Part shown: positions 1 to 64,000 of the stretch, piece after piece | How the letters are laid out: every line of letters starts with the position of its first letter | Numbering within the stretch: the first letter of the stretch is position 1 | DNA from: Methylopila sp. M107 | Lineage (GTDB): Bacteria; Pseudomonadota; Alphaproteobacteria; Rhizobiales; Methylopilaceae | Direction of reading: 5' to 3' | Length of the DNA: 64,000 nucleotides | NCBI RefSeq assembly: GCF_000384475.1 | Contig: NZ_ARWB01000001.1 | Span: 2,088,176-2,152,175 of the forward strand | Made by a program: the position numbers and the translations under genes | The notes under the pieces: generated by a model | The model's database searches: none | Told to the model about the DNA's origin: nothing | The model's input: only the letters and a program-made list of their open reading frames with translations

Positions 1-509
1 CGGTGACGTCGGCGCAGCTCGACGCGCTGGCGTCTGGGCGGCTCGACATCGCGCTGGTGCGCCCGCCGGTGCGACGCGCGACATTCCGCTCAAAGATCGT
101 GATGCGCGAGCCGATGATGCTGGCGCTTGCGGACGGCCATCGCCTGACTGCGCGGGACGCTGTGGCCCTGAGCGAACTCGAGGGCGAGCCAGTGATCTCC
201 TATTCGCCGTTCGAGGCGCGCTACTTCCACGACCTCGTGCTCGGCCAGTTCGGCGCCGCGGGCGTTCAGCCCGCGATCACCCAGCATGTCAGCCAGATCC
301 ACTCGGTGCTGGCGCTGGTCCGGATCGGGCTCGGCCTCGCGCTGGTGCCCGAAGCCGCCCAGCAGCTCCGCTTCGAGGGCGTCGCCTACCGGCCGATCAC
401 GGGGCCGGGCGAAGGGGTGGCGCAGCTCTCGGCGGTGTGGCGGGAGGACGGCGAGAACCCCGCCGCCGAGCGCGCGCTGGAGGTGCTGCTGGAGCATGCG
501 CCGGCGTGA
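1..509 (+). CDS. LysR-family transcriptional regulator, C-terminal part (5' end outside window)
   Basis: The reading frame is open from the window edge to the stop at 507-509, so the N-terminal helix-turn-helix lies upstream. The visible ~168 residues match the end of a LysR effector-binding domain: 'RLDIALVRPP' near the start, then 'VRIGLGLALVPEAA' and a closing 'VWREDGENPAAERALEVL'. The last segment closely parallels that of the LysR protein at 2087-3016, so the two are probably paralogues. They flank a sugar-acid dehydratase on the opposite strand, which suggests regulation of aldarate catabolism. The effector is not known. Confidence 0.85.
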   Translation, partial: VTSAQLDALASGRLDIALVRPPVRRATFRSKIVMREPMMLALADGHRLTARDAVALSELEGEPVISYSPFEARYFHDLVLGQFGAAGVQPAITQHVSQIHSVLALVRIGLGLALVPEAAQQLRFEGVAYRPITGPGEGVAQLSAVWREDGENPAAERALEVLLEHAPA

Positions 510-530
510 GGCGCGGGTTTGTCGCCCACG

Positions 531-608
531 CCGTCATGCCCGGACTTGATCCGGGCATCCATCTCTTCGCGAATGTGATGGATCGCCGGGTCAAGCCCGG
601 CGATCACG
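531..608. repeat. Palindromic intergenic repeat, family A
   Basis: Two small hairpins back to back: a 'cccgga..tccggg' type stem near 539-555 and a perfect 10-bp stem at 581-605 (gatcgccggg, 5-nt loop, inverse copy). It fills the space between two convergent genes. Related copies recur through the window, usually closed by GTCAT at one end and ATGAC at the other. Confidence 0.7.
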
Positions 609-622
609 GCCGAGGTATTCCC

Positions 623-1822
623 TCACATCCGCTTTCCAGCCTCGTGCGTGTCCACGGTCCACGCCCGCGCCTGCTCGGAAATCGTGAAGCCAAGGCCAGG
701 CCGGTTCGGCACGATCATGCGGCCGTCCTTGATCTCCAGCGTCTCGTTGAACAGCGGCTCCAACCAGTCGAAGTGCTCCACCCACGGCTCGCGCGGGTAA
801 GCCGCGCAGAGGTGGAGGTGGATCTCCATCGCGAAATGCGGCGCCATCTTCAGTCCCTTGAAGTCCGCCATCGCGGTGATCTTCAGGAACTGGGTGATGC
901 CGCCGACGCGGCCGGCGTCCGGCTGGATGAAGTCGACAGAGTCGTTGCGGATCAGCTCGTAATGCTCGGCGACGGAGGTCAGCATCTCGCCGGTCGCGAT
1001 CGGGGTGTCGAGCGCGGCGGCGAGCTGGGCGTGGCCGGCGGCGTCATAGGCGTCGAGCGGCTCCTCGATCCAGAACAGGTTCATGGGCTCGAGCGCCCGG
1101 CCGACGCGCATCGCGGTCGGACGGTCCCACTGCTGGTTGGCGTCGACCGCCACGGGGAACGCGTCGCCCAGAAGCTTGCGGACGGCTTCGACGCGCTTGA
1201 GGTCGACCATCGGGTCGGGCTGGCCGACCTTGATCTTCACGCCGCCGATGCCGCGTTCTTTGAGCGCCGCGCAGCTTTCCAGCACCTCCTCGATCGGCGA
1301 CGACAGGAAGCCGCCGGAGGTGTTGTAAGCGAGCACGCTGTCGCGATGGGCGCCGAGCAGCTTTGCGAGCGGCAGGTCGGCGCGCTTGGCCTTGAGGTCC
1401 CAGAGCGCGATATCCATGGCGGCGATCGCCTGCGTCGCGAGCCCGGAGCGCCCGACCGAGGCGCCGGCCCAGCAGAGCTTTTCCCAGATGCGGGCGATGT
1501 CGTTCGGATCCTCGCCGATCAGCTCGCCCGAAATCTCCTTGGCGTGGGCGAACATGCCGGGGCCCCCGGCGCGCTTGGAATAGGAGAAGCCGTGGCCGAA
1601 ATGGCCGTTCGCGGTCTCGATCTCGCAGAACAGGATCGCGACTTCCGTCAGCGGCTTCTGCCGGCCGGTGAGCACCTTGGCGTCGCTGATCGGGCGCTTG
1701 AGCGGCAGGAAGGCGAGCGAGAGCTTGACCCAGGCGATCCGGTCGCTGGTCGCCTCGCCGACCGCGAGACCGCCCTGCAGGGCCATGGGCTGGATGGTGC
1801 GGGGGGCTTCGGTCGTGGACAT
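623..1822 (-). CDS. Enolase-superfamily sugar-acid dehydratase, L-talarate/galactarate dehydratase type
   Basis: A 399-residue mandelate racemase/muconate lactonizing enzyme family protein. Visible signatures are the KxK catalytic pair in 'GGVKIKVGQP' (the form seen in L-talarate/galactarate dehydratases), metal ligands in 'VAVDANQQW', 'FWIEEPLD' and 'IATGEML', and the general acid/base His in 'MAPHFAMEIHLHL' preceded by 'FIQPDAGRVGG'. The expected reaction is dehydration of galactarate or talarate to 5-keto-4-deoxyglucarate, the same intermediate made by the glucarate dehydratase at 3277. It is divergent from the LysR gene at 2087. The start at 1822 gives the usual family length. The exact substrate is inferred, not proven. 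Confidence 0.8.
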   Translation of the reverse strand: MSTTEAPRTIQPMALQGGLAVGEATSDRIAWVKLSLAFLPLKRPISDAKVLTGRQKPLTEVAILFCEIETANGHFGHGFSYSKRAGGPGMFAHAKEISGELIGEDPNDIARIWEKLCWAGASVGRSGLATQAIAAMDIALWDLKAKRADLPLAKLLGAHRDSVLAYNTSGGFLSSPIEEVLESCAALKERGIGGVKIKVGQPDPMVDLKRVEAVRKLLGDAFPVAVDANQQWDRPTAMRVGRALEPMNLFWIEEPLDAYDAAGHAQLAAALDTPIATGEMLTSVAEHYELIRNDSVDFIQPDAGRVGGITQFLKITAMADFKGLKMAPHFAMEIHLHLCAAYPREPWVEHFDWLEPLFNETLEIKDGRMIVPNRPGLGFTISEQARAWTVDTHEAGKRM

Positions 1823-1867
1823 GTGCGCTTCTCCCTATGGGCCCGCCGTCGCTTGGTTCGCACTCAG

Positions 1868-1968
1868 CCGTCATGCCCGCGCGGCAGCGCGGGTATCCAC
1901 GACTTGCTGGACCCCCGCGCTGCACGACCGAAGTCGTGGATACCCGGCTTCGCCGGGCATGACGGGCA
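1868..1968. repeat. Palindromic intergenic repeat, family A
   Basis: Closed by 'gtcatgcccg' on the left and 'cgggcatgac' on the right, with an inner pair 'atccacgactt'/'aagtcgtggat'. It lies in the divergent intergenic region between the dehydratase and the LysR regulator, so it separates the regulator from the dehydratase promoter. Confidence 0.75.
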
Positions 1969-2086
1969 TCGCAGTTGAACCGGTGAGCGAGAGGACCTTC
2001 CTTGTTGTGACGCCCTTCTGATGCCACTCGCATTGGTGCGCGTCCAAGGCTATGTTCGTATTTCTTTTATACTAGAAGCGCATCAA

Positions 2087-3016
2087 TTGTTCGAACTCGC
2101 CCAGCTCCGCGCCTTCGTCGTCGTCGCGACCGAACTCAACTTCGGCCGCGCCGCGCGGCGGCTGAACATCACCCAGCCGCCGCTCTCCCGGCAGATCCAG
2201 GCGCTGGAGCGCGAACTCGACGTCAAGCTGTTCACGCGCACCACGCGCCAAGTTGCGCTCACCCCCGGCGGCCACGCTTTTCTCGCCGAGGCGCAGGCGA
2301 TCCTTCGGCGCAGCGAGGCGGCGGCCGTTGTCGCGCGGCGGGCCGCGCAGGAGACGACCGGCGCGCTGTCGGTCGGCTTCGTCGGCGCGACGACCTACGG
2401 TTTCCTGCCGCGCCTCGCGGCGCTCGCCCGCGCCGAGCAGCCGGGCCTCGCTTTGTCGCTGATCGAGATGGACTCGGCCGCGCAAGTTCAGGCGATCGAG
2501 CTCGGGCGGCTCGACGTCGGGCTTGTGCGCCCCGTGCCTGAGATCGCGCGGCTGCGCTCGGCTCTGGTCGAGCGCGAGCGGCTGGCGCTCGCGATGCCCG
2601 CCTCGCACCCCCTCGCCGGCCGACGCCGCCCCGATCCGCAGCTGCTCGACGGGGCGCCGATGATCCTCTACTCGGCGGAAGCGCGGCACCTCCATTCGGT
2701 GATCGAGCCGGCGCTCGCCTCGCGCTCGGTCCGGCCCGTCGCGGTCCAGCGGCTGATGCACGCGCAGGCGATCCTGTCGCTGGTGAGCGCGGGCCTCGGC
2801 CTCGCTTTGGTGCCGGAAAGCGCGAAAAACGCCTGCTTCGACGAGGTGACGTTCCGCCCGATCGACCTCGGCGAGGCGCGGGCGGAGCTGCACGTGGTGT
2901 GGAGCGAGGACAATCCGAACCCGGCGCTGGCGGGGTTTCGGGAGCTCGCGGAGCGGGTCGGGCGGCGAGAGGAACGCGACGCCTCTGTCCCCCTCCCCCT
3001 TGCGGGGAGGGGCTAG
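2087..3016 (+). CDS. LysR-family transcriptional regulator
   Basis: A full-length LysR regulator, 309 residues from a TTG at 2087. The N-terminal winged helix is clear: 'LRAFVVVATELNFGRAARRL' then 'TQPPLSRQIQALE'. The effector domain follows ('VGFVGATTYGFLPRL', 'GLGLALVPESAK'). The TTG start is preferred because 2041-2080 is AT-rich and non-coding in character, 'agaag' sits just upstream, and LysR proteins begin only a few residues before this motif. An in-frame ATG at 2021 would add 22 unlikely residues. The stop codon lies inside a family B repeat, so the last ~8 codons are repeat-derived. Probable regulator of the flanking aldarate genes (inference from position). Confidence 0.85.
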   Translation: MFELAQLRAFVVVATELNFGRAARRLNITQPPLSRQIQALERELDVKLFTRTTRQVALTPGGHAFLAEAQAILRRSEAAAVVARRAAQETTGALSVGFVGATTYGFLPRLAALARAEQPGLALSLIEMDSAAQVQAIELGRLDVGLVRPVPEIARLRSALVERERLALAMPASHPLAGRRRPDPQLLDGAPMILYSAEARHLHSVIEPALASRSVRPVAVQRLMHAQAILSLVSAGLGLALVPESAKNACFDEVTFRPIDLGEARAELHVVWSEDNPNPALAGFRELAERVGRREERDASVPLPLAGRG

Positions 3017-3139
3017 GGGGGGGGGTGGCGCCGGAAGAGGCGCCGACGCCGAAGCTGCCCGAACCGCTCGACGTCGAACGTTTCAGCTTTATTCTGAACC
3101 ACCCCCACCCCTAGCCCCTCCCCGCAAGGGGGAGGGGAA
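2988..3139. repeat. Long palindromic element, family B (divergent copy)
   Basis: Outer arms 'ccctcccccttgcgggg' and its inverse at the right end enclose ~100 bp. The left arm supplies the TAG stop (3014-3016) of the LysR gene. Unlike the other long copies, the interior is not obviously related to theirs and has its own 'ggcgcc' palindromes. Confidence 0.75.
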
Positions 3140-3276
3140 GGCGCGAACCTCATCGCTCACTTCGATACTCATTTTGGATCAAACCATCCAGCGTTTGGCT
3201 TGGACCGGCATCGTCGCCGCCCGTAACACTTCTCCTCGAAGCCAGCCCTCGAGAGCAGGCAGCAGGGAGGTCCGAG

Positions 3277-4626
3277 ATGTCCGAGCAAGCCGCGACGCGC
3301 GTTTCCGGCGCGCCTGTCGTCACCGAGATGCGGGTCGTCCCGGTCGCCGGCCACGACAGCATGCTGATGAACCTCAGCGGCGCGCACGGCCCTTATTTCA
3401 CCCGCAACCTGCTGGTTCTCACCGACAGCGCCGGCAATACCGGCCTCGGCGAAGTCCCCGGCGGCGAAGGCATCCGCAAGACTCTTGGAGACGCCCGCGA
3501 GCTGATCGTCGGCAAAGCCGTCGGCGACTGGAACGCCGTCCTCAACGCCATGCGCAAGGCTTTCGCGGATCGCGACTCCGGCGGCCGCGGCCTGCAGACC
3601 TTTGATCTGCGCATCACCATCCACGCCGTCACCGCCGTCGAAAGCGCCTTCCTCGACCTGCTCGGCCAGCACCTCGACGTGCCCGTCGCGGCCCTGCTCG
3701 GCGAGGGCCAGCAGCGCGAGGCGGTCGAGATGCTCGGCTACCTGTTCTATGTCGGCCCGGCGCACAGGACGTCCCTGCCCTACCGCAAGCCGACCGCGAA
3801 GGACGGCTGGCTGAGGCTCCGCGACGAAGAGGCGATGACGCCCGAGACCGTCGCCCGGCTCGCGGAAGCGTCCTACGAGCGCTACGGCTTTAGGGACTTC
3901 AAGCTGAAGGGCGGCGCGCTCAGCGCCGACGAAGAGGCCGCCGCCGTCACCGCGATCAAGCAGCGTTTTCCGGACGCCCGCGTCACGCTCGACCCGAACG
4001 GCGCCTGGTCGCTCGACGAGGCGATCCGCGTCTGCTCCGGGCTTCGCGACGTGCTGGCCTACGCCGAGGACCCCTGCGGCGCGGAACAGGGCTTTTCGGG
4101 CCGCGAGATCATGGCGGAGTTCCGCCGCGCCACCGGCCTGCCGACCGCGACCAACATGATCGCGACCGACTGGCGCCAGATGCGCCACGCGATCCAGCTC
4201 GGCTCGGTCGACATTCCGCTGGCCGATCCGCATTTCTGGACGATGGCCGGCGCGGTCCGCGTCGCGCAGCTCTGCCGCGACCACGACCTGACCTGGGGCT
4301 CCCACTCCAACAACCATTTCGACGTGTCGCTCGCCATGTTCACGCACGCGGCGGCGGCGGCCCCCGGCAAGGTGACGGCGATCGACACGCACTGGATCTG
4401 GCAGGACGGCGAGCGCCTGACGAAGGAGCCGCTGAAGATCGAGGGCGGGCTGGTGAAGGTGCCGGAGCGTCCGGGCCTCGGGATCGAAATCGACTGGACG
4501 GAAGTCGAGAAGGCGCACGCGCTCTACAAGGACCACGCCTTGGGCGCCCGCGACGACGCCGCCGCCATGCAGTTCCTCATCCCGGACTGGAAATTCGACA
4601 ACAAGCGCCCCGCGATGGTGCGCTAG
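3277..4626 (+). CDS. gudD: D-glucarate dehydratase
   Basis: A 449-residue enolase-superfamily protein of the usual glucarate dehydratase length. It converts D-glucarate (and L-idarate) to 5-keto-4-deoxy-D-glucarate. Family landmarks are visible: the early glycine-rich loop '[11 protein letters not shown]', catalytic Lys in 'FKLKGG', metal ligands in 'TLDPNGAW', 'YAEDPCG' and 'TNMIATDW', then 'DPHFWTMAG' and the catalytic His in '[10 protein letters not shown]'. The start at 3277 follows a purine-rich 'cagcagggagg' stretch. It begins the plus-strand series gudD-garL-garR, whose genes are separated by short repeat-containing gaps. No aldarate permease is seen nearby. Confidence 0.93.
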
Positions 4627-4657
4627 GGCGCGGAAGACGACCGAAGAAACACGACGC

Positions 4658-4757
4658 GTCGTCCCGGCTGACGTGCCGGGACCCATAACCGCCGCGCATC
4701 GAAAGTTTTCGAAGCCGGCGCGGAAATGGACCCCGGGACTTCGCCCGGGGTGACGGC
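4658..4757. repeat. Palindromic intergenic repeat, family A
   Basis: Contains 'gtcccggctgacgtgccgggac' type and 'ccccgggacttcgcccgggg' hairpins in the gap between gudD and the aldolase. It could lower read-through or stabilise mRNA segments between the two genes, but it has no U-tract. Confidence 0.6.
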
Positions 4758-4794
4758 GGAGGAAGCCGAAATCAACCAAGAAGGGCGAAGCGCC

Positions 4795-5562
4795 ATGGAC
4801 CTCCCCCAAAACACGTTCAAGGCCGCGATCCGCGAGGGCCGGCAGCAGATCGGGCTCTGGTCGAGCCTCGCGAGCACGATCTCGACCGAGGTGATCGCGG
4901 GCTCCGGCTTCGACTGGATCCTGCTCGACATGGAGCATTCGCCGAACGACCTCGGCGACATCTATGTGCAGCTGCAAGCCATCATGGAGAGTCCGACCCA
5001 GGCGGTGGTGCGGGTGCCGAGCGACGACCCGGTGACCATCAAGCGCATCCTCGACGCCGGCGCCCAGTCGCTGATGATCCCGAACATCGAGGACGCCGAA
5101 CAGGCGGCTCGCGCCGTCGCCGCGACCCGGTACGCGCCTCGCGGCATCAGAGGCTTCAGCCAGGCCCCGCGCGCCGCCCGCTTCGGCCGCATCCCGAACT
5201 ACCACGCGACTTGCGAGGAGCAGATCTTCGTCATCCTGCAGATCGAGTCCCAGAAGGCGCTCGACAACATCGAGGCGATCGCGGCGGTCGAGGGCGTCGA
5301 CAGCCTGTTCGTCGGCCCCGGGGACCTGTCGACCAGCCTCGGCTATATCGGCCGGCAGGGCCACGCGGACGTGGTGACGACCATCGAGGCGACGCTGAAG
5401 CGCATCGTCGCGACGGGGGCGGCCGCCGGCATCCTCACCGGCGACGAAGCGCTGGCGCGACGCTACATGGCGGCGGGGTCGATCTACACGGCCGTCGGCT
5501 CGGACATGAGCGTGCTGGCGCGGACCACCGAAGCGCTGGCGGCGAAGTTCAAAAACGCCTGA
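4795..5562 (+). CDS. garL: 5-keto-4-deoxy-D-glucarate aldolase (HpcH/HpaI family)
   Basis: A 255-residue HpcH/HpaI-family class II aldolase. It should cleave 5-keto-4-deoxyglucarate, the product of both dehydratases in this locus, to pyruvate and tartronate semialdehyde. Motifs: 'GLWSSLAS', 'DWILLDMEHSPND' (catalytic and metal region), 'GAQSLMIPNIE', 'RGIRGFSQAPRAARFG', and 'VFVILQIES'-like 'IFVILQIES' followed by 'VDSLFVGPGDLS'. The ATG at 4795 is preceded by 'aagaagggcgaag' and matches family length; an upstream in-frame ATG at 4726 would start inside a repeat. The operon position between gudD and garR fits the pathway exactly. Confidence 0.9.
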   Translation: MDLPQNTFKAAIREGRQQIGLWSSLASTISTEVIAGSGFDWILLDMEHSPNDLGDIYVQLQAIMESPTQAVVRVPSDDPVTIKRILDAGAQSLMIPNIEDAEQAARAVAATRYAPRGIRGFSQAPRAARFGRIPNYHATCEEQIFVILQIESQKALDNIEAIAAVEGVDSLFVGPGDLSTSLGYIGRQGHADVVTTIEATLKRIVATGAAAGILTGDEALARRYMAAGSIYTAVGSDMSVLARTTEALAAKFKNA

Positions 5563-5583
5563 GGCCGATAGGAGGCGCGCCCG

Positions 5584-5614
5584 TGTCCCCCTCCCCCTTG
5601 CGGGGAGGGGGACA
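5584..5614. repeat. Solo half of a family B palindrome
   Basis: A perfect 13-bp inverted repeat (tgtccccctcccc, 5-nt spacer, inverse copy). It equals the terminal arm of the long family B elements but without the second arm, so it may be a remnant or a minimal unit. It sits between garL and garR. Confidence 0.75.
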
Positions 5615-5658
5615 GGTAACCGTCCATTTCCACTCCACTCATCCAAGGGAGCCATTTC

Positions 5659-6540
5659 ATGAACGTCGGTTTCATTGGCCTCGGCATCATGGGCAAGCCC
5701 ATGGCGGGGCATCTCATCGCGGGCGGCCACACGCTGTTCCTCAAAGGCGGCCGAAAGGGCGCGCCGGCCGACCTCATCTCCGCCGGCGGAACGGAATGCG
5801 CCAGCGCGGCGGAAGTCGCGCAGAAGGCCGACGTCGTCATCATCATGGTGCCGGACACGCCGGACGTCGACGCCGTGCTGTTCGGCGAAGGCGGCGTCGC
5901 GGAAGGGATTTCCGCAGGCAAGATCGTCGTCGACATGAGCTCGATCTCGCCGATCGAGACCAAGGTGTTCGCCGAAAAGATCGCAGCGCTCGGCGCTTCT
6001 TACCTCGACGCGCCGGTCTCCGGCGGCGAAGTCGGGGCCAAAAACGCGGGCCTCTCCATCATGGTCGGCGGCGACGAGGCGTCGTTCGAGAAGGTGAAGC
6101 CGCTGTTCGAGCTGATGGGCAAGACCATCACGCTGGTCGGCCCCGCGGGCTCCGGACAGGTCGCGAAGGTCGCGAACCAGATCATCGTCGCGCTCAACAT
6201 CGAGGCGGTGGCCGAGGCGCTGGTGTTCGCGGCGAAAGCGGGCGCCGACCCGGCCAAGGTGCGGCAGGCGATCACCGGCGGGCTCGCGACCTCGCGCATT
6301 CTGGAGCTTCACGGCGAGCGCATGATCAAGCGCACCTTCGACCCGGGGTTCAGGATCGAGCTCCACCAGAAGGACTTGAACCTTGCTTTGCAGGGCGCCA
6401 AGGCGCTCGGCGTCGCCCTGCCCTCGACCGCGGTCGCCCAGCAGCTGTTTTCGGTGTGCGTCGCGAACGGCGGCGCGGGCTGGGACCATTCCGCCATGGT
6501 CCGGGCGCTCGAGATCATGGCGGCGAAGGAAGTGGGGTAA
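5659..6540 (+). CDS. garR: 2-hydroxy-3-oxopropionate (tartronate semialdehyde) reductase
   Basis: A 293-residue beta-hydroxyacid dehydrogenase that reduces tartronate semialdehyde to D-glycerate with NAD(P)H. The N-terminal Rossmann motif is 'VGFIGLGIMGKPMAGHL'. The substrate-binding signature 'YLDAPVSGGEVGAKNAGLSIMVGG' region spans about residues 115-138, and the catalytic Lys lies in 'GSGQVAKVANQI'. Length and start (preceded by 'aagggagcc') are typical. It completes the aldarate route begun by the dehydratases and aldolase upstream. Glycerate kinase, the next step, is not in the window. Confidence 0.92.
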   Translation: MNVGFIGLGIMGKPMAGHLIAGGHTLFLKGGRKGAPADLISAGGTECASAAEVAQKADVVIIMVPDTPDVDAVLFGEGGVAEGISAGKIVVDMSSISPIETKVFAEKIAALGASYLDAPVSGGEVGAKNAGLSIMVGGDEASFEKVKPLFELMGKTITLVGPAGSGQVAKVANQIIVALNIEAVAEALVFAAKAGADPAKVRQAITGGLATSRILELHGERMIKRTFDPGFRIELHQKDLNLALQGAKALGVALPSTAVAQQLFSVCVANGGAGWDHSAMVRALEIMAAKEVG

Positions 6541-6601
6541 GCGCCTGTCCCCCTCCCCCTTGTGGGGATCGTCGATGCGCCTACGGAGGCGACGCTTCTT
6601 G

Positions 6602-6760
6602 ATCCTCCTCCGTGCGCAGCACGGGGGAGGGGGACCGCCGAAGGCGGTGGAGGGGGCGGGCGTAGGGCGCCTGCATCTCGGTGAGAGCCTCATCCTGAAA
6701 CGTCGCCCCCTCCACCATGCTTCGCATGGTCCCCCTCCCCCGCTTCGCGGAGGAGGAACC
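6602..6760. repeat. Long palindromic element, family C
   Basis: About 160 bp with paired segments: 'ggtggagggggcgg' on the left against 'cgccccctccacc' on the right, and outer 'atcctcctcc' against 'ggaggagg'. Inner hairpins such as 'accatgcttcgcatggt' are present. It occupies most of the 369-bp gene-free stretch 6541-6909 between garR and ilvA. Nothing else was recognised there apart from a partial family B arm at 6546-6568. Confidence 0.7.
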
Positions 6761-6909
6761 AAGGCGCCTGCTATGCAACGATTCGCCTTGTGGAGAAGGG
6801 AACGGAAACGTCGCGCCATGCTCAACAGCCTGGGCATGACGCGGGCCGAAACTTCTGATCAAAGTCGCCTCCGCCGCCCTCCCCCGGCGGGCCACGGAGA
6901 TCCGCCCCC

Positions 6910-8424
6910 ATGGACTACGTCCGCGAGATCCTCGACGCGCGCGTCTATGACGTCGCGTCATGGACGCCGACCGACCGGATGGTCCGTCTCTCTCAGCGTC
7001 TCCATCGCGAGGTGCTCTTGAAGCGCGAGGACCTGCAGCCGGTCTTCTCGTTCAAGATCCGCGGCGCCTACAACAAGATCTCGCGGCTGTCCGAGGCGGA
7101 GCGCGCCGCCGGCGTCGTCTGCGCCTCGGCCGGCAACCATGCGCAAGGGGTGGCGCTGTCGGCGACGAGGCTCGGCATCAAGGCCACCATCGTGATGCCG
7201 GTGACGACCCCCGCGATCAAGGTCGACGCCGTACGCCATTTCGGCGGCGAGGTCGTGCTGAGCGGCGACACGTTCGACGACGCCTACGCCTATGCGCGCA
7301 AGCTGGGCGACGAGCAGGGGCTGACCTTCATCCACCCTTACGACGACCCCGACGTGATCGCCGGCCAGGGCACCATCGCGGTCGAGATCCTGCAGCAGCA
7401 TGCCGGCGCCATCGATGCGATCTTCGTGCCGATCGGCGGGGGGGGACTGGCGGCCGGCATCGCGTCCTACGTCAAGTTTCTGCGGCCGGACGTGAAAGTG
7501 ATCGGCGTCGAGCCCGCCGACGCGGCCTCCATGAAGGCGGCGATCGAGGCCGGGACGCGGGTGACGCTCGACCGCGTCGGCCTGTTCGCCGACGGCGTCG
7601 CGGTCCGGCAGGCGGGCGAGGAGACGTTTCGGGTCTGCCGCGCGCTGCTCGACGAGGTGATCACCGCCGACACCGACGAAATCTGCGCCGCCGTGAAGGA
7701 CATCTTCGAGGACACCCGCGTGCTGGCCGAGCCCGCCGGGGCGCTCTCGCTCGCGGGGCTGAAATCCTACGCCGCGCGGAACGGCGGGGGCGACGGCGCG
7801 CTGGTCGCGATCAACTCCGGCGCCAACATGAACTTCGACCGGCTCCGCCACGTCGCCGAACGCGCGGAGCTTGGCGAGGCGCGCGAGGTGGTGCTCGCGG
7901 TGACGATTCCCGAGGAGCGCGGCAGCTATCGCCGCTTCATCGAGCTGATCGGCGGCCGCACCATCACCGAGTTCAACTACCGCGCCGCGAACGGGCCGGA
8001 CGCCCATGTCTTCGTCGGGCTGAAGTTCGCCGACGCCCGCCGCGAGAAGCCGGAGCTGATCGCGGAGCTCGAGCGCCAAGGCTACCGCGTGCTCGACATC
8101 AGCGCGAACGAGACGGCCAAGATCCACATCCGCTACATGGTGGGCGGGCGGATGCCGGGCCTCACCGACGAGGTGGTGCTGCGCTGCGAGTTTCCCGAAC
8201 GCCCCGGCGCGCTCGCGAAGTTTCTCGACGCGGTGGGGACGGACTGGAGCATCACGCTGTTCCACTACCGCAACCACGGCGCGGATTACGGCCGCGTGCT
8301 GGTGGGGCTGAAGGTACCGCAGGGCGACCGCGAGCGATTCCGCGAAAGACTGGCGGCGCTCGGCTATCCTTACGAGGACGAGACCGAGAACCCGGCCTAT
8401 GAGCTGTTTTTGAGGGGCGGTTGA
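6910..8424 (+). CDS. ilvA: Threonine ammonia-lyase, biosynthetic
   Basis: 504 residues, the length of the long allosteric IlvA type. It deaminates threonine to 2-oxobutyrate, the first step of isoleucine synthesis. The N-terminal PLP fold shows the Schiff-base Lys in 'VFSFKIRGAYNKI' (around residue 50), 'ASAGNHAQGVAL', and the phosphate-binding loop 'PIGGGGLAAG'. The C-terminal third holds two ACT-like regulatory repeats ('ERGSYRRFIELIGGRTITEFNY', and 'FPERPGALAKFLDAVG'), which bind isoleucine/valine in the family. It stands alone between repeat-filled gaps, with no leader peptide or attenuator recognised. Confidence 0.95.
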   Translation: MDYVREILDARVYDVASWTPTDRMVRLSQRLHREVLLKREDLQPVFSFKIRGAYNKISRLSEAERAAGVVCASAGNHAQGVALSATRLGIKATIVMPVTTPAIKVDAVRHFGGEVVLSGDTFDDAYAYARKLGDEQGLTFIHPYDDPDVIAGQGTIAVEILQQHAGAIDAIFVPIGGGGLAAGIASYVKFLRPDVKVIGVEPADAASMKAAIEAGTRVTLDRVGLFADGVAVRQAGEETFRVCRALLDEVITADTDEICAAVKDIFEDTRVLAEPAGALSLAGLKSYAARNGGGDGALVAINSGANMNFDRLRHVAERAELGEAREVVLAVTIPEERGSYRRFIELIGGRTITEFNYRAANGPDAHVFVGLKFADARREKPELIAELERQGYRVLDISANETAKIHIRYMVGGRMPGLTDEVVLRCEFPERPGALAKFLDAVGTDWSITLFHYRNHGADYGRVLVGLKVPQGDRERFRERLAALGYPYEDETENPAYELFLRGG

Positions 8425-8427
8425 CCC

Positions 8428-8543
8428 ACGTCATTCCGGTTGGAGCGAAGCGGAAGGCAGGAATCCAGAACCGCGAAGTCCACAGATTGAAAATGCGACG
8501 GTTGCGTTTCTGGATCCCGGCCCTGTCGGCCTGGATGACGCCG
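8428..8543. repeat. Palindromic intergenic repeat, family A
   Basis: Begins 'cgtcattccgg' and ends 'ggatgacg', with an inner pair 'aatccagaa' and 'ttctggatc'. It fills the gap between ilvA and the EamA transporter. Confidence 0.6.
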
Positions 8544-8575
8544 ATCGCGACCTGACGAAACGGCGTACGCATCGC

Positions 8576-9421
8576 ATGGACCTTCCCGTCTTCCTTGCCG
8601 TCCTCGCCGCCGCCGCCATGCACGCCGGCTGGAACGCCTGCGTGAAGCTGAAGGTCGAGCCGCTCGCCGCCATGACGCTGATCGCGGGCGGCGCCGGCGT
8701 CATCGCCCTGCCCGCGGCGCTCGCCTTCGGGGCGCCGAGGGCCGAGGCCTGGCCGTGGCTCGCAGCCTCGGCGGCTCTCCATGTCTGCTACTACGTCGCG
8801 CTGTCGAAGGCCTATGAGCGGGCCGACATGGCGCAGGTCTACCCGATCGCGCGCGGCGGGGCGCCGCTGCTCACCGCGAGCGCGGGCGCGCTGCTGCTGG
8901 GCGAGCGCCTGTCGCCCATGCAGGGCGCGGGCGTCGCTGCGCTCGGATCGGCCGTCATGCTGATCGCGCTTGCGGGCCGGCGGAAGGGATCGGCCTTCGA
9001 CGGCCGCGCGCTCGGCTATGCGGGGCTGACCGCGCTCACCATCACGGGCTACACGCTGACCGACGGCATGGGGGCCCGCGCGGCGGGGGACCCCCACGCC
9101 TATTCGGCCGCGCTGTTCGTGATCGACGCCTTTCCGCTCGTCCTGTTCCAGCTGTGGCGCGGCGGCGCCGGCGCGCTCGCGGCGCTGCGCCCGTTCCTGT
9201 GGCAGGGGCTCGCGGGCGGGGCGATGTCGCTCGGCTCCTACTGGATCGCGATCTGGGCCATGACGCTCGCGGCCATCCCGCTGGTCGCCGCGGTGAGGGA
9301 ATCGAGCGTGCTGTTCGCGGCGCTGATCGCGGTCGTGTTCCTGAAGGAGCCGATGCAGTGGAGCCGCTCGATCGCGGCGATCGGCATCGTCTGCGCGCTG
9401 GCGCTGATCCGTCTTGGTTGA
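8576..9421 (+). CDS. EamA/DMT-family transporter
   Basis: A 281-residue hydrophobic protein with about ten predicted membrane segments in two EamA repeats, typical of drug/metabolite transporters that export amino acids or related metabolites. The first repeat includes 'AAAMHAGWNACVKL', and the second ends 'ESSVLFAALIAVVFLKEP', a conserved DMT-family motif near the last helices. It follows ilvA by 151 bp with a repeat between, so co-transcription is uncertain. The substrate cannot be told from sequence. Confidence 0.85.
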   Translation: MDLPVFLAVLAAAAMHAGWNACVKLKVEPLAAMTLIAGGAGVIALPAALAFGAPRAEAWPWLAASAALHVCYYVALSKAYERADMAQVYPIARGGAPLLTASAGALLLGERLSPMQGAGVAALGSAVMLIALAGRRKGSAFDGRALGYAGLTALTITGYTLTDGMGARAAGDPHAYSAALFVIDAFPLVLFQLWRGGAGALAALRPFLWQGLAGGAMSLGSYWIAIWAMTLAAIPLVAAVRESSVLFAALIAVVFLKEPMQWSRSIAAIGIVCALALIRLG

Positions 9422-9578
9422 GAAAAAACGGCATTGATTCCAGGGCTTTGTTCCGAATTTCCGGCCCGTGATTCAAGGGTTTGCAGAACCGGAAAACTGC
9501 CCCATATTAAAAAGCCGACTAACGGTTTTCGACGACGATTCACCCGCCGTTCGAAGCGATGCGGAGGTCTGCGATCGC

Positions 9579-11231
9579 ATGTCCGCGACCCACGTCCTGA
9601 TCGAGCTGCTCGGCGAGATCGCGCTGCTGCTGTGGGGCGTGCATGTCGTCAACAGCGGCGTGCAGCGCGCCTTCGGCAGCGAGCTGCGGCACCTTCTGGG
9701 CGAGGGCCTTAGGAACCGCGGCAAGGCGTTTCTGGCGGGGCTCGGCGTCACGGCGCTGCTGCAATCCTCGACCGCGACCGCGCTGATGATCGCCTCGTTC
9801 AGCGGGGCCGGCGCGGTCGAGCTCGCGCCCGCGCTCGCCATGATGCTGGGCGCCAATGTCGGCACCACGCTGATCGTGCAGCTCGCCTCGTTCGACGTCA
9901 CTTACGTCTTCCCGCTGATCCTGTTCGCGGGCGTCGCGGTCTACCGGCGGGCGCGCTCCAGCATGGTCCGCGACCTCGCTCAGACCGCCGTCGGCTTCGG
10001 CCTGATGCTGCTCGCGCTCCATCTGCTGGTCGAGACGATGCGGCCGATCGAGGCCTCCGCCACGCTGAAGCTGATCTTCGGCGCGATCACGGGCGAGCCG
10101 CTGATCGCCCTCATCGTCGCGGCCGGTCTCGCCTGGGCCGCGCACTCCTCGGTCGCCGCCATGCTGCTGGTGATGTCGTTGGCGGGGGCCGGCGTCGTCA
10201 CGCCCGAAGCCGCGCTCGCCATGGTGCTCGGCTGCAATGTCGGCAGCGCGCTGAACCCGCTGATCGACGCCGTGGGGGCCGAGCCCGCAAAACTGCGCGC
10301 CCCGGTCGGCAACCTCGTCAACCGCCTCGTCGGCGCGGGCCTCGCTTTGCCCTTCGTCGGGCCGATCGCGGCGTGGATGTCGGCGGTGGACCCCGACGCC
10401 GGGCGGCTCGCGGCGAACGCGCACCTCGTCTTCAACCTCGCGACCGCGGCGCTGTTCATCGCGGTGCTGCCGCAGCTCGCGCGGCTGCTGACGCGGCTGT
10501 TTCCCGACCGCCCGCTCGCGAACGACCCGTCGGTCCCGCTCTATCTCGACGAGGCCGCGCTTTCGACGCCCTCGGTCGCGCTCGCCAACGCCGCGCGCGA
10601 GGTGCTGCGCATGGCCGACGTCGTCGAGCAGATGCTGAAGGGCTCGCAAGGCGCTTTCGCAAAGGACGACGTGGGCCGCGTGCTGGCGGTGCGCCGCGCC
10701 GACGACGTGCTCGACACGCTGTTCGACAAGATCCAGCTCTATATCGGCGCGATCGACCATGACCGCTTAAGCGACAAGGAGACGGCGCGCGTTTTCGCGA
10801 CGCTCGCGCTCGCCATCAACCTCGAGCATATCGGCGACATCGTCGACAAGAACCTGATGGAGATGGCGGGCCAGCGCATCAAGGAGAAGCGCCTGCTGCC
10901 GCCGCCGGCGATCCGCCGCATCGAAGAGATGCACGGCCGGCTTTGCGAGCATCTTCGGCTCGCGGTCGCCGTGTTCATGTCGGGCGACGCGACCGCCGCC
11001 CGCAGGCTTGTGGTCGAGAAGGAAAGCTTTCGGGCGCTCGAACGCGAGGCGACGGACCGTCATTTCGCGGAGATGCGCACCGGCCGCCCCGAGCAGATCG
11101 AGATCAGCGCCCTGCAGCTCGACATCACCCGCGACCTGAAGCGCATCGAGGCCCACATCGCCGCGACCGTCTACGGCCTGCTGGAGAAGAACGGCGAGCT
11201 CAGGTCGAGCCGCCTCGCGCCGGTGGCGTGA
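9579..11231 (+). CDS. Na/Pi cotransporter family protein (NptA/YjbB type)
   Basis: 550 residues. The N-terminal ~310 residues form the two inverted PNaS repeats, each with a glutamine/serine-rich re-entrant motif: 'ALLQSSTATALMIASF' and 'AAHSSVAAMLLVMSL', with 'GANVGTTL' and 'GCNVGSAL' following. The C-terminal ~220 residues resemble a PhoU-like helical domain. Such proteins export phosphate with sodium. The ATG at 9579 (with 'ggag' upstream) matches the usual N-terminus; the frame is open further upstream to 9468 but that part is not protein-like. No pho operon genes are adjacent. Confidence 0.85.
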   Translation: MSATHVLIELLGEIALLLWGVHVVNSGVQRAFGSELRHLLGEGLRNRGKAFLAGLGVTALLQSSTATALMIASFSGAGAVELAPALAMMLGANVGTTLIVQLASFDVTYVFPLILFAGVAVYRRARSSMVRDLAQTAVGFGLMLLALHLLVETMRPIEASATLKLIFGAITGEPLIALIVAAGLAWAAHSSVAAMLLVMSLAGAGVVTPEAALAMVLGCNVGSALNPLIDAVGAEPAKLRAPVGNLVNRLVGAGLALPFVGPIAAWMSAVDPDAGRLAANAHLVFNLATAALFIAVLPQLARLLTRLFPDRPLANDPSVPLYLDEAALSTPSVALANAAREVLRMADVVEQMLKGSQGAFAKDDVGRVLAVRRADDVLDTLFDKIQLYIGAIDHDRLSDKETARVFATLALAINLEHIGDIVDKNLMEMAGQRIKEKRLLPPPAIRRIEEMHGRLCEHLRLAVAVFMSGDATAARRLVVEKESFRALEREATDRHFAEMRTGRPEQIEISALQLDITRDLKRIEAHIAATVYGLLEKNGELRSSRLAPVA

Positions 11232-11287
11232 GGGCGCAGGCGGCCGGCGACCCCTTCCGCAGGACTTCGGCGAGTGCGCGGCGCCTG

Positions 11288-11428
11288 TCCCCCTCCCCCT
11301 TGCGGGGAGGGGTTAGGGGTGGGGGTCCCTCAGGATGAAGCGCCCCGCGTCGGCGTAGAGCAGCTTTGCCCAGGAGCTCTGTTCTGAACCACCCCCACCC
11401 CTAACCCCTCCCCGCAAGGGGGAGGGGA
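11288..11428. repeat. Long palindromic element, family B (typical copy)
   Basis: About 140 bp. The left arm 'ccctcccccttgcgggg' continues as 'ggttaggggtgggggt'; the right arm is its inverse. The ~75-bp interior contains 'gcgccccgcgtcggcg', shared with the copies at 18327 and (inverted) 33377. Shared interior sequence, not only shared arms, indicates spread of a unit. Confidence 0.85.
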
Positions 11429-11549
11429 AAAAAGAACGGCGCCTTTCGGGCGGGAGAGGGAATTCGGCGACGTCGCAATCCGCATCTTCCTTGCGCAAGG
11501 AAATCCGCCGCATACAATCCGCGCCTTGCATGGCGAAGCGGGCGACCCG

Positions 11550-12926
11550 ATGACCACCACGCGCGGCGACGCCTGGACCCCTGCGATCGACCCCGCGCGG
11601 CGGCCGCTCTATCTGCAGATCGTCGAGGCGATCGCGGCGGACGTCCGCTCCGGCGCGCTGCGCGAGGGCGACCGGCTGCCGACACAGCGCGCGCTCGCGG
11701 GCGCGATCGGCGTCGACTTCACCACCGTCACCCGCGCCTACGCCGAGGCGCGGCGGCGCAACCTCCTCGACGCCGTCACGGGCCGCGGCTCCTTCGTCGC
11801 GCCGCGCCGGGACCCCGCCGCGCCGCCGCTCGACCTGTCGATGAACATCCCGCCGGCGCCGAAAGGATTGCGCCTCGGCGAGCTGATCTCGCGCGGCGTC
11901 GCTGAGATTTCCGCGCGGTCGAATGTCGACCTGCTGATGTCCTATCACCCCGGCGCAGGCTCGGCGGCCGAGCGCGCGGCCGGCGCGGCGTGGCTCAAGC
12001 GCACGCTCGGCGCGATCGATCCCGAGCGCGTGCTGGTCGCGTCCGGCGCGCAGTCGGCGATCGCGGCGATCCTGTCGAGCGCGGCCGAGCCCGGCGACGC
12101 GGTGCTGTGCGAGCCGATGGTCTATCCGGGCCTGCTCTCGGCCGCGGCGCAACTGCGGCTGGAGGTCGTCACGGTGGCGGCGGATAGCGAGGGCATGCGG
12201 CTGGACGCGCTGGCCGAGGCCTGCCAAGGGCGGCGCCCGCGCGTCCTCTACCTGAACCCCACGATCGGCAACCCCACGACCGTCACCATGCCGGAGAAGC
12301 GGCGGCGCGCGATCGCGTCGCTGGCCGACGCGCATGGCCTGAAGATCCTCGAGGACGACCCCTATTCGCCGCTCGCGCCCGACGCGCCCCCCGCCTTCGC
12401 GACCATCGCGCCCGGCCTCACCTTTCATGTCGCGACGGTCTCCAAATGCCTCGCGCCAGGCCTGCGCACGGCCTTCGTGGTCGCGCCAGGGCCGGTCGAG
12501 CGCGGCCGTCTCGCCGAGGCGCTGCGGGCGATCTCGCTGATGGCGCCGCCGCTGATGACCGCATTGCTCTCCGCGTGGATCCGCGACGGCGTCGCGGACC
12601 AGCTGCTCGCGGGCGTGCGCGAGGAGGCCGCAGCGCGCCAGGCGCTCGCTCGCAAGAGCCTGCCCGGCGCCGCCGCGCACCCGAACGGGCTCCATGTCTG
12701 GCTGCCGCTGCCCGCGCATTGGGACAGGCGCGGCCTCGCCGACCAGGCGCGCGCGCAGGGGCTCGCGGTCACGTCCTCCGACGCGTTCCGCGCCGGCGGC
12801 CCGGCCGCGGAGGCGGTCCGCATCTCGCTCGGCGCCGTGCCCGAGCGCGCGCGGCTCGCCGCGGCGCTGACGACGCTGGCCGAGATCCTGGCCGACGGGC
12901 CGAAGGTCCTGCGCGACATCGTCTGA
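11550..12926 (+). CDS. MocR/PdxR-type regulator: GntR DNA-binding domain fused to an aminotransferase-like domain
   Basis: About 458 residues. The N-terminal GntR winged helix ('PLYLQIVEAIAADVRSGAL', 'LPTQRALAGAIGVDFTTVTRAY') is followed by a fold-type I PLP domain. The PLP Lys is in 'HVATVSKCLAPGLR', with 'YLNPTIGNPT' and 'EDDPYSPLAP' as cofactor-pocket motifs. MocR regulators sense PLP or amino compounds and often control a divergent neighbour, but here the upstream gene is co-directional and ends in a repeat, so the target is unclear. ATG 11550 is chosen over TTG 11526, which lacks a good ribosome site. Confidence 0.88.
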   Translation: MTTTRGDAWTPAIDPARRPLYLQIVEAIAADVRSGALREGDRLPTQRALAGAIGVDFTTVTRAYAEARRRNLLDAVTGRGSFVAPRRDPAAPPLDLSMNIPPAPKGLRLGELISRGVAEISARSNVDLLMSYHPGAGSAAERAAGAAWLKRTLGAIDPERVLVASGAQSAIAAILSSAAEPGDAVLCEPMVYPGLLSAAAQLRLEVVTVAADSEGMRLDALAEACQGRRPRVLYLNPTIGNPTTVTMPEKRRRAIASLADAHGLKILEDDPYSPLAPDAPPAFATIAPGLTFHVATVSKCLAPGLRTAFVVAPGPVERGRLAEALRAISLMAPPLMTALLSAWIRDGVADQLLAGVREEAAARQALARKSLPGAAAHPNGLHVWLPLPAHWDRRGLADQARAQGLAVTSSDAFRAGGPAAEAVRISLGAVPERARLAAALTTLAEILADGPKVLRDIV

Positions 12927-12981
12927 GCGGGCGCCGCGCTCATTTCGCGAATTTTTCAGCGTCGGCGCGGTTTGACGCTTG

Positions 12982-13021
12982 CATCCATCCAACGACCATC
13001 CACATGACATCCATGCGGATG
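12982..13021 (+). promoter_or_regulatory. Candidate operator with phased CATCC repeats
   Basis: CATCC occurs at 12982, 12986, 12997 and 13008, the last three at exactly 11-bp spacing, and is followed by the inverted GGATG at 13017-13021. The array ends at the ribosome site of the CopG gene. Ribbon-helix-helix proteins often bind short tandem sites of this kind and autoregulate. Binding is inferred. Confidence 0.5.
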
Positions 13022-13030
13022 GAGAAACCA

Positions 13031-13444
13031 ATGAGCCTGACCCCGGCGCTGCGTGACAGAGGCGACAGCGAGAAGATCACGGTCAATCTCGGCTATGTCG
13101 ATCTTGGCCGGGTCGACCTGCTGGTGCAGGAAGGTTTCTACTCGAACCGCGCCGACTTCATCCGCACCGCGATCCGCAATCAGCTCGGCGTCCATGGCGA
13201 CGTCGTCTCGCAGTCGATCGCGCGGCACACGCTGGAGCTCGGCCTGCGCGACTACGCCCGCGCCGACCTCGAAGCGGTGCGCGCGGCGGGCGAAACGCTT
13301 CACATCAAGGTCGTGGGCCTCGCCCGCATCGGGCCGGACGTGACGCCGGAGCTCGCGCGCGCGGCCATCGCGTCCATCACCGTGCTCGGCGCGCTTCAGG
13401 CGAGCGCCGAGATCAAGGCGGCTCTCGCCGACCGCATCCATTAG
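13031..13444 (+). CDS. CopG/ribbon-helix-helix transcriptional regulator
   Basis: A 137-residue protein with an N-terminal ribbon-helix-helix: 'KITVNLGYVDLGRVDLLVQ' gives the strand and first helix, and 'YSNRADFIRTAIRNQL' the second helix. The C-terminal part is unassigned and may bind a ligand or oligomerise. It precedes the PHB depolymerase gene by 31 bp on the same strand, an arrangement common in alphaproteobacteria, so it probably controls that gene. ATG 13031 has 'ggag' six bases upstream; in-frame ATGs at 13004, 13013 and 13019 fall inside the repeat array and are less likely. Confidence 0.82.
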   Translation: MSLTPALRDRGDSEKITVNLGYVDLGRVDLLVQEGFYSNRADFIRTAIRNQLGVHGDVVSQSIARHTLELGLRDYARADLEAVRAAGETLHIKVVGLARIGPDVTPELARAAIASITVLGALQASAEIKAALADRIH

Positions 13445-13475
13445 GGCCTTCGCGCCCGCCACGAGGACAAGCACG

Positions 13476-14654
13476 ATGAACGCCGAATTCGCCACGGCCA
13501 TGCGCCGGGCGTCGCAGGAGATGCGCGCCCAAAATCTCACCGAGGCCACGCGTCTCATCCAGCAGGCCCTGAACGGCGGCGGGGCTGGCGCCGCTTCCTC
13601 CGACCGTCGCGACGACCTGCCGTCGTCGACCGCGTCGGGCGATACGGCCAACGGGCCGCAACGCGCCGCAAGCACGAGACTGCCGCTCGGCGAGACGCTG
13701 AAGAAGCTGAAGCTCGGCGGGCTCTCTCGGGACGCCTTCGCCGGACTTCCGGGCATGGCGTCGTCCCGTCTCGGCGCCGCCGCCGCGCCGCCGGTCCCGG
13801 ACGGCGCCCGCTGGGAGAGCCGCGGCTTCACCTGCGCGGCGGGCTCGCGCTCTTATCGGCTCTATGTCCCGGCCTCGGCGCCGGAGCGGCCGCGCGGCCT
13901 GATCGTGATGCTTCATGGCTGCACGCAGAACCCGGACGACTTCGCGGCCGGCACGGCCATGAACGCGGCCGCGGAGCGCCACGGCTTGGCGGTCGCCTAT
14001 CCGGAGCAGACGCGGGGCCACAATCCGAACGCCTGCTGGAACTGGTTCGAACCGAAGGACCAGCGTCGCGACGCCGGCGAGCCCGCCATCCTCGCCGGGC
14101 TGACGCAGGAGATCGTCGCGACGTTCGGGATCGATCCCACAGCCGTGTTCGTCGCGGGTCTCTCGGCCGGCGGCGCGATGGCGGCCGTGATGGCGCAGGC
14201 CTATCCGGAGATCTACGCCGCCGCCGGCGTCCATTCCGGGATTGCGACCAATGTCGCGCGCGACGTCGCCTCGGCCTTCGCGGCGATGCGCGGCGATGCG
14301 GGCGCCGGGGGTCCCCTATCCCGAACGGGACGCGTCACGCGGACCATCGTGTTCCAGGGCGGCGCCGACAGGACCGTGCATCCATCGAATGCGGACCGGA
14401 TTCTGGACGCGGCGACGCCCGCGGCGGCGTCGAGCTCCACGAAACGCGTGGCGGGCGAGAGCGGCGGGCGCGGCGCGACCGTCACGGTCGTGGCCGACCC
14501 GTCGGGCGAGACGCTCGCCGAGCGGTGGCTGGTGGACGGCGCCGGCCATGCATGGTCCGGAGGACGGCCCGGCGGCAGCTATGTCGACCCGACGGGCCCC
14601 GACGCCTCGGCCGAAATGATCCGCTTCTTCCTCGCGGCGCCTCCGGCGCCGTGA
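13476..14654 (+). CDS. PHB depolymerase-family esterase (type 1 catalytic domain)
   Basis: A 392-residue alpha/beta hydrolase of the polyhydroxybutyrate depolymerase/LpqC family. The first ~110 residues form a charged and flexible region ('MRRASQEMRAQNLTEATRLI') without a signal peptide, which argues for a cytoplasmic enzyme. The catalytic part has the oxyanion motif 'MLHGCTQNPDDF', 'CWNWF', the nucleophile elbow 'GLSAGGAM', a likely Asp in 'QGGADRTVHPSN', and the His in 'DGAGHAWSGG'. It would hydrolyse PHB oligomers or other esters. Probably co-transcribed with the CopG regulator upstream. Confidence 0.87.
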   Translation: MNAEFATAMRRASQEMRAQNLTEATRLIQQALNGGGAGAASSDRRDDLPSSTASGDTANGPQRAASTRLPLGETLKKLKLGGLSRDAFAGLPGMASSRLGAAAAPPVPDGARWESRGFTCAAGSRSYRLYVPASAPERPRGLIVMLHGCTQNPDDFAAGTAMNAAAERHGLAVAYPEQTRGHNPNACWNWFEPKDQRRDAGEPAILAGLTQEIVATFGIDPTAVFVAGLSAGGAMAAVMAQAYPEIYAAAGVHSGIATNVARDVASAFAAMRGDAGAGGPLSRTGRVTRTIVFQGGADRTVHPSNADRILDAATPAAASSSTKRVAGESGGRGATVTVVADPSGETLAERWLVDGAGHAWSGGRPGGSYVDPTGPDASAEMIRFFLAAPPAP

Positions 14655-14657
14655 GGG

Positions 14658-15062
14658 TCACCAGCCGGTCTTGTCCTCGGCCTCGCCGAGCTTCACCAGC
14701 CGGGCCTCGGAGGCCTTGTGGTAATACTGGCTGGCGACGAGCCAGCCCTTCAGGGGCCTCAGCGGCGGCAGCAGCGTCACGAGCATGATGGGCAGCGTCG
14801 TGAAGATATGGACCCAGTACGGCGCCTGATAGGCGAGCTCGAGCCACACCGCGAACAATGCCGAGGGCAGGCACGCGAAGGTTATGGCGAAGAAGGCCGG
14901 CCCGTCAGCGGGGTCGGCGTAGGAATAGTCGAGCCCGCAGACCTCGCATTCCGGCTTCAGCTTGAGGAAGCCTTCGAACATGTGGCCTTCGCCGCAGCGC
15001 GGGCAGCGGCCGCGCACGCCGACATTGTAAGGCTCAAGTTTGCGGTAGGTCGTCTCGGACAT
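14658..15062 (-). CDS. DUF983 zinc-ribbon membrane protein
   Basis: 134 residues. An N-terminal zinc ribbon is visible ('CPRCGEG' and 'CEVCGLDY', four cysteines in two CxxC pairs), followed by 'DGPAFFAITF' and two membrane helices ('LPSALFAVWLELAY' and 'HIFTTLPIMLVTLLPPLRPLKGW'). This is the DUF983 architecture; the function is unknown. The start at 15062 is preceded by 'ggaggg' on the coding strand. It ends three bases from the convergent PHB depolymerase. A near-perfect inverted repeat lies upstream in its likely promoter. Confidence 0.85.
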   Translation of the reverse strand: MSETTYRKLEPYNVGVRGRCPRCGEGHMFEGFLKLKPECEVCGLDYSYADPADGPAFFAITFACLPSALFAVWLELAYQAPYWVHIFTTLPIMLVTLLPPLRPLKGWLVASQYYHKASEARLVKLGEAEDKTGW

Positions 15063-15122
15063 GGGCTTCGCTCCCTCCGCCGCGCATGGACGCGCGCTGG
15101 CGACGGATCGATAGACGCAAAC

Positions 15123-15146
15123 GCATACATTGTCAATTTTGTATGC
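15123..15146. promoter_or_regulatory. Inverted repeat, candidate operator upstream of DUF983 gene
   Basis: A perfect 7-bp inverted repeat, GCATACA then 10 bases then TGTATGC, in an AT-rich island 60 bp upstream of the DUF983 start. The ATACA/TGTAT arms resemble sites bound by GntR-family regulators. Which protein binds, if any, is not known. Confidence 0.5.
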
Positions 15147-15440
15147 ATGCATTTTTCGGAATGATTCGACAACCTGCGCGCGGATCCGTCGCGCGCGACG
15201 CTTATTTTTCGGTGCAGCGCAGGACAGAGGGGACGGCGACGTAGTAGGGAAATGGCCCGGCGCTTCGCCGGTATTCAAATGCCGAGCGCCGCCCTGCCCG
15301 GGCCGCTCTCAGATCGTCGGCTCCGCCGACGAAGACCGGCGTCCTGTGCGACGGCGCGGCCGAAAACGCCCCCCTTCGGCCGGGCGGAACTCGCCAGGGC
15401 GCCGGTCGACCGGCTTCCGATTTCGATGACGGATGAGAAA

Positions 15441-15477
15441 GCGGCCGCCGACGGGGGACGTGGACGTCGGCGGCCGC
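15441..15477 (-). terminator. Strong GC-rich hairpin, possible terminator on the minus strand
   Basis: A perfect 13-bp stem (gcggccgccgacg and its inverse, 11-nt loop). Read on the minus strand it is followed by CTTTCTC, only a weak U-tract. It is downstream of the minus-strand gene at 15603. The rest of 15147-15602 holds no gene that can be supported; another short GC stem lies at 15561-15587. Confidence 0.4.
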
Positions 15478-15602
15478 CCCGGCTTCCGGCCTTACAGGCC
15501 GAAAGCCGTCTCCGGATGCGGGTACGAGGGGGCGTGTTCCGCATCCGGCGAAGCGAGCCCGGCGCTCCCCGGGGGACAAGGAGCGCCTCGGGGGGATCGG
15601 GC

Positions 15603-15860
15603 TCAGCCTTCGTTGTCGTTGCCGCTCCAGCTGCGGGGCGCGCGTTCGATCCCTCCTGCGGACGGACCGTTCCAGTCGACGTCGCGGTTGAGCGAGACAG
15701 GCGCTCGGTCGTAGGTCGCGGCGGCGGCGCCGCGGTCGCCGCGTTCCGGCGCCTTCGCGCTCGCGAACGCGTTGGCCGGCGAGGTGGCGGCGCCGGGCGC
15801 GGCGTTCGCGGCGACGGTGGCGAGCATCACGGCGGCGGCGGCGTAAACAATGGATTTCAT
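15603..15860 (-). CDS. Small secreted protein of unknown function
   Basis: 85 residues. A clear Sec signal peptide (Met-Lys start, 'IVYAAAAVMLATVA' core, AxA site around residue 20) is followed by a short, hydrophilic, Ala/Gly/Arg-rich mature part without cysteines. 'aaggaga' precedes the ATG at 15860. No family was recognised. It is divergent from the two-component system at 16100, which could be its regulator by position. A small periplasmic role is all that can be proposed. Confidence 0.6.
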   Translation of the reverse strand: MKSIVYAAAAVMLATVAANAAPGAATSPANAFASAKAPERGDRGAAAATYDRAPVSLNRDVDWNGPSAGGIERAPRSWSGNDNEG

Positions 15861-16099
15861 GGCGATCTCCTTCGTCTCGATTGGCGGGGCGCTTGGCCTA
15901 AAGCCGAGCAACGCCGCGTCATGAGGAAGGTTCTGGACCTCGCCTGTCGCAGAGTTCTGTCAGCGAATACGGGCGTTGGTCGCGCTTTGTCTCGCATCGC
16001 CGGATCTGGGACATTTCGATACACTTTTTCTGCGGCGGCGGACCGGCGGGAGGCGTAGGGTATGGGGGTGGACAACCAGCATTCGCGCGCCATGCATCT

Positions 16100-16828
16100 G
16101 TGATGACACTCGACGCCCAGCCCCATATCGCCGTCGTCGACGACCATCGCGACATCCGCGACCTCGTCGGAAAATATCTCGCCCAGCACGGCTATCGCGT
16201 GAGCCAGGCCGAGAGCGCGGCCGCGTTCCGCCGGCTGCAGGAGAAGAACGGCATCGATCTCGTGGTGCTCGACGTCATGATGCCGGGCGAGGACGGGCTG
16301 TCGCTCTGCCGCGACCTGCGCTCCACGACCAACCTCCCGGTCATCATGCTGACCGCGATGGCCGAGGACACCGACCGGATCGTCGGCCTCGAGATCGGCG
16401 CAGACGACTATGTGACAAAGCCGTTCAACCCGCGAGAACTGCTCGCGCGCGTCAAAGCCGTCCTGCGGCGGGTGCAGAGCCTGCCGCCGCAGCGCGCGAC
16501 CCCGAAGGCGAAGGAGATCCGCTTCGACCGCTGGCTGCTCAACGTCGGGCGCCGCGAGCTCGTCGACGACGCAGGCGTCGGCGTGCCGCTGTCGACCGCC
16601 GAATTCCGGCTGCTGTCGGTGTTCCTCGACCATGCCGGCCTCGTGCTGACGCGTGACCAGCTGCTCGACCTCACGGTCGGGCGGACCGCCGACCCGTTCG
16701 ACCGTGCGATCGACAACCAGGTCAGCCGCCTGCGCAAGAAGATCGAGATCGACCCGCGCACGCCCGCGCTGATCAAGACCCATTGGGGCGGCGGCTACAG
16801 CTTTTCGGCGGAGGTCGCCGAGGCATGA
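16100..16828 (+). CDS. OmpR-family response regulator
   Basis: 242 residues. The receiver domain spans about residues 8-122, with acidic pocket 'VVDDH', phosphoacceptor Asp in 'VVLDVMMPGEDG', Thr in 'IMLTAMAED', and Lys in 'DDYVTKPFNPREL'. The C-terminal winged helix ends 'LRKKIEIDPRTPALIKTHWGGGYSF', the typical OmpR-type close. The start is GTG 16100 or ATG 16103. The last four bases overlap the start of the histidine kinase (ATGA), so the pair is translationally coupled. The stimulus and regulon are unknown. Confidence 0.92.
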   Translation: MMTLDAQPHIAVVDDHRDIRDLVGKYLAQHGYRVSQAESAAAFRRLQEKNGIDLVVLDVMMPGEDGLSLCRDLRSTTNLPVIMLTAMAEDTDRIVGLEIGADDYVTKPFNPRELLARVKAVLRRVQSLPPQRATPKAKEIRFDRWLLNVGRRELVDDAGVGVPLSTAEFRLLSVFLDHAGLVLTRDQLLDLTVGRTADPFDRAIDNQVSRLRKKIEIDPRTPALIKTHWGGGYSFSAEVAEA

Positions 16829-18312
16829 CCCGCTTCTGGTCGAGAAGCCTGACCGTCCAGTTCGTCGCGCTGATGCTGCTCGCGCTCGCCGTGTCGCAGG
16901 GCGTCGGCCTCGTCGTCGCCGGTCTCGAGCGCTCGGCCCTGCTGCAGAACCAGATCAAGTCCGAATTCATCAGCCGCGCGGCGTCCGTCGCGCAGCTGCT
17001 CGACACCACGCCGCCGGGCGCGAGGAGCGACATCCTGCGGGCGAGCGGCGCCAACTATTCGCGCTTCTGGGTCACGCCCGGCGCGCCGCCCGCCGTCGGC
17101 GACTGGCGGCGCGACGCCTTCGGCCAGCTGACACAGCCGCTGCCGAGCCTGGCGAGCCTCGGCAGCCCGGAGAAGTTCGCCGGCGCCAAGCCCGACGCCG
17201 CGCTGGTCGCGGCCGCGACCGCGCCCACCAAGGACGACTGGTCGGAGCTGTCCGCCAACGCCTGGCCGCTCGACCGGCCGGCCAAGTTCGTGCATCTCGA
17301 CGACGCCTTCGGCATGGGGCTCGCGGTGCGCCTCAACGACGGCTCGTGGCTCAACACCGTATTCGCCAAGCCCGCCGCGATCGCGCTCTGGAACCGCGCC
17401 TCGCTGGTGACGCTGGCGCTGACCGCCCTGCTCCTCACCGCGATCGCGGCCTTCATCACGCGCGGCATCACCAAGCCGATGCGGCGGATGGCGGAGGCCG
17501 CGGAGTCGGTCGGCCGCGGCGAGGCGGCGACGCTGCCCGAGACCGGCCCGGACGACATCCGCCAGACGGCGGTCGCGTTCAACCAGATGCAGGCGCGGCT
17601 CGGCCGCTTCGTCGACGACCGCACGCGGATGCTGGCCGCGATCGGGCACGACCTGCGCACGCCGATCACCTCGCTCAGGCTCCGCGCCGAATTCGTCGCC
17701 GACGACGAGACCCGCGAGAAGATGCTCGGCACGATCGACGAGCTGCGCTCGATGACCGAGGCCGGCCTCGCCTTCGCGCGCGAGGAGGCGGCCTCCGAAG
17801 ACGTGCGCGCCGTCGACGTTTCTGCGCTGGTCGAGAGCCTGTGCGACGACCTCGCCGAACTCGGGCAGGACGTCGCCTTCGCCGAGGGCGCGACGGTGCG
17901 GCTGCGCTGCCGCCCCGACGCGCTGCGGCGCGCGGTCCGTAACCTGGTCGAGAACGCGGTGCGCTACGGCGCGCAAGCGCGGGTGCGCGTCGTCGAGACC
18001 CCGGCGAGCGTCGACATCGTGGTCGAGGACGACGGGCCCGGCGTGCCGACGGACGCCATGGAACAGGTGTTCGCGCCGTTCCACCGGCTGGAGACCTCGC
18101 GCAGCCGCGAGACCGGCGGTATCGGGCTCGGCCTCTCCATCGCGCGCACCATCGCGCGCCGCCATGGCGGCGACGTTTCGCTGGAAAATCTGCCAAAGGG
18201 CCTGCGCGCCACGATCTCCCTGCCGCGTCCGCGGGCGGTCGAGGCGACGGCGCGGGCCGGGCGGGTCTTTCCCGGCCTGCCGCGCCAGAAGCCCGCGCCT
18301 TCGGCTTCGTGA
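16825..18312 (+). CDS. EnvZ-type sensor histidine kinase
   Basis: About 495 residues. A first membrane helix ('FVALMLLALAVSQGVGLVVAGL'-like, residues ~10-32) and a second ('LVTLALTALLLTAIAAFI', ~190-212) bracket a periplasmic sensor region, followed by HAMP ('RGITKPMRRMAEAAESVGRG'). The H-box is 'AAIGHDLRTPITSLRLRAEF', the N-box 'NLVENAVRYG', and the ATP lid 'EDDGPGVP' and 'GIGLGLSIART'. It ends with a ~40-residue Arg/Pro-rich tail. Partner of the regulator it overlaps. The ATG at 16825 is preferred over an earlier in-frame codon at 16783 inside the regulator gene. Confidence 0.92.
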   Translation: MTRFWSRSLTVQFVALMLLALAVSQGVGLVVAGLERSALLQNQIKSEFISRAASVAQLLDTTPPGARSDILRASGANYSRFWVTPGAPPAVGDWRRDAFGQLTQPLPSLASLGSPEKFAGAKPDAALVAAATAPTKDDWSELSANAWPLDRPAKFVHLDDAFGMGLAVRLNDGSWLNTVFAKPAAIALWNRASLVTLALTALLLTAIAAFITRGITKPMRRMAEAAESVGRGEAATLPETGPDDIRQTAVAFNQMQARLGRFVDDRTRMLAAIGHDLRTPITSLRLRAEFVADDETREKMLGTIDELRSMTEAGLAFAREEAASEDVRAVDVSALVESLCDDLAELGQDVAFAEGATVRLRCRPDALRRAVRNLVENAVRYGAQARVRVVETPASVDIVVEDDGPGVPTDAMEQVFAPFHRLETSRSRETGGIGLGLSIARTIARRHGGDVSLENLPKGLRATISLPRPRAVEATARAGRVFPGLPRQKPAPSAS

Positions 18313-18326
18313 GGGGCCACCTTCTG

Positions 18327-18463
18327 TCCCCCTCCCCCTTGCGGGGAGGGGTTAGGGGTGGGGGTCCCTCAGGATGCGGCGCCCCGCGTCGGCGTAGAGA
18401 AGCTTCACTCAGCGAGCCACGTTCTGAACCACCCCCACCCCTAACCCCTTCCCGCAAGGGGGG
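18327..18463. repeat. Long palindromic element, family B (typical copy)
   Basis: Same arms and orientation as the copy at 11288, and the same interior ('ccctcaggatg', 'gcgccccgcgtcggcg', 'gttctgaacc'). Most differences lie in the right half of the interior. It lies between the histidine kinase and selD. Confidence 0.85.
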
Positions 18464-18532
18464 AACGCGCCCTATCGTTCAGCTGGCGCCGAGAGATAGA
18501 CTGCGGCTGACTCAACCCGAAAGGACGCCGCA

Positions 18533-19588
18533 ATGGACGGTTCGCCCTTGCGTCTCACCTCGATGGCCCATGGCGGCGGCTGCGGCTGCAAGCTGGCGCC
18601 GTCCGTGCTCCACGACATCCTGAAGAAGATGCCGATCCCGGTCCCCTCGCCCGACCTGCTGGTCGGGACCGAGACCTCGGACGACGCCGCCGTCTACCGG
18701 CTGAACGAGACCCAGGCGATCGTCGCAACCACGGACTTCTTCACCCCCATCGTCGACGACCCGTTCCAGTTCGGCCGCATCGCCGCGACCAACGCGCTGT
18801 CCGACGTCTACGCCATGGGCGGAAAACCGCTGTTCGCGCTCGCGCTCGTCGGCATGCCGGTCAACACCATCCCGCTCGAAATGGCGCAGGACATCCTGGC
18901 CGGCGGCGCTTCGATCTGCGCGGAGGCCGGCATACCGGTGGTCGGCGGCCACTCGATCGACGCGCCCGAACCGATCTACGGCCTCGTCGCGATCGGCCTC
19001 GTGCATCCCGACAGGGTCCGCCGGAATGCGAGCGCGCAGGCCGGCGACGCGCTGATCCTCACCAAGGGCGTCGGGATCGGCGTGTTCTCGGCCGCGCTGA
19101 AGAAGAACGAACTCTCGGACGAGGCCTACGCCGCCATGATCGCCTCGACCACGCGGCTGAACGACATCGGCCCGACGCTCGCCGAGAACGACGCCGTCCA
19201 CGCCATCACGGACGTGACCGGCTTCGGCCTGCTCGGCCACCTGCTGGAGATGTGCCGCGGCTCGGGCCTCGGCGCGGAGATCCGGGTGCCGGACGTGCCT
19301 GTCCTGCCTGGCGCCGAGGCGCTCGCGGAGGCCGGCTTCATCACCGGCGCCTCGGGCCGCAACTGGAAATCCTACGGCCACGCCGTCCACTGGCCGCAGG
19401 GGCTGGCGCCCGACTGGCGGCGCGAGCTGCTGTGCGACCCGCAGACCAGCGGCGGCCTGCTGGTCGCGGTCGCGCAAGAGGCTTCCGAAGCGGTCGTGGC
19501 GGCCGCGCGCGCCGCCGGCTTCGCCCAGGCGGCCGTCATCGGATCGCTGCGCGAGGGCGCGGCGGAGGTGTCGTTCTCGGGACTTTGA
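18533..19588 (+). CDS. selD: Selenide, water dikinase
   Basis: 351 residues, the standard SelD length. It makes selenophosphate from selenide and ATP. The catalytic Cys17 and Lys20 appear in '[11 protein letters not shown]' at the same positions as in the E. coli enzyme, so it is a cysteine and not a selenocysteine form. Other motifs: 'DDAAVYRL', '[13 protein letters not shown]', '[10 protein letters not shown]', '[11 protein letters not shown]', and '[14 protein letters not shown]'. No selA, selB, selC or selenouridine synthase gene is in the window, so the user of selenophosphate is elsewhere. Confidence 0.95.
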
Positions 19589-19780
19589 GGGGAATGAAAA
19601 GTTCGGCCGACGAGGTTATTACGCGCCCCGTCGGCCTGTCCGCGACGCGGGAGGGGCGGTGCCGCGCCGTGGCCTGCAGCGCGAGATAGGCGGAGGATGA
19701 GGCCGAACAACGGCGGCCGAGGTCACCCTCGGTTTCGCTTCGTTGCACTTGGAGCTTGATGATTTGAGGTCGAGCCGCCC

Positions 19781-19926
19781 CGTCATTCCCGGACTTGATC
19801 CGGGCATCCATCAGAGGGAACGCGGACGTTTCCGAGTTCCCCACTCAGCAGGGCGAAGTCGGAAACATCCGACTCGCCAGCCGCGTCCGCGGCCGATGGA
19901 TCGCCGGGTCAAGCCCGGCGATGACG
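19781..19926. repeat. Palindromic intergenic repeats, family A with an inserted 18-bp palindrome
   Basis: Outer family A halves ('gtcattcccggacttgatccggg' type at the left, 'gccgggtcaagcccggc' at the right) enclose AGTCGGAAACATCCGACT at 19857-19874. That 18-mer recurs inverted at 42483-42500. The gene-free stretch 19589-19968 holds nothing else recognised. Confidence 0.65.
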
Positions 19927-19968
19927 GCCTGAACCAAACGCATCATGCTCCAGGGGCGCGCGGAGCCG

Positions 19969-20625
19969 TCACCCGATCGCGGGGTCGGGCGCAGGCAGCA
20001 GCCCCGCCCCGATCGCGATCCAGACCAGCATGGCGTCGTTCGAGGCGTTGAGCTTCGCCTTGATCGTCGAATGGTAGTTCTGGACGGTCTTGTGGCTGAG
20101 CTGGAGCGCGGCCGCCGCCTCGTCGGTCGAGGCGCCGGCCGCGAGCAGCTTCAGGATCTCCACCTCGCGGGGGCCGAGCGCGTCGATCGGCGAGGCGCGG
20201 CCGGAGACGCGCTCGGCCGCGATCATGCGGGCGATGTCGTCGCTGACCGCCCGTCCGCCGCGCATCACCGTCCCCATGCAGGCGATGAGCTCGGAGGCGG
20301 GGCTCGACTTGGTGACGTAGCCCGAGGCGCCGGCCTCGAAGGCCTTCAGCGCATGGATGACGCTCTGGTGCATGGTGAAGACGAGGATGCGGGCGCGGCC
20401 GTCATAGGCGCGGATCCGGCGGATCGCCTCGAGCCCGCTCGAACCCGGCATGGAAATGTCCATGACGACGATGTCGGGCGCGAGGCTCCGGTAGAGGTGA
20501 TAGGCCTCGACCGCGGTCTCCGCCTCGCCCGTCACCTTGTAGTCCGCCTGCCGCTCCAGGAGCTTGCGGTAGCCGGCGCGGACCACCGGATGGTCGTCGA
20601 CCAGGATCGCGGTGTGGCGGCTCAC
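19969..20625 (-). CDS. NarL/FixJ-family response regulator (MoxX-like by context)
   Basis: 218 residues. Receiver motifs: 'ILVDDHPVVRAGY', phosphoacceptor in 'DIVVMDISMPGSSGLEA', and 'GYVTKSSPASEL'. The LuxR-type helix-turn-helix is near residues 150-205: 'LGPREVEILKLLAAGASTDEAAAAL' then 'LSHKTVQNYHSTIKAKL'. It overlaps the upstream kinase gene by four bases. A NarL-type regulator with a HisKA_3 kinase next to methanol dehydrogenase recalls MoxYX/FlhSR of Paracoccus, which control methanol or formaldehyde oxidation genes. That role is inferred from position and architecture. Confidence 0.85.
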   Translation of the reverse strand: MSRHTAILVDDHPVVRAGYRKLLERQADYKVTGEAETAVEAYHLYRSLAPDIVVMDISMPGSSGLEAIRRIRAYDGRARILVFTMHQSVIHALKAFEAGASGYVTKSSPASELIACMGTVMRGGRAVSDDIARMIAAERVSGRASPIDALGPREVEILKLLAAGASTDEAAAALQLSHKTVQNYHSTIKAKLNASNDAMLVWIAIGAGLLPAPDPAIG

Positions 20626-22025
20626 GCCAGCCGCTCCTCATGCGCCGCCGGCGCGAATGGGATCAGCGCGGAAATCCGCACCCCGCGCGGCGCGGGGCCG
20701 GCCGAGAAGCTGCCGCCGAGCGCCGCGATCCGCTCGCGGATGCCGAGCAGGCCGTGGCCCGCGCTCGTGACCAGCCGGCCCGGATCGCCGCCGCCGTCGT
20801 CCTCGACCGTCACCTCGACGGCGGGGCGTCCTGAGCGGGCGTCGATCCGCACGCGCACCTCGCTCGGGCGCCCGTGCCGGGTCGCGTTGGTCAGGCACTC
20901 CTGCACGATGCGGTAGATGCTGAGCGCCGCCTGCGCGGGGGCCGCCGCGAGGCTGCCCACGATGTCGAGCCGGTAGACGGGAGCCGGGCCCTTGGCGGAG
21001 CCGACGCCGGTGAGCCGCGCGTTCCAGGTCGCGACCAGATGGTCGAGGCTGCGCTCCAGTCCGACGTCGTCGAGGTCGGGCGGCCGCAGCCGCGCCAGCG
21101 CGCCGCGCAGTGTCGCCATCATGCGCTCGGTGATGCCGACGATCTCGCGCGCTTCCTCCGCCACCTCCGGATGGTCGCGCTCGATCGCGGCCGCGACCGC
21201 GCCCGACATGGCGGCGGCGGCGGTGAGGCACTGGCCGAACTCGTCGTGCAAGTCGCGGGCGAGCGCGCGGCGCTCCTCCTCCTGCACCTGGAACAGCCGG
21301 CGCGTGAGGGCGGCGCGTTCGGCGGTGGTTTCGGCGAGGCGCTCGGTCAGCTGGTTGAAGGCGCGTGCGATATGAGCGAACTCCTGCGCGCGGAACGAGG
21401 GCAGGCGCACCGAATGGTCGCCGCGTTCGAGACGCTTCAGCGCGCGCACGATGCGCTCGGCCGGCATCAGCGCATGGCCGATGACGAGCGTCGCCAGAAG
21501 CCCGATCGCCGCCGCCATCGCGGCCGCGACCGAGACCACGACGCTGACCTGCCGCCACGCCTGGCGCGCAGCCGCGCCCTCGTCGGTCTCGGCGCGCACG
21601 TGCCCTGCGGTCTGCATGTAGAAGGTGATGGTGCGGCTGACCGGCTCGATCGGCCCGAACATCGCCTCGTTCAGCGCGACGAACCATGACGGCGGCTCGG
21701 CCCCGCCGTTTCGTATGCCGCAGAGCCGGTTCGGCTGGCCCTTCGCCCAGGCGACGCTGACGCAATAGCCCGGGCTGATCACCCGAAGCGTGTCGGAGCT
21801 GCGCCAGTCCGGAAAGGCGAACTCGGCGCCGGGGCCGATCGCGCCGCGGAACGTCATCTCGCGCCAGGCGAGCGACACCGCCTCGCGCTGGACGCGCACG
21901 GCGGACGCCGTCAGCTCGGTGTGGATCGAGCGGTTGACGTCGACCATGACCCAGGCGCTCGCGCAGAGCAGGCAGAGCGCGACGACGCCGACCACCCGTA
22001 GGATGAGGCTCACCAGCAAACGCAT
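20622..22025 (-). CDS. NarX/DegS-type sensor histidine kinase (MoxY-like by context)
   Basis: 467 residues. Helix 1 is at the N-terminus ('LILRVVGVVALCLLCASAWVMV'-like) and helix 2 around residues 165-187, with a periplasmic sensor region containing two cysteines ('SPGYCVSV' and 'NRLCGI'). HAMP follows, then the HisKA_3 phosphoacceptor in 'ALARDLHDEFGQCLTA', and the ATPase with 'QECLTNATRHG' and 'DDGGGDPG'. It is divergent from xoxF at 22230 and translationally coupled to the response regulator, so it is a good candidate to set xoxF expression. Confidence 0.85.
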   Translation of the reverse strand: MRLLVSLILRVVGVVALCLLCASAWVMVDVNRSIHTELTASAVRVQREAVSLAWREMTFRGAIGPGAEFAFPDWRSSDTLRVISPGYCVSVAWAKGQPNRLCGIRNGGAEPPSWFVALNEAMFGPIEPVSRTITFYMQTAGHVRAETDEGAAARQAWRQVSVVVSVAAAMAAAIGLLATLVIGHALMPAERIVRALKRLERGDHSVRLPSFRAQEFAHIARAFNQLTERLAETTAERAALTRRLFQVQEEERRALARDLHDEFGQCLTAAAAMSGAVAAAIERDHPEVAEEAREIVGITERMMATLRGALARLRPPDLDDVGLERSLDHLVATWNARLTGVGSAKGPAPVYRLDIVGSLAAAPAQAALSIYRIVQECLTNATRHGRPSEVRVRIDARSGRPAVEVTVEDDGGGDPGRLVTSAGHGLLGIRERIAALGGSFSAGPAPRGVRISALIPFAPAAHEERLA

Positions 22026-22095
22026 CGACCGCCTCCTCGACCTCGACCCTGACCACAGGCGGGCGCCCCGCGCCCAAGCGCAAGATGTCCCGGCG

Positions 22096-22117
22096 AATCT
22101 CGGGCAAATCTCCCGAG
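22096..22117. promoter_or_regulatory. Candidate operator in the kinase-xoxF divergent promoter region
   Basis: AATCTC occurs at 22096 and 22107, exactly 11 bp apart, and overlaps an inverted repeat ctcggg (22099-22104) / cccgag (22112-22117) with a 7-nt spacer. It lies ~113 bp upstream of the xoxF start and ~70 bp upstream of the kinase start. It could be bound by the NarL-type regulator encoded alongside. Unproven. Confidence 0.4.
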
Positions 22118-22229
22118 CCGGGACGGGAGCGCGTCTCTAACCGCGCGCGCCGTTTCTAAGCTTTGTTTGAGAGGCTCGGTCGATCCGTCGTCCAGCGTGA
22201 AACAAGAACACTGATTTCGGAGGACGCCG

Positions 22230-24053
22230 GTGAACCGGATCAAGACAATCGGCCTGGGCCTCGGCCTCGGCGTGAGCTTTGCGGCGGGCGTCGTCCCGGC
22301 GCTCGCAAACGACGACGTGCTGAAGCGCAGCGCCGACCCGAAGCAGCAGGTGCTGCAGACGGTCGACTACGCCAATACGCGCTATTCCAAGCTCAGCCAG
22401 ATCACCAAAGACAATGTGAAGAAGCTGAAGGTGGACTGGAGCTTCTCGACCGGCGTGCTCCGCGGTCATGAGGGCGCGCCTCTGGTCGTCGACGGCATCA
22501 TGTATGTGCACACGCCGTTCCCGAACAACGTGTTCGCGCTCGACCTCAACAATGACGGCAAGATCGTCTGGAAGTACGAGCCGAAGCAGGATCCGGCCGT
22601 CATCCCGATCATGTGCTGCGACGTGGTCAATCGCGGCCTCGCCTATGCCGAGGGCACGATCTTCCTGCATCAGGCCGACACGACGGTCGTCGCGCTCGAC
22701 GCCAAGACCGGCCAGAAGAAGTGGTCGGCGGTCAACGGCAACCCGAAGGTCGGCGAATCCAACACCGCGACCGTTCTGCCCGTGAAGGACAAGCTGATCG
22801 TCGGCATCTCGGGCGCCGAGTTCGGCATCCGCGGCCACCTCACCGCTTACAACATCAAGGACGGCAAGCTCGCCTGGCGGGCCTATTCGGTCGGGCCGGA
22901 CGAGGACCTGCTGGTCGATCCGGAGAAGACCACGGAACTCGGCAAGCCGATCGGCAAGGATTCGTCGCTCAAGACCTGGCAGGCCGACCAGTGGAAGATC
23001 GGCGGCGGCTCGACCTGGGGCTGGTACTCCTACGATCCGAAGCTCAACCTCGTCTATTACGGCACCGCCAACCCCTCGACCTGGAACCCCAAGCAGCGGC
23101 CGGGCGACAACAAGTGGACGATGGCTGTGTTCGCCCGCGACGTCGACACCGGGCTCGCGAAATGGGTCTACCAGATGACGCCCCACGACGAGTGGGACTA
23201 TGACGGCATCAACGAGATGATCCTCACGGACCAGACCGTCGACGGCAAGAAGCAGCCGCTGCTGACCCATTTCGACCGCAACGGATTTGCTTACACGCTG
23301 AACCGCGAAACGGGCGCGCTGCTGGTCGCCGAGAAGTACGACCCGGTGGTGAACTGGGCCACCAAGGTCGATCAGGACAAGGATTCGAAGACCTACGGTC
23401 GTCCTCTCGTTCAGGCCAAATACTCCACCGAGCAGAACGGCGAGGACGTCAATTCGAAGGGCATCTGCCCGGCCGCGCTCGGCACCAAGGACCAGCAGCC
23501 GGCGGCCTACTCGCCTGAGACCGAGCTGTTCTACGTGCCGACCAACCATGTCTGCATGGACTACGAGCCGTTCCGCGTCTCCTACACCGCCGGTCAGCCT
23601 TATGTCGGCGCGACGCTGTCGATGTATCCGGCCCCGAACAGCCATGGCGGCATGGGCAACTTCATCGCCTGGGACGGCAAGAAGGGTAAGATCGTCTGGT
23701 CGAACAAGGAGCAGTTCTCGGTTTGGTCCGGGGCGCTCGCGACCGCCGGCGGCGTGGTGTTCTACGGCACGCTCGAAGGCTACCTGAAGGCGGTCGACGC
23801 CAAGACGGGCAAGGAGCTCTTCAAGTTCAAGACGCCATCCGGGATCATCGGCAACGTCATGACCTATGAGCACAAGGGCAAGCAGCACGTCGCGGTGCTG
23901 TCGGGCGTCGGCGGCTGGGCCGGCATCGGGCTCGCGGCCGGCCTCACCAATTCGGCGGATGGCCTCGGCGCGGTCGGCGGCTACGCGTCGCTCGCCCAGT
24001 ACACCGCGCTCGGCGGCCAGCTCACCGTGTTCTCGGTGCAGGACGGCGACTGA
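22230..24053 (+). CDS. xoxF: XoxF-type lanthanide-dependent methanol dehydrogenase, copy 1
   Basis: 607 residues, an eight-bladed PQQ quinoprotein with a signal peptide ending 'VVPALA' before 'NDDVLK' (periplasmic). It oxidises methanol to formaldehyde or formate. The adjacent-Cys disulfide is in '[10 protein letters not shown]'. The XoxF hallmark is '[10 protein letters not shown]': the second Asp, where MxaF has Ala, ligates the lanthanide. Close to the active site it has '[11 protein letters not shown]' where copy 2 and typical XoxF have '[11 protein letters not shown]'. GTG start with 'ggagga' upstream. No xoxG cytochrome or xoxJ follows; the next gene is a second xoxF. By eye there are about 70 substitutions against copy 2 in residues 28-390 but only six in the next ~205. 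Confidence 0.95.
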
Positions 24054-24068
24054 ATTTTGCGGGACACG

Positions 24069-24098
24069 CCCGCGGGTCGTCGCCTGACGACCCGCGGG
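24069..24098 (+). other. Stable 3' hairpin after xoxF copy 1
   Basis: A perfect 13-bp stem (cccgcgggtcgtc, loop gcct, inverse copy) begins 16 bases after the stop codon and has no U-tract. A hairpin of similar size sits at the same place after copy 2 although its sequence differs. This suggests conserved mRNA 3'-end protection. Confidence 0.6.
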
Positions 24099-24114
24099 AA
24101 ATCACCACGAAACC

Positions 24115-24182
24115 TGGTCTGCTCCCTCTTTCCAGGCGGTCCGTGGACGCGGCGAGCTCAGTGCTCGCCGCGTTTTTTTTTT
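24115..24182 (+). terminator. Intrinsic terminator of xoxF copy 1 with conserved 42-nt leader block
   Basis: Stem gcggcgagc (24149-24157), 5-nt loop, inverse (24163-24171), then ten T residues (24173-24182). The 42 bases 24115-24156 that lead into and include most of the left stem are identical to 26266-26307 after copy 2. Confidence 0.9.
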
Positions 24183-24274
24183 GCGTCGGGCGGCGCGTGA
24201 CAAGCCGCCTTTCGGCGTGCCGGATTCGCGGCCCCGGCGCTGACTCTCGCTCATCCCTCCAAGAATAATAAGAA

Positions 24275-24300
24275 ATAAGACAGTAGACAGCCTGTTTTAT
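24275..24300. promoter_or_regulatory. Imperfect inverted repeat in the xoxF copy 2 promoter region
   Basis: ATAAGACAG (24275-24283), 8-nt spacer, CTGTTTTAT (24292-24300); one mismatch in nine pairs. It lies in an AT-rich island (24261-24300) that contrasts with the surrounding GC-rich DNA, ~75 bp upstream of the start codon. It may be a regulator site or part of the promoter; no clear -35/-10 pair could be fixed. Confidence 0.45.
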
Positions 24301-24373
24301 GCTGAACATCTTCCTGCATGTCGGGGCTTTTACGTCGCGATATTAACAATAATAAGGATATCGGAAGACGCCC

Positions 24374-26197
24374 ATGAGCCGGATCAAGACAGTCAGCCTG
24401 ACTTTGGCGCTCGGCGCTGGAGCCGCAGTCGCGGCGATGGCGCCCGCCTCCGCCAATGACGACGTATTGAAGCGCAGCGCCGACCCCAAGCAGCAGGTGC
24501 TGCAGACGGTCGACTACGCCAACACCCGTTACTCGAAGCTCGACGAGATCAACGCGTCGAACGTCAAGAAGCTCCAGGTCGCCTGGACCTTCTCGACCGG
24601 CGTTCTGCGCGGCCATGAGGGCTCGCCGCTGGTCGTCGACAACATGATGTACGTCCACACGCCGTTCCCGAACAACGTGTTCGCGCTCGACCTCAACGAG
24701 GGCGGCAAGATCGTCTGGAAGTACGAGCCGAAGCAGGACCCGTCGGTCATCCCGGTGATGTGCTGCGACACCGTCAACCGCGGCCTCGCCTATGCGGACA
24801 ACACGATCATCCTGCACCAGGCCGACACCACCGTCGTCGCGCTCGACGCCAAGACCGGCCAGAAGAAGTGGTCCGTCGTCAACGGCGACCCGAAGAAGGG
24901 CGAGACCAACACCACGACGGTTCTTCCCGTGAAGGACAAGATCATCGTCGGCGTTTCGGGCGGCGAGTTCGGCGTGCAGGCGCACGTCACCGCGTATAAC
25001 CTGAAGGACGGCAAGCGCGTCTGGCGCGGCTACTCGGTCGGCACCGACGACCAGCTGCTCGTCGACCCGGAGAAGACCACCGAGCACGGCAAGCCGATCG
25101 GAAAGGATTCGTCGATCAAGACCTGGGAAGGCGACCAGTGGAAGACCGGCGGCGGAGCGACCTGGGGCTGGTACTCCTACGACCCGAAGCTCGACCTCGT
25201 CTATTACGGCTCGGGCAACCCCTCGACCTGGAACCCGAAGCAGCGCCCCGGCGACAACAAGTGGTCGATGACCATCTGGGCCCGCAATCCCGACACCGGC
25301 GTCGCCAAGTGGGTCTACCAGATGACGCCTCACGACGAGTGGGACTACGACGGCGTCAACGAGATGATCCTGACCGATCAGAAGATCGACGGGAAAGAGC
25401 GCAAGCTCCTCACGCATTTCGACCGCAACGGCTTCGGCTACACGCTCGATCGCGAAAGCGGAGAAGTGCTCGTCGCCGAAAAATTTGACCCCGTGGTCAA
25501 CTGGGCCACGAAGGTCGATCTCGAAAAGGGTTCCAAGACCTACGGTCGTCCGCTGGTCGTGGCCAAGTACTCGACCGAGCAGAACGGTGAAGACGTCAAC
25601 TCGAAGGGCATCTGCCCCGCCGCGCTCGGCACCAAGGACCAGCAGCCTGCGGCCTACTCGCCCGAGACCGAGCTGTTCTACGTGCCGACCAACCACGTCT
25701 GCATGGACTACGAGCCATTCCGCGTTTCCTACACCGCCGGCCAGCCCTATGTCGGCGCGACCCTCGCGATGTACCCGGCCCCCAATTCGCATGGCGGCAT
25801 GGGCAACTTCATCGCCTGGGACGGCAAGAAGGGTAAGATCGTCTGGTCCAACAAGGAGCAGTTCTCGGTCTGGTCGGGCGCTCTCGCGACCGCCGGCGGC
25901 GTCGTGTTCTACGGGACGCTCGAAGGCTACCTGAAGGCCGTCGACGCCAAGTCGGGCAAGGAACTCTACAAGTTCAAGACCCCGTCGGGCATCATCGGCA
26001 ACGTCATGACCTATGAGCACAAGGGCAAGCAGTATGTCGGCGTGCTCTCGGGCGTCGGCGGCTGGGCCGGCATCGGCCTTGCGGCGGGCCTCACCAACTC
26101 GGCCGACGGCCTCGGCGCGGTCGGCGGCTACGCGTCGCTCGCCCAGTACACCGCTCTCGGCGGCCAGCTGACGGTGTTCTCGCTGCCGACCAACTGA
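24374..26197 (+). CDS. xoxF: XoxF-type lanthanide-dependent methanol dehydrogenase, copy 2
   Basis: 607 residues. The signal peptide ends 'MAPASA' before 'NDDVLK'. It has the Cys-Cys ring in '[10 protein letters not shown]', active-site Asn in '[11 protein letters not shown]', and catalytic plus lanthanide-ligating Asps in '[10 protein letters not shown]'. This copy looks closer to the canonical methylobacterial XoxF5 sequence than copy 1. ATG at 24374 with 'ggaag' upstream. It has its own AT-rich promoter region and its own terminator, so the two genes can be expressed separately. The copy closest to the MoxY/X-like pair is copy 1. No accessory mxa/xox genes are in the window. Confidence 0.95.
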
Positions 26198-26217
26198 GCG
26201 ACGCCGCTCTCGACGAT

Positions 26218-26250
26218 CGGCCGCATCGCGCCCAACGCGCGGTGCGGCCG
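26218..26250 (+). other. Stable 3' hairpin after xoxF copy 2
   Basis: A 14-bp stem with one G-U pair (cggccgcatcgcgc with its partner at 26237-26250, 5-nt loop). No U-tract. Positional counterpart of the hairpin at 24069-24098. Confidence 0.55.
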
Positions 26251-26265
26251 GACTTTCCGCGAGCT

Positions 26266-26329
26266 TGGTCTGCTCCCTCTTTCCAGGCGGTCCGTGGACG
26301 CGGCGAGCAGCGATGCTCGCCGCTTTTTT
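26266..26329 (+). terminator. Intrinsic terminator of xoxF copy 2 with conserved 42-nt leader block
   Basis: Stem gcggcgagc (26300-26308), 6-nt loop, inverse (26315-26323), then six T residues. Bases 26266-26307 are identical to 24115-24156. It separates xoxF from the convergent GGDEF/EAL gene, whose stop is 15 bp further on. Confidence 0.9.
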
Positions 26330-26344
26330 CGTCGTGGACTCGCC

Positions 26345-28765
26345 TCAGCGGGCGTAGCTCGCCGTCGCCTTCGCACGCGCGGCCTTAACTGCGGCGGTCG
26401 CCGCAGGCGTCGTCGGCCGGACGATCGCCTCGAGCCGCTCGATCCGTTCCGGCCTGCCGATCAGGTAGCCCTGCGCCTCCTGGCAGCCTTCCCGCTTCAG
26501 GAAATCGAGCTCGGCCTGCGTCTCGACGCCTTCCGCGATGACCGGCAGTCCGAGCGCGCGGGCGAGCGCGAGCGCGCCGCTCACGATCGCCGCGCTCTGG
26601 TCGTTGTCGTCGACCGAACGGATGAAGGACCGGTCGATCTTGATCCTGTCGAACGGAAAGGCGCGCAGGTTCGACAGCGAGGAGTAACCGGTCCCGAAAT
26701 CGTCCATGGCGATGCGCAGGCCGTAGCTCTTGAGACGCCGAAGCGCCGCGATCGCGCTGTCGAGGTCGCGGACGAGGGCCGTCTCGGTGATCTCGAGTTC
26801 GAGCCGCGTCGCGTCGAGACCGCTGCGCAGCAGGATGTCGAGAACGCGCTGCGGAAAGTCGCGGCAATGCAGCTGCGCGGCCGAGACATTGACCGCGATG
26901 CGCAGCTGCGTGGTCCAGCTCGCGGCCTCGCGGCACGCCTCCTCCAGAACCCAGTCGCCGATGTGGCTGATCGTGTCCGATTCCTCGGCGATGGGGATGA
27001 ACGTCGCAGGGAACACCTCGCCGCGCTCAGGATGAAGCCAGCGGATCAGCGTCTCGAACCCGGCGATGCGCCGGCTCGCGATCGAAATCTGGGGCTGGTA
27101 GACGAGATGGAACTCGCCCCGCTCGACGGCGCGCCGAAGGTCCTTTTCCAGCTCCCGCTTCTCACGCGCCGCGACGCCCATCGCGGCTTCGTAGAGCTGC
27201 GCGTCGCCGCCCCCGTCGCGCTTGGCGCGGTAGAGCGCGGCGTCGGCGCCGATCAGCAGGCTTTCCCGATCGCTTGCGTCCGACGGGCAGATTGCGACCC
27301 CGATGCTGGTCGAGACGCCCATCGGGCTGGCGACGGCGAGGTCGGACCGCAGCACCGCGTCGATGATGCGCCGCGCCAGCGCCTCGACGCCCTCGACTCG
27401 TTCGGCGCGCGGCACGACGATCGCGAATTCGTCGCCCCCGAGCCGCGCAAACGTCTCGCCCTCCTCGAGCAGCGCCCCGACGATCTCTGCGAATCGCTGG
27501 AGCAACGCGTCGCCCGCCGCATGGCCGTTGGCGTCGTTGACCTGCTTGAACCTGTCGAGATCGAGGCACAGCACCGCGAGGCTTCCGCCCGTCGCGAGCG
27601 CATCCGCGATCGCGTCGTCGAGGCGCTCGTTGAAGCTCGCCCGATTGGCGAGGCCGGTCAGCGGGTCGTGATGCGCCAGGAACTGGATGTGGGCCTCGGC
27701 CCTCCGGCGGGCGCGCAGATCCCGGATCGCAACGGCCCTGTGCGGGACGCCGCCGACGTCGATCATGTGATCGATCGCCTCGACCGGAATCTCGAGACCG
27801 TCGGCGGCGTGAAGTTCGAGATCGCGGGCGCGGAAGGCGACGGAGGATTGCGCCCTCAGAGCCGGCAGCAGCTCCTCCAGCGAGCCGCCGATCAGGCTCG
27901 ACGCGTCGCGGCGGAGCAGCCCGGCCAGGCTGTCGTTGACGGTGACGATGCGGTCGCCCTGGCAGATCAGGATGCCCTCGACGGCGGCGTTCGCCAGCGT
28001 GTCGACCAGACGCGAACGCTCCGCCCGCCGCCTTTCCCGCCCCTCCAGCACGATCGCGGCCAGCGCCAGGAAGATGATCGAGAGGCTGACGAACGCGACG
28101 GTCGCGGCGAGCCACGCGTGGTCCTGCGCTTCGGGACCGGGCGCCGTCGGGTCCGGCGCGATGGCGACGGCGGTCATCGAGACGAAGTGCAGCCCGCAGA
28201 TCGCGAGGGTGAGCGACAGCGCGCCTGCCGCCACCCGCCACACGCGGCGCCGTGAAAGTCCGATCGCGAGCGCCGTCGCCGCGCCCAGAAGCCCGATCGC
28301 GATCGCGACCGCGACGAGGCCGGCGTTCCATTGCAGCACGCCCGGAGCCCGGTAGGCGGCCATGCCGACATAGTGCATGCACGCGACGCCGACGCCGACC
28401 ACGAGGCCCCCGACAAGGGAGGCGGCGAGCCCGTCCCCGCGCGAGGCCACGAGCAGCCCTGCGCCCGTCAGGCACACCGCGACCGCAAGCGACAGCGCCG
28501 TCAGCCCGACGTCATAGTCGGTCGGCAGCTCCGGCGAGAAGGCCAGCATTGCAATGAAATGCGTGGCCCAGATTCCGGAGCCGCCAGCGAGGCCCGCGAG
28601 ACACAACCAGGCTGGCCGGCTTCGGCCTCGCACGGCGCGCGCCTGGTGCACAAGTTCGAGCGCCGCGTAGGACGCGAGCACGCAGATGACCGCGGCCAAT
28701 GCGACCATCCGCTCGTCGTGCCGCTCGGTGATGCAACCGATAACGCTCAACATCAACAGATCCAC
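26345..28765 (-). CDS. MHYT-PAS-GGDEF-EAL cyclic di-GMP signalling protein
   Basis: 806 residues. The N-terminal membrane region has three MHYT-type motifs ('IWATHFIAM', 'VACMHYVGM', 'CGLHFVSMTA'), thought to bind copper and sense O2, CO or NO. A PAS-like segment lies around 250-360. The GGDEF domain has intact 'ARLGGDEFAIV' but no RxxD inhibitory site just before it. The EAL domain has variant 'FETLIRW' but keeps 'AVNVSAAQL', 'LEITETALV', 'MDDFGTGYSSL', 'KIDRSF' and 'AEGVET', so phosphodiesterase activity is likely. It is convergent with xoxF. It may link diatomic gas or metal sensing to surface behaviour. Confidence 0.92.
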   Translation of the reverse strand: MDLLMLSVIGCITERHDERMVALAAVICVLASYAALELVHQARAVRGRSRPAWLCLAGLAGGSGIWATHFIAMLAFSPELPTDYDVGLTALSLAVAVCLTGAGLLVASRGDGLAASLVGGLVVGVGVACMHYVGMAAYRAPGVLQWNAGLVAVAIAIGLLGAATALAIGLSRRRVWRVAAGALSLTLAICGLHFVSMTAVAIAPDPTAPGPEAQDHAWLAATVAFVSLSIIFLALAAIVLEGRERRRAERSRLVDTLANAAVEGILICQGDRIVTVNDSLAGLLRRDASSLIGGSLEELLPALRAQSSVAFRARDLELHAADGLEIPVEAIDHMIDVGGVPHRAVAIRDLRARRRAEAHIQFLAHHDPLTGLANRASFNERLDDAIADALATGGSLAVLCLDLDRFKQVNDANGHAAGDALLQRFAEIVGALLEEGETFARLGGDEFAIVVPRAERVEGVEALARRIIDAVLRSDLAVASPMGVSTSIGVAICPSDASDRESLLIGADAALYRAKRDGGGDAQLYEAAMGVAAREKRELEKDLRRAVERGEFHLVYQPQISIASRRIAGFETLIRWLHPERGEVFPATFIPIAEESDTISHIGDWVLEEACREAASWTTQLRIAVNVSAAQLHCRDFPQRVLDILLRSGLDATRLELEITETALVRDLDSAIAALRRLKSYGLRIAMDDFGTGYSSLSNLRAFPFDRIKIDRSFIRSVDDNDQSAAIVSGALALARALGLPVIAEGVETQAELDFLKREGCQEAQGYLIGRPERIERLEAIVRPTTPAATAAVKAARAKATASYAR

Positions 28766-28870
28766 GCCTCGTTGAGCGCTAGATCACATCACAAAGATTA
28801 CTATCTCACAAACCCGCTGGCATGCCTGGACGGCATTTAATACATCTAATTTTCGTTGAAATTTCACCGC

Positions 28871-30142
28871 TTAGCTTTGCGATTGGATTGCGTCCAATCG
28901 ACCTGCCGGACCCGCCGCTGCAACCGCGGCGTCGGCCGCTGCAACCCCTGTGCGGTATGCGCCATGCGCGGTGGAATAGTCGTGTTCCGAAACCGCCTCG
29001 CCCGCGAAGAACAGCCGCCCGTCGACAGGCGCGCCGAGCGCGGCGCGGTCGCCCGTCCGTCCGGGCAGCGCGAACGAATAGGAGCCGCGCGCGAACGGGT
29101 CCCGCCGCCAGGGATGCATGGCGAGCGGCGTCAGCCGGCGCCGGATGTCCTCGCCGAACAGGCCGGCGAGTTCGCCGAGCGCAAAGTCCGCGAACGCGCC
29201 CTCCCCGCCCCGCTCCAGCGCTTCGGCGCAGTCGCCGCCGAAATAGGCCTCGACCAGAAGGCGGCCGAGCGGGCGGATGTGATACGCCGCGGTCGCCGTG
29301 CGGTCGTGGCGGCCGAAGGCGCGGCTGTCGGGCTCGAAGCCGTCCGCGCGGTCGAGCGCGAAATAGAGCTTGTCGGCGAGCCCAAGGGGAAGGCCGGCGG
29401 CGGCCTCGCGCTTTTCCGGCAGGTCCGGCGCGAAGCGCAGCGCGCCGTCGGCGATCAGCGCGCTCGGGACCGCGACGACGACCTGCCGCGCCTCGGTCGC
29501 GCCCTTGGCGGTTTCGATCCGGATGCGCGCGCCCGAATGGTCGACCAGCGTCGCCGGACAGCCGAACGCGACGGCGAGCCCCTCGCCATGGCCGGCGATC
29601 AGAGCGCCGTAGCCGCCCGCGACGCGGTAGTTCGCGCCGGTGTCGCCGTAATTGTCGAGGTCGCGGGCCGAGATGCGGCCGATCTCGCCGCCGCTCACAT
29701 AGGTGTAGATCGCCGACATCAGCCCGTTCCAGCGCCCGCCCGGCTCGAGCGCCTGCGACGCCGGCGCGTCGCCGCCTTGCGCGACGAGCCCGGACAGCCG
29801 CGCCTGGAACGCCTCGCGCGCCGCGGCGAAGGAGGCGGCGTCCTCGGCCGTGAAGCCGAGCCCCATGCCGGGCCGCGACCAGGGCGCCAGGCTGCGGTCG
29901 ACCGCGAGGCCCGCCCGACCCGCGATCTCGGTCCACGGATTGACGTCGCCGGAATGCAGCCAGCCGCAGCCGAGGTCGATCGGCCCGCCCAGCGGATCGA
30001 CGCGCGTGAAGCCGCGTCCGCCGAGCCGCTCCCGCGCTTCGAGCAGCAGCACGTCGCGGCCGGCCTCGTGCAGCCGTCGCGCGGCCGCGATCCCGGCCGC
30101 CCCGCCCCCGATCACCACGACGTCGGCTTGAGATCTGGTCAT
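28871..30142 (-). CDS. FAD-dependent amine oxidase-family protein
   Basis: 423 residues. The FAD dinucleotide motif is at the N-terminus ('VVVIGGGAAGIAAARRL', ending in 'LLEARERLGGRG'), the family motif 'GGPIDLGCGWLHSG' follows, and the C-terminal FAD motif is 'LFFAGEAVSEHDYSTAHGAYRTG'. This is the flavin monoamine oxidase/polyamine oxidase class. The substrate is unknown; a methylated amine would be attractive in a methylotroph but is not shown. No signal peptide is evident. Divergent from the DUF4345 gene, with 20 bp between starts. Confidence 0.87.
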   Translation of the reverse strand: MTRSQADVVVIGGGAAGIAAARRLHEAGRDVLLLEARERLGGRGFTRVDPLGGPIDLGCGWLHSGDVNPWTEIAGRAGLAVDRSLAPWSRPGMGLGFTAEDAASFAAAREAFQARLSGLVAQGGDAPASQALEPGGRWNGLMSAIYTYVSGGEIGRISARDLDNYGDTGANYRVAGGYGALIAGHGEGLAVAFGCPATLVDHSGARIRIETAKGATEARQVVVAVPSALIADGALRFAPDLPEKREAAAGLPLGLADKLYFALDRADGFEPDSRAFGRHDRTATAAYHIRPLGRLLVEAYFGGDCAEALERGGEGAFADFALGELAGLFGEDIRRRLTPLAMHPWRRDPFARGSYSFALPGRTGDRAALGAPVDGRLFFAGEAVSEHDYSTAHGAYRTGVAAADAAVAAAGPAGRLDAIQSQS

Positions 30143-30162
30143 GGCCGGGCCACTACTCGAAG

Positions 30163-30549
30163 ATGATCCGCGAACGCAATGCTTTCCGCCTGGTGGTCGC
30201 GGCCGTCGGCCTCATCCCGGTCTGCGGAGGACTGCTCGGCGCCGTCGGCGGCGCCCAGGCCTTTGCGCCCGGCCTGTTCGACGTCTCGCTCGACAGCCAT
30301 GTCCGCTACCTCTCCGGCCTGCTGCTCGGGATCGGCCTCGCCTTCTTTGCGACCCTGAAGACGCCGGAGGCCCACGCGGCGCGTTACCGCATGCTCACCG
30401 CGATCGTGGTCGCGGGCGGGCTCGCGCGGCTCGCGGGCGTCGTCGCTGACGGCCCGCCCGACACGCCAATGACGCTCGCGCTCGGCGTCGAACTCGTCGT
30501 CACGCCGCTGATATGCCTCTGGCAGGCGCGGCTCGCGCGCCGCGCCTAG
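30163..30549 (+). CDS. DUF4345 small membrane protein
   Basis: 128 residues with about four membrane helices. 'SLDSHVRYLSGLLLGIGLAFF' is the family signature region, followed by 'RMLTAIVVAGGLARL' and a last helix. This matches DUF4345, whose function is unknown. Its start at 30163 is only 20 bp from the divergent amine oxidase start, so the promoters overlap. Confidence 0.75.
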   Translation: MIRERNAFRLVVAAVGLIPVCGGLLGAVGGAQAFAPGLFDVSLDSHVRYLSGLLLGIGLAFFATLKTPEAHAARYRMLTAIVVAGGLARLAGVVADGPPDTPMTLALGVELVVTPLICLWQARLARRA

Positions 30550-30579
30550 TTCGTCTTCGCCGTCGATCGACAAAAACGG

Positions 30580-30682
30580 TCCGTCATCCCGGCCGGCAGG
30601 GCCGGGATCCAGACACGCTGACGTCGCAGAGATCATTGCAGCCGTCGGATTTCTGGATTCCGGGCCTTCGCCCGGAATGACG
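30580..30682. repeat. Palindromic intergenic repeat, family A
   Basis: 'cgtcatcccggcc' at the left and 'ggaatgacg' at the right close the element. Inner hairpins 'cccggccggcagggccggg' and 'ttccgggccttcgcccggaa' are present. Confidence 0.7.
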
Positions 30683-30712
30683 CCTGAAGCGAAACGATGC
30701 GTCTCGCCGGAC

Positions 30713-31495
30713 CTAGTTCGACCCGCCGCGGTGGATCGAGAAGGGCGAGAACGCCTGATCGGTCGGCATCACCTGCAGGCGGTTGATGTTGACGTGGACG
30801 GGCAGCGTCGCGCACCAGAAGATCGTCTCCGCGACGTCGTCGGCCGTCATGGCGCGGGTGCCCTCGTAGACCTTGCCGGCCTTGCCCTCGTCGCCCTTGA
30901 AGCGGACCAGCGAGAACTCGGTCTCGACCTGCCCCGGTTCGACATTGGTCACCCGCACGTTCTTGCCGAGCATGTCGGCGCGCAGCGCCAGGCAGAACTG
31001 TTTTACGAAGGCCTTTGTGCCGCCATAGGTGTTACCGCCCGGATAGGGATAGTCGCCTGCGACCGAGCCGAGCCCGAACACATGGCCCTGCCCCCGCGAG
31101 ATCATGCCGGGCAGCGTCGCCCGCACCGTGTTCACGAAGCCCGTGACGTTGGTGTCGATCATCGTGTGCCAGTCCTCGATCCCGACCTCGTCGGCGGGGC
31201 CTAGCCCGAGCGCGAGGCCGGCGTTCGCGGCCACGACGTTGATCCCCCTGAACGCCTCGGGCAGGCCCTCGACCAGCTTCACCGTCGCGTCGTAGTCGCG
31301 GACGTCGTGGGCGGCGATGTGCAGGCTGTCGCCGAGCTCGCTCTTCAGCGTCTCCAGCCGCTCGACGCGCCGCCCGGTGCCGACCACCTTTGCGCCCGCG
31401 CCGGCGAAACGCCGGGCGATCGCCTCGCCGAAGCCGGAGGTCGCGCCGGTCACGAGCACGGTCAGGCTTTTGGGGTCGAGCATGGCGTAGGACAT
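30713..31495 (-). CDS. Short-chain dehydrogenase, YdfG-type
   Basis: 260 residues, classical SDR. The NAD(P)-binding motif is 'LVTGATSGFGEAIARRF' with 'GTGRRVERL', suggesting NADPH preference. 'NVVAANAGLALG' is the NAG motif, catalytic Ser is in 'GLGSVAGDYPYPGG', and Tyr/Lys in 'NTYGGTKAFVKQF'. It resembles 3-hydroxy acid/serine dehydrogenases of the YdfG group, which oxidise L-allo-threonine or reduce malonate semialdehyde; the actual substrate is open. The start at 31495 is chosen because residues before it are Arg-rich junk. Confidence 0.88.
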   Translation of the reverse strand: MSYAMLDPKSLTVLVTGATSGFGEAIARRFAGAGAKVVGTGRRVERLETLKSELGDSLHIAAHDVRDYDATVKLVEGLPEAFRGINVVAANAGLALGLGPADEVGIEDWHTMIDTNVTGFVNTVRATLPGMISRGQGHVFGLGSVAGDYPYPGGNTYGGTKAFVKQFCLALRADMLGKNVRVTNVEPGQVETEFSLVRFKGDEGKAGKVYEGTRAMTADDVAETIFWCATLPVHVNINRLQVMPTDQAFSPFSIHRGGSN

Positions 31496-31593
31496 ATGCG
31501 TCTGTCTCCGGCGTCGTCTGTCGGGCGGGGACCTAGCGCCTCGCGCGCGCCTTGGCGAGCCCCGCAAAGGCCCGGACGAACAGGCGCGGACGC

Positions 31594-31625
31594 AAAAGCG
31601 CCCGCGGAGCTTGGTCCGCGGGCGC
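31594..31625 (-). terminator. Intrinsic terminator of the Thr-rich secreted protein gene
   Basis: On the minus strand, an 11-bp perfect stem (gcgcccgcgga, 6-nt loop, inverse) is followed by TTTT. It lies 30 bp after the stop codon at 31655. Confidence 0.7.
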
Positions 31626-31654
31626 CGAAACTTGTGTCGAACGGATATCCGCCG

Positions 31655-31936
31655 TCAGCGGACCGTCGTCGTGGTCGTGGTCGACGGCTCTTCCTTGATG
31701 ATCGTCTTGGAGCCGGAGACGTCCTCGTCGTGGACCCGCTCCTTCTCCTTCACCACGACGTCGCCGTTCTTCTTTTCCTTGATCTTGGTCTCGGTCGTGG
31801 TGGTCGGCGCGGAATCCTGCTCGATCACGGTGGTCTGCGCGAAGGCCGGGCCGACCGCGAGGCACGCCGCGAGCAGCGCGGGCGGGCCGGCGCGACGGAA
31901 ATGGCGCGCGAGACGGGTGGTGTTGAAGGTGGTCAT
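31655..31936 (-). CDS. Small secreted Thr/Lys-rich protein of unknown function
   Basis: 93 residues. An N-terminal signal peptide (twin Arg followed by 'AGPPALLAACLAVGPAFA') is followed by a low-complexity polar mature part: 'APTTTTETKIKEKKNGDVVVKEKE', an acidic patch, then 'STTTTTTVR'. No cysteines, no known domain. The alternating Thr and Lys/Glu composition suggests a disordered or beta-rich periplasmic or cell-surface peptide. It has its own terminator. A gene-free stretch with no recognised feature, 31937-32259, separates it from the divergent DUF2189 gene. Confidence 0.6.
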   Translation of the reverse strand: MTTFNTTRLARHFRRAGPPALLAACLAVGPAFAQTTVIEQDSAPTTTTETKIKEKKNGDVVVKEKERVHDEDVSGSKTIIKEEPSTTTTTTVR

Positions 31937-32259
31937 GCGTGTCTCCTGCGGACGTCTTTCGCCCTGCGAGGCGGAGCGTCGCGCCGCAAATCCCGGCGCC
32001 GACCGTTTCGCGCGCGAAACACGCGCACGTACGGCCTTCCCGATCCGCCTTTTCGTTTCGCCCTCGGGAAGGGTAACGGGGCGCTCCCGAGATCGTTCCG
32101 TGTTTTGTCGATGACAAGCGCTGCGATCGGCCTATCATCGCCGTCAGATGGTCGCGGCCGCCGAGCCCGCGGCTTCCGATCCGCCGCCGGCGCGCGTGAC
32201 TGAACGGAGCGAACTGGCCGCGGCCTTCCGAACCACTGACAGGTTTGGGAGGACGTTCC

Positions 32260-33135
32260 ATGACTTACGAACCGCATACGATCCGGAACCCCGTCGAATG
32301 GGGCGCCGACAATATCGGCGACGCGGCCCGCTCGATCGGCGCCGCGCGCGCGGCGCTGCGCCGCCCCGCGGGTGATTTCGACGACGCGCCGATCACCATT
32401 CGCCCCTTGCGCATGTCCGACCTCGCGGCCGCGCTGCGCGAAGGCTTCGACGACTTCCTGGCGCTCAGGACCGACGTGCTCGCGATCGGGCTGATCTATC
32501 CGCTGGCGGGCCTCCTGATCGCGCAGCTCGCTCTCAACGCGTCGCTCGCGCCGATGGTTTTTCCGCTCGTCGCGGGTTTTGCGCTGTTCGGCCCGTTCGC
32601 GGCGCTCGGGCTCTACGAGGCGAGCCGCCGGCGCGAGGCCGGGCTGCCGGCGAGCTGGACCAATGTGGTGGACGCCTTCGCGTCGCCCTCGGCCGGCGCG
32701 ATCTGGGCGCTCGGGCTGATCCTCACGGCCATCTTCCTCACCTGGCTCGCCACCGCCTGGCTGATCTACATGGCGACCATGGGCCCGGAGCTGCCGCGTT
32801 CGATCTCGACCTTCATGAACGAGGTCGTGTCGACCCGGGAGGGCCAGCTCATGACGATCGTCGGCTGCGCGGTCGGGGCGCTGTTCGCGGTCCTGACGCT
32901 GTGCGTCAGCGCGATTTCGTTCCCGCTGCTGCTCGACCGCAAGGTGCGCCTCGGCGACGCCGTCGCGGCCTCGACGGAAGCGGTGCGCGAGAACCCGCTG
33001 GTGATGCTGACCTGGGGGATAATCGTCGCCGGCCTGCTGGCGCTCGGCTCGCTGCCCCTGCTGCTCGGCCTGATCGTCGTGGTGCCGGTGCTGGGGCATG
33101 CGACATGGCGGCTGTATCGGCGGGTGGCGGGGTAA
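32260..33135 (+). CDS. DUF2189 integral membrane protein
   Basis: 291 residues. The N-terminal ~60 residues are cytoplasmic ('ITIRPLRMSDLAAALREGFDDF'), then about six membrane helices, including 'GFALFGPFAALGLYEASRRRE', the signature of DUF2189. Function unknown; sometimes annotated as a cytochrome c oxidase subunit I-like membrane protein without support. ATG 32260 with a strong 'gggagga' upstream is used; an in-frame TTG 15 bases earlier is not needed. Confidence 0.8.
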   Translation: MTYEPHTIRNPVEWGADNIGDAARSIGAARAALRRPAGDFDDAPITIRPLRMSDLAAALREGFDDFLALRTDVLAIGLIYPLAGLLIAQLALNASLAPMVFPLVAGFALFGPFAALGLYEASRRREAGLPASWTNVVDAFASPSAGAIWALGLILTAIFLTWLATAWLIYMATMGPELPRSISTFMNEVVSTREGQLMTIVGCAVGALFAVLTLCVSAISFPLLLDRKVRLGDAVAASTEAVRENPLVMLTWGIIVAGLLALGSLPLLLGLIVVVPVLGHATWRLYRRVAG

Positions 33136-33188
33136 CGGGCGCTCCGTCTCGGCGAATGCGGAAGGCCCCGGCGAGCCGCTGCGCTCTA

Positions 33189-33349
33189 CGTCCGCCCCCT
33201 CCACCGTGCTGCGCACGGTCCCCCTCCCCCATGCCTGCGGCATGGAGGAGGATCCGCGCACGACCCGCGACGCTTCTTGGATCCTCCCCTGCGCCCTTCG
33301 GCGCGGGGGAGGGGGACCATGGCGCGAGCCATGGTGGAGGGGGCGGGCT
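33189..33349. repeat. Long palindromic element, family C
   Basis: 'cgccccctccacc' at the left pairs with 'ggtggagggggcg' at the right. Inner arms include 'ggtccccctcccc' with 'ggggagggggacc', and hairpins 'catgcctgcggcatg' and 'accatggcgcgagccatggt'. Opposite orientation of arms relative to the copies at 6602 and 39440. Confidence 0.75.
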
Positions 33350-33376
33350 CGCGCTACGTTCTCCGCACTGTCTCGT

Positions 33377-33520
33377 TCCCCTCCCCCTTGCGGGGAGGGG
33401 CTAGGGGTGGGGGTGGTTCAGAATATGGCTCGGCAAGCGAAGCTGCTCTGCGCCGACGCGGGGCGCTTTATCCGGAGGGACCCCCACCCCTAACCCCTCC
33501 CCGCAAGGGGGAGGGGGACA
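33377..33520. repeat. Long palindromic element, family B (inverted copy)
   Basis: Read on the minus strand its interior aligns with the copies at 11288 and 18327, including 'gcgccccgcgtcggcg' and 'ttctgaaccaccc'. Opposite insertion orientation of an otherwise identical unit supports mobility. It directly follows a family C element. Confidence 0.85.
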
Positions 33521-33540
33521 GCAGCGTCGCGCCATGACTG

Positions 33541-33958
33541 GAAATAGCTGCACTAGGTATTTTGTCCTTGACATCATTCCCATCATCCCGCACGCTCCCT
33601 TCACCTCCTCCCGCCGGGAGGCGCGTCCGGACCGGCCGTTCGCGCGGGATGTGAGGGCGGCGCCTGCGCGGCTTCAGCACCGGTCTGAAGCCTCCCGGGA
33701 CGTCGATCGAAGGCTTTCCGCGGCGGAAGCCGGGGGTTTTTGGCCGATGAGGTCAAGGGCGCCCGGAAAACGCCAAGGAACGACGGCCGCCCGCCCTGCA
33801 CTATGACGGGGCCGCCCTTCAGTGGGCCGTAACGCGGCGGGACTGGTCCGGACCCCTTTGGGAGACCGAAGGGCCAACGGGTCGCCCGCCGTCGGAGCGC
33901 GGTTCCTTCGATCGATGAAAAATCGCCGTGCGTGGGGCGCCGGGCGACCGGTTCTCTA
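33541..33958. other. Gene-free stretch with predicted RNA-like hairpins
   Basis: No protein-coding frame can be supported. It contains a perfect 8-bp hairpin (ggcttcag / ctgaagcc, 33670-33692), a bulged hairpin at 33711-33730 followed by a G run and TTTTT (terminator-like, plus strand), and 'ccctttgggagaccgaaggg' near 33859. It does not match rnpB, tmRNA, SRP or 6S RNA as far as can be judged. It could be a small RNA locus or decayed DNA next to an insertion sequence. Confidence 0.3.
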
Positions 33959-34049
33959 GAGCGTGATCGTCGTGTTTTGAATCGGGGAGGGATTCACTTT
34001 CTGGCGGATTTCTGATTCCGATTGAGTGTCGGGATTGGAGGATGGCGGA

Positions 34050-34472
34050 ATGGTTCGCGCCTATTCGCTTGATCTTCGGGAGCGCGCGGTGGCGCGGGTT
34101 GCGGCTGGCGAGAGCGTTCGTTCTGTCGCGGCGACGTTTCAGGTGAGCGTGTCGAGCGTCGTGAAATGGTCGCAGCGCCACCGGGCGACGGGGAGCGCCG
34201 CGGCCAAACCGATGGGCTCGCGTCGTCCGTTGCGGCTCGCAGGCGAGCGGGACTGGATGCTGGCGCGGCTTGCGGCCGAGCCGCATGTCAGCTTGCGGCG
34301 GCTGCAGCGAGAGCTCGCCGAACGCGGCGTCGTTGCGAGTTATGGCGCGGTCTGGAGCCTGGTCCGCTCTGAGAAGCTGAGCTTCAAAAAAAACCGTTCT
34401 GGCGAGCGAACGGGACAGGCCGGACGTCGTGCGCCGCCGACGAAGGTGGCGAAGCCTTCAGAGGCGCGTTGA
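34050..34472 (+). CDS. IS630-family transposase, N-terminal frame (orfA)
   Basis: The 140 residues from ATG 34050 start 'MVRAYSLDLRERAVARVAAG', the typical IS630 helix-turn-helix domain, and continue through 'VSLRRLQRELAERG'. The frame breaks at an A8 run (34386-34393): removing one A (or a +1 shift) joins it to the downstream frame and gives a standard 313-residue transposase. Past the run the residues in this frame are not transposase-like. This could be programmed slippage on the A run or an inactivating indel. Confidence 0.85.
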   Translation: MVRAYSLDLRERAVARVAAGESVRSVAATFQVSVSSVVKWSQRHRATGSAAAKPMGSRRPLRLAGERDWMLARLAAEPHVSLRRLQRELAERGVVASYGAVWSLVRSEKLSFKKNRSGERTGQAGRRAPPTKVAKPSEAR

Positions 34473-34992
34473 CGCCTCCCGTCTCGTCTTCCTCGACGAG
34501 ACCTGGGCCAAGACCAACATGGCGCCGCTGCGCGGCTGGAGCCCGCGTGGCCAGCGGCTGAACGCCAAGGTTCCGCACGCGCACTGGAAGACAATGACGT
34601 TCCTCGCCGCGCTGCGCTCGGACAGGATCGATGCGCCCTGCGTGTTCGACGGTCCGATCAACGGCGTCCGCTTCCTCACCTACGTGACCGAGGTTCTGAT
34701 CCCGACGCTGAAGCCCGGCGACGTCGTCGTGCTCGACAACCTCGGCAGTCACAAAGGAAAGGCCGTCCGAGAGGCCATCCGAAACGCTGGAGCCCGGCTC
34801 GCCTTCCTGCCGCCCTACAGCCCCGACCTCAACCCGATCGAGCAGGTCTTCGCCAAGCTCAAGCACATGCTGCGCAGAGCTCAGGAACGAACGGTCGAAA
34901 CCACCTGGCGGCGCATCCCGACACTCCTCAACGACTTCTCCGCCGAAGAATGCCGAAACTACATCGTCAACGCTGGATACGCGTCAATATGA
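34429..34992 (+). CDS. IS630-family transposase, catalytic DDE frame (orfB)
   Basis: The first start codon in this frame is at 34429, but protein-like sequence begins right after the A8 run at ~34394 ('TVLASERDRPDVVRRR'). The DDE catalytic core is complete: Asp in 'RLVFLDETWAKTN', Asp in 'VVVLDNLGSHKG', and Glu in 'YSPDLNPIEQVFAKLK'. The catalytic half is intact, so the element would be active if the frame is bridged. It has no evident ribosome site of its own. Confidence 0.87.
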   Translation: MRRRRRWRSLQRRVDASRLVFLDETWAKTNMAPLRGWSPRGQRLNAKVPHAHWKTMTFLAALRSDRIDAPCVFDGPINGVRFLTYVTEVLIPTLKPGDVVVLDNLGSHKGKAVREAIRNAGARLAFLPPYSPDLNPIEQVFAKLKHMLRRAQERTVETTWRRIPTLLNDFSAEECRNYIVNAGYASI

Positions 34993-35120
34993 GATGATCA
35001 CGCTCAAAGTTTTAAGATGCGGCCGCCTGGCGTCCCCGCCTCCCAATGCCCAAAACCTCGCGCGAACAACTTCGCGGCGGGACGATGGAGGTCGTCTCGA
35101 TGACCGGGCGTAGCGCCCCG

Positions 35121-36077
35121 TCAGATTTTCCGCAGCCGGACCTCTTCGATCCGGTGGCTGCGGCCCTTGCGCAGGATGAGGTCGGCGCGCGGCCTCGTGG
35201 GCCGGATGTTCTCGCGCAGGTTCGGCAGGTTGATCTCGTCCCAGAGCTTGCGCGCCGTCTTGTAGGCGTCCTCCTCCGAGACCGCGGCATACTTGCGGAA
35301 GTAGGACTGCGGGTCGCGGAACGAGGTTTCCCGCAAGCGCATGAAGCGCTCGACATACCAGCGATGGAGCTGCGGCTCGTCGGCGTCGAGATAGATGCCG
35401 AAGTCGATGAAGTCCGAGACGAAGGGCGCGACCTTGCCGTTGGTCGGCCGCTCCCCGGTCTGCAGGACGTTGAGGCCCTCGATGATGACGATGTCGGGCT
35501 TTTCGATCGTCATCATCTCGTTCGGCACCACGTCGTAGACGAGGTGGCTGTAGACCGGCGCCGTGACGCGGGGATTGCCGGCCTTGATGTCGGAGACGAA
35601 GCGCAGCAGCGCCTGGACGTCGTAGCTTTCCGGAAATCCCTTGCGCCCCATCAGCCCTTCGCGTTCCAGCACCGCGTTCGGCAGCAGGAATCCGTCGGTG
35701 GTGACGAGATCGACCTTCGGCATGGCGGGCCAGCGGGCGAGCAGGGCGCGCAGCACGCGGGCCGTCGTCGACTTGCCGACCGCGACCGAGCCCGCCACCG
35801 CGATGACGAAGGGCACCCGCGTCTCGCGATGGCCGAGGAAGCGCTGGGTCGCGCGGAACAGTTGTTGGCGCGCCGCGACGTAGAAGGCGAGCAGGCGCGC
35901 GATCGGCAGGTAGATCTGCTCGACCTCGGACATGTCGATCGGATCGTTGACGGAGCCGAGCCGCACGAGGTCGGCGTCGTCGAGGGTCATCGGCGTGTCG
36001 GCGCGCAGTTCCGCCCAGGCCTTGCGCGAGAACGTCGTATAGGGCGAAAGCGCGGGAACCTTCGGCCGGTCGTCCAT
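35121..36077 (-). CDS. coaA: Pantothenate kinase, type I
   Basis: 318 residues, the length of bacterial CoaA. It phosphorylates pantothenate, the first committed step of CoA synthesis. The P-loop is '[16 protein letters not shown]' (residues ~95-110). Other family motifs: '[10 protein letters not shown]', 'GFPESYD', 'VYSHLVYDV', and '[11 protein letters not shown]'. The ATG at 36077 overlaps the hisE stop (TGATG), so it is translated as the last gene of the his operon; coaA after hisE is a common alphaproteobacterial order. The IS630 element lies 115 bp beyond its end. Confidence 0.95.
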
Positions 36078-36397
36078 CAGGCGCTCGCCCGCGACGCCTT
36101 TTCGGCGTGGCCCGACTGGACCGTCCGCCGTTCGAGCTCCGCCAGCACCTCGGCGAGCGGAACCTCGCGAACCTTCAGCACGACGAGCAGATGGTAGAGC
36201 ACGTCGGCCGCTTCCCCGACGAGTTCGGCCCTGTCGCCCACCACGCAGGCGAGGGCGGCTTCGACGCCCTCCTCGCCGAGCTTCTTGGCGCATTTTTCAG
36301 GGCCGGCCTCGATCAGCGAGCGGGTGTAGCTCGAGCCGGCGTCGGCCTTCGCGCGGATCGCGACGATCCGCTCCAGGTCGTCCAAGGTGAAAGCCAT
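36077..36397 (-). CDS. hisE: Phosphoribosyl-ATP pyrophosphatase
   Basis: 106 residues, stand-alone HisE. It hydrolyses phosphoribosyl-ATP to phosphoribosyl-AMP (second step of histidine synthesis). Typical motifs of the all-alpha NTP pyrophosphatase fold: '[25 protein letters not shown]' (metal-binding Glu residues) and '[15 protein letters not shown]'. The start at 36397 is the first Met fitting the family; the frame upstream is not conserved in character. HisI is not in the window. Confidence 0.93.
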
Positions 36398-36523
36398 CCA
36401 CCACCGCCCACGCGCAAGAACAGACGGGACCGCTGCTTGACCGGCCCGCACGATCGTCAATCGTTCACGGTTAGACCGTGGCGGGTTTCGACGCAAATCT
36501 ACGTGAGGCTAACGCCGTTCGTA

Positions 36524-37306
36524 TCAGACGCCCGGATCGAGCCGAACCGGCACCCCGGCCTCCGCCAGCCGCGCCTTGGCCTCGCCGATGGAAAACTCGC
36601 CGAAATGGAAGATCGACGCGGCCAGCACCGCGCTCGCGCCGCCCTTCGTCACGCCCTCGACCAGATGATCGAGCGAGCCGACGCCGCCGGACGCCACCAC
36701 CGGCACCGGCACCGCGTCCACCACCGCGCGGGTGAGCGCGAGGTCGTAGCCGTCGCGGGTGCCGTCGCGGTCCATGGAGGTGAGCAGGATCTCGCCCGCG
36801 CCGAGCGCCGCGACCTCGGCCGCATAGGCCACCGCGTCGAGCCCGGTCGGGCGGCGGCCGCCATGGGTGAAGACCTCCCAGCGGTCGGCCTCGCCGGGGG
36901 ACGACACCTTCTTGGCGTCGACCGCGACCACGATCGCCTGGCTGCCGTATTTTTCCGCCGCCCGCGCCACGACCGAGCGGTCGTTGACCGCCGCCGACAT
37001 GATCGAGACCTTGTCGGCGCCGGCGAGCATGAGCTTCCGGACGTCGTCGACGCCCCGCACCCCGCCGCCGACCGTCACGGGCATGAAGCAGGCCTCGGCC
37101 GTCCGCGCCACGACGTCGAGCAGGATGTTGCGGTCCTCGTGGCTCGCGGTGATGTCGAGGAAGCAGAGTTCGTCCGCGCCGGCCGCGTCATAGGCGATCG
37201 CGGCTTCAACGGGATCGCCGGCGTCGCGCAGGTTCACGAATTTTACCCCTTTGACGACGCGGCCGTCCTTGACGTCGAGGCAGGGGATGAGGCGGGTTTT
37301 CAGCAT
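36524..37306 (-). CDS. hisF: Imidazole glycerol phosphate synthase, cyclase subunit
   Basis: 260 residues, a TIM barrel. It begins '[21 protein letters not shown]' with the first catalytic Asp, and the second Asp lies in '[15 protein letters not shown]'. Phosphate-binding loops are '[10 protein letters not shown]' and '[12 protein letters not shown]'. With HisH it makes IGP and AICAR from PRFAR. It is downstream of the vapBC pair by seven bases, separated by it from hisA and hisH, so its translation may depend on vapC read-through. Confidence 0.95.
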
Positions 37307-37313
37307 CGGGTGC

Positions 37314-37739
37314 TCATAGCAGAACGAGGGCCTCGCGTCCGCCGGTCACGGCGTCGGGCGTGAGGCGGCGGTCGAAGGTCGCCAGCCGGCCGCCATGCTT
37401 CACCGCAAGCGCCAGGAGATAGCTGTCGGTGGTCTGGGCGGGCGTGAGGAGCCGGTTCACGTCGACCAGCGACGCATCGAGAAGGCTGACGTCGTCCGGC
37501 CAGAACGCGTGCCCGGAAATCGCCAGAAGATCTCCGAGCGCAGCCGCCACGGCGGCGGGCGAACCCGGCGAATTGGGATATCTGGGGTTTCCGACGATCC
37601 GCAGCACAGCATTCTCGGCGATCGGGCAGGTCGCCCAGTCCATCGGTTCGCGCTCGAACCATTCGCAGGCGGTTGCGTGAGCGTTGTGAAGCGGGTCAAT
37701 CAGCGCAATGAGGACATTGACGTCGAGCAGGAACCTCAC
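37314..37739 (-). CDS. vapC: PIN-domain toxin, VapC family
   Basis: 141 residues. The PIN nuclease acidic residues are visible: Asp6 in '[11 protein letters not shown]', Glu in '[11 protein letters not shown]', Asp in '[11 protein letters not shown]', and Asp in 'ATFDRRL'. VapC toxins cut tRNA or rRNA and block translation. Its start overlaps the antitoxin stop by four bases. The pair sits inside the histidine operon between hisA and hisF with only seven bases before hisF. Intact and probably functional. Confidence 0.88.
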
Positions 37740-37963
37740 GGCTCTTCGTCTCGGAGCCTGTTGACGATCTCGAGGGTGACCACCGCGCCCGGATTGGACA
37801 CAGGCAGCAGCCGCCTGCCGTTTCGGCTCGTCTCGGAGGGCGCCGGCGCGAGGGCCCGCCGCATCAGATCCGAGACGACCGCGCCAACACTGCGATCTTC
37901 GCGCTCGGCCATATGTCTTGCGGCCGCCAGCACATCATCGTCGATCGTCAGCGTGGTGCGCAT
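37736..37963 (-). CDS. vapB: Ribbon-helix-helix antitoxin, VapB type
   Basis: 75 residues. The N-terminus 'MRTTLTIDDDVLAAARHMAEREDRSVGAVVSDLMRRAL' is a typical ribbon-helix-helix DNA-binding unit (split here only for description), and the C-terminal ~30 residues ('GRRLLPVSNPGAVVTLEIVNRL') should wrap the toxin. Antitoxins of this kind repress their own promoter. Three CATCA repeats lie just upstream of its start and are a likely operator. Translationally coupled to vapC. Confidence 0.85.
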   Translation of the reverse strand: MRTTLTIDDDVLAAARHMAEREDRSVGAVVSDLMRRALAPAPSETSRNGRRLLPVSNPGAVVTLEIVNRLRDEEP

Positions 37964-37973
37964 CTCGCTGCCT

Positions 37974-37997
37974 CATCAAGCATCACGCATCATATGC
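37974..37997. promoter_or_regulatory. Candidate vapBC operator: three CATCA repeats at 7-bp spacing
   Basis: CATCA starts at 37974, 37981 and 37988, and the last copy forms GCATCATATGC (37987-37997), a small palindrome. The array is 11-34 bp upstream of the vapB start and 35 bp downstream of the hisA stop. It fits an autoregulated promoter within the his operon. Binding is inferred. Confidence 0.5.
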
Positions 37998-38031
37998 GGA
38001 ATGTCGGGGAGGCGCGCAAGCTCGCGCTCGC

Positions 38032-38769
38032 TCAGCCGCCCTTCGCCACAGCCAGCGCTTCCCGCGCGTCCAGCCGCCCGTCGTAGAGCGCCCGCCCCGT
38101 GATCGCGCCCGCGATCACGCGGTTTTCCGGCTCGATCAGGCGCTTCACGTCCTCGATGTCGGCGAGGCCGCCGGAGGCGATCACCGGGATCGATACGGCC
38201 TGAGCGAGCTCGCGCGTCGCCTCGAGGTTCAGCCCCTTGAGCAGGCCGTCCCGCGAAATGTCGGTGTAGATGATCGCCGCGACGCCGGCGTCCTCGAAGC
38301 GCTTTGCGAGTTCCAGCGCCGTCATGTCGGACACTTCCGCCCAGCCCTGGACCGCCACCAGCCCGTCCTTGGCGTCGATGCCGACCGCGACCTTTTCGGG
38401 ATGCGCCTTCGCTGCCGCCTTCACGAAATCCGGGTCGCGTACTGCAGCAGTTCCGAGGATGACGCGGGTGACGCCGCGCTTCAGCCAGGCCTCGACGCCC
38501 GCGATGTCCCGGATGCCGCCGCCGAGCTGCACCGGCATTTTCACCCGACCCAAGATGCCCTCGACCGCCGCCGCGTTGACGCTCGCGCCCGCGAACGCTC
38601 CGTCGAGGTCCACGACATGCAGCCATTCGAAACCGTCGGCCTCGAAGCTCGCAGCTTGAGCGGCTGGATCGGAGCCGTAGACGGTCGCTTGATCCATGTC
38701 GCCCTGCCGCAGGCGCACCACGGAGCCGCCCTTGAGGTCGATCGCGGGATAAAGGATCACGGCCGCCAC
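38032..38769 (-). CDS. hisA: Phosphoribosylformimino-AICAR-ribotide isomerase
   Basis: 245 residues, TIM barrel. It starts '[23 protein letters not shown]' (split description: catalytic Asp in 'YPAIDLKGG'), with '[12 protein letters not shown]', '[10 protein letters not shown]', '[10 protein letters not shown]' (second Asp) and '[12 protein letters not shown]'. It converts ProFAR to PRFAR, the HisFH substrate. It overlaps the end of hisH by 13 bp. After hisA the operon is interrupted by vapBC. Confidence 0.95.
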
Positions 38770-39392
38770 CTGACGAAGTTCGCGAGCAGTTCGAGGCCGA
38801 GCCGCTGGCTCTTCTCGGGGTGGAACTGGACGCCCGCCACAGTGTCGCGCGCGACGATCGCCGTGACTGCGCCGCCATAATCGGCCGCCGCGATCACGTC
38901 GCTCTCGTCGTCCGCCGCGAGGTGGAAGGCGTGCAGGAAGTAGGCGTGCAGGCCGTGGGGTCCGAGATCGAGGCCGGCGGTCAGCACATGCGGGCGATGG
39001 GCGCGCAGCGTGTTCCAGCCCATGTGCGGAACTTTCAGGCCCGCCTCGCCCGGCTCGATCCTGACGACGCGGCCGGGAATCCAGTCGAGGCCGGCGGTGG
39101 TCTCGTATTCTTCGCCTGTCGTCGCGAGCAGCTGCATACCGATGCAGATGCCGAGGAACGGGTTTCCGCGCCGCCTCACGACCTCGTCGAGCGCCTCGCC
39201 GATCCCGGAGGCGTGGCCGAGCGCCGCGCGGCAGTCCGGAAAGGCGCCGTCGCCCGGCAGCACGACGCGATCAGCCTTCGCGATCAGGTCGGCGTCGCCC
39301 GTGACCACGACGTCCGCCGCGCCGGCGCGAACCAGCGCCTTCTCGACGGAGCGCAGATTGCCGGCGCCATAGTCGACGATCGCGACGGTCAT
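38757..39392 (-). CDS. hisH: Imidazole glycerol phosphate synthase, glutaminase subunit
   Basis: 211 residues, class I glutamine amidotransferase. It starts '[20 protein letters not shown]'. The oxyanion strand is 'VVLPGDGAF', the nucleophile Cys lies in '[12 protein letters not shown]', and the His/Glu pair in '[11 protein letters not shown]'. It supplies ammonia to HisF. Followed by hisA with overlap, preceded by a family C repeat and the DUF2628 gene. Confidence 0.95.
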
Positions 39393-39439
39393 GGCGTGAA
39401 GCTCGGGATAATTGAAACGCCTGCCGAGGCGCCGCCCCT

Positions 39440-39598
39440 CGATCCTCCTCCGTGCGCAGCACGGGGCAGGGGGACCGCGAAGCGGTGGAGGGGGCGGACG
39501 TAGGGCGCTGCGTTGACCGACGAGGCCCTTCCGGAGACGTGGCCCCCTCCACCATGCTTCGCATGGTCCCCCTCCCCCGCTAAAGCGTGGGAGGAACC
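39440..39598. repeat. Long palindromic element, family C
   Basis: Close to the copy at 6602: 'atcctcctccgtgcgcagca' at the left, 'ggtggagggggcgg' then 'ggccccctccacc', hairpin 'accatgcttcgcatggt', and a right end 'gggaggaacc'. It lies inside the his operon between DUF2628 and hisH. Confidence 0.75.
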
Positions 39599-39657
39599 GA
39601 GGCCGCCGTTTCCGCAACGATCTCCCCACCGGGGTGAGGTGAAGGAAGCGGCGTTCC

Positions 39658-40143
39658 TCACCGCGCCGAACCCGGCTGCGGGAACAGGCCGAGCACGCCG
39701 GACGAGGCAGGACGGTACGCGCCGGTCGCGGCCGCGGGGGCCGCCATTTCGGCGGGCGCATCGGCGAGCCAGTCCTGGAAGAAGGCGAGCTCCGCCTCCT
39801 CGCGGGTCCGCGCCATGGCGCTGCCGACATGGCGGTAGCCGCGGCGTTCGAGCGCGCGGGCGCGGATCCAGGCGTTTTCCAGCCCGACGCCGAGGCTCGG
39901 CAGGAGCAGCAGCACGACCGCGCCGCCGCCGGTCACGTCGGCCATGCGGATCACCAGCACGGCTCCCACGAACGCCGCGACCCAGAGCCCGAGCGCGAGC
40001 CAGCAGCGCTTCGACGCGAGCCAGGCCGGCGCGAGGAAGAAGGCGGCCTTCGAAAACCCCTCGCGGACGCTCACGAACTTCGCGGCGTCGTCGAGGGTGC
40101 GGCGCGCCCCGCCGGGCGGCTCGTAGATCAGCCAGTTGCGCAT
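39658..40143 (-). CDS. DUF2628 membrane protein within the his operon
   Basis: 161 residues. It starts '[12 protein letters not shown]' and contains '[19 protein letters not shown]', with two membrane helices following ('[16 protein letters not shown]' and '[20 protein letters not shown]'). This is DUF2628, often found between hisB and hisH in alphaproteobacteria; function unknown. ATG 40143 is preferred; a TTG at 40152 is in frame. Confidence 0.82.
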
Positions 40144-40159
40144 GTATGACAAAATCCCG

Positions 40160-40753
40160 TCAGTCGCCGATGCGTTCCTTGGTGGAGGGCAAGCGGTCGC
40201 CGGCCCTCGGATCGAGCGCGAACGCGGCCTTCAGCACGCGCGCCAGCCCCTTGAAGCAGCTCTCGGCGATGTGGTGGGCGTTCGCGCCGTAGAGCGTCTC
40301 GACATGCAGCGTCACGGCCGCATGGGTCGCGAACCCCTGGAAGAACTCGCGCACCAGCTCGCTGTCGAACTCGCCGATCTTCGGCGCCGGGAACGTCGTG
40401 CGCCAGACGAGGAACGGCCGCCCCGACACGTCGATCGCGACGCGGGTCAGGGTCTCGTCCATCGGCATGTGGACGTCGGCGTAGCGCGTCAGCCCCTTCA
40501 TGTCGCCGAGCGCCTTCCGCACCGCCTGCCCGAGCGCGATGCCGACGTCTTCCGTGACGTGGTGGAAGTCGACATGGACGTCGCCCTTGGCCTTGACCTC
40601 GAGGTCGATCATCGAATGGCGCGAGAGCAGTTCGAGCATGTGGTCGAGGAAGCCGACCCCGGTCGAAATCTTCGACGCGCCGGTCCCGTCGAGATCGAGC
40701 TTCAGCGCGATCTCGGTCTCGGCGGTCTTGCGGGCGACTTCAGCTCGGCGCAT
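40160..40753 (-). CDS. hisB: Imidazoleglycerol-phosphate dehydratase
   Basis: 197 residues, monofunctional HisB. It dehydrates IGP to imidazole acetol phosphate. The metal-binding histidine motifs are present: '[20 protein letters not shown]' region, '[18 protein letters not shown]', and '[23 protein letters not shown]'. First gene of the minus-strand his cluster seen here. The start at 40753 ([13 protein letters not shown]) fits the family; an in-frame Met at 40786 adds an unsupported extension. Confidence 0.95.
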
Positions 40754-41007
40754 GGCGGTTCCGGGGCGCGGGAACTCCGCGCGCAAGTCATGATGCGGAA
40801 GGCCGCGTGCCTATCACGCGCCGGCCCCGCGCGCCAATATCGCGACGCGCCGGACCTCATGCCTGAGAACACGGCAGCCCCGCGATTCGCGAAAGCCTCC
40901 AAAAGCGGCGTTCCACACTCGAAATGCATCGCGCGCGACCCATTTTCGCGTCTCGGAAATCGTAGGCGCCGCGCCGGCGGCCGACCCGATCCATCGAGGA
41001 CAACGAC

Positions 41008-41586
41008 ATGGCGAAGACGCCAGCTTCCAAATCCACCGCAAAGTCCGCGACCAAGGCGGCGCCGAAGAGCGCCGCGAAGACTGCGGAACTCAAGGCGCGC
41101 CGCAAGGCGGACCTTGCGACGCCGACCAGCCTCGAGTCGAACGCGATTAAGGACATCGAGGGCGCGATCAACGCGCTGCTCGCCGACACCTTCGCGCTCT
41201 ACCTCAAGACCAAGAATTTTCACTGGCACGTCTCGGGCCCGCATTTCCGCGACTACCACCTGATGCTCGACGAGCAGGCGGCCGAAATCCTCGCCACCAC
41301 CGACGACATGGCCGAGCGGGTGCGCAAGATCGGCGGCACGACGCTGCGCTCGATCGGGCACATCGCGCGGCTGCAGCGCGTCGACGACAACGACGCCGAT
41401 TTCGTCACGCCGCATTCCATGCTGGCGGAGCTGCGCCAGGACAATCTCGACTTCGTTCAGCGCCTGCGCGAGGCGCACGACCTCTGCGACGACCATGACG
41501 ACGTCGCGACCGAGAGCCTGATCGAGAACTGGATCGACTCGGCCGAACGGAGGGCGTGGTTCCTGTTCGAGGCGAGCCGCACCTGA
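41008..41586 (+). CDS. Dps-family DNA-protecting ferritin-like protein
   Basis: 192 residues. A Lys/Ala-rich N-terminal tail of ~40 residues ('KTPASKSTAKSATKAAPKS') should bind DNA. The ferritin-like helix bundle follows with the Dps ferroxidase residues in 'TKNFHWHVSGPHFRDYHLMLDEQ' (His, His, Asp and Glu across the dimer interface). Dps proteins oxidise and store iron and shield DNA in starvation or peroxide stress. Monocistronic by position, divergent from hisB across a 254-bp intergenic region with no other recognised feature. Confidence 0.87.
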   Translation: MAKTPASKSTAKSATKAAPKSAAKTAELKARRKADLATPTSLESNAIKDIEGAINALLADTFALYLKTKNFHWHVSGPHFRDYHLMLDEQAAEILATTDDMAERVRKIGGTTLRSIGHIARLQRVDDNDADFVTPHSMLAELRQDNLDFVQRLREAHDLCDDHDDVATESLIENWIDSAERRAWFLFEASRT

Positions 41587-41619
41587 GGCGACGCAAGCGC
41601 CCGAGCGCGATCAAACGCG

Positions 41620-41713
41620 ACGTCATCCCCCGGCTTGTCCGGGGGATCCAGCCCAGACGCGAAAGGACCGCGCGACGGACGACTGGATGCCCCGGACAAG
41701 CCGGGGCATGACG
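41620..41713. repeat. Palindromic intergenic repeat, family A
   Basis: 'cgtcatcccccggcttgtccggggg' at the left, 'ccccggacaagccggggcatgacg' at the right. A compact and nearly symmetric copy between the dps-like gene and hslV. Confidence 0.75.
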
Positions 41714-41798
41714 CGTTTAACCCTTCGCGCTCTCGCGCCTTCAGTTGCGAACCCTTCGCGAATGCATATCTGAGCGGCTCCACTTCCCCGGAGCCGAC

Positions 41799-42347
41799 AT
41801 GTCCGAACTGAAAATGCACGGCACGACCATCCTGCTCGTCAAAAAGGGCGGCAAGGTCGTGATCGGCGGCGACGGCCAGGTGAGCCTCGGCCAGACCGTC
41901 ATGAAATCGACCGCCCGAAAGGTCCGCCCGATCGCCAAGGGCGACGTCATCGCCGGCTTCGCCGGCGCGACGGCCGACGCCTTCACGCTGTTCGAGCGGC
42001 TCGAGGCCAAGCTCGAAAAGCATCCCGGCCAGCTGCTGCGCGCCGCCGTCGAGCTCGCCAAGGATTGGCGCACCGACCGGTACCTGCGGCACCTCGAGGC
42101 CATGATGCTGGTCGCGGACAAGACGACGGCGCTCGTCATCACCGGAAATGGCGACGTGCTGGAGCCCGAGAACGGCATCGCGGCGATCGGCTCGGGCGGC
42201 AACTACGCGCTCGCAGCCGCGAGGGCGCTCGCCGACACGGGGGCCGACGCCGGGACGATCGTCAGGAAGGCGATGGGGATCGCGGCCGACATCTGCGTCT
42301 ACACCAACGGCAACCTCACGATCGAAAGCCTCGACACGGAGGGGTGA
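41799..42347 (+). CDS. hslV: ATP-dependent protease proteolytic subunit HslV (ClpQ)
   Basis: 182 residues, an N-terminal nucleophile hydrolase. The mature protein should start at Thr in '[15 protein letters not shown]', after removal of an eight-residue leader; alphaproteobacterial HslV commonly has such a leader. '[14 protein letters not shown]' and '[15 protein letters not shown]' are conserved. It forms a double hexameric chamber with HslU. hslU follows after a 275-bp gap that contains palindromic repeats, so the usual tight hslVU coupling is absent. Confidence 0.94.
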
Positions 42348-42357
42348 GGCGCGACCT

Positions 42358-42542
42358 CGTCCCCTCTCCCCTTGCGGGAGAGGGTTAGGGTGAGGGGTGC
42401 GGGCGGCGCCCTTTCCGGGGAATCCGCCGCCCGCACCCCTCATCCGACCTCGGCTTCGCGAGGCCACCTTCTCCCTCATCGAAGTCGGATGTTTCCGACT
42501 TCGACCACCTAGGACTATCAACTCGGCTGCAGCCGAGTTGAT
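42358..42542. repeat. Compound palindromic repeat cluster (family D) between hslV and hslU
   Basis: Begins 'cccctctccccttgcgggagaggg', followed by 'gtgcgggcggcg' pairing with 'cgccgcccgcac', then AGTCGGATGTTTCCGACT (42483-42500) and a perfect 26-bp palindrome at 42517-42542 centred on ggctgcagcc. The 18-mer is the inverse of that at 19857. Family D arms recur at 53153. Confidence 0.7.
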
Positions 42543-42622
42543 TGGGGAGAAGGAAAAAGCCGGCGCTTCGGGCCGGCGCACATCTCAGGGCCGCACAAAA
42601 CGGCGCCACGGAAAGCGAACAG

Positions 42623-43915
42623 ATGACCGACCTCTCCCCACGCGAAATCGTCTCCGAGCTCGACCGGCACATCGTCGGCCAGCGCGACGCCAAGCGCGCC
42701 GTCGCGATCGCGCTCCGGAACCGCTGGCGCAGGCTCCAGCTCACCGGGCACCTCCGCGAAGAGGTGCTGCCGAAGAACATCCTGATGATCGGGCCGACGG
42801 GCGTCGGCAAGACCGAGATTTCGCGCCGGCTCGCCCGGCTCGCCAACGCGCCGTTCCTCAAAGTGGAGGCCACCAAATTCACCGAGGTCGGCTATGTCGG
42901 CCGCGACGTCGAACAGATCGTACGCGACCTCGTCGAGGTCGCGATCGGCCTCACGCGCGAGACCCGCCGCAAGGATGTCCGCGCCAAGGCGGAGCTCGCG
43001 GCCGAGGAGCGCATCCTGAACGCGCTGGTCGGCGCCACCGCCAGCCCGATGACCAAGGATTCGTTCCGCAAGAAGCTGGCCTCCGGCGAGATGGAGGACA
43101 AGGAAATCCAGATCGAGGTCGCCTCCTCCGGTTCGCCCATGATGGAGATCCCCGGCATGCCGGGACAGGTCGGGATGATCTCGCTTGGCGACATGTTCAA
43201 AAACATGGGCGGCCAGCAGAAGCAGAAGCGCCTGCTGGTGAAGGACGCGCGCGAGCAACTGGTCGCCGACGAGAGCGACAAGCTGCTCGATCAGGAGCAG
43301 CTGACCGCGGAGGCGATCCATGCGGTCGAGAACGCCGGCATCGTGTTTTTGGACGAGATCGACAAGATCTGCGCCCGCGAGGGCCGCGCTGGCGACGTTT
43401 CCCGCGAGGGCGTGCAGCGCGACCTGCTGCCGCTGATCGAGGGCACCACGGTCGCGACCAAGCACGGGCCGGTGAAGACCGACCACATCCTGTTCATCGC
43501 CTCGGGCGCCTTCCACGTCGCGAAGCCGTCCGACCTGCTGCCGGAGCTGCAGGGCCGGCTGCCGATCCGCGTCGAGCTCAACGCGCTCAGCCGTGAGGAC
43601 TTTGTTCGCATCCTGACCGAAACGGAGGCGAGCCTCGTCAAGCAGTACGTGGCGCTGATGGCGACCGAGGGGGTGAAGCTGGAGATCACCGCGGATGGAG
43701 TCGAGGCCTTCGCCGACATCGCGGTCGAGGTGAACTCGACGGTCGAGAACATCGGCGCGCGGCGGCTGCAGACCGTAATGGAGCGCGTGCTCGACGAGAT
43801 CAGCTTCACCGCGGCGGATCGCGGCGGCGAGACCGTGACGGTCGATGGCGCTTACGTGCGGAAGTTCGTGGGCGACCTGGCGAAGAACGCGGATCTGAGC
43901 CGGTTCATTCTGTAA
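42623..43915 (+). CDS. hslU: ATP-dependent protease ATPase subunit HslU (ClpY)
   Basis: 430 residues. AAA+ unfoldase partner of HslV. Walker A is '[17 protein letters not shown]' (residues ~55-70), Walker B '[12 protein letters not shown]', and the pore motif 'GYVGRDVEQ'. An intermediate I-domain occupies about 110-235. The C-terminus ends 'DLSRFIL', the tail that inserts into HslV. ATG 42623 is chosen because upstream in-frame residues come from repeat DNA. Confidence 0.95.
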
Positions 43916-43951
43916 GGCGCAGAACTTACGAGATTGACGTCTCCCATTCGT

Positions 43952-44043
43952 CATGCCCGGCGGAGCCGGGCATCCATGACTTTCTGGGATCGTGGAGTGC
44001 TGCGTCCAAGTCGTGGTCGCCGAGTGAAGCTCGGGCATGACGA
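43952..44043. repeat. Palindromic intergenic repeat, family A
   Basis: 'cgtcatgcccggcggagccgggcatccatgactt' at the left and 'aagtcgtgg...gggcatgacg' at the right. Between hslU and the uncharacterised gene at 44087. Confidence 0.7.
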
Positions 44044-44086
44044 TCGAAATGGAGACGGCGGCGGAGCGCGCAGCTAAAGATCCCTG

Positions 44087-44785
44087 ATGCCGAACGCGTT
44101 TTCCGATCTCGCCGCCCTTGAGGCCCATTTCCGCGCCCGCGGCTTCGTCGACCAGAACGGCCTCGCCGATCAGGACACGGAAGACTTCTACAGCCGCGTG
44201 CTCGTCCCCGAAGACGAGCGGCCGTATCTGCTGACCGTCCACATCATGTCCGGAGAGGCGGTCGGGCATCTCGAGGCCGGGCTCACGGCCTATTTCGACC
44301 CGCCGCAGCGGGACGACGTCAACGCCGACCTCGCATCGCTCGCCGGCGCGCTCGTCACAGGAGGGCCCGGGGCGGACGAAGTCGTTCGCTTCCTTCGCGC
44401 GGCGCTCGACGAGCGCCGAGACGACGAGCGCGACGTCGAGGACATCCGGCTGCAGGTCGTGTTTCCCGAACGCGAGCCCGACCAGACTTTTGAGGTCGTC
44501 CACATCGAGGCCTCCCGTCCGCTCTCGCCCGGCGAATGGGCTGGGATCGCCGAGGAGGACAACCCCGGTCAGGACGCGATCGACGCCTGCCGACAAATCC
44601 TGCGCGAACGGGGCCATCCGCTCGCTGAGCGGCCGCTGTCGCTGACCATGTCGAGCGAGATGGGCGATGACCGGCTCGACGTGCTGAGGACCGACGAGGG
44701 CGCGAGCCTGTGGCTGACGACCCGGCCGAAGGGCGGGCCGAAGCTCTCCGTCATTTCCCCGGACGGGACGCGCGAAGACCTCTGA
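44087..44785 (+). CDS. Uncharacterised acidic protein, 232 residues
   Basis: No family recognised. A soluble, strongly acidic protein (many Asp/Glu) without a signal peptide or membrane helix. It begins 'MPNAFSDLAALEAHFRARGF' and repeats a pattern of short strands and helices; 'LTVHIMSGEAVGHLEAGLTAY' and 'FEVVHIEASRPLSPGEWAGI' may be two related halves (each strand-turn-helix), hinting at an internal duplication. Codon usage looks like its neighbours. The start ATG at 44087 is the first in frame after a repeat. Confidence 0.65.
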   Translation: MPNAFSDLAALEAHFRARGFVDQNGLADQDTEDFYSRVLVPEDERPYLLTVHIMSGEAVGHLEAGLTAYFDPPQRDDVNADLASLAGALVTGGPGADEVVRFLRAALDERRDDERDVEDIRLQVVFPEREPDQTFEVVHIEASRPLSPGEWAGIAEEDNPGQDAIDACRQILRERGHPLAERPLSLTMSSEMGDDRLDVLRTDEGASLWLTTRPKGGPKLSVISPDGTREDL

Positions 44786-44911
44786 CGTTCGGCCGATCCG
44801 GCGAAAGCAAAAAGAATCCCGCCGCCCCTTGAACCGATCTTGACGTCGCCGCGACCCATGGACATCGGGGCCGCGACGGGCGGCCTCTCAAACCTTCCAG
44901 GGGATGCCGCC

Positions 44912-45190
44912 GTGACCTTCTCGCTTTCGACCGGCCGCAAGGCCCTGTCCGCCCTCGCCATCGCCGCCGTCGTCGGCGTCGCGCTCTCCCCCGCTTCCGC
45001 CGAAGCCCGCGGCCGCCACTACGGCTACGGCGCCGCGGCCCTCGCCGGCGGCCTCGTCCTCGGCGCCATCGCGGCCAACTCGGCCTACGCCCGCGACTAT
45101 GACGAGCCGCGCGACTGCTGGACCGAAAAGCGCGTCCGCTACGGCGCCTATGGCGAGCGCTACGTCCAACGAGTTCGGGTCTGCGACTGA
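44912..45190 (+). CDS. Small secreted protein with Gly/Ala-rich segment and two cysteines
   Basis: 92 residues from GTG 44912 ('aggggat' upstream). The signal peptide runs to about residue 32 ('ALAIAAVVGVALSPASAEA'). The mature part has a Gly/Ala-rich hydrophobic stretch ('YGAAALAGGLVLGAIAANS'), then 'CWTEKRVRYGAYGERYVQRVRVC', where the two Cys could form a disulfide. Similar short proteins are frequent in Hyphomicrobiales, function unknown. A strong terminator follows at 45217, which supports it as a real transcription unit. Confidence 0.7.
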   Translation: MTFSLSTGRKALSALAIAAVVGVALSPASAEARGRHYGYGAAALAGGLVLGAIAANSAYARDYDEPRDCWTEKRVRYGAYGERYVQRVRVCD

Positions 45191-45216
45191 TCCATCCCCG
45201 ATCGCAGATCTGATCA

Positions 45217-45258
45217 GGGCGGAGCCTCTCGGGGGGAGAGGCTCCGCCCGCACCTTTT
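45217..45258 (+). terminator. Strong intrinsic terminator
   Basis: A perfect 14-bp stem (gggcggagcctctc, loop of five G, inverse copy) followed by gcaccTTTT. It lies 26 bp after the stop of the gene at 44912. Confidence 0.8.
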
Positions 45259-45300
45259 CAGGAAACCTCAGCGGCTTCGCATCGAACCGCTGAAACATGA

Positions 45301-45402
45301 CCGTCATCCCGGGCCTGGCCCGGGATCCAGAAACATCGTCGCGTCAGAACGATCGGACGGCGCGGCGTTTCTGGACCCCGGCCCTCCGGACGGGGTGACG
45401 GC
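45301..45402. repeat. Palindromic intergenic repeat, family A
   Basis: 'cgtcatcccgggcctggcccgggatccagaaac' type left half and 'gtttctggaccccggccctccgg...ggtgacg' right half. Between the secreted-protein terminator and the convergent pheT end. Confidence 0.65.
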
Positions 45403-45405
45403 GAT

Positions 45406-47826
45406 TCAACCCCGGAGCGTCGCGCCGGTCGCCTTGGCGACATTGGCGACGATGCGCGACGACAGCTCCTCGATCTCCGCGTCCGTCAGCGTCTTCTCAC
45501 GGGGCTGCAGAGTCACCGCAATCGCCAGCGAGATCTTGCCCTCGGGCACGCCCGGCCCCTCGTAGCGGTCGAACAGGTCGACGCGCGTCACGAGCTTGCG
45601 TTCGGCGCCTTGCGCCGCGCGGATCAGCTCGGCGGCGGGCGTGTCGCGGTCGACCAGGAAGGCGAAGTCGCGCGACAGCGGCTGCAGCGCCGACCCCTCG
45701 AACGGGGGTTTGGCCTTCGTTCCCTTGGACTTTGGGGCCGGCAGCGCGTCGAGCGTCAGCTCGAAGCCGACCACGGGTCCGTCCACGGCCAGCGCCTTCA
45801 GGGTGCGCGGGTGAAGCTCGCCGAAGGCGCCGAGCACGACCTTCGGCCCGAGCTGGAGCGCCGCCGAGCGTCCCGGATGGAACCAGGCCGGCGCCGCGCC
45901 TTGCACGATCTGAACCGAAGAGGGCGACAGGCCGAGCGCGGAGAGCGCCGCCATGGCGTCGCCCTTGGCGTCGAAGGCGTCGACGGAAAGCGCCTGCTCG
46001 CCCCAATGGCGGCCGGCGCCGCGCGCCTTGGCGGTTCCGCGGCGGACGCCCGAAGCCGACATGCGCTGGTCCTGCGGGCGATCGCCGAGGAAGGTCTGCC
46101 CGACCTCGAACAGGGCGACGTCGCCGGTTCCGCGGTCCGCGTTGCGCTGGGCGGCGCCGAGCAGCGCCGGCAAGAGGCTCGGGCGCATGTCGGAGAGATC
46201 GGAGGCGATCGGGTTCGCGAGCGCAAGTTCGGGAGCGCCCCCGCCGAAGGCTTCGGCCGCCGCATGGCTGACGAAGGACCAGGTGACCGCCTCGACCAGT
46301 CCGCGCGCCGCGAGCGTGCGGCGCGCGACGCGGGCGCGGCGCTGGACGGGGCTGAGCTTCTCGCCGCCGACCGTCGCGGCCGCGGGCAGCGGCGTCGCCT
46401 CCAGCCGGTCGAGCCCGATGATGCGCACCACCTCCTCGACGAGGTCGGCCTTGCCGGCGACGTCCGGACGCCAGCTGGGCACGGCGACCTTCAGCGTCTC
46501 GCCTTGCCCCGAAACCCAGAAGCCGAGCCGGGAGAGCGGCACCTTGACCTCCGCCGGCGTGACGGCGAGGCCGGTCAAACGCTTCACCTCGGAAACGGGG
46601 AAATCGATGATCAGGTCGCGGTCCGGGACGTCGCCGGCGGTCGTGATCTCGGAGGCCTCGCCGCCGCAGATATCGAGGATCAGCTGCGTCGCAAGCTCCA
46701 GCCCCGGCAGCGCGAAGGCCGGATCGACGCCGCGCTCGAAGCGGTGCCGGGCGTCCGAATGGATGTTGAGCGCGCGGCCCGTGCGGGCGATCGCGAGCTC
46801 GTCCCACAGAGCGCTCTCGATCAGCACGTCGGTCGTGCCGGCGTCGCAGCCAGTCGACTGGCCGCCCATGATCCCGGCGAGCGACTCGACGCCCGTCTCG
46901 TCGGCGATGACGCACATCGTGTCGTCGAGCGCATAGGTCTTGCCGTCGAGCGCGACAAAACTTTCGCCGGCGCGGCCGCGGCGGACGACGAGGTCCCCTT
47001 TCACCTTCGCCGCGTCGAACACGTGCAGCGGACGGCCGCGGTCGTAGGTGAGGAAGTTGGTGACGTCGACCAGCGCGTTGATCGGCTTCGATCCGATGGC
47101 CTTCAGCCTGCGCTGCAGCCATTCGGGCGACGGTCCGTTCTTCACGCCGCGCACCAGACGGAGCGCGAAGAACGGCGACAGCGGGGCCGTGTCGCCGAAG
47201 TCGAAGCGCACCTCGACCGGGCACGGATAGGCGCCGCGGACGGCCTGGACGGTCGGGTCGCGCAGCTCGCCGATCTCGGCCGCCGCAAGGTCGCGCGCGA
47301 CGCCGTGGACGCCGAGGCAGTCCGGCCGGTTCGGCGTGACGGCGATCTCGATCACCGGGTCGTCGAGCCCGATCACCGGCGCAAACGGCTTTCCGACCGG
47401 CGCGTCCGCGGGCAGCTCGAGAATGCCGTCGCTTTCCTCCGACAGGCCGAGCTCGCGGCCCGAGCACAACATGCCGGCGGACGGCACGCCCCGGATCTCG
47501 GAGGCGCCGAGCTTTACGCCCGACGAGGGGATGACGGTTCCGGGCGCGGCGAACACCACTTTAAGCCCCGCCCGCGCGTTCGGCGCGCCGCAGACGACCT
47601 GCAGCGGCTCGGACTTGCCGGTTTCGACCCGGCAGACCTGCAGCTTGTCGGCGTTCGGGTGCCGCTCGGCGGAGACGATGTGGCCGACCGTGAAGGCCGA
47701 CAGCTCGCCCGCCTTGTCCTCGACATGCTCGACCTCGAGCCCGACGCGGGTCAGCGTGTCCGTGACGACGGCAAGATCGGCGTCGCCGTCGAGATGCTCT
47801 TGGAGCCAGGAGAGGGAGAATTTCAT
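45406..47826 (-). CDS. pheT: Phenylalanine--tRNA ligase, beta subunit
   Basis: 806 residues, a complete long-type PheT. Domain order: N-terminal B1, then the tRNA-binding EMAP/OB fold ('VGHIVSAERHPNADKLQVCRVETG'), the B3/B4 editing domain ('RPLHVFDAAKVKGDLVVRRG', 'IAGIMGG'), B5, the inactive synthetase-like core, and the C-terminal FDX-ACB anticodon-binding domain ('SRDFAFLVDRDTPAAELIRAA'). Partner of PheS at 48006. A 180-bp spacer containing a family A repeat separates the two. Confidence 0.96.
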   Translation of the reverse strand: MKFSLSWLQEHLDGDADLAVVTDTLTRVGLEVEHVEDKAGELSAFTVGHIVSAERHPNADKLQVCRVETGKSEPLQVVCGAPNARAGLKVVFAAPGTVIPSSGVKLGASEIRGVPSAGMLCSGRELGLSEESDGILELPADAPVGKPFAPVIGLDDPVIEIAVTPNRPDCLGVHGVARDLAAAEIGELRDPTVQAVRGAYPCPVEVRFDFGDTAPLSPFFALRLVRGVKNGPSPEWLQRRLKAIGSKPINALVDVTNFLTYDRGRPLHVFDAAKVKGDLVVRRGRAGESFVALDGKTYALDDTMCVIADETGVESLAGIMGGQSTGCDAGTTDVLIESALWDELAIARTGRALNIHSDARHRFERGVDPAFALPGLELATQLILDICGGEASEITTAGDVPDRDLIIDFPVSEVKRLTGLAVTPAEVKVPLSRLGFWVSGQGETLKVAVPSWRPDVAGKADLVEEVVRIIGLDRLEATPLPAAATVGGEKLSPVQRRARVARRTLAARGLVEAVTWSFVSHAAAEAFGGGAPELALANPIASDLSDMRPSLLPALLGAAQRNADRGTGDVALFEVGQTFLGDRPQDQRMSASGVRRGTAKARGAGRHWGEQALSVDAFDAKGDAMAALSALGLSPSSVQIVQGAAPAWFHPGRSAALQLGPKVVLGAFGELHPRTLKALAVDGPVVGFELTLDALPAPKSKGTKAKPPFEGSALQPLSRDFAFLVDRDTPAAELIRAAQGAERKLVTRVDLFDRYEGPGVPEGKISLAIAVTLQPREKTLTDAEIEELSSRIVANVAKATGATLRG

Positions 47827-47842
47827 CGTCGGCGGCCCCTAG

Positions 47843-47985
47843 GGCGTCATCCCGGCCGCAGCGAAGCGGAGAGCCGGGATAGCAAGAATGAACCTCGTCA
47901 TGGTCCGGCTTGACCGGACCATCCACGTTTCGCGTCGAGCTCTACGCCGACGGTGGGTCCTCCGGTCAAGCCGGAGGATGACGAA
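47843..47985. repeat. Palindromic intergenic repeat, family A (two units)
   Basis: 'gcgtcatcccggccgcagcgaagcgg' unit followed by a second unit in which 'gtcatggtccggcttgaccggacca' is answered by 'ggtcctccggtcaagccggaggatgac'. It lies between pheS and pheT, so it is transcribed. Confidence 0.65.
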
Positions 47986-48005
47986 CCTGGAAAGGTTCGC
48001 GGCCG

Positions 48006-49097
48006 TCAGCTCGACAGCCCCCCCGCGAGCGTCGGGAAGTCGAGCGGGCGGAAGCCGTAATGCGCGAGCCAGCGGGCGTCGGCGGAGAACAGGTCGCGCA
48101 GGTCCGGCATGCCGTATTTCAGCATGGCGACCCGGTCGATGCCGAGCCCCCACGCGAACCCCTGCCAGGCGTCCGGATCGAGGCCGACGTTCCGCAGAAC
48201 GTTCGGATGCACCATCCCGCAGCCGAGAATCTCCAGCCAGTCGTCGCCCTCGCCGATGCGGATCTCGTTCGGCAGCTTGCGGCAGCGGACGTCCACTTCC
48301 ATGGACGGCTCGGTGAAGGGGAAGAAGGACGGCCGGAAGCGCAGCTCGACGGACGGCACCTCGAAGAAGGTCTTCAGGAATTCCTGCAGCACCCATTTGA
48401 GGTGGCTCATATTGGCCTGCCGGTCGATCACCAGGCCTTCGAGCTGGTGGAACATCGGCGTGTGCGTCTGGTCCATGTCGAAGCGGTAGGTGCGGCCGGG
48501 CGCGATCACGCGGATCGGCGGTTTTTGGGCCTCCATCGCACGGATCTGCACGGGACTCGTATGCGTGCGGAGCAGAAGGCGCGAGCCGTCCTCCTTGGCG
48601 GGGAGGAAGAAGGTGTCGTGCATCTCGCGCGCCGGATGGCCGACGGGGAAGTTGAGCTTGGTGAAGTTGAGCTCGTCGGTCTCGATGTCCGGGCCTTCGG
48701 CGACCGAAAACCCCATGGCGGAGAAGATCGCCACGAGCTCTTCCGTGGCCTGGCTCACCGGGTGGATGCGGCCGGTCTCGAGCCCGCTTTCGCGCACCGG
48801 CAGCGAGACGTCGAGTTTTTCCGAGGCGAGTCGGACCTCCAGCGCCGCGTCGGCGAGCGCGGACTTGCGTTCGGCGAGGGCCGAAGAAACCCGGTCGCGC
48901 AGCGCGTTGAGCGCCGGGCCGAAGGTCTTGCGCGTCTCCGGGTCCATCGACCCGAGCGTCTTCATCTTCTCGGAGACGGAGCCCTTCTTGCCGAGCGCCG
49001 CCACGCGCACGGCTTCGAGCGACGGCTCGTCGCCCGCGCCCGCGACGGCGGCGAGCACTTCGGCTTCGAGGGATTGAAGAGAGGAGAGGTCGGTCAT
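48006..49097 (-). CDS. pheS: Phenylalanine--tRNA ligase, alpha subunit
   Basis: 363 residues. An N-terminal coiled-coil (~1-100) precedes the class II synthetase core: motif 1 near '[20 protein letters not shown]', motif 2 '[15 protein letters not shown]' with '[21 protein letters not shown]', and motif 3 '[21 protein letters not shown]'. The Phe-pocket Ala/Gly region is in '[10 protein letters not shown]'. It charges tRNA-Phe with PheT. The order rpmI-rplT-pheS-pheT on the minus strand is conserved in bacteria. Confidence 0.96.
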
Positions 49098-49151
49098 CGG
49101 CGACGCAGGTCCTGGGATCGGCCGATGCGAAACCGGTCCGATCCTTACCGC

Positions 49152-49246
49152 GACGTCATCCCCCGGCTAGTCCGGGGGATCCAGGCCGGATCGTCGAGCA
49201 TCGCGGGTCTGGATGTCTGGATGCCCCGGACGAGCCGGGGCATGAC
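49152..49246. repeat. Palindromic intergenic repeat, family A
   Basis: 'cgtcatcccccggctagtccgggggatccagg' and 'ctggatgccccggacgagccggggcatgacg'. Very close to the copy at 41620. Between rplT and pheS. Confidence 0.7.
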
Positions 49247-49285
49247 GAGATCAAGCTTGAAAGGGCGCGGAACGCCCCTCAGGCC

Positions 49286-49645
49286 TTACGCCGGAAGCGC
49301 TTCCTTGGCCTTGGCGGCGAGCGCGCCGAAGGCTGCCGGTTCGGCGATCGCGAGCTCGGAGAGGACCTTGCGGTCGACCTCGATGCCGGCGCGGGCCAGG
49401 CCGTCGATGAAGCGCGAATAGGTCAGGCCGTGCTCGCGCACAGCGGCGTTGATGCGCTGGATCCAGAGCGCCCGGAACGTCCGCTTCTTGTTCTTGCGGT
49501 CGCGGTAGGCGTACTGCATCGAACGATCGACGGCGGCCTTGGCGGCGCGGATCGTGTTCTTGCGGCGGCCATAAAAGCCTTTCGCCGCGTCGAGGGTCTT
49601 CTTGTGCTTGGCGTGGGACGTAACGCCCCGTTTCACGCGAGCCAT
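49286..49645 (-). CDS. rplT: 50S ribosomal protein L20
   Basis: 119 residues. The basic N-terminal extension ('[21 protein letters not shown]' region) and '[21 protein letters not shown]' are typical, with '[22 protein letters not shown]' following. It binds 23S rRNA early in assembly. It follows rpmI by 59 bp. The usual infC is not present upstream in this window. Confidence 0.97.
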
Positions 49646-49704
49646 GGTTTTGGTCTCTCAGCGTCTGGAATGAAGGGAATAAGCGCGTTGAAGCAGGGGC
49701 GACG

Positions 49705-49902
49705 TCAGCCGTAGGGCAGGAACGTCCTGATGATCCGCGCGTCCTGCGGGGTCAGGATGGTCGTGCCGCGCTGGTTGCGGATCTGCTTGTTGGTGCGCTT
49801 GATCATCCCGTGGCGCTTGCCCGCCTGGGCGGAGATGACCTTGCCGGTCGCGGTGAAGCGGAAGCGCTTCTTCGCCGCCGACTTGGACTTGATCTTGGGC
49901 AT
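49705..49902 (-). CDS. rpmI: 50S ribosomal protein L35
   Basis: 65 residues, very basic. It starts '[20 protein letters not shown]', with '[19 protein letters not shown]' in the middle and 'IIRTFLPYG' at the end, all standard for L35. First gene of the rpmI-rplT pair. The region 49903-50121 upstream holds the likely promoter but no clear regulatory hairpin was recognised. Confidence 0.97.
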
Positions 49903-50121
49903 TTCGCTCTCCGGTTCTATGGGAGCTTTCGCGAAACCGGCCCGTCCGCCCGGCGAACCGGACGGTGTGGGCCGAGCAAAAACTCGAGCAATCTTGGCGC
50001 GCCACGGCAGCCCATACGGCCGGGCGCGCGCGAAGCGGCGCTTATACGAGGGGTTTTCAAGGTTTGCAACGGACTTGTCCGCCCTCGCGGGAGAAGCCGC
50101 TTACGGCTGGCGCGAGCGGCC

Positions 50122-50328
50122 TTATTCGACCGCGACCAGCACGTCGGACGCCTTGACCACCGCGATCGCCGGTTTGCCGACCTCGAGGCCGAGCTCCTCG
50201 ACGGCCGCATTTGTGATCGAGGCGGTGACGATCTGCCCGCCGATGTCGATCTTCACATGGGACGTGGTCGCCCCGAGGGTGACCTCGACGACCTTGCCCT
50301 TGAACTGGTTGCGCGCGGAAATCTTCAT
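50122..50328 (-). CDS. Molbindin (single Mop/TOBE domain protein)
   Basis: 68 residues comprising one TOBE/Mop domain: 'SARNQFKGKVVEVTLGATTSHVKIDIGG' region and 'SITNAAVEELGLEVGKPAIAVVKASDVLVAV'. Such molbindins form hexamers that store molybdate or tungstate. No modABC or molybdenum enzyme gene lies beside it. The start at 50328 gives the standard 'MKISARNQ' N-terminus. Confidence 0.92.
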   Translation of the reverse strand: MKISARNQFKGKVVEVTLGATTSHVKIDIGGQIVTASITNAAVEELGLEVGKPAIAVVKASDVLVAVE

Positions 50329-50427
50329 GGCCGGACGTTCCTCGTCGTTTTTGGGTCATGGCGCGCACAGCGCGCCGCGGGACCGGATCGCGGCGGCCGT
50401 TCGGCGCGTCCGGCGTTCGGGGAGCCT

Positions 50428-51225
50428 TCAGGCGAACAGCGCGCGCAGTGCCGCCCCGACCGGATGGGAGGCATCGAGCATGAGGCGAAGCGCAAGCGCA
50501 AGCGAAACCACGATCAAGAGCGGCTTCACGAGCTTGACGCCGTGCTTCAACGCGAGCGCCGCCCCGATCTGCGCGCCGAGCATGGTGCCTGCCGCCATTG
50601 CGAGGCCTGCCGCCCAGACGACGTGGCCGGCCGCGATGAAGAACAGCAGGCCGGAGAGATTGGACGCGAGGTTCATCAGCTTGGTGCGCGCCACCGCCTT
50701 GACGGCGCCGAGGCCCGTGAGCGCCACCAGCGCCACCATGTAGAACGAGCCGGCGCCGGGCCCGAACAGCCCGTCATAGACGCCGATCGGCAGCGCGACG
50801 CCGAGCGCGAAGGCGGCGGGCTTCAGCCGCGCCTTGGCGTCGACGTCCGACATCTGCGGCCCGAACGCGAAATAGAGAGCCACGCCGAGGATGAGGAACG
50901 GCAGCGCGGCGCGCATCGCCTCGACCGGCGCGAAGGCCACCAGCGCCGCCCCCGCCACGGCGCCCGCGAACGCCGAGCCGGCGTAGAGCCAGCTTTCCCT
51001 GGCGCGCAGGTCCAGCATCCCGGCGCGCGCGAACCGCGTGGTGGACACCATAAGGCCAGCTGCGCCCTGCAGCTTGTTGGTCGCGATCGCCGAGACCGGA
51101 TCGAGCCCGCCAAGCAGGAGAACCGGAATCGTGATCAGCCCGCCGCCGCCCGCGATGGCGTCGACCGCGCCGGCGATGAGCCCCGCGAGCGCGAACAGCA
51201 GAAGGATTTCGGGGGAAAGCGACAC
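50428..51225 (-). CDS. TauE/SafE-family sulfite exporter-like membrane protein
   Basis: 265 residues with about eight membrane helices. The N-terminal motif 'LIAGAVDAIAGGGGLITIPVLL' is the TauE/SafE signature, repeated in degenerate form in the second half ('LPIGVYDGLFGPGAGSFYMV'). Members move sulfite, sulfoacetate or other organic anions. It is not next to sulfur genes, so the substrate is open. Confidence 0.88.
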   Translation of the reverse strand: MSLSPEILLLFALAGLIAGAVDAIAGGGGLITIPVLLLGGLDPVSAIATNKLQGAAGLMVSTTRFARAGMLDLRARESWLYAGSAFAGAVAGAALVAFAPVEAMRAALPFLILGVALYFAFGPQMSDVDAKARLKPAAFALGVALPIGVYDGLFGPGAGSFYMVALVALTGLGAVKAVARTKLMNLASNLSGLLFFIAAGHVVWAAGLAMAAGTMLGAQIGAALALKHGVKLVKPLLIVVSLALALRLMLDASHPVGAALRALFA

Positions 51226-51306
51226 GCGCTGCGCCTAGAGGGAATAGGCGCCGACGGAAGGTCCGCGCGTCGTCTTCGACCTAACGGGGACGGGTCCCCG
51301 CGGCCT

Positions 51307-51879
51307 TCAGCTCGGGACGGGCTCGGGCGCGCCGCGATCCTTCTTGTCCCGCCGCGGGAAGCTCGGCAGCTCGCCGACGGCGCGGGCCTTCTCGAACTTC
51401 TTCACCACCCGCTCCCGCTTCAGCCGCGAGATGTGGTCGATGAACAGCACGCCGTTCAGATGGTCGATCTCGTGCTGGACGCAGACCGCGAGCAGTCCGC
51501 TCGTCGCGAGCTCCTGGGTCGCCCCGGTTTCGTCGAGATAGCGAACCGTCACCTCGGCCGGCCGCTCGACCTCCTCGTAATAGTCCGGGATCGACAGGCA
51601 GCCCTCGTCATAGACGGAGAACTCCTCCGACGCCGAGACGATCTCCGGATTGATCAGCACCAGCGGCTGCGGCTCCTCGTCTTTCCCTGCGAGGTCGATC
51701 GTGACGACGCGCTTCTCGACGCCGATCTGGATCGCCGCGAGGCCGATGCCCGACGCGTCGTACATCGTGTCGAACATGGTCTTCACCAGCGCCTTGACCT
51801 CGGCGTCGGACGCGGAGACGGGCGCGCTGACGAGGCGGAGTTTCGGGTCGGGCAGATAGACGAGCGGCGCCGCGGCCAT
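51307..51879 (-). CDS. def: Peptide deformylase
   Basis: 190 residues. It removes the N-formyl group from nascent proteins. Three motifs are present: '[10 protein letters not shown]' (motif 1, with Ile where GAGLAAPQ is usual), 'EGCLSIP' (metal Cys), and '[11 protein letters not shown]' (HExxH). The C-terminal tail is extended and charged ('[12 protein letters not shown]'). ATG 51879 is chosen; the frame extends to 51942 but those residues are not conserved in style. Divergent from rmuC. Confidence 0.94.
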
Positions 51880-51977
51880 GGAGACAAGACCTTCTTGGAA
51901 ACAGCGTTCGCGGTTAAGGCCTTGCGGGGCGGGCGTCAACATGTTCTTAATTTGTTCACGCCACGACTTGGCCTCGC

Positions 51978-53147
51978 ATGACCAAAGACATCCTTTTCCA
52001 GATCAGCGGATACGCCGTCACGCCTGTCGAGGCCGCCGTCGCGCTCGGCTGCGCAGGCGTCGCGGCGCTGCTGCTCGTGCTGCTGACGCTGATGGGCTCC
52101 GGCGCCGCGCGGCGTCGCGAAGCGCGCGAGGCCGCGTTCCGGGCCGAGGAGGCCGAGGAGCGGCTGCAGAACCTCGAACGGCTTCAGGCCGAGGCGACGG
52201 GGCGGCTGCAGGCCTTCGCGTCGACGCTCGGCCAGCGCCAGTCCGACCTCGCGCGCGGCGTCTCCGAGCGGCTCGACGCGGTCGGGACGCGGATCGGCGA
52301 CGGCCTTTCGGCCGGCGGGCAGGCGACCGCGGACCAGCTGAAGAAGCTCGAGGCGCGGCTTGCGGTGATCGACGCGGCGGGCGCGAGCATCGGGGCGCTC
52401 GCCGGTCAGGTCACGGATCTCAGGGCGATTCTCGCCAACAAGCCCGCGCGCGGCGCCTTCGGTCAGGGCCGGATGGAGGCGATCCTGAAGGACGCGCTGC
52501 CGCCGTCGGCCGTTACGTTCCAGGCGCAGCTGTCGTCCGGCGTCCGGCCCGACGCGCTGATCCGCCTGCCGGGCGACCCACGCCCGCTCGCGGTCGACGC
52601 CAAGTTCCCGCTCGAAGGTTTCGAGCGCCTGCGGCTCGCCGAGAATTCCGAGGCCACGAAGGCCGCGGAAGCGAAGGTGCGGACTGACGTCGGCCGCCAC
52701 GTCTCGGACGTCGCGCAAAAGTATCTGGTGGCGGGCGAGACACAGGACGTCGCTCTGCTGTTCGTGCCGTCCGAGCAGATCCACGCCGAGCTCGCGGAAA
52801 AATTCGACGACGTGGTGGCCCGCGCCCATCGCTTGCGGGTGCTGATCGTCTCGCCGTCGCTGATGATGCTCGCCGTCCAGATCGTGCAGGGCCTCACCCG
52901 CGACGCCGCGATGCGCGAGCAGGGCCAGCTGATCCAGACCGAGGTCGGCCGCCTGCTCGACGACGTCCGCCGGGTCGGCGAGCGGGTGGAGAAGCTGAAG
53001 AGCCACTTCGGTCAGGTCGTCGGCGACCTCGACCAGATCGCTATCTCGACCGAGAAGGTCACGCGTCGCGGCATGCGGCTGGAGCAGATGGAGCTCGGGG
53101 AGGCGGCGTCGCTTCCGGCGACGATCGCGAGGGAAGCGGCGGAGTAG
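51978..53147 (+). CDS. rmuC: DNA recombination protein RmuC homologue
   Basis: 389 residues. An N-terminal membrane helix ('[21 protein letters not shown]') and a long coiled coil (~40-140, '[23 protein letters not shown]' region) precede the RmuC nuclease-like domain with '[21 protein letters not shown]', '[13 protein letters not shown]' and '[12 protein letters not shown]'. RmuC limits recombination at inverted repeats in E. coli, which is of interest in a genome so rich in palindromes. Divergent from def with a short shared promoter region. Confidence 0.9.
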
Positions 53148-53152
53148 CGCCC

Positions 53153-53312
53153 TTCCCTTCTCCCCTTGTGGGAGAAGGTGGCCGACGCGGCACGCGTCGG
53201 TCGGATGAGGGGTCCGTCTCAGGATAGGGTGGCGCGCTCGACGCTCGCTGGCGCCGCTCTATCCTGAGACGGACCCCTCACCCTAACCCTCTCCCACAAG
53301 GGGAGAGGGGAC
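53153..53312. repeat. Long palindromic element, family D
   Basis: 'cccttctccccttgtgggagaagg' at the left, 'ccctctcccacaaggggagaggg' at the right, and inside a long inverted pair 'gaggggtccgtctcaggata' against 'tatcctgagacggacccctc' (both 20 bp). The loop has 'ggcgcgctcgacgctcgctggcgcc'. It would form an extensive cruciform between the rmuC and pyrE ends. Confidence 0.8.
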
Positions 53313-53323
53313 GCGGCGACGCC

Positions 53324-54025
53324 TTATGAAGCCCCGAAGCTCGATTTGCCGCCATGGGCCGCCGACCATTCCGCCGGCTTCGTCAAGAACGCCTCGACGT
53401 CGGCGAGCTTGCCGGGGTCGACCTTGCCGTCCTCCTTCATCACCGCGAGCACGTCCCAGAAGGTCGCGAGCTCGGTGAGCTTGACGCCGATCCGCTCCAT
53501 CGTGGCGCGGCTTTCGGGGAAGATGCCGTAGTGGAACACCACAAAGGCGTGTTCGACGGTTTGCCCCGCCTCGCGCAGCGCCTCGCAGAACGCGACCTTG
53601 GAGCCGCCGTCGGTCGCAAGATCCTCGATCAGCATCGTGCGGTGGCCTTCGGTCACGGCGCCCTCGATCCGGGCGTTGCGGCCGAAGCCCTTCGGCTTCT
53701 TGCGGACATAGAGCATCGGCAACATCAGCCGGTCGGCGATCCAGGCCGCGAAGGGAATGCCCGCGGTCTCGCCGCCCGCGACCGCGTCGAGGCTCTCATA
53801 GCCGACCTCGCGCAGGATGGTGGACGCCGCGTCGTCCATCAGCTGGCGGCGCAGGCGCGGATAGGAGATCAGCTTGCGGCAGTCGGTGTAGACCGGGCTC
53901 GCCCAGCCGGAGGTGAAGATGAACGGCTCTTCGGGCCGCACATGGATCGCCCCGACCTCGAGCATCATGCGGGCGACCCGCCGGCCGATGGCGTCGCGGG
54001 AAGGCATGGATGCGGGGTCGGTCAT
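53324..54025 (-). CDS. pyrE: Orotate phosphoribosyltransferase
   Basis: 233 residues. It makes OMP from orotate and PRPP in pyrimidine synthesis. 'FIFTSGWASPVYTDCRKLISYP' is the substrate region, 'VAGGETAGIPFAAWIADRL' carries the first phosphate loop, 'YVRKKPKGFGRNARIEG' the flexible catalytic loop Lys, and 'TMLIEDLATDGGSK' the PRPP-binding motif. ATG 54025 is used; an alternative at 54007 ('MPSRDAIGRR') is possible. Confidence 0.94.
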   Translation of the reverse strand: MTDPASMPSRDAIGRRVARMMLEVGAIHVRPEEPFIFTSGWASPVYTDCRKLISYPRLRRQLMDDAASTILREVGYESLDAVAGGETAGIPFAAWIADRLMLPMLYVRKKPKGFGRNARIEGAVTEGHRTMLIEDLATDGGSKVAFCEALREAGQTVEHAFVVFHYGIFPESRATMERIGVKLTELATFWDVLAVMKEDGKVDPGKLADVEAFLTKPAEWSAAHGGKSSFGAS

Positions 54026-54114
54026 GGCGGTCTCCGGAGTTTTCCGGAGCCGAGCGTTAGCCGATGGAGGCGTCGGCGTCACGCGGCGGAAAGGCCGTCA
54101 TGCACAGCGCATCT

Positions 54115-54254
54115 GTCCCCTCCCCCTTGCGGCGAGGGGTTAGGGGTGGGGGTCCCTCCGGACGAGACGCGAGAGGTCGGCCTAGAGCAGCGTCGCTCTC
54201 GGAGCCACTTTCTGAACCACCCCCACCCCTAACCCCTCGCCGCAAGGGGGAGAG
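54115..54254. repeat. Long palindromic element, family B (diverged copy)
   Basis: Arms 'cccctcccccttgcggcgagggg' and inverse. Interior related to the other long copies at its ends ('ggggtccctc', 'ttctgaaccaccc') but diverged in the middle, and both arms carry the compensating change ggcgagg/cctcgcc. Paired change on both arms suggests selection or repair keeps them complementary. Confidence 0.8.
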
Positions 54255-54313
54255 AAACCGCGCGAGACTCTTTCGAGGCCCCATAAGACCGCAGACGGCT
54301 CCGGGCCGCCCCG

Positions 54314-54868
54314 TCACCGATGCCCGGACTTCCGGACCCGCACGTAAAGCGCCCCCGCCCCGCCATGGACCGGGTCGGCCGCCTCGAACCCGATGACGAT
54401 CGCGCGCATATGCGGCTCGCCGAGCCACATCGGCACGGCGCGGCGCAGCACGCCGCGCTCGGCGTAAGGGTCCTGGGACGTCGCGCCCTTGCCGGTGATC
54501 ACCAGCACGACCTTGTGGCCGCGCGCCTGCGCTCCGGCCAGAAACGCCTGCAGGCGACGATGAGCGTCCTCCTGCCGGAGGCCATGGAGATCGATCCGCG
54601 CGTCGATCTCCACGACGCCGCGCGCGAGCCGCCTGCGGAACCTCGCCTCCAGCGGCGCGAGCGGGGTCGGCGGCTTTGGCGCGGGGCGTCGCAACAAGGC
54701 CGCGGGCGCGGCTTCCATCGGAGCCTGCGGGGGGGCGAGTTCGGGGACCGGGGGCGGCGCGGCCGGCGCCGGAAGCGCCTTACCGGGCAGCGGCGAGACG
54801 CTCTCGACCACCTTGGCCCAGAGCGCGAGCTCGGCCTCGCTTGGCGTCCGCCGCCGCCTGCCGCTCAC
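54314..54868 (-). CDS. Smr-domain protein (MutS2 C-terminal-like)
   Basis: 184 residues from GTG 54868, which overlaps the mltA stop by four bases (GTGA). The first ~85 residues are Pro/Ala-rich and disordered ('SEAELALWAKVVESVSPLPGKA'). The Smr domain covers about 95-184: 'IDARIDLHGLRQEDAHRRLQAF' with the DLHG motif, 'VVLVITGKGATSQ' in place of the HGxGxG loop, and 'HGGAGALYVRVRK'. Smr domains are nucleases on branched DNA or RNA. The same frame is open further upstream but is antisense-like there. Confidence 0.88.
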   Translation of the reverse strand: MSGRRRRTPSEAELALWAKVVESVSPLPGKALPAPAAPPPVPELAPPQAPMEAAPAALLRRPAPKPPTPLAPLEARFRRRLARGVVEIDARIDLHGLRQEDAHRRLQAFLAGAQARGHKVVLVITGKGATSQDPYAERGVLRRAVPMWLGEPHMRAIVIGFEAADPVHGGAGALYVRVRKSGHR

Positions 54869-55992
54869 GGTCTTTGGTCTGGGCGCGGCAGCAGCACCAC
54901 GAAATCGGTCTGCTGGCGCATGCCGCCCGCGATCTCGCCGGCGGCGTCGCCCGTTCCCGCGAAGTAGTCGCCGCGCGCGACGCCCTTGATGGCGGAGCCG
55001 GTGTCCTGCGCGATCATCAGTCTTCGGATGCGCTTGCCGTCCGGAAAACGCCCGTCCAGCCAAATCGGCAATCCATAGGGCCAGAGCGCCCGGTCGACCG
55101 CGAGACTCCGGCCCGGCGTCAGCGCGACATCCTGCGCGCCGCGCGGGCCGTCCTCGGGGCGAAGCACCTCGTCGATCTTGAAGAAGATGTAGCTGTCGTT
55201 CTTCCGCATGAGGGTTCGGCCCTCTTCCGGGTTCTTGGCCAGCCAGGCGCGGATCTGCGCCATGGTGGCGACCTCCTTGGTCATCTCGCCCTTCTCGACC
55301 AGCAGGCGGCCGATGCCGGTGAACGGCCGTCCGTTGCGGCCGTCATAGGCGATGCGGATCATCCGCCCGTCCGGCAGCTTTACGCGGGACGAGCCCTGGA
55401 TGTGGATGAAGAAGGCGTCGACCCTCTCCAGCCACACGATGGGCTTCGCCAGCTCGCCCAGAACGCCGTCGTCGATCTGGGAGCGCGTCGGATAAGGCTC
55501 GTAGCCGTCGCCCTTGCGCCGGGCCGCCTGGATGTTCGCCGGGATGCCTGGCAGCGTCTCGCCGAGCAGCATGGAGACGAGGTCCGGCGGGCGGGCGAGC
55601 AGCGGCGTGTCGAAGCGCTTTGTGGGCGTCAGGGAGCCGAAGGATTCCGGCTCGTAATAGCCGGTCAGCATGCCCTGCCCGATGCGGAACGGCTGGAACG
55701 ATTTTTCGAAGAACGCCTTGGCGGCGCCGTCCGATCGAGGGTTCAGCGCCATGCCCTTCGCGCAGACCGCGGCCAGCGTATCGCCGGCCGGAACGCCCGG
55801 ACGCAGCGCCGGCGCCGCGGCGTCGATCATGGCGCAGGACTTCATCCAGACCCGGAAGGCCGAGACGTGATCGTCGGAGTCCCAGCCGGCGAGGTCCGAG
55901 AATGCGACCGGCGTCAGCTCCGCCGCGTCGACCTTGGCGCCGGCCCCGGCGAGCAGCGTGAGCACGGTGACGATCGCTGCCCCCCGGCGCAT
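54865..55992 (-). CDS. mltA: Membrane-bound lytic murein transglycosylase A
   Basis: 375 residues. The signal peptide spans ~1-23 ('AAIVTVLTLLAGAGAKVDAA'), without a lipobox Cys. The MltA barrel domain contains 'GMLTGYYEPES' and 'DGRMIRIAYDGRNGRPFTGIG', and the 3D domain at the end has the catalytic Asp in 'RLMIAQDTGSAIKG' and 'RGDYFAGTGDAAGEIAGGM'. It cleaves peptidoglycan glycan strands to anhydro-muropeptides. Between the Tim44-like gene and the Smr gene, the usual alphaproteobacterial order. Confidence 0.94.
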   Translation of the reverse strand: MRRGAAIVTVLTLLAGAGAKVDAAELTPVAFSDLAGWDSDDHVSAFRVWMKSCAMIDAAAPALRPGVPAGDTLAAVCAKGMALNPRSDGAAKAFFEKSFQPFRIGQGMLTGYYEPESFGSLTPTKRFDTPLLARPPDLVSMLLGETLPGIPANIQAARRKGDGYEPYPTRSQIDDGVLGELAKPIVWLERVDAFFIHIQGSSRVKLPDGRMIRIAYDGRNGRPFTGIGRLLVEKGEMTKEVATMAQIRAWLAKNPEEGRTLMRKNDSYIFFKIDEVLRPEDGPRGAQDVALTPGRSLAVDRALWPYGLPIWLDGRFPDGKRIRRLMIAQDTGSAIKGVARGDYFAGTGDAAGEIAGGMRQQTDFVVLLPRPDQRP

Positions 55993-56006
55993 CGCAGTCC
56001 GCCCGG

Positions 56007-56720
56007 TCAGACGGGTTCGGTGGAGATTAGGCGCCAGTTCGGGTCGCGCGCATTGAGGTCGCGCGCGAACGTCCAGACGTCGACGAGGTCGGCGATCTCG
56101 GTCGGGCTGCCGTCGATCACGGCGCCCGCCTTGTCGCGCGTCGCGGAGATCAGCTGCGAGACGAAGCGCACCGTCACCTGCACCGTGCGGCCGACGATCT
56201 CGGCGCTCGTGATCTCGGACTTCTCGATCGACACGAAGTTCGACTCGACCGTTTCGCCGCGGCTCTCGCGGTCGGAAATCGCCGAATTGAAGCTGTCATA
56301 GACCTCGCGGGCGAGTAGGGGCTTCAGCGTCTTGCGGTCGCCGGACGCAAAGGCCGTCACGATCATCTCGTAGGCCGCCTTCGCGCCGCCGATGAAGCCG
56401 CGCGCGTCAAAGCCGTTCTCGGCTTCCGCGATCTGGTCGAGGCCGCGCGCGACGGCCGAATCCGGCGCGGCGATCCCCGCCCAGCGCGGCTCGGCCGGCT
56501 CGTCGGGCGCGCCGACCGGCGCAGCCTGCGGCTCCGACGTCCGCTGCGGCAGCGGGATCACTTTGTCGTTGGCGGGGTCGGGCTGCGGACGTCCGACATA
56601 CGGATCCTGCGGCGGGCGCTCGCTGCCCGTCCGCGTTCCGAGCACCGAACGCAGCTTCCAGAACACGAAAATCGCCAACGCGAGGAAGACGATCGTGTAA
56701 ATATCAAAGCCTTCGTTCAT
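56007..56720 (-). CDS. Tim44/TimA-like domain protein
   Basis: 237 residues. An N-terminal membrane anchor ('IYTIVFLALAIFVFWKLRSVLG', residues ~7-28), a Pro-rich linker (~30-90), and a C-terminal Tim44-like domain with 'GFIGGAKAAYEMIVTAFASGDRKTLKPLL' and 'DVWTFARDLNARDPNWRLIST'. Related to the mitochondrial import motor component Tim44; bacterial TimA function is unclear. Next to fxsA and secB, a conserved alphaproteobacterial neighbourhood. Confidence 0.9.
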   Translation of the reverse strand: MNEGFDIYTIVFLALAIFVFWKLRSVLGTRTGSERPPQDPYVGRPQPDPANDKVIPLPQRTSEPQAAPVGAPDEPAEPRWAGIAAPDSAVARGLDQIAEAENGFDARGFIGGAKAAYEMIVTAFASGDRKTLKPLLAREVYDSFNSAISDRESRGETVESNFVSIEKSEITSAEIVGRTVQVTVRFVSQLISATRDKAGAVIDGSPTEIADLVDVWTFARDLNARDPNWRLISTEPV

Positions 56721-56902
56721 TTCGTCTCGCTGTCGGCGCCGGCGGAACCGTTCGAGCCGGCGGCTGGAACGGTACGCACCCTATATGTGAGAAGATCGCC
56801 GCCCGATTCCAGTCGCGCATGCCAAACGCTTGAATTCGGGGGCGGAGCGCCCCCACATAGCGGAGCGCGCACAAGCGCTTCAAGGAGTTTCACGGACACG
56901 TC

Positions 56903-57364
56903 ATGGCGCGAATTCTCGGCCTCGTTCTGCTGCTGCCGGCGATGGAGCTGCTGGCCTTCCTCATCGTCGGCTCGGCGATCGGCTTCGGCAAGGCGATCCT
57001 GCTGCAGGTCGCGATATCGCTGATCGGCGTCGCCATGCTGGGCTCGCTGCTCAGCGACGCCAAGGCGAAAGCGAACCAGCGCGGCGGCTTCATGTCGGTC
57101 GCGCTCGACGGCGAGACCGGCATGCGCGGCCTCGCCGGCCTTCTGTTCACGATCCCGGGCTTCATCACGGACATTCTGGGCGTCGTGGCGCTCGCCCCGA
57201 GCCTGCGCGCCAAGCTGCGCCGCTTCTTCGTGGGCGAGAAGGCCGAGATGTCGGGGCCCGACCGCAAGGCGCCTCGCGCCGCGCGCAGGCCGGCCGACGC
57301 GATGCTCGACCTCGACGCGCGCGAATGGCGCGAGGTCGAACCGGCGGGCCGCCCGAAGGGCTAG
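56903..57364 (+). CDS. fxsA: FxsA family membrane protein
   Basis: 153 residues. Up to three membrane helices: 'LVLLLPAMELLAFLIVGSAIG', 'ILLQVAISLIGVAMLGSLL', and 'LFTIPGFITDILGVVALAP', with the family-typical 'GETGMRGLAGLLFTIPGFITD'. The C-terminal ~40 residues are charged. FxsA is linked to phage F exclusion when overexpressed in E. coli; its normal role is unknown. Divergent from the Tim44-like gene. Confidence 0.9.
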   Translation: MARILGLVLLLPAMELLAFLIVGSAIGFGKAILLQVAISLIGVAMLGSLLSDAKAKANQRGGFMSVALDGETGMRGLAGLLFTIPGFITDILGVVALAPSLRAKLRRFFVGEKAEMSGPDRKAPRAARRPADAMLDLDAREWREVEPAGRPKG

Positions 57365-57397
57365 CGCGGCCGGCCGAGAAAGGCGGGACGCCTCTCT

Positions 57398-57556
57398 TCA
57401 CCTCTCCCCGGCGGGGAGAGGTCGGCGCGCAAGCGTCGGGTGAGCGGGCGTCGCCATTTCCGGAAGACCCTGATCCCCCTCACCCGCTCGGCTCGCCTCA
57501 CGACCCCGGATCAAGTCCGGGGCAGGCTCTCTCCCCGCCGGGGAGAGGTGAAGAGA
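57398..57556. repeat. Long palindromic element (family E) containing a nested palindrome
   Basis: 'ttcacctctccccggcgggga' at the left is matched by its inverse at the right. Inside the right part lies 'accccggatcaagtccgggg', a family A-like palindrome, as if one repeat had inserted into another. It fills most of the 331-bp gap 57365-57695 before secB; the remainder (57557-57695) shows no other feature. Confidence 0.75.
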
Positions 57557-57695
57557 TCGCTCTAGCTTCGCATGGTCTTCCCTGCGCCACGCGCACCGGC
57601 CTTGCTCCGCGCGCGGCGCGCGTGCTACCCCGCGCGGCCTGTCGCGGCGCGTTCCTGAAAGCGCCTGAACCCGACGCGCTCGAAGGATTTTTCAC

Positions 57696-58187
57696 ATGGC
57701 GAACGGAAACGGTAACGGCGGCGCTGCGGCCGAAGAGAACAAGGCGCCGGCGATCAACGTGCTGGCGCAATACGCCAAGGACCTGTCGTTCGAGAACCCC
57801 AACGCGCCCCGTTCGCTCGCCCCGCGCCAGACCACGCCGCAGATTGAGATCAACGTCAACGTCAACGCCCGCAAGGTCGGCGAGACCGACTTCGAGGTCG
57901 AGCTCGTCATCGAGGGCCAGGCCAAGGACGCCGACAGCAAGATCTTCCGCGTCGACCTGACCTATGGCGGCGTGTTCCGGGTGATCAACATCCCCGAAGA
58001 CCAGATCCATCCCGTCGTGATGATCGAGTGCCCGCGCCTGCTGTTCCCGTTCGCGCGCCACATCGTGGCCGACGCGGTGCGCAATGGCGGCTTCCCGCCG
58101 CTGATGATCGACCCGGTCGATTTCGCCGCGCTTTACCGCGCCCGCGCCGAAGAGGCCGCGGCCCAGCAGGGCGGCGGCGCCGCGTAA
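57696..58187 (+). CDS. secB: Protein-export chaperone SecB
   Basis: 163 residues. It keeps preproteins unfolded and delivers them to SecA. '[19 protein letters not shown]' is the conserved N-terminal strand region, '[12 protein letters not shown]' and '[26 protein letters not shown]' (shown in part) are family signatures, and the C-terminal tail is Ala/Gln/Gly-rich. Length and ATG start are standard. Confidence 0.96.
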
Positions 58188-58202
58188 GCTCCGCCAGCTT
58201 TC

Positions 58203-58322
58203 TTGTCCCGGCCTTGAGCCGAGACCCAGAACCGCGAGCCCGGCGAACTGAACTCCGCCGGCTGCGGTGATTTCTGGAATGTTTGTGCGTCTGGGTCCCG
58301 GCTCATGGCCGGGACAAGGGTC
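58203..58322. repeat. Palindromic intergenic repeat, family A
   Basis: 'cttgtcccggccttgagccgagacccaga' on the left mirrors 'tctgggtcccggctcatggccgggacaag' on the right. It separates the convergent secB and dnaQ genes and could act as a two-way transcription barrier. Confidence 0.65.
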
Positions 58323-58325
58323 GCA

Positions 58326-59036
58326 TCATCCCGCCGCGACGGCTTCCGCGTCCGCGAGATAGTCCCGCCAGAGCGGCGTTCCACTGAGCGTCGCGATGAA
58401 CGACAGATGCGACGCGATCTCGGCTTCCGTAAGTCGCGGCGCGAGCGGCGTCTGGCGCTGCGCCACCGCCTTGCCGCGCGCGGCTTCCGTGCGGCCCGCG
58501 AGATGCGACAGGCCGAGCGTCGCCTGACGTCCGCCGAGCAGTTCGAGATAGACCTCCGCCAGGATCTCGCTGTCGAGCAGCGCGCCGTGCTTGGTGCGCT
58601 TCGAATTGTCGATGCCGTAACGCGAGCAGAGCGCGTCGAGCGAGTTCTGCCCGCCGGGATTTTTCCGCCGCGCCAGCATCAGCGTGTCGACGACGCGGTC
58701 CCGGCCGATCTTCGGATGGCCGAGCTTGCCGAGCTCGTGATCGAGGAAGCCGACGTCGAAGGCGGCGTTGTGGATCACCAGCGCGTCATGGCCGATGAAC
58801 TCCAGGAACGCATCCGCGACTTCCGCGAATTTCGGCTTGTCGGAGAGAAACTCGCGCGACAGACCGTGCACGCGGAACGCGCCCTCGGGCATGTCGCGCT
58901 CGGGGTTGATGTAGACGTGGTAGTGCGCGCCGGTCGGGATGCGGTTCAGCAGCTCGACGCAGCCGATCTCGACGACGCGGTCGCCCGTCAGCGGATCGAG
59001 GCCGGTGGTTTCGGTGTCGAGGACGATTTCGCGCAT
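58326..59036 (-). CDS. dnaQ: DNA polymerase III epsilon subunit (3'-5' proofreading exonuclease)
   Basis: 236 residues. Exonuclease motifs: ExoI 'EIVLDTETTGLDP' (catalytic Asp and Glu), ExoII 'VIHNAAFDVGFLDHEL', ExoIII 'KHGALLDSEILAEVYLEL' (His and Asp). The C-terminal ~50 residues ('PLAPRLTEAEIASHLSFI') should bind the alpha subunit. 86 bp after coaE, in the order coaE-dnaQ known near alphaproteobacterial origins. Confidence 0.95.
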   Translation of the reverse strand: MREIVLDTETTGLDPLTGDRVVEIGCVELLNRIPTGAHYHVYINPERDMPEGAFRVHGLSREFLSDKPKFAEVADAFLEFIGHDALVIHNAAFDVGFLDHELGKLGHPKIGRDRVVDTLMLARRKNPGGQNSLDALCSRYGIDNSKRTKHGALLDSEILAEVYLELLGGRQATLGLSHLAGRTEAARGKAVAQRQTPLAPRLTEAEIASHLSFIATLSGTPLWRDYLADAEAVAAG

Positions 59037-59122
59037 GGCCGAAGCTTAGCGGATCGCGGCTTGCCGCGCTCGCGTCTTGGCAGGGTTTCCACGGCCGCTT
59101 GAGACTTGCGGTGGCGTAGCCG

Positions 59123-59719
59123 TCATCGCCGGGCTTGACGGAGGAGCAGCTCCGTCAGCGCCGCCCGCACCTGCTCGCGCGCGTCGTCGACGCTCTGCGA
59201 CGTGTCGATCACAATGTCGGCGCGGGCGCGCTTCTCCCGGTCCGGCGTCTGGCGGGCCAGGATCGCGGCGAACGCCTCCTCCGTCATGCCGGGCCGCGCC
59301 ATCACGCGGCGGCGTTGCTCCTCTTCGCCCGCGCTCACCACGACCACCGCGTCGACGTGGGTCTCGCGTCCGGTTTCGAACAGCAGCGGGATGTCGAGCA
59401 CGACGGCTTTCGCGCCGTCGCCCCGGGCGCGGTCGAGAAACGCGGCTTCGGCCTTGCGGACCAGCGGGTGAACGATCGCTTCCAGCCGCTTCAGCGCTTG
59501 CGGGTCGCCCAAAACGCGCGCGCCGAGCGCCTTGCGGTCGACGGCGCCCTCGTGCGTCGTGCCCGGAAACGCGGCTTCGATCAGCGGGGCGGCCTCGCCG
59601 GCATAAAGCCGATGCACGGTCGCGTCGGCGTCGTGGACTGGAATCCTCTCCTCCGCGAAGAGCTTCGCGGTCGTCGACTTGCCCATGCCGATCGATCCGG
59701 TGAGGCCGATGACGATCAT
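59123..59719 (-). CDS. coaE: Dephospho-CoA kinase
   Basis: 198 residues. The last step of CoA synthesis. P-loop '[19 protein letters not shown]' at the N-terminus, '[20 protein letters not shown]' for substrate, and '[14 protein letters not shown]' typical of CoaE. The ATG at 59719 overlaps the aroE stop (ATGA). The upstream open frame to 60043 is antisense-free but inside aroE and is not used. With coaA at 35121, the window carries both ends of the CoA pathway. Confidence 0.95.
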
Positions 59720-60576
59720 GCCGAGGTTGGAGCGCTGCCTGAGCGCCCCTCGATGTCCGCGATCACGAGGCTCCGCAGTTCCTCCGTCACTTCGGGCCGC
59801 ACGCCGAACCAGCGTTCGAAACCCGGAACCGCCTGATGCAGCAGCATGCCGAGCCCGTCGACCGCGTGGTTGCCGTTGGCGCGCGCGGAGGCGATGAGGT
59901 TCGTGACCAGCGGCACATAGACGAGGTCGTTGACCACAGCCTCCTGCGCAAGCTCGCCGATGTGCAGGTCGAGCGGGTCCTTGCCCGTCATGCCGAGCGC
60001 GGTCGCGTTGACCACGACATTCGCCGACGGCAGCCAGCGCCACACCTCGTCATAGCCGATGGCGAGCCCCGCCGAGCCGGCGAGCCGCGCCGCTTTTTCG
60101 GCGCGCGACGACGTTCGGTTCACCACGACGACCTTGTCGAAGCCTCGGCCCGCAAGCGCCCGCACGACGGAAAGCGCGGCGCCCCCTGCCCCGAGCACGA
60201 CAGCGACGCCGCGATCCTTCGCCCAGCCGGGCGCGCCGACGTCTAGATTGGCGAGGAAGCCCAGCCCGTCGGTGTTCGCGCCGTGGAGCTTTCCGTGATC
60301 AAGCCAGAGCGTGTTCACGGCGCCGAGCGCCGCGGCCTCCTCGTCCGCCTCGTCGACCAGCGCGAAGGCCGCCTCCTTGTGCGGGATGGTGACGTTGCCG
60401 CCGACGATCCCGTCGGCCTCGAAGCCGCGCACGAAGTCCGGAAAATTCTCGGGCGCGACTTCGGCGTGCTCGTAGGAGCCTTCGAGCCCGTAGGTCTTCA
60501 GCCAGTGGCCGTGGACGATCGGCGAGCGCGAATGGCGCACGGGATAGCCGAGCACGACGGCGCGTGAGGCGTTCAT
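59716..60576 (-). CDS. aroE: Shikimate dehydrogenase
   Basis: 286 residues. NADPH-dependent reduction of 3-dehydroshikimate. Shikimate-binding '[16 protein letters not shown]', catalytic Lys in '[15 protein letters not shown]', '[18 protein letters not shown]', and NADP-binding '[17 protein letters not shown]' with '[11 protein letters not shown]'. Overlaps maf upstream and coaE downstream by four bases each. Confidence 0.95.
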
Positions 60577-61190
60577 CGGGCGAGCGCCCCGAGGTCGCGC
60601 AGGCTCGCTAGAACGGGCAGCAGCGGCAGTCCGAGGATCGTGAAGAAATCGCCCTCCACGGCTTCGAACAGCTGCGCGCCGACGCCCTCGAACTGGTAAC
60701 CGCCGACGCTTCCCAGCACGCCCTCCACGGCCGCGTCCAGATAGGCGTCGATGAATTGAGAGCCCAGCGGGCGCATCGTCAGCCGGGCCTCGGCGACGGA
60801 ACTCCAGAGAATTGCGCCGTCGCGCGCGAGCGCCGCGCCGGAGGCGAGGACATGAGGGCGGCCGGCGAGACGGACGAGCTGCGCGCGGCCGTCCTCCCGC
60901 GAGGCGGGCTTCGTGAAACGCTCTCCCTCCGCCGACAGGGTCTGGTCGCAGCCGAGCACGAGCCGGCCGGGCGACCTTTGCGAGACGTCGATCGCCTTGG
61001 CGGCCGCGAGCGCGACGGCGACGCGCGACGGCGCGGCTTCGTCGCCCGAAAGGGTCGCCTCGGTCGCGCGCTCGTCGATCGCGGCCGGAAGGACGTCGAG
61101 CGGGACGCCGGCGTCGGCCAGGATCTTCGCGCGGATCGAACTGTTCGAGGCGAGGACCAGCGGGGCGTCCTCCAGCCAGAGGCCGCTCAC
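60573..61190 (-). CDS. maf: Maf-like nucleotide pyrophosphatase
   Basis: 205 residues. 'LVLASNSSIRAKILADAGVPLDV' is the N-terminal substrate loop, 'VLGCDQTLSAEGERFTKP' the central motif with catalytic Asp, and 'SVGGYQFEGVGAQLFEAVEGDFFTILGLP' (partly shown) the C-terminal region. Maf proteins hydrolyse non-canonical or modified NTPs. Coupled to ppsR upstream and aroE downstream by four-base overlaps. Confidence 0.92.
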   Translation of the reverse strand: MSGLWLEDAPLVLASNSSIRAKILADAGVPLDVLPAAIDERATEATLSGDEAAPSRVAVALAAAKAIDVSQRSPGRLVLGCDQTLSAEGERFTKPASREDGRAQLVRLAGRPHVLASGAALARDGAILWSSVAEARLTMRPLGSQFIDAYLDAAVEGVLGSVGGYQFEGVGAQLFEAVEGDFFTILGLPLLPVLASLRDLGALAR

Positions 61191-62062
61191 GCCTCGGCCG
61201 CCGCGGCGGCGCGCTTGGCGCGGTGTTCGCCCAGCATCGAGATCACGGCGGCGGCGGTCTCCTCGATCGAGCGGCGGGTGACGTCGATGGTCGGCCAGCC
61301 GTTCCGGGCGCAGAGCCGGCGCGAGGAGCGGATCTCGTTCGCGACATGCTCGCGGTCGACATAGGAGCCGTCGGTCAGCCGGCCCGACAGCGCGCCCTCT
61401 TTCGCCGTCGGGTCGAGGCCGAGCAGACGGTTGTGGCGGATTTCCACGATCCGGTCCGGCGTCGCGATCAGGCCGACCACCAGCGGGCCCTGCAGCTCCT
61501 CGACGCCCGGAGGAAGGGGCACGTCCGGCACCAGCGGGATGTTCGCCGTCCGCACCCCGCGGTTCGCGAGATAGATCGAGGTCGGCGTCTTCGACGTGCG
61601 GCTGATGCCGAGCAGGAGGACGTCGGCGCCTTCGAGGTCGTGCGCGCCCTGCCCGTCGTCATGCGCCATCGTATAGTTGAGCGCGTCTATGCGCCGAAAA
61701 TAGCTCTCGTTGAGATCGTGCTGCGCGCCCGCCTGAGCGGCGGACTCCAGCCCAAGATGGGTCCGGAGCAGCTGGAACACCGGCGCCAGCACCGAAAGAC
61801 AGGGGCAGCCAAGTTCGCCGCAGCGGCGCTCGAGTTCCGAGATGAGGCCTTCGTCGACCAGCGTGTAGAGCACGATGCCGGGCTCCGACGCGATCTCGGC
61901 CAGCACGCGCTCGAGCTGGCGGGCCGAGCGCACCAGCGGATGGACATGCTCGACGCTCGACACGCTCTTGAACTGGGAGGCCACAGCGCGCGCCACGGCG
62001 ACCAGCGTCTCGCCGGTCGCGTCCGACACGAGATGGAAATGGAAGCTCGAACGCGGCGACAT
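61187..62062 (-). CDS. ppsR: PEP synthase/PPDK regulatory protein (bifunctional kinase-pyrophosphorylase)
   Basis: 291 residues. DUF299 family: an ADP-dependent kinase and Pi-dependent phosphorylase acting on pyruvate phosphate dikinase or PEP synthase. 'FHFHLVSDATGETLVAVARAV' near the start, P-loop 'VLLLGISRTSKTPTSIYLANRG', and 'NRLLGLDP' are characteristic. The start at 62062 (MSPRSSFHFHLV) is the family-like Met; using the Met at 62143 would push the gene into the candidate origin. First gene of the ppsR-maf-aroE-coaE operon. Confidence 0.92.
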   Translation of the reverse strand: MSPRSSFHFHLVSDATGETLVAVARAVASQFKSVSSVEHVHPLVRSARQLERVLAEIASEPGIVLYTLVDEGLISELERRCGELGCPCLSVLAPVFQLLRTHLGLESAAQAGAQHDLNESYFRRIDALNYTMAHDDGQGAHDLEGADVLLLGISRTSKTPTSIYLANRGVRTANIPLVPDVPLPPGVEELQGPLVVGLIATPDRIVEIRHNRLLGLDPTAKEGALSGRLTDGSYVDREHVANEIRSSRRLCARNGWPTIDVTRRSIEETAAAVISMLGEHRAKRAAAAAEA

Positions 62063-62398
62063 TTTCGAACGTTCCGGCTGGGGACGGCGAGGGGTCGAAC
62101 TGTCGACGACGCTGGGGACAGCTGTGGATGACGTCCGGGCCAAAGCCCGAAGCGCGCCGCACTGTCGCCGAGCCGGCGATTTTCATCAACAGGCCGATCG
62201 TCCGGGACGGGCGCAGCCGGCCTGCCGGAACAATGGTGAATGAATCGTTAAGACCCCAGCGGCGTCACAGGTCTTAACGATTGGTAAACGAGAGCGGGCG
62301 TGTGGACGGCTTGTGGACGGTCTGGAACGTCTGTAATCCGCACCCCTAGAAGAAGAAGCAGAAGAGTCTTTTCTAGATTCTTTGAAGGGAGGCCATCC
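62063..62398. other. Candidate chromosomal replication origin (oriC) upstream of hemE
   Basis: A 336-bp gene-free segment beside hemE, where the Caulobacter and Rickettsia origins lie. It contains a perfect 13-bp inverted repeat (62243-62255 / 62270-62282); each arm carries a near-consensus CtrA box (plus strand TTAA-N7-TAAA at 62274-62288; minus strand TTAA-N7-TTCA at 62237-62251). A DnaA-like box TGTGGATGA lies at 62123-62131 (8 of 9), with TGTGGACGG at 62301 and 62312. GANTC methylation sites are at 62242, 62364 and 62376. Origin activity is inferred; the segment must also hold the hemE promoter. Confidence 0.6.
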
Positions 62399-63469
62399 GT
62401 GCCCGAGACTGTGGCCGAACGCCTGAGGTCGAAGGCCGGCGCCGACGCGCCGAAGCTCATCCGCGTGCTCTCCGGCGAGACGATCTGGCCGCCTCCCATC
62501 TGGCTGATGCGGCAGGCGGGACGCTATCTCCCGGAGTATCGCGCGCTCAGAGCCAAAGCCGGCGGCTTCCTCGATCTCTGCTACACGCCGGAATTGGCGA
62601 CCGAGGTCACGCTGCAGCCGATCAGGCGCTTCGACCTCGACGCCGCCATTCTGTTCTCCGACATCCTCGTCGTGCCGCATGCGCTTGGCCAGGAGGTGCG
62701 CTTCGTCGAAGGCGAAGGCCCCCGGCTCGATCCGCTGCAGGACCGCGCGGCCTTCTCGCGGCTGAAGGACGCCATCGACCTCGATTTCCTCGGCCCGGTC
62801 TACGAGACCGTGTCCCGGGTCCGGGCGGAGCTTGCGAAGTCGAAGGCGCTGATCGGCTTTTGCGGCGCGCCCTATACGGTCGCGACCTACATGGTCGGCG
62901 GTCGCGGCGGCGAGGAGCAGGCGCCCGCGCGGCTGATGGCCTATCGCGACCCGGACGGGTTCCAGGATCTGATCGACCGGCTGGTCGACGCCTCCGCGGC
63001 GCACCTCGTCGCGCAGCTAAAGGCGGGCGCCGACGCGGTGCAAATCTTCGACAGCTGGAGCGGGGATCTTCCGCCGAAGGAGTTCGCGCGCTGGTCGACC
63101 GATCCGATCGCGCGGCTGTGCGGGAAGGTGCGGGACGAGGTCCCTGGAGCGAAGATCATCGCCTTTGCGCGCGGCGCCGGATCGAAGCTCGCGGATTTCG
63201 CGGGCGTGGTCCCGGCCGACGGTTTTGGGCTCGCGACGTCGGAAGATCTCTATGCGGCGCGCTCGGCGGTCTATTCGTGCCGGGCGCTGCAGGGGTCGGT
63301 CGATCCGATCGCGCTGGTCGCGGGCGGCGAGGCGCTCGACCGGGCCGTGGACGGCGTTCTGCAGGCGCTGGGGCGCAATCCGCTGATCCTCAACCTCGGC
63401 CATGGGGTGAGACAGGAAACGCCGCCAGAGCACGTCGCGCAGCTCGTGGCGCGGGTACGGGCGGAGTGA
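62399..63469 (+). CDS. hemE: Uroporphyrinogen decarboxylase
   Basis: 356 residues from GTG 62399, which has 'gggagg' six to seven bases upstream; the in-frame codon at 62300 is rejected because the residues before are basic junk. It converts uroporphyrinogen III to coproporphyrinogen III. The signature 'WLMRQAGRYLPEYRALR' is at about residues 35-50, the catalytic Asp in 'AILFSDILVVPHALG', with 'GFCGAPYTVATYMVGG' and 'QIFDSWSGDLPP' following. It is followed by hemJ, giving two heme genes in a row. Confidence 0.96.
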   Translation: MPETVAERLRSKAGADAPKLIRVLSGETIWPPPIWLMRQAGRYLPEYRALRAKAGGFLDLCYTPELATEVTLQPIRRFDLDAAILFSDILVVPHALGQEVRFVEGEGPRLDPLQDRAAFSRLKDAIDLDFLGPVYETVSRVRAELAKSKALIGFCGAPYTVATYMVGGRGGEEQAPARLMAYRDPDGFQDLIDRLVDASAAHLVAQLKAGADAVQIFDSWSGDLPPKEFARWSTDPIARLCGKVRDEVPGAKIIAFARGAGSKLADFAGVVPADGFGLATSEDLYAARSAVYSCRALQGSVDPIALVAGGEALDRAVDGVLQALGRNPLILNLGHGVRQETPPEHVAQLVARVRAE

Positions 63470-63474
63470 GGAGC

Positions 63475-63586
63475 GGTGTCATCCCGGACGACGCGTCAGC
63501 GTCGATCCGGGATCGTTCTCAGGCGCGAACCGCCATTTTCTGAAGACGATCCCGGCTCGCGCTTCGCTTGGCCGGGATGACGGGTT
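63475..63586. repeat. Palindromic intergenic repeat, family A
   Basis: 'gtcatcccggacgacgcg' and 'gatccgggatcg' on the left, 'cgatcccggctcgcgcttcg' and 'ccgggatgac' on the right. It lies between hemE and hemJ and ends five bases before the hemJ start, so it overlaps the expected ribosome-binding region. Confidence 0.65.
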
Positions 63587-63590
63587 TGCC

Positions 63591-64000
63591 ATGGACCTCT
63601 ACCTCTGGATCAAGGCCCTGCACGTCGTCGCGGTCATTTCCTGGATGGCCGCGATGCTCTATCTGCCGCGGCTGTTCGTCTATCACGCCGCCGAAACGCC
63701 CGGTTCCGCGACCTCGGAGACCTTCAAGGTCATGGAGCGGCGCCTGCTGAAGGCGATCATGACGCCCGCCATCATCGTCGCTTGGGTCGCCGGGATCTTC
63801 CTGATCTGGAAGGGCGGATGGATCTCGTCCGGCTGGCTGCACGCCAAGCTCGCGGCCGTCGTCGCGCTCTCCGGCGCGCATGGCTACCTTGCGGCGCGCG
63901 TCCGCGACTTCGCGGCGGACCGCAATACGAAGCCGCAGCGATTCTATCGGATACTGAACGAGGTCCCGACGCTCCTGATGCTCGTCATCGTCGTCCTCGT
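63591..64000 (+). CDS. hemJ: Protoporphyrinogen IX oxidase HemJ, N-terminal part (3' end outside window)
   Basis: At least 136 residues before the window ends, with the frame still open. It starts 'MDLYLWIKALHVVAVISWMA', with the heme-ligand His in 'KALHVVAVISWMAAMLYLPR' and 'LFVYHAAE', then 'FKVMERRLLKAIMTPAIIVAW' and 'WLHAKLAAVVALSGAHGYL'. This is the HemJ/UPF0093 membrane family that oxidises protoporphyrinogen IX. It follows hemE, as is usual in alphaproteobacteria. No good ribosome site is visible because a repeat sits immediately upstream. Confidence 0.92.
   Translation, partial: MDLYLWIKALHVVAVISWMAAMLYLPRLFVYHAAETPGSATSETFKVMERRLLKAIMTPAIIVAWVAGIFLIWKGGWISSGWLHAKLAAVVALSGAHGYLAARVRDFAADRNTKPQRFYRILNEVPTLLMLVIVVL

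Follow-up and report, generated by a model that had tools for sequence, protein, structure and literature searches.

CtrA is mainly a transcription factor, and in Caulobacter its roles in transcription and at the replication origin coexist, with GANTC sites, the targets of CcrM, being present in that origin (Cori) as well. Located in the gap between hemE and a COG1806 gene, Cori of Caulobacter crescentus is described, in the accessible parts of three sources, as carrying five CtrA sites, two G-boxes, five W-boxes and one IHF site (PMC1914354, PMC4285127, PMC4468827). There, CtrA is believed to keep DnaA away, and cells without the five CtrA sites showed a normal cycle that was mildly perturbed and a sensitivity to antibiotic pulses, as stated in the available text of PMC4468827. 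For Sinorhizobium meliloti, the available part of PMC4433202 describes an origin that has no CtrA motif and is not bound by CtrA, together with an over-replication of the genome upon CtrA depletion; CtrA of Brucella abortus was also reported not to bind the origin (as cited in an excerpt of PMC2877005). In Hyphomonas neptunium, a CtrA ChIP-seq peak adjoins the origin, going by the accessible sections of PMC7200025. Such CtrA sites were unseen in origins other than that of Caulobacter and possibly Rickettsia according to the available portion of a 2015 review, and no description of CtrA boxes at a Hyphomicrobiales origin was found in the open-access literature searched.

The window analysed here, the whole stretch of 64,000 nucleotides, covers bases 2,088,176-2,152,175 of the closed chromosome (4,453,493 bp). 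In it, the divergent genes ppsR (minus strand, with its ATG up to 62062) and hemE (with its GTG from 62399) enclose a gap of 336 bp, exactly as an earlier note on this DNA had delimited it (Table 1). The ppsR product also matched the narrower PpsR model NF049928, with a score under its cut-off. Revealing a GC content of 60.1% vs 68.9% for the window, the gap falls at the 1.3rd percentile among the window's 336-bp stretches, and the 48 bp on its hemE side (62343-62390) have a GC content of 41.7%, below 99.7% of equal window stretches. Two named records, L062 and L063 (an uncultured Methylopila MAG and Chelatococcus sambhunathii S14), have before hemE 330 bp identical to those of the congeners G010 and G009; Methylopila and Chelatococcus are both placed in the Hyphomicrobiales.

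Table 1. Features of the ppsR-hemE gap and its flanking genes, in window positions
Feature	Position	Strand	Remarks
ppsR (PEP synthase/PPDK regulator, COG1806), left flank	61187..62062	-	NCBIfam NF003742, E=2e-95, above cut-off
Candidate oriC (ppsR-hemE gap)	62063..62398 (336 bp)	.	Position, skew, KOPS, parS, conservation
Best DnaA box, TCATCCACA, 1 mismatch to TTATCCACA	62123..62131	-	Column identity 0.93 in 13 genus sequences
DnaA-box-like TCATCAACA, 2 mismatches	62183..62191	+	Inside conserved block GATTTTCATCAACA
Left CtrA box, TTAA-N7-TTCA, 1 mismatch	62237..62251	-	Mean column identity: core 0.93, N7 0.71
GANTC (CcrM-type)	62242..62246	.	
Inverted repeat, left arm	62243..62255	+	13 bp; palindrome not conserved
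Inverted repeat, right arm	62270..62282	-	13/13 pairs, spacer 14
Right CtrA box, TTAA-N7-TAAA, 1 mismatch	62274..62288	+	Mean column identity: core 0.96, N7 0.77
Weak DnaA-like site, TGTGGACGG, 3 mismatches	62301..62309	+	Block conserved in genus
TTGTGGA-type site, 3 mismatches	62312..62320	+	11 bp on from the 62301 site
Box-like TAATCCGCA, 2 mismatches	62334..62342	+	TAATCC/TATCCAC-type motif
A-rich triplet tract, TAG AAG AAG AAG CAG AAG	62347..62364	+	Candidate unwinding/single-strand DnaA element
GANTC in AT-rich hemE leader	62364..62368	.	Order-wide enrichment
GANTC in AT-rich hemE leader	62376..62380	.	
hemE, uroporphyrinogen decarboxylase, right flank	62399..63469	+	TIGR01464, E=2.8e-109, above cut-off

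The gap is very likely the chromosomal origin, and the earlier note's proposal of a candidate oriC is upheld by gene order, GC skew, polarity of FtsK motifs and parS sites. The order of COG1806/ppsR and hemE is that of the Caulobacter and Rickettsia origins. The gap lies at 2.1502 Mb, and the cumulative GC skew, followed over 570 kb without missing bases (1.94-2.51 Mb) at a resolution of about 100 kb, is lowest at 2.12-2.13 Mb and forms a nearly flat plateau up to 2.22 Mb; the skew minimum, which that note had named as a check, is near the gap and not far away. In sampled 10-kb bins from part of the chromosome, the mean GC skew was -0.0058 to the left of the gap (27 bins) vs +0.0075 to its right (92 bins; p=1.7e-4). 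Two perfect parS sites are located at 2.2118 and 2.2142 Mb, 61-64 kb from the gap, with no further site at up to two mismatches elsewhere in the genome. As in a Cori-type origin, the gap holds one good and several weak DnaA boxes and is richer in AT than the genome.

The sequence GGGCAGGG, which we take to be a proxy for the FtsK motif (KOPS), occurred in the sampled bins twice on the plus and 24 times on the minus strand to the left of the gap, and 48 and 10 times, respectively, to its right. Its genome totals are 234 plus and 124 minus, while the pattern read backwards gave 116 and 79. Among the matches listed, at least 100 on the plus strand lie before 1.180 Mb, together with 14 on the minus strand, and 86 minus matches lie in 1.274-1.934 Mb, the polarity thus converging at 1.18-1.27 Mb. 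Apart from the 100 minus matches listed up to 1.934 Mb and the 23 in 1.94-2.51 Mb, a single one of the 124 falls elsewhere; 1.94-2.150 Mb displayed 16 minus vs 2 plus, and 2.150-2.51 Mb displayed 7 minus and 9 plus. The gap sits at the beginning of this polarity switch, which the KOPS polarity by itself would permit anywhere in 2.15-2.44 Mb. As a separate observation, the pattern of matches, among those listed, recurs at 703118-710519 and 745625-753026 with an offset of about 42.5 kb, which suggests a long duplication.

Three DnaA-like boxes with a TGTGGA core and three GANTC sites had been noticed in the gap before. All of them are present, the former at 62123, 62301 and 62312 (plus), yet only the site at 62123 is a good DnaA box. 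Two matches to the W-box TCCCCA were found on the minus strand of the gap, and none to the IHF consensus WATCAANNNNTTR or WATCAN5WTR at up to one mismatch within it. The A-rich tract resembles the basal unwinding system, as described in the available parts of PMC8287927 and PMC6669920, in having a box-like TAATCCGCA, a short GC-rich spacer, triplets with a central A and AT-rich DNA, and differs in that, with respect to the box, its triplets are on the non-canonical strand; only a variant of reversed polarity, with six triplets and a spacer of 4, is present. According to the accessible text of PMC6669920, reversing the boxes beside the trios renders the unwinding region of Bacillus subtilis inactive. 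A canonical DnaA-trio or basal unwinding system was rejected for the AAG tract, which we retain only as a reversed variant, its strand polarity being wrong and the published rule, in our own coding (box with up to two mismatches, spacer 0-16, at least three NAN on the opposite strand), giving no match on either strand. The triplet run is not universal: of the 82 order sequences, 29 have one that exceeds base shuffles (p<=0.05). DnaA-box-like TATCCAC motifs were also seen in the arms of a REP-like family of hairpins (CGGGTATCCACGACTT...AAGTCGTGGATACCCG, variable loop) at 1890-1946 of the window and at other sampled places; a strict pattern finds 10 copies of this family in 1.19 Mb.

Between the DnaA-like sites, the two near-consensus CtrA boxes of the earlier note were recovered with one mismatch each. 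For its comparison of 8-mers, the note had used the inner TTAACGAT; in relatives, the canonical 8-mer TTAACCAT lies on the minus strand in the outer half of that right box (e.g., TTAACCATCC in G001 and G011), a half that has it in several species and is altered in the window. A background of 1.19 Mb, which comprises 27% of the chromosome and is not matched to the gap in composition, yielded 46 boxes at one mismatch or none (3.9 per 100 kb, so that about 0.013 would be expected per 336 bp) and three pairs 16-60 bp apart, the origin pair being one of them. A reversed-letter control, AATT-N7-AATT, gave 61 boxes and two pairs in the same 1.19 Mb, so neither boxes nor pairs of this kind exceed chance expectation across the genome. 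As rarity fails, the case for the two boxes rests on their conservation. Another CtrA-like pair, 37 bp apart and thus with the spacing of the origin pair, lies at 1,969,079-1,969,130 of the chromosome and possibly marks a CtrA-regulated promoter. The genome encodes one CtrA, 81% identical to the Caulobacter query (next best 38%), which passes the cut-off of NF045991. Of the features expected of a CtrA-controlled origin, boxes inside it and an encoded CtrA protein were found.

For the genus, the gaps of 13 species were aligned, including the window and, as 13th sequence, G004, which is 88% complete and was used only here and in the genus tally of two boxes. Compared with the cores of both boxes (Table 1), mean column identity was lower in the loop (0.64) and the rest of the gap (0.62), and the N7 of the boxes, arm ends, loop, leader and remainder all ranged between 0.60 and 0.77. 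Blocks above 0.9 were the first DnaA box, GATTTTCATCAACA, the eight core columns of each CtrA box, the TGTGGACGGCTTGTGGAC pair, GAACG..TGTAATCCGC and CCCTAG..AAGAGTC. Of the 315 placements of a 4+7+4 pattern along the gap, 13 equalled or exceeded the score of the right box and 35 that of the left one; they belong either to the two boxes or to further stretches that are conserved, one of them a GTCGAC stretch before the first DnaA box. Thus, the boxes are among the conserved parts of the gap, and not its most conserved ones. Two boxes at up to one mismatch were present in 12 of the 13 species, the exception being G003, which has lost the left box and holds the right one only. A perfect TTAA-N7-TTAA occupies the place of the right box in nine of the 13, and the window, G009 and G010 have TTAA-N7-TAAA there. 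With start distances of 35, 36, 37 or 46 bp, a fixed helical phase between the boxes can be ruled out. In the place of the left box, G006 (L083) displayed half-sites every 11 bp (TTAA, TAAA, TTAA, TTAA) and G004 (L068) a comparable triple in the same 11-bp register.

Across the order, we compared 82 hemE upstream sequences, comprising 12 of the genus, five of sister genera and 65 from the rest of the order; the latter were the 25 best-scoring loci and 40 picked mainly for family spread, from 147 matching order genomes. In some rows, e.g., L095, L114, L115 and L121, the layout is wholly absent, and these are perhaps not origins; all rows were kept. The best-scoring 40 of 96 matching genomes represented other alphaproteobacterial orders (two same-genus duplicates skipped), and dnaK upstream sequences from the best-scoring 30 of 150 genomes served as control. 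From -400 to +30 of hemE, a perfect TTAA-N7-TTAA was found in 23 of the 70 other order sequences and, as the safer figure since related sequences are not independent, in 13 of 32 families, the window's own included; 20 of the 65 sequences beyond that family carry one. Other spacings (0-20) gave only 0-4 of the 70, and with one mismatch allowed there were 65 matches at a spacing of 7 vs 5-24 at the others. The dnaK upstreams revealed neither a perfect N7 box (0/30) nor a spike in spacing, and in 13 matched genomes the perfect box occurred seven times before hemE and never before dnaK. For the other orders, it was found in 4/40 (0-1 at other spacings), with no spike when one mismatch was allowed (7 matches vs 0-9 elsewhere). 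Two thirds of the order sequences have no perfect box, and its position varies, many being located at -120 to -350 and others at the hemE leader (-52 to +17). The sister genera g2 and g3 have no boxes at the place used in the genus, with three of their five sequences showing a perfect match near the hemE start. In the hemE gap of L108 and L112 (family f25), we noticed an inverted CtrA-like pair facing each other 21 bp apart, GTTTACC-GC-GGTAAAC.

Further motifs accompany the boxes. The earlier note had noticed neither the conserved elements towards hemE (TTGTGGA on one strand, TAATCC, the A-rich triplets and GANTC) nor the recurrence of CtrA boxes at this place in the order. TTGTG[GA]A on the plus strand, at -170 to -20, occurs in 39/82 order sequences (three reversed; genus 12/12, sister genera 3/5, beyond the family 24/65), compared with 0/40 in other orders and 1/30 before dnaK. 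ATCAACA was found in 37/82 hemE gaps of the order (17/17 in the family, 20/65 beyond), 1/40 of other orders and 0/30 dnaK upstreams; in the window (62178-62191) it lies in what is possibly a variant DnaA box, TCATCAACA, and the motif favours one strand and is seldom seen in other orders. The TAATCC/TATCCAC motif is present in 41/82 order sequences (32/65 beyond the family), 7/40 of other orders and 0/30 dnaK upstreams. GANTC averages 1.63 per order sequence at -70 to +30 of hemE, vs 0.07 for dnaK and 0.80 for other orders; against base shuffles of the order sequences, 134 sites vs 28 were counted in this interval and 152 vs 96 at -400 to -70. This clustering beside the AT-rich tract suggests that CcrM may methylate the opening region or the hemE start.

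With the sequence, its conservation, the polarity and the presence of CtrA established, we infer binding, blocking, a site of unwinding and its timing as follows. The gap is probably the oriC of a Methylopila-like member of the Hyphomicrobiales, with CtrA~P blocking DnaA at two boxes, and our confidence in this reading as a whole is somewhat better than even. DnaA would load from the boxes on either side and open the AT-rich stretch before hemE (62343-62390), and phosphorylated CtrA would occupy the two boxes lying between the DnaA sites, hindering the assembly of DnaA between its left and right sites. With DnaA kept off by CtrA~P, replication would be held back in the CtrA-high (G1-like) cell type. 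With 12 bp from the end of the right box to the first paired TGTGGA and 58 bp to the A-rich tract, a Caulobacter-like hindrance of DnaA appears to be the simplest reading, and because both boxes carry a mismatch here, their affinity for CtrA may be low. Judged from the sequence, a functional CtrA pair at the origin is likely.

Its main rival, unlikely though to be taken seriously, holds that the boxes are real but transcriptional, so that CtrA regulates the divergent hemE and/or ppsR promoters and does not act on initiation directly. Both divergent genes have the gap as their upstream region, and in several members of the order a box lies at the hemE leader, as given above. In the window, however, some 118 nt lie between the box centre and the start codon of hemE, whereas CtrA-activated promoters mostly have their box at -35, according to the accessible text of PMC11264516, and the origin features share the same gap. 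A search of the region for sigma-70 consensus promoters gave none, which is a weak point against this rival since alphaproteobacterial promoters differ.

Considerably less probable is that the origin is right, but that the one-mismatch boxes are decaying relics to which CtrA does not bind. It is consistent with the imperfect right box of the window, G009 and G010 at a place where nine of 13 species have a perfect one, and with the loss of the left box in G003. Nevertheless, the window and the two sequences closest to it hold both boxes at a spacing of 37 bp with core letters unchanged, and a survey of alphaproteobacterial origins, in its available part, took boxes with one mismatch (A positions, looser TTWW consensus) as putative sites (PMC1914354), although the mismatch of the left box in the window falls outside the A-position rule as given there.

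An origin elsewhere, e.g., near dnaA or opposite the terminus, is very improbable. The dnaA gene is located at 4.05 Mb, 1.9 Mb from the gap, a position opposite to where the KOPS converge would fall at around 3.45 Mb, and an origin at the gap would make the replichores implied by the KOPS polarity very unequal (about 0.9 and 3.5 Mb). This inequality is odd and counts against an origin here, yet it is the same polarity data that give it. In 13 sampled 20-kb pieces from 3.22-4.26 Mb, GGGCAGGG occurred 18 times on the plus and never on the minus strand, so no polarity switch exists at 3.45 or 4.05 Mb; both places are rejected on the KOPS polarity, and the parS sites and the skew minimum at 2.12-2.22 Mb speak against them as well.

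The perfect 13-bp inverted repeat with its 14-bp spacer is present as described in the earlier note, and its DNA fold (z = -4.8) beats each of 200 shuffles. However, the 1.19 Mb background has 68 distinct sites with perfect 13-bp inverted repeats (loop 3-40), or 443 hits when overlapping ones are counted, a C/G run among them, so a repeat of this kind is nothing unusual. Its arms form 13/13 pairs in the window and 12 in G009; G010 and G004 have 10 each, and the remaining nine species 4-9. The check on relatives that had been proposed for both arms and boxes was thus passed by the boxes (12/13) and not by the arms (4-12/13 pairs). A symmetric, hairpin-capable repeat as a meaningful arrangement finds no support: the palindrome is complete in the window species only, the spacing of the boxes varies, G003 has no left box, and G004 and G006 carry the extra in-register half-sites. 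As the cores are conserved and the arm pairing is not, selection seems to act on the boxes and not on the palindrome, which may be a by-product of both boxes sharing one inner half in this species by chance. That the repeat itself matters, as a cruciform, terminator or operator hairpin, is hardly credible despite its perfect arms and fold, given the poor pairing in the other 12 species, the commonness of such repeats, the lack of a terminator-like call on it and the divergence of the flanking genes; as a conserved functional unit, the hairpin is refuted.

The recurrence of predicted CtrA boxes at hemE-linked gaps of the order is a more interesting outcome than the symmetry of a hairpin. Tentatively, and with rather less than even confidence, we suggest that direct CtrA control of the origin may be a common trait of the Hyphomicrobiales that is lost or lacking in S. 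meliloti and Brucella, within an order-specific oriC layout of ATCAACA, CtrA boxes, TTGTGGA on one strand, TAATCC, A-rich triplets of reversed polarity and GANTC at the opening region. If CtrA boxes are present at the origin in many families of the order, the Caulobacter-style direct switch would have been gained or kept more often than thought, and free-living members would offer a way to test how replication is restrained by CtrA. The layout of motifs may also aid the finding of oriC in Hyphomicrobiales genomes.

The gap agrees with Cori in its flanking genes, in having TTAA-N7-TTAA-type CtrA boxes interspersed with weak DnaA boxes, and in its two W-box matches and GANTC; it differs in having two CtrA boxes in place of five, no IHF site at up to one mismatch, and the DnaA box TCATCCACA where Cori has TGATCCACA. 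The hemE-linked origins of Rickettsia and Wolbachia share the hemE border, predicted CtrA and DnaA sites and an AT content above that of the genome, but belong to intracellular lineages rich in AT, for which between zero and seven CtrA sites are predicted, along with IHF sites, as given in the accessible part of PMC1914354. The likeness to H. neptunium consists of CtrA at the origin, shown there by ChIP-seq (in the portion of the source available) and predicted here from sequence alone, and that species is a member of another order. S. meliloti and B. abortus belong to the same order as the present species and have a CtrA that is required for growth; according to the available texts, CtrA is not bound at their origins, whereas here the predicted boxes are conserved throughout most of the genus.
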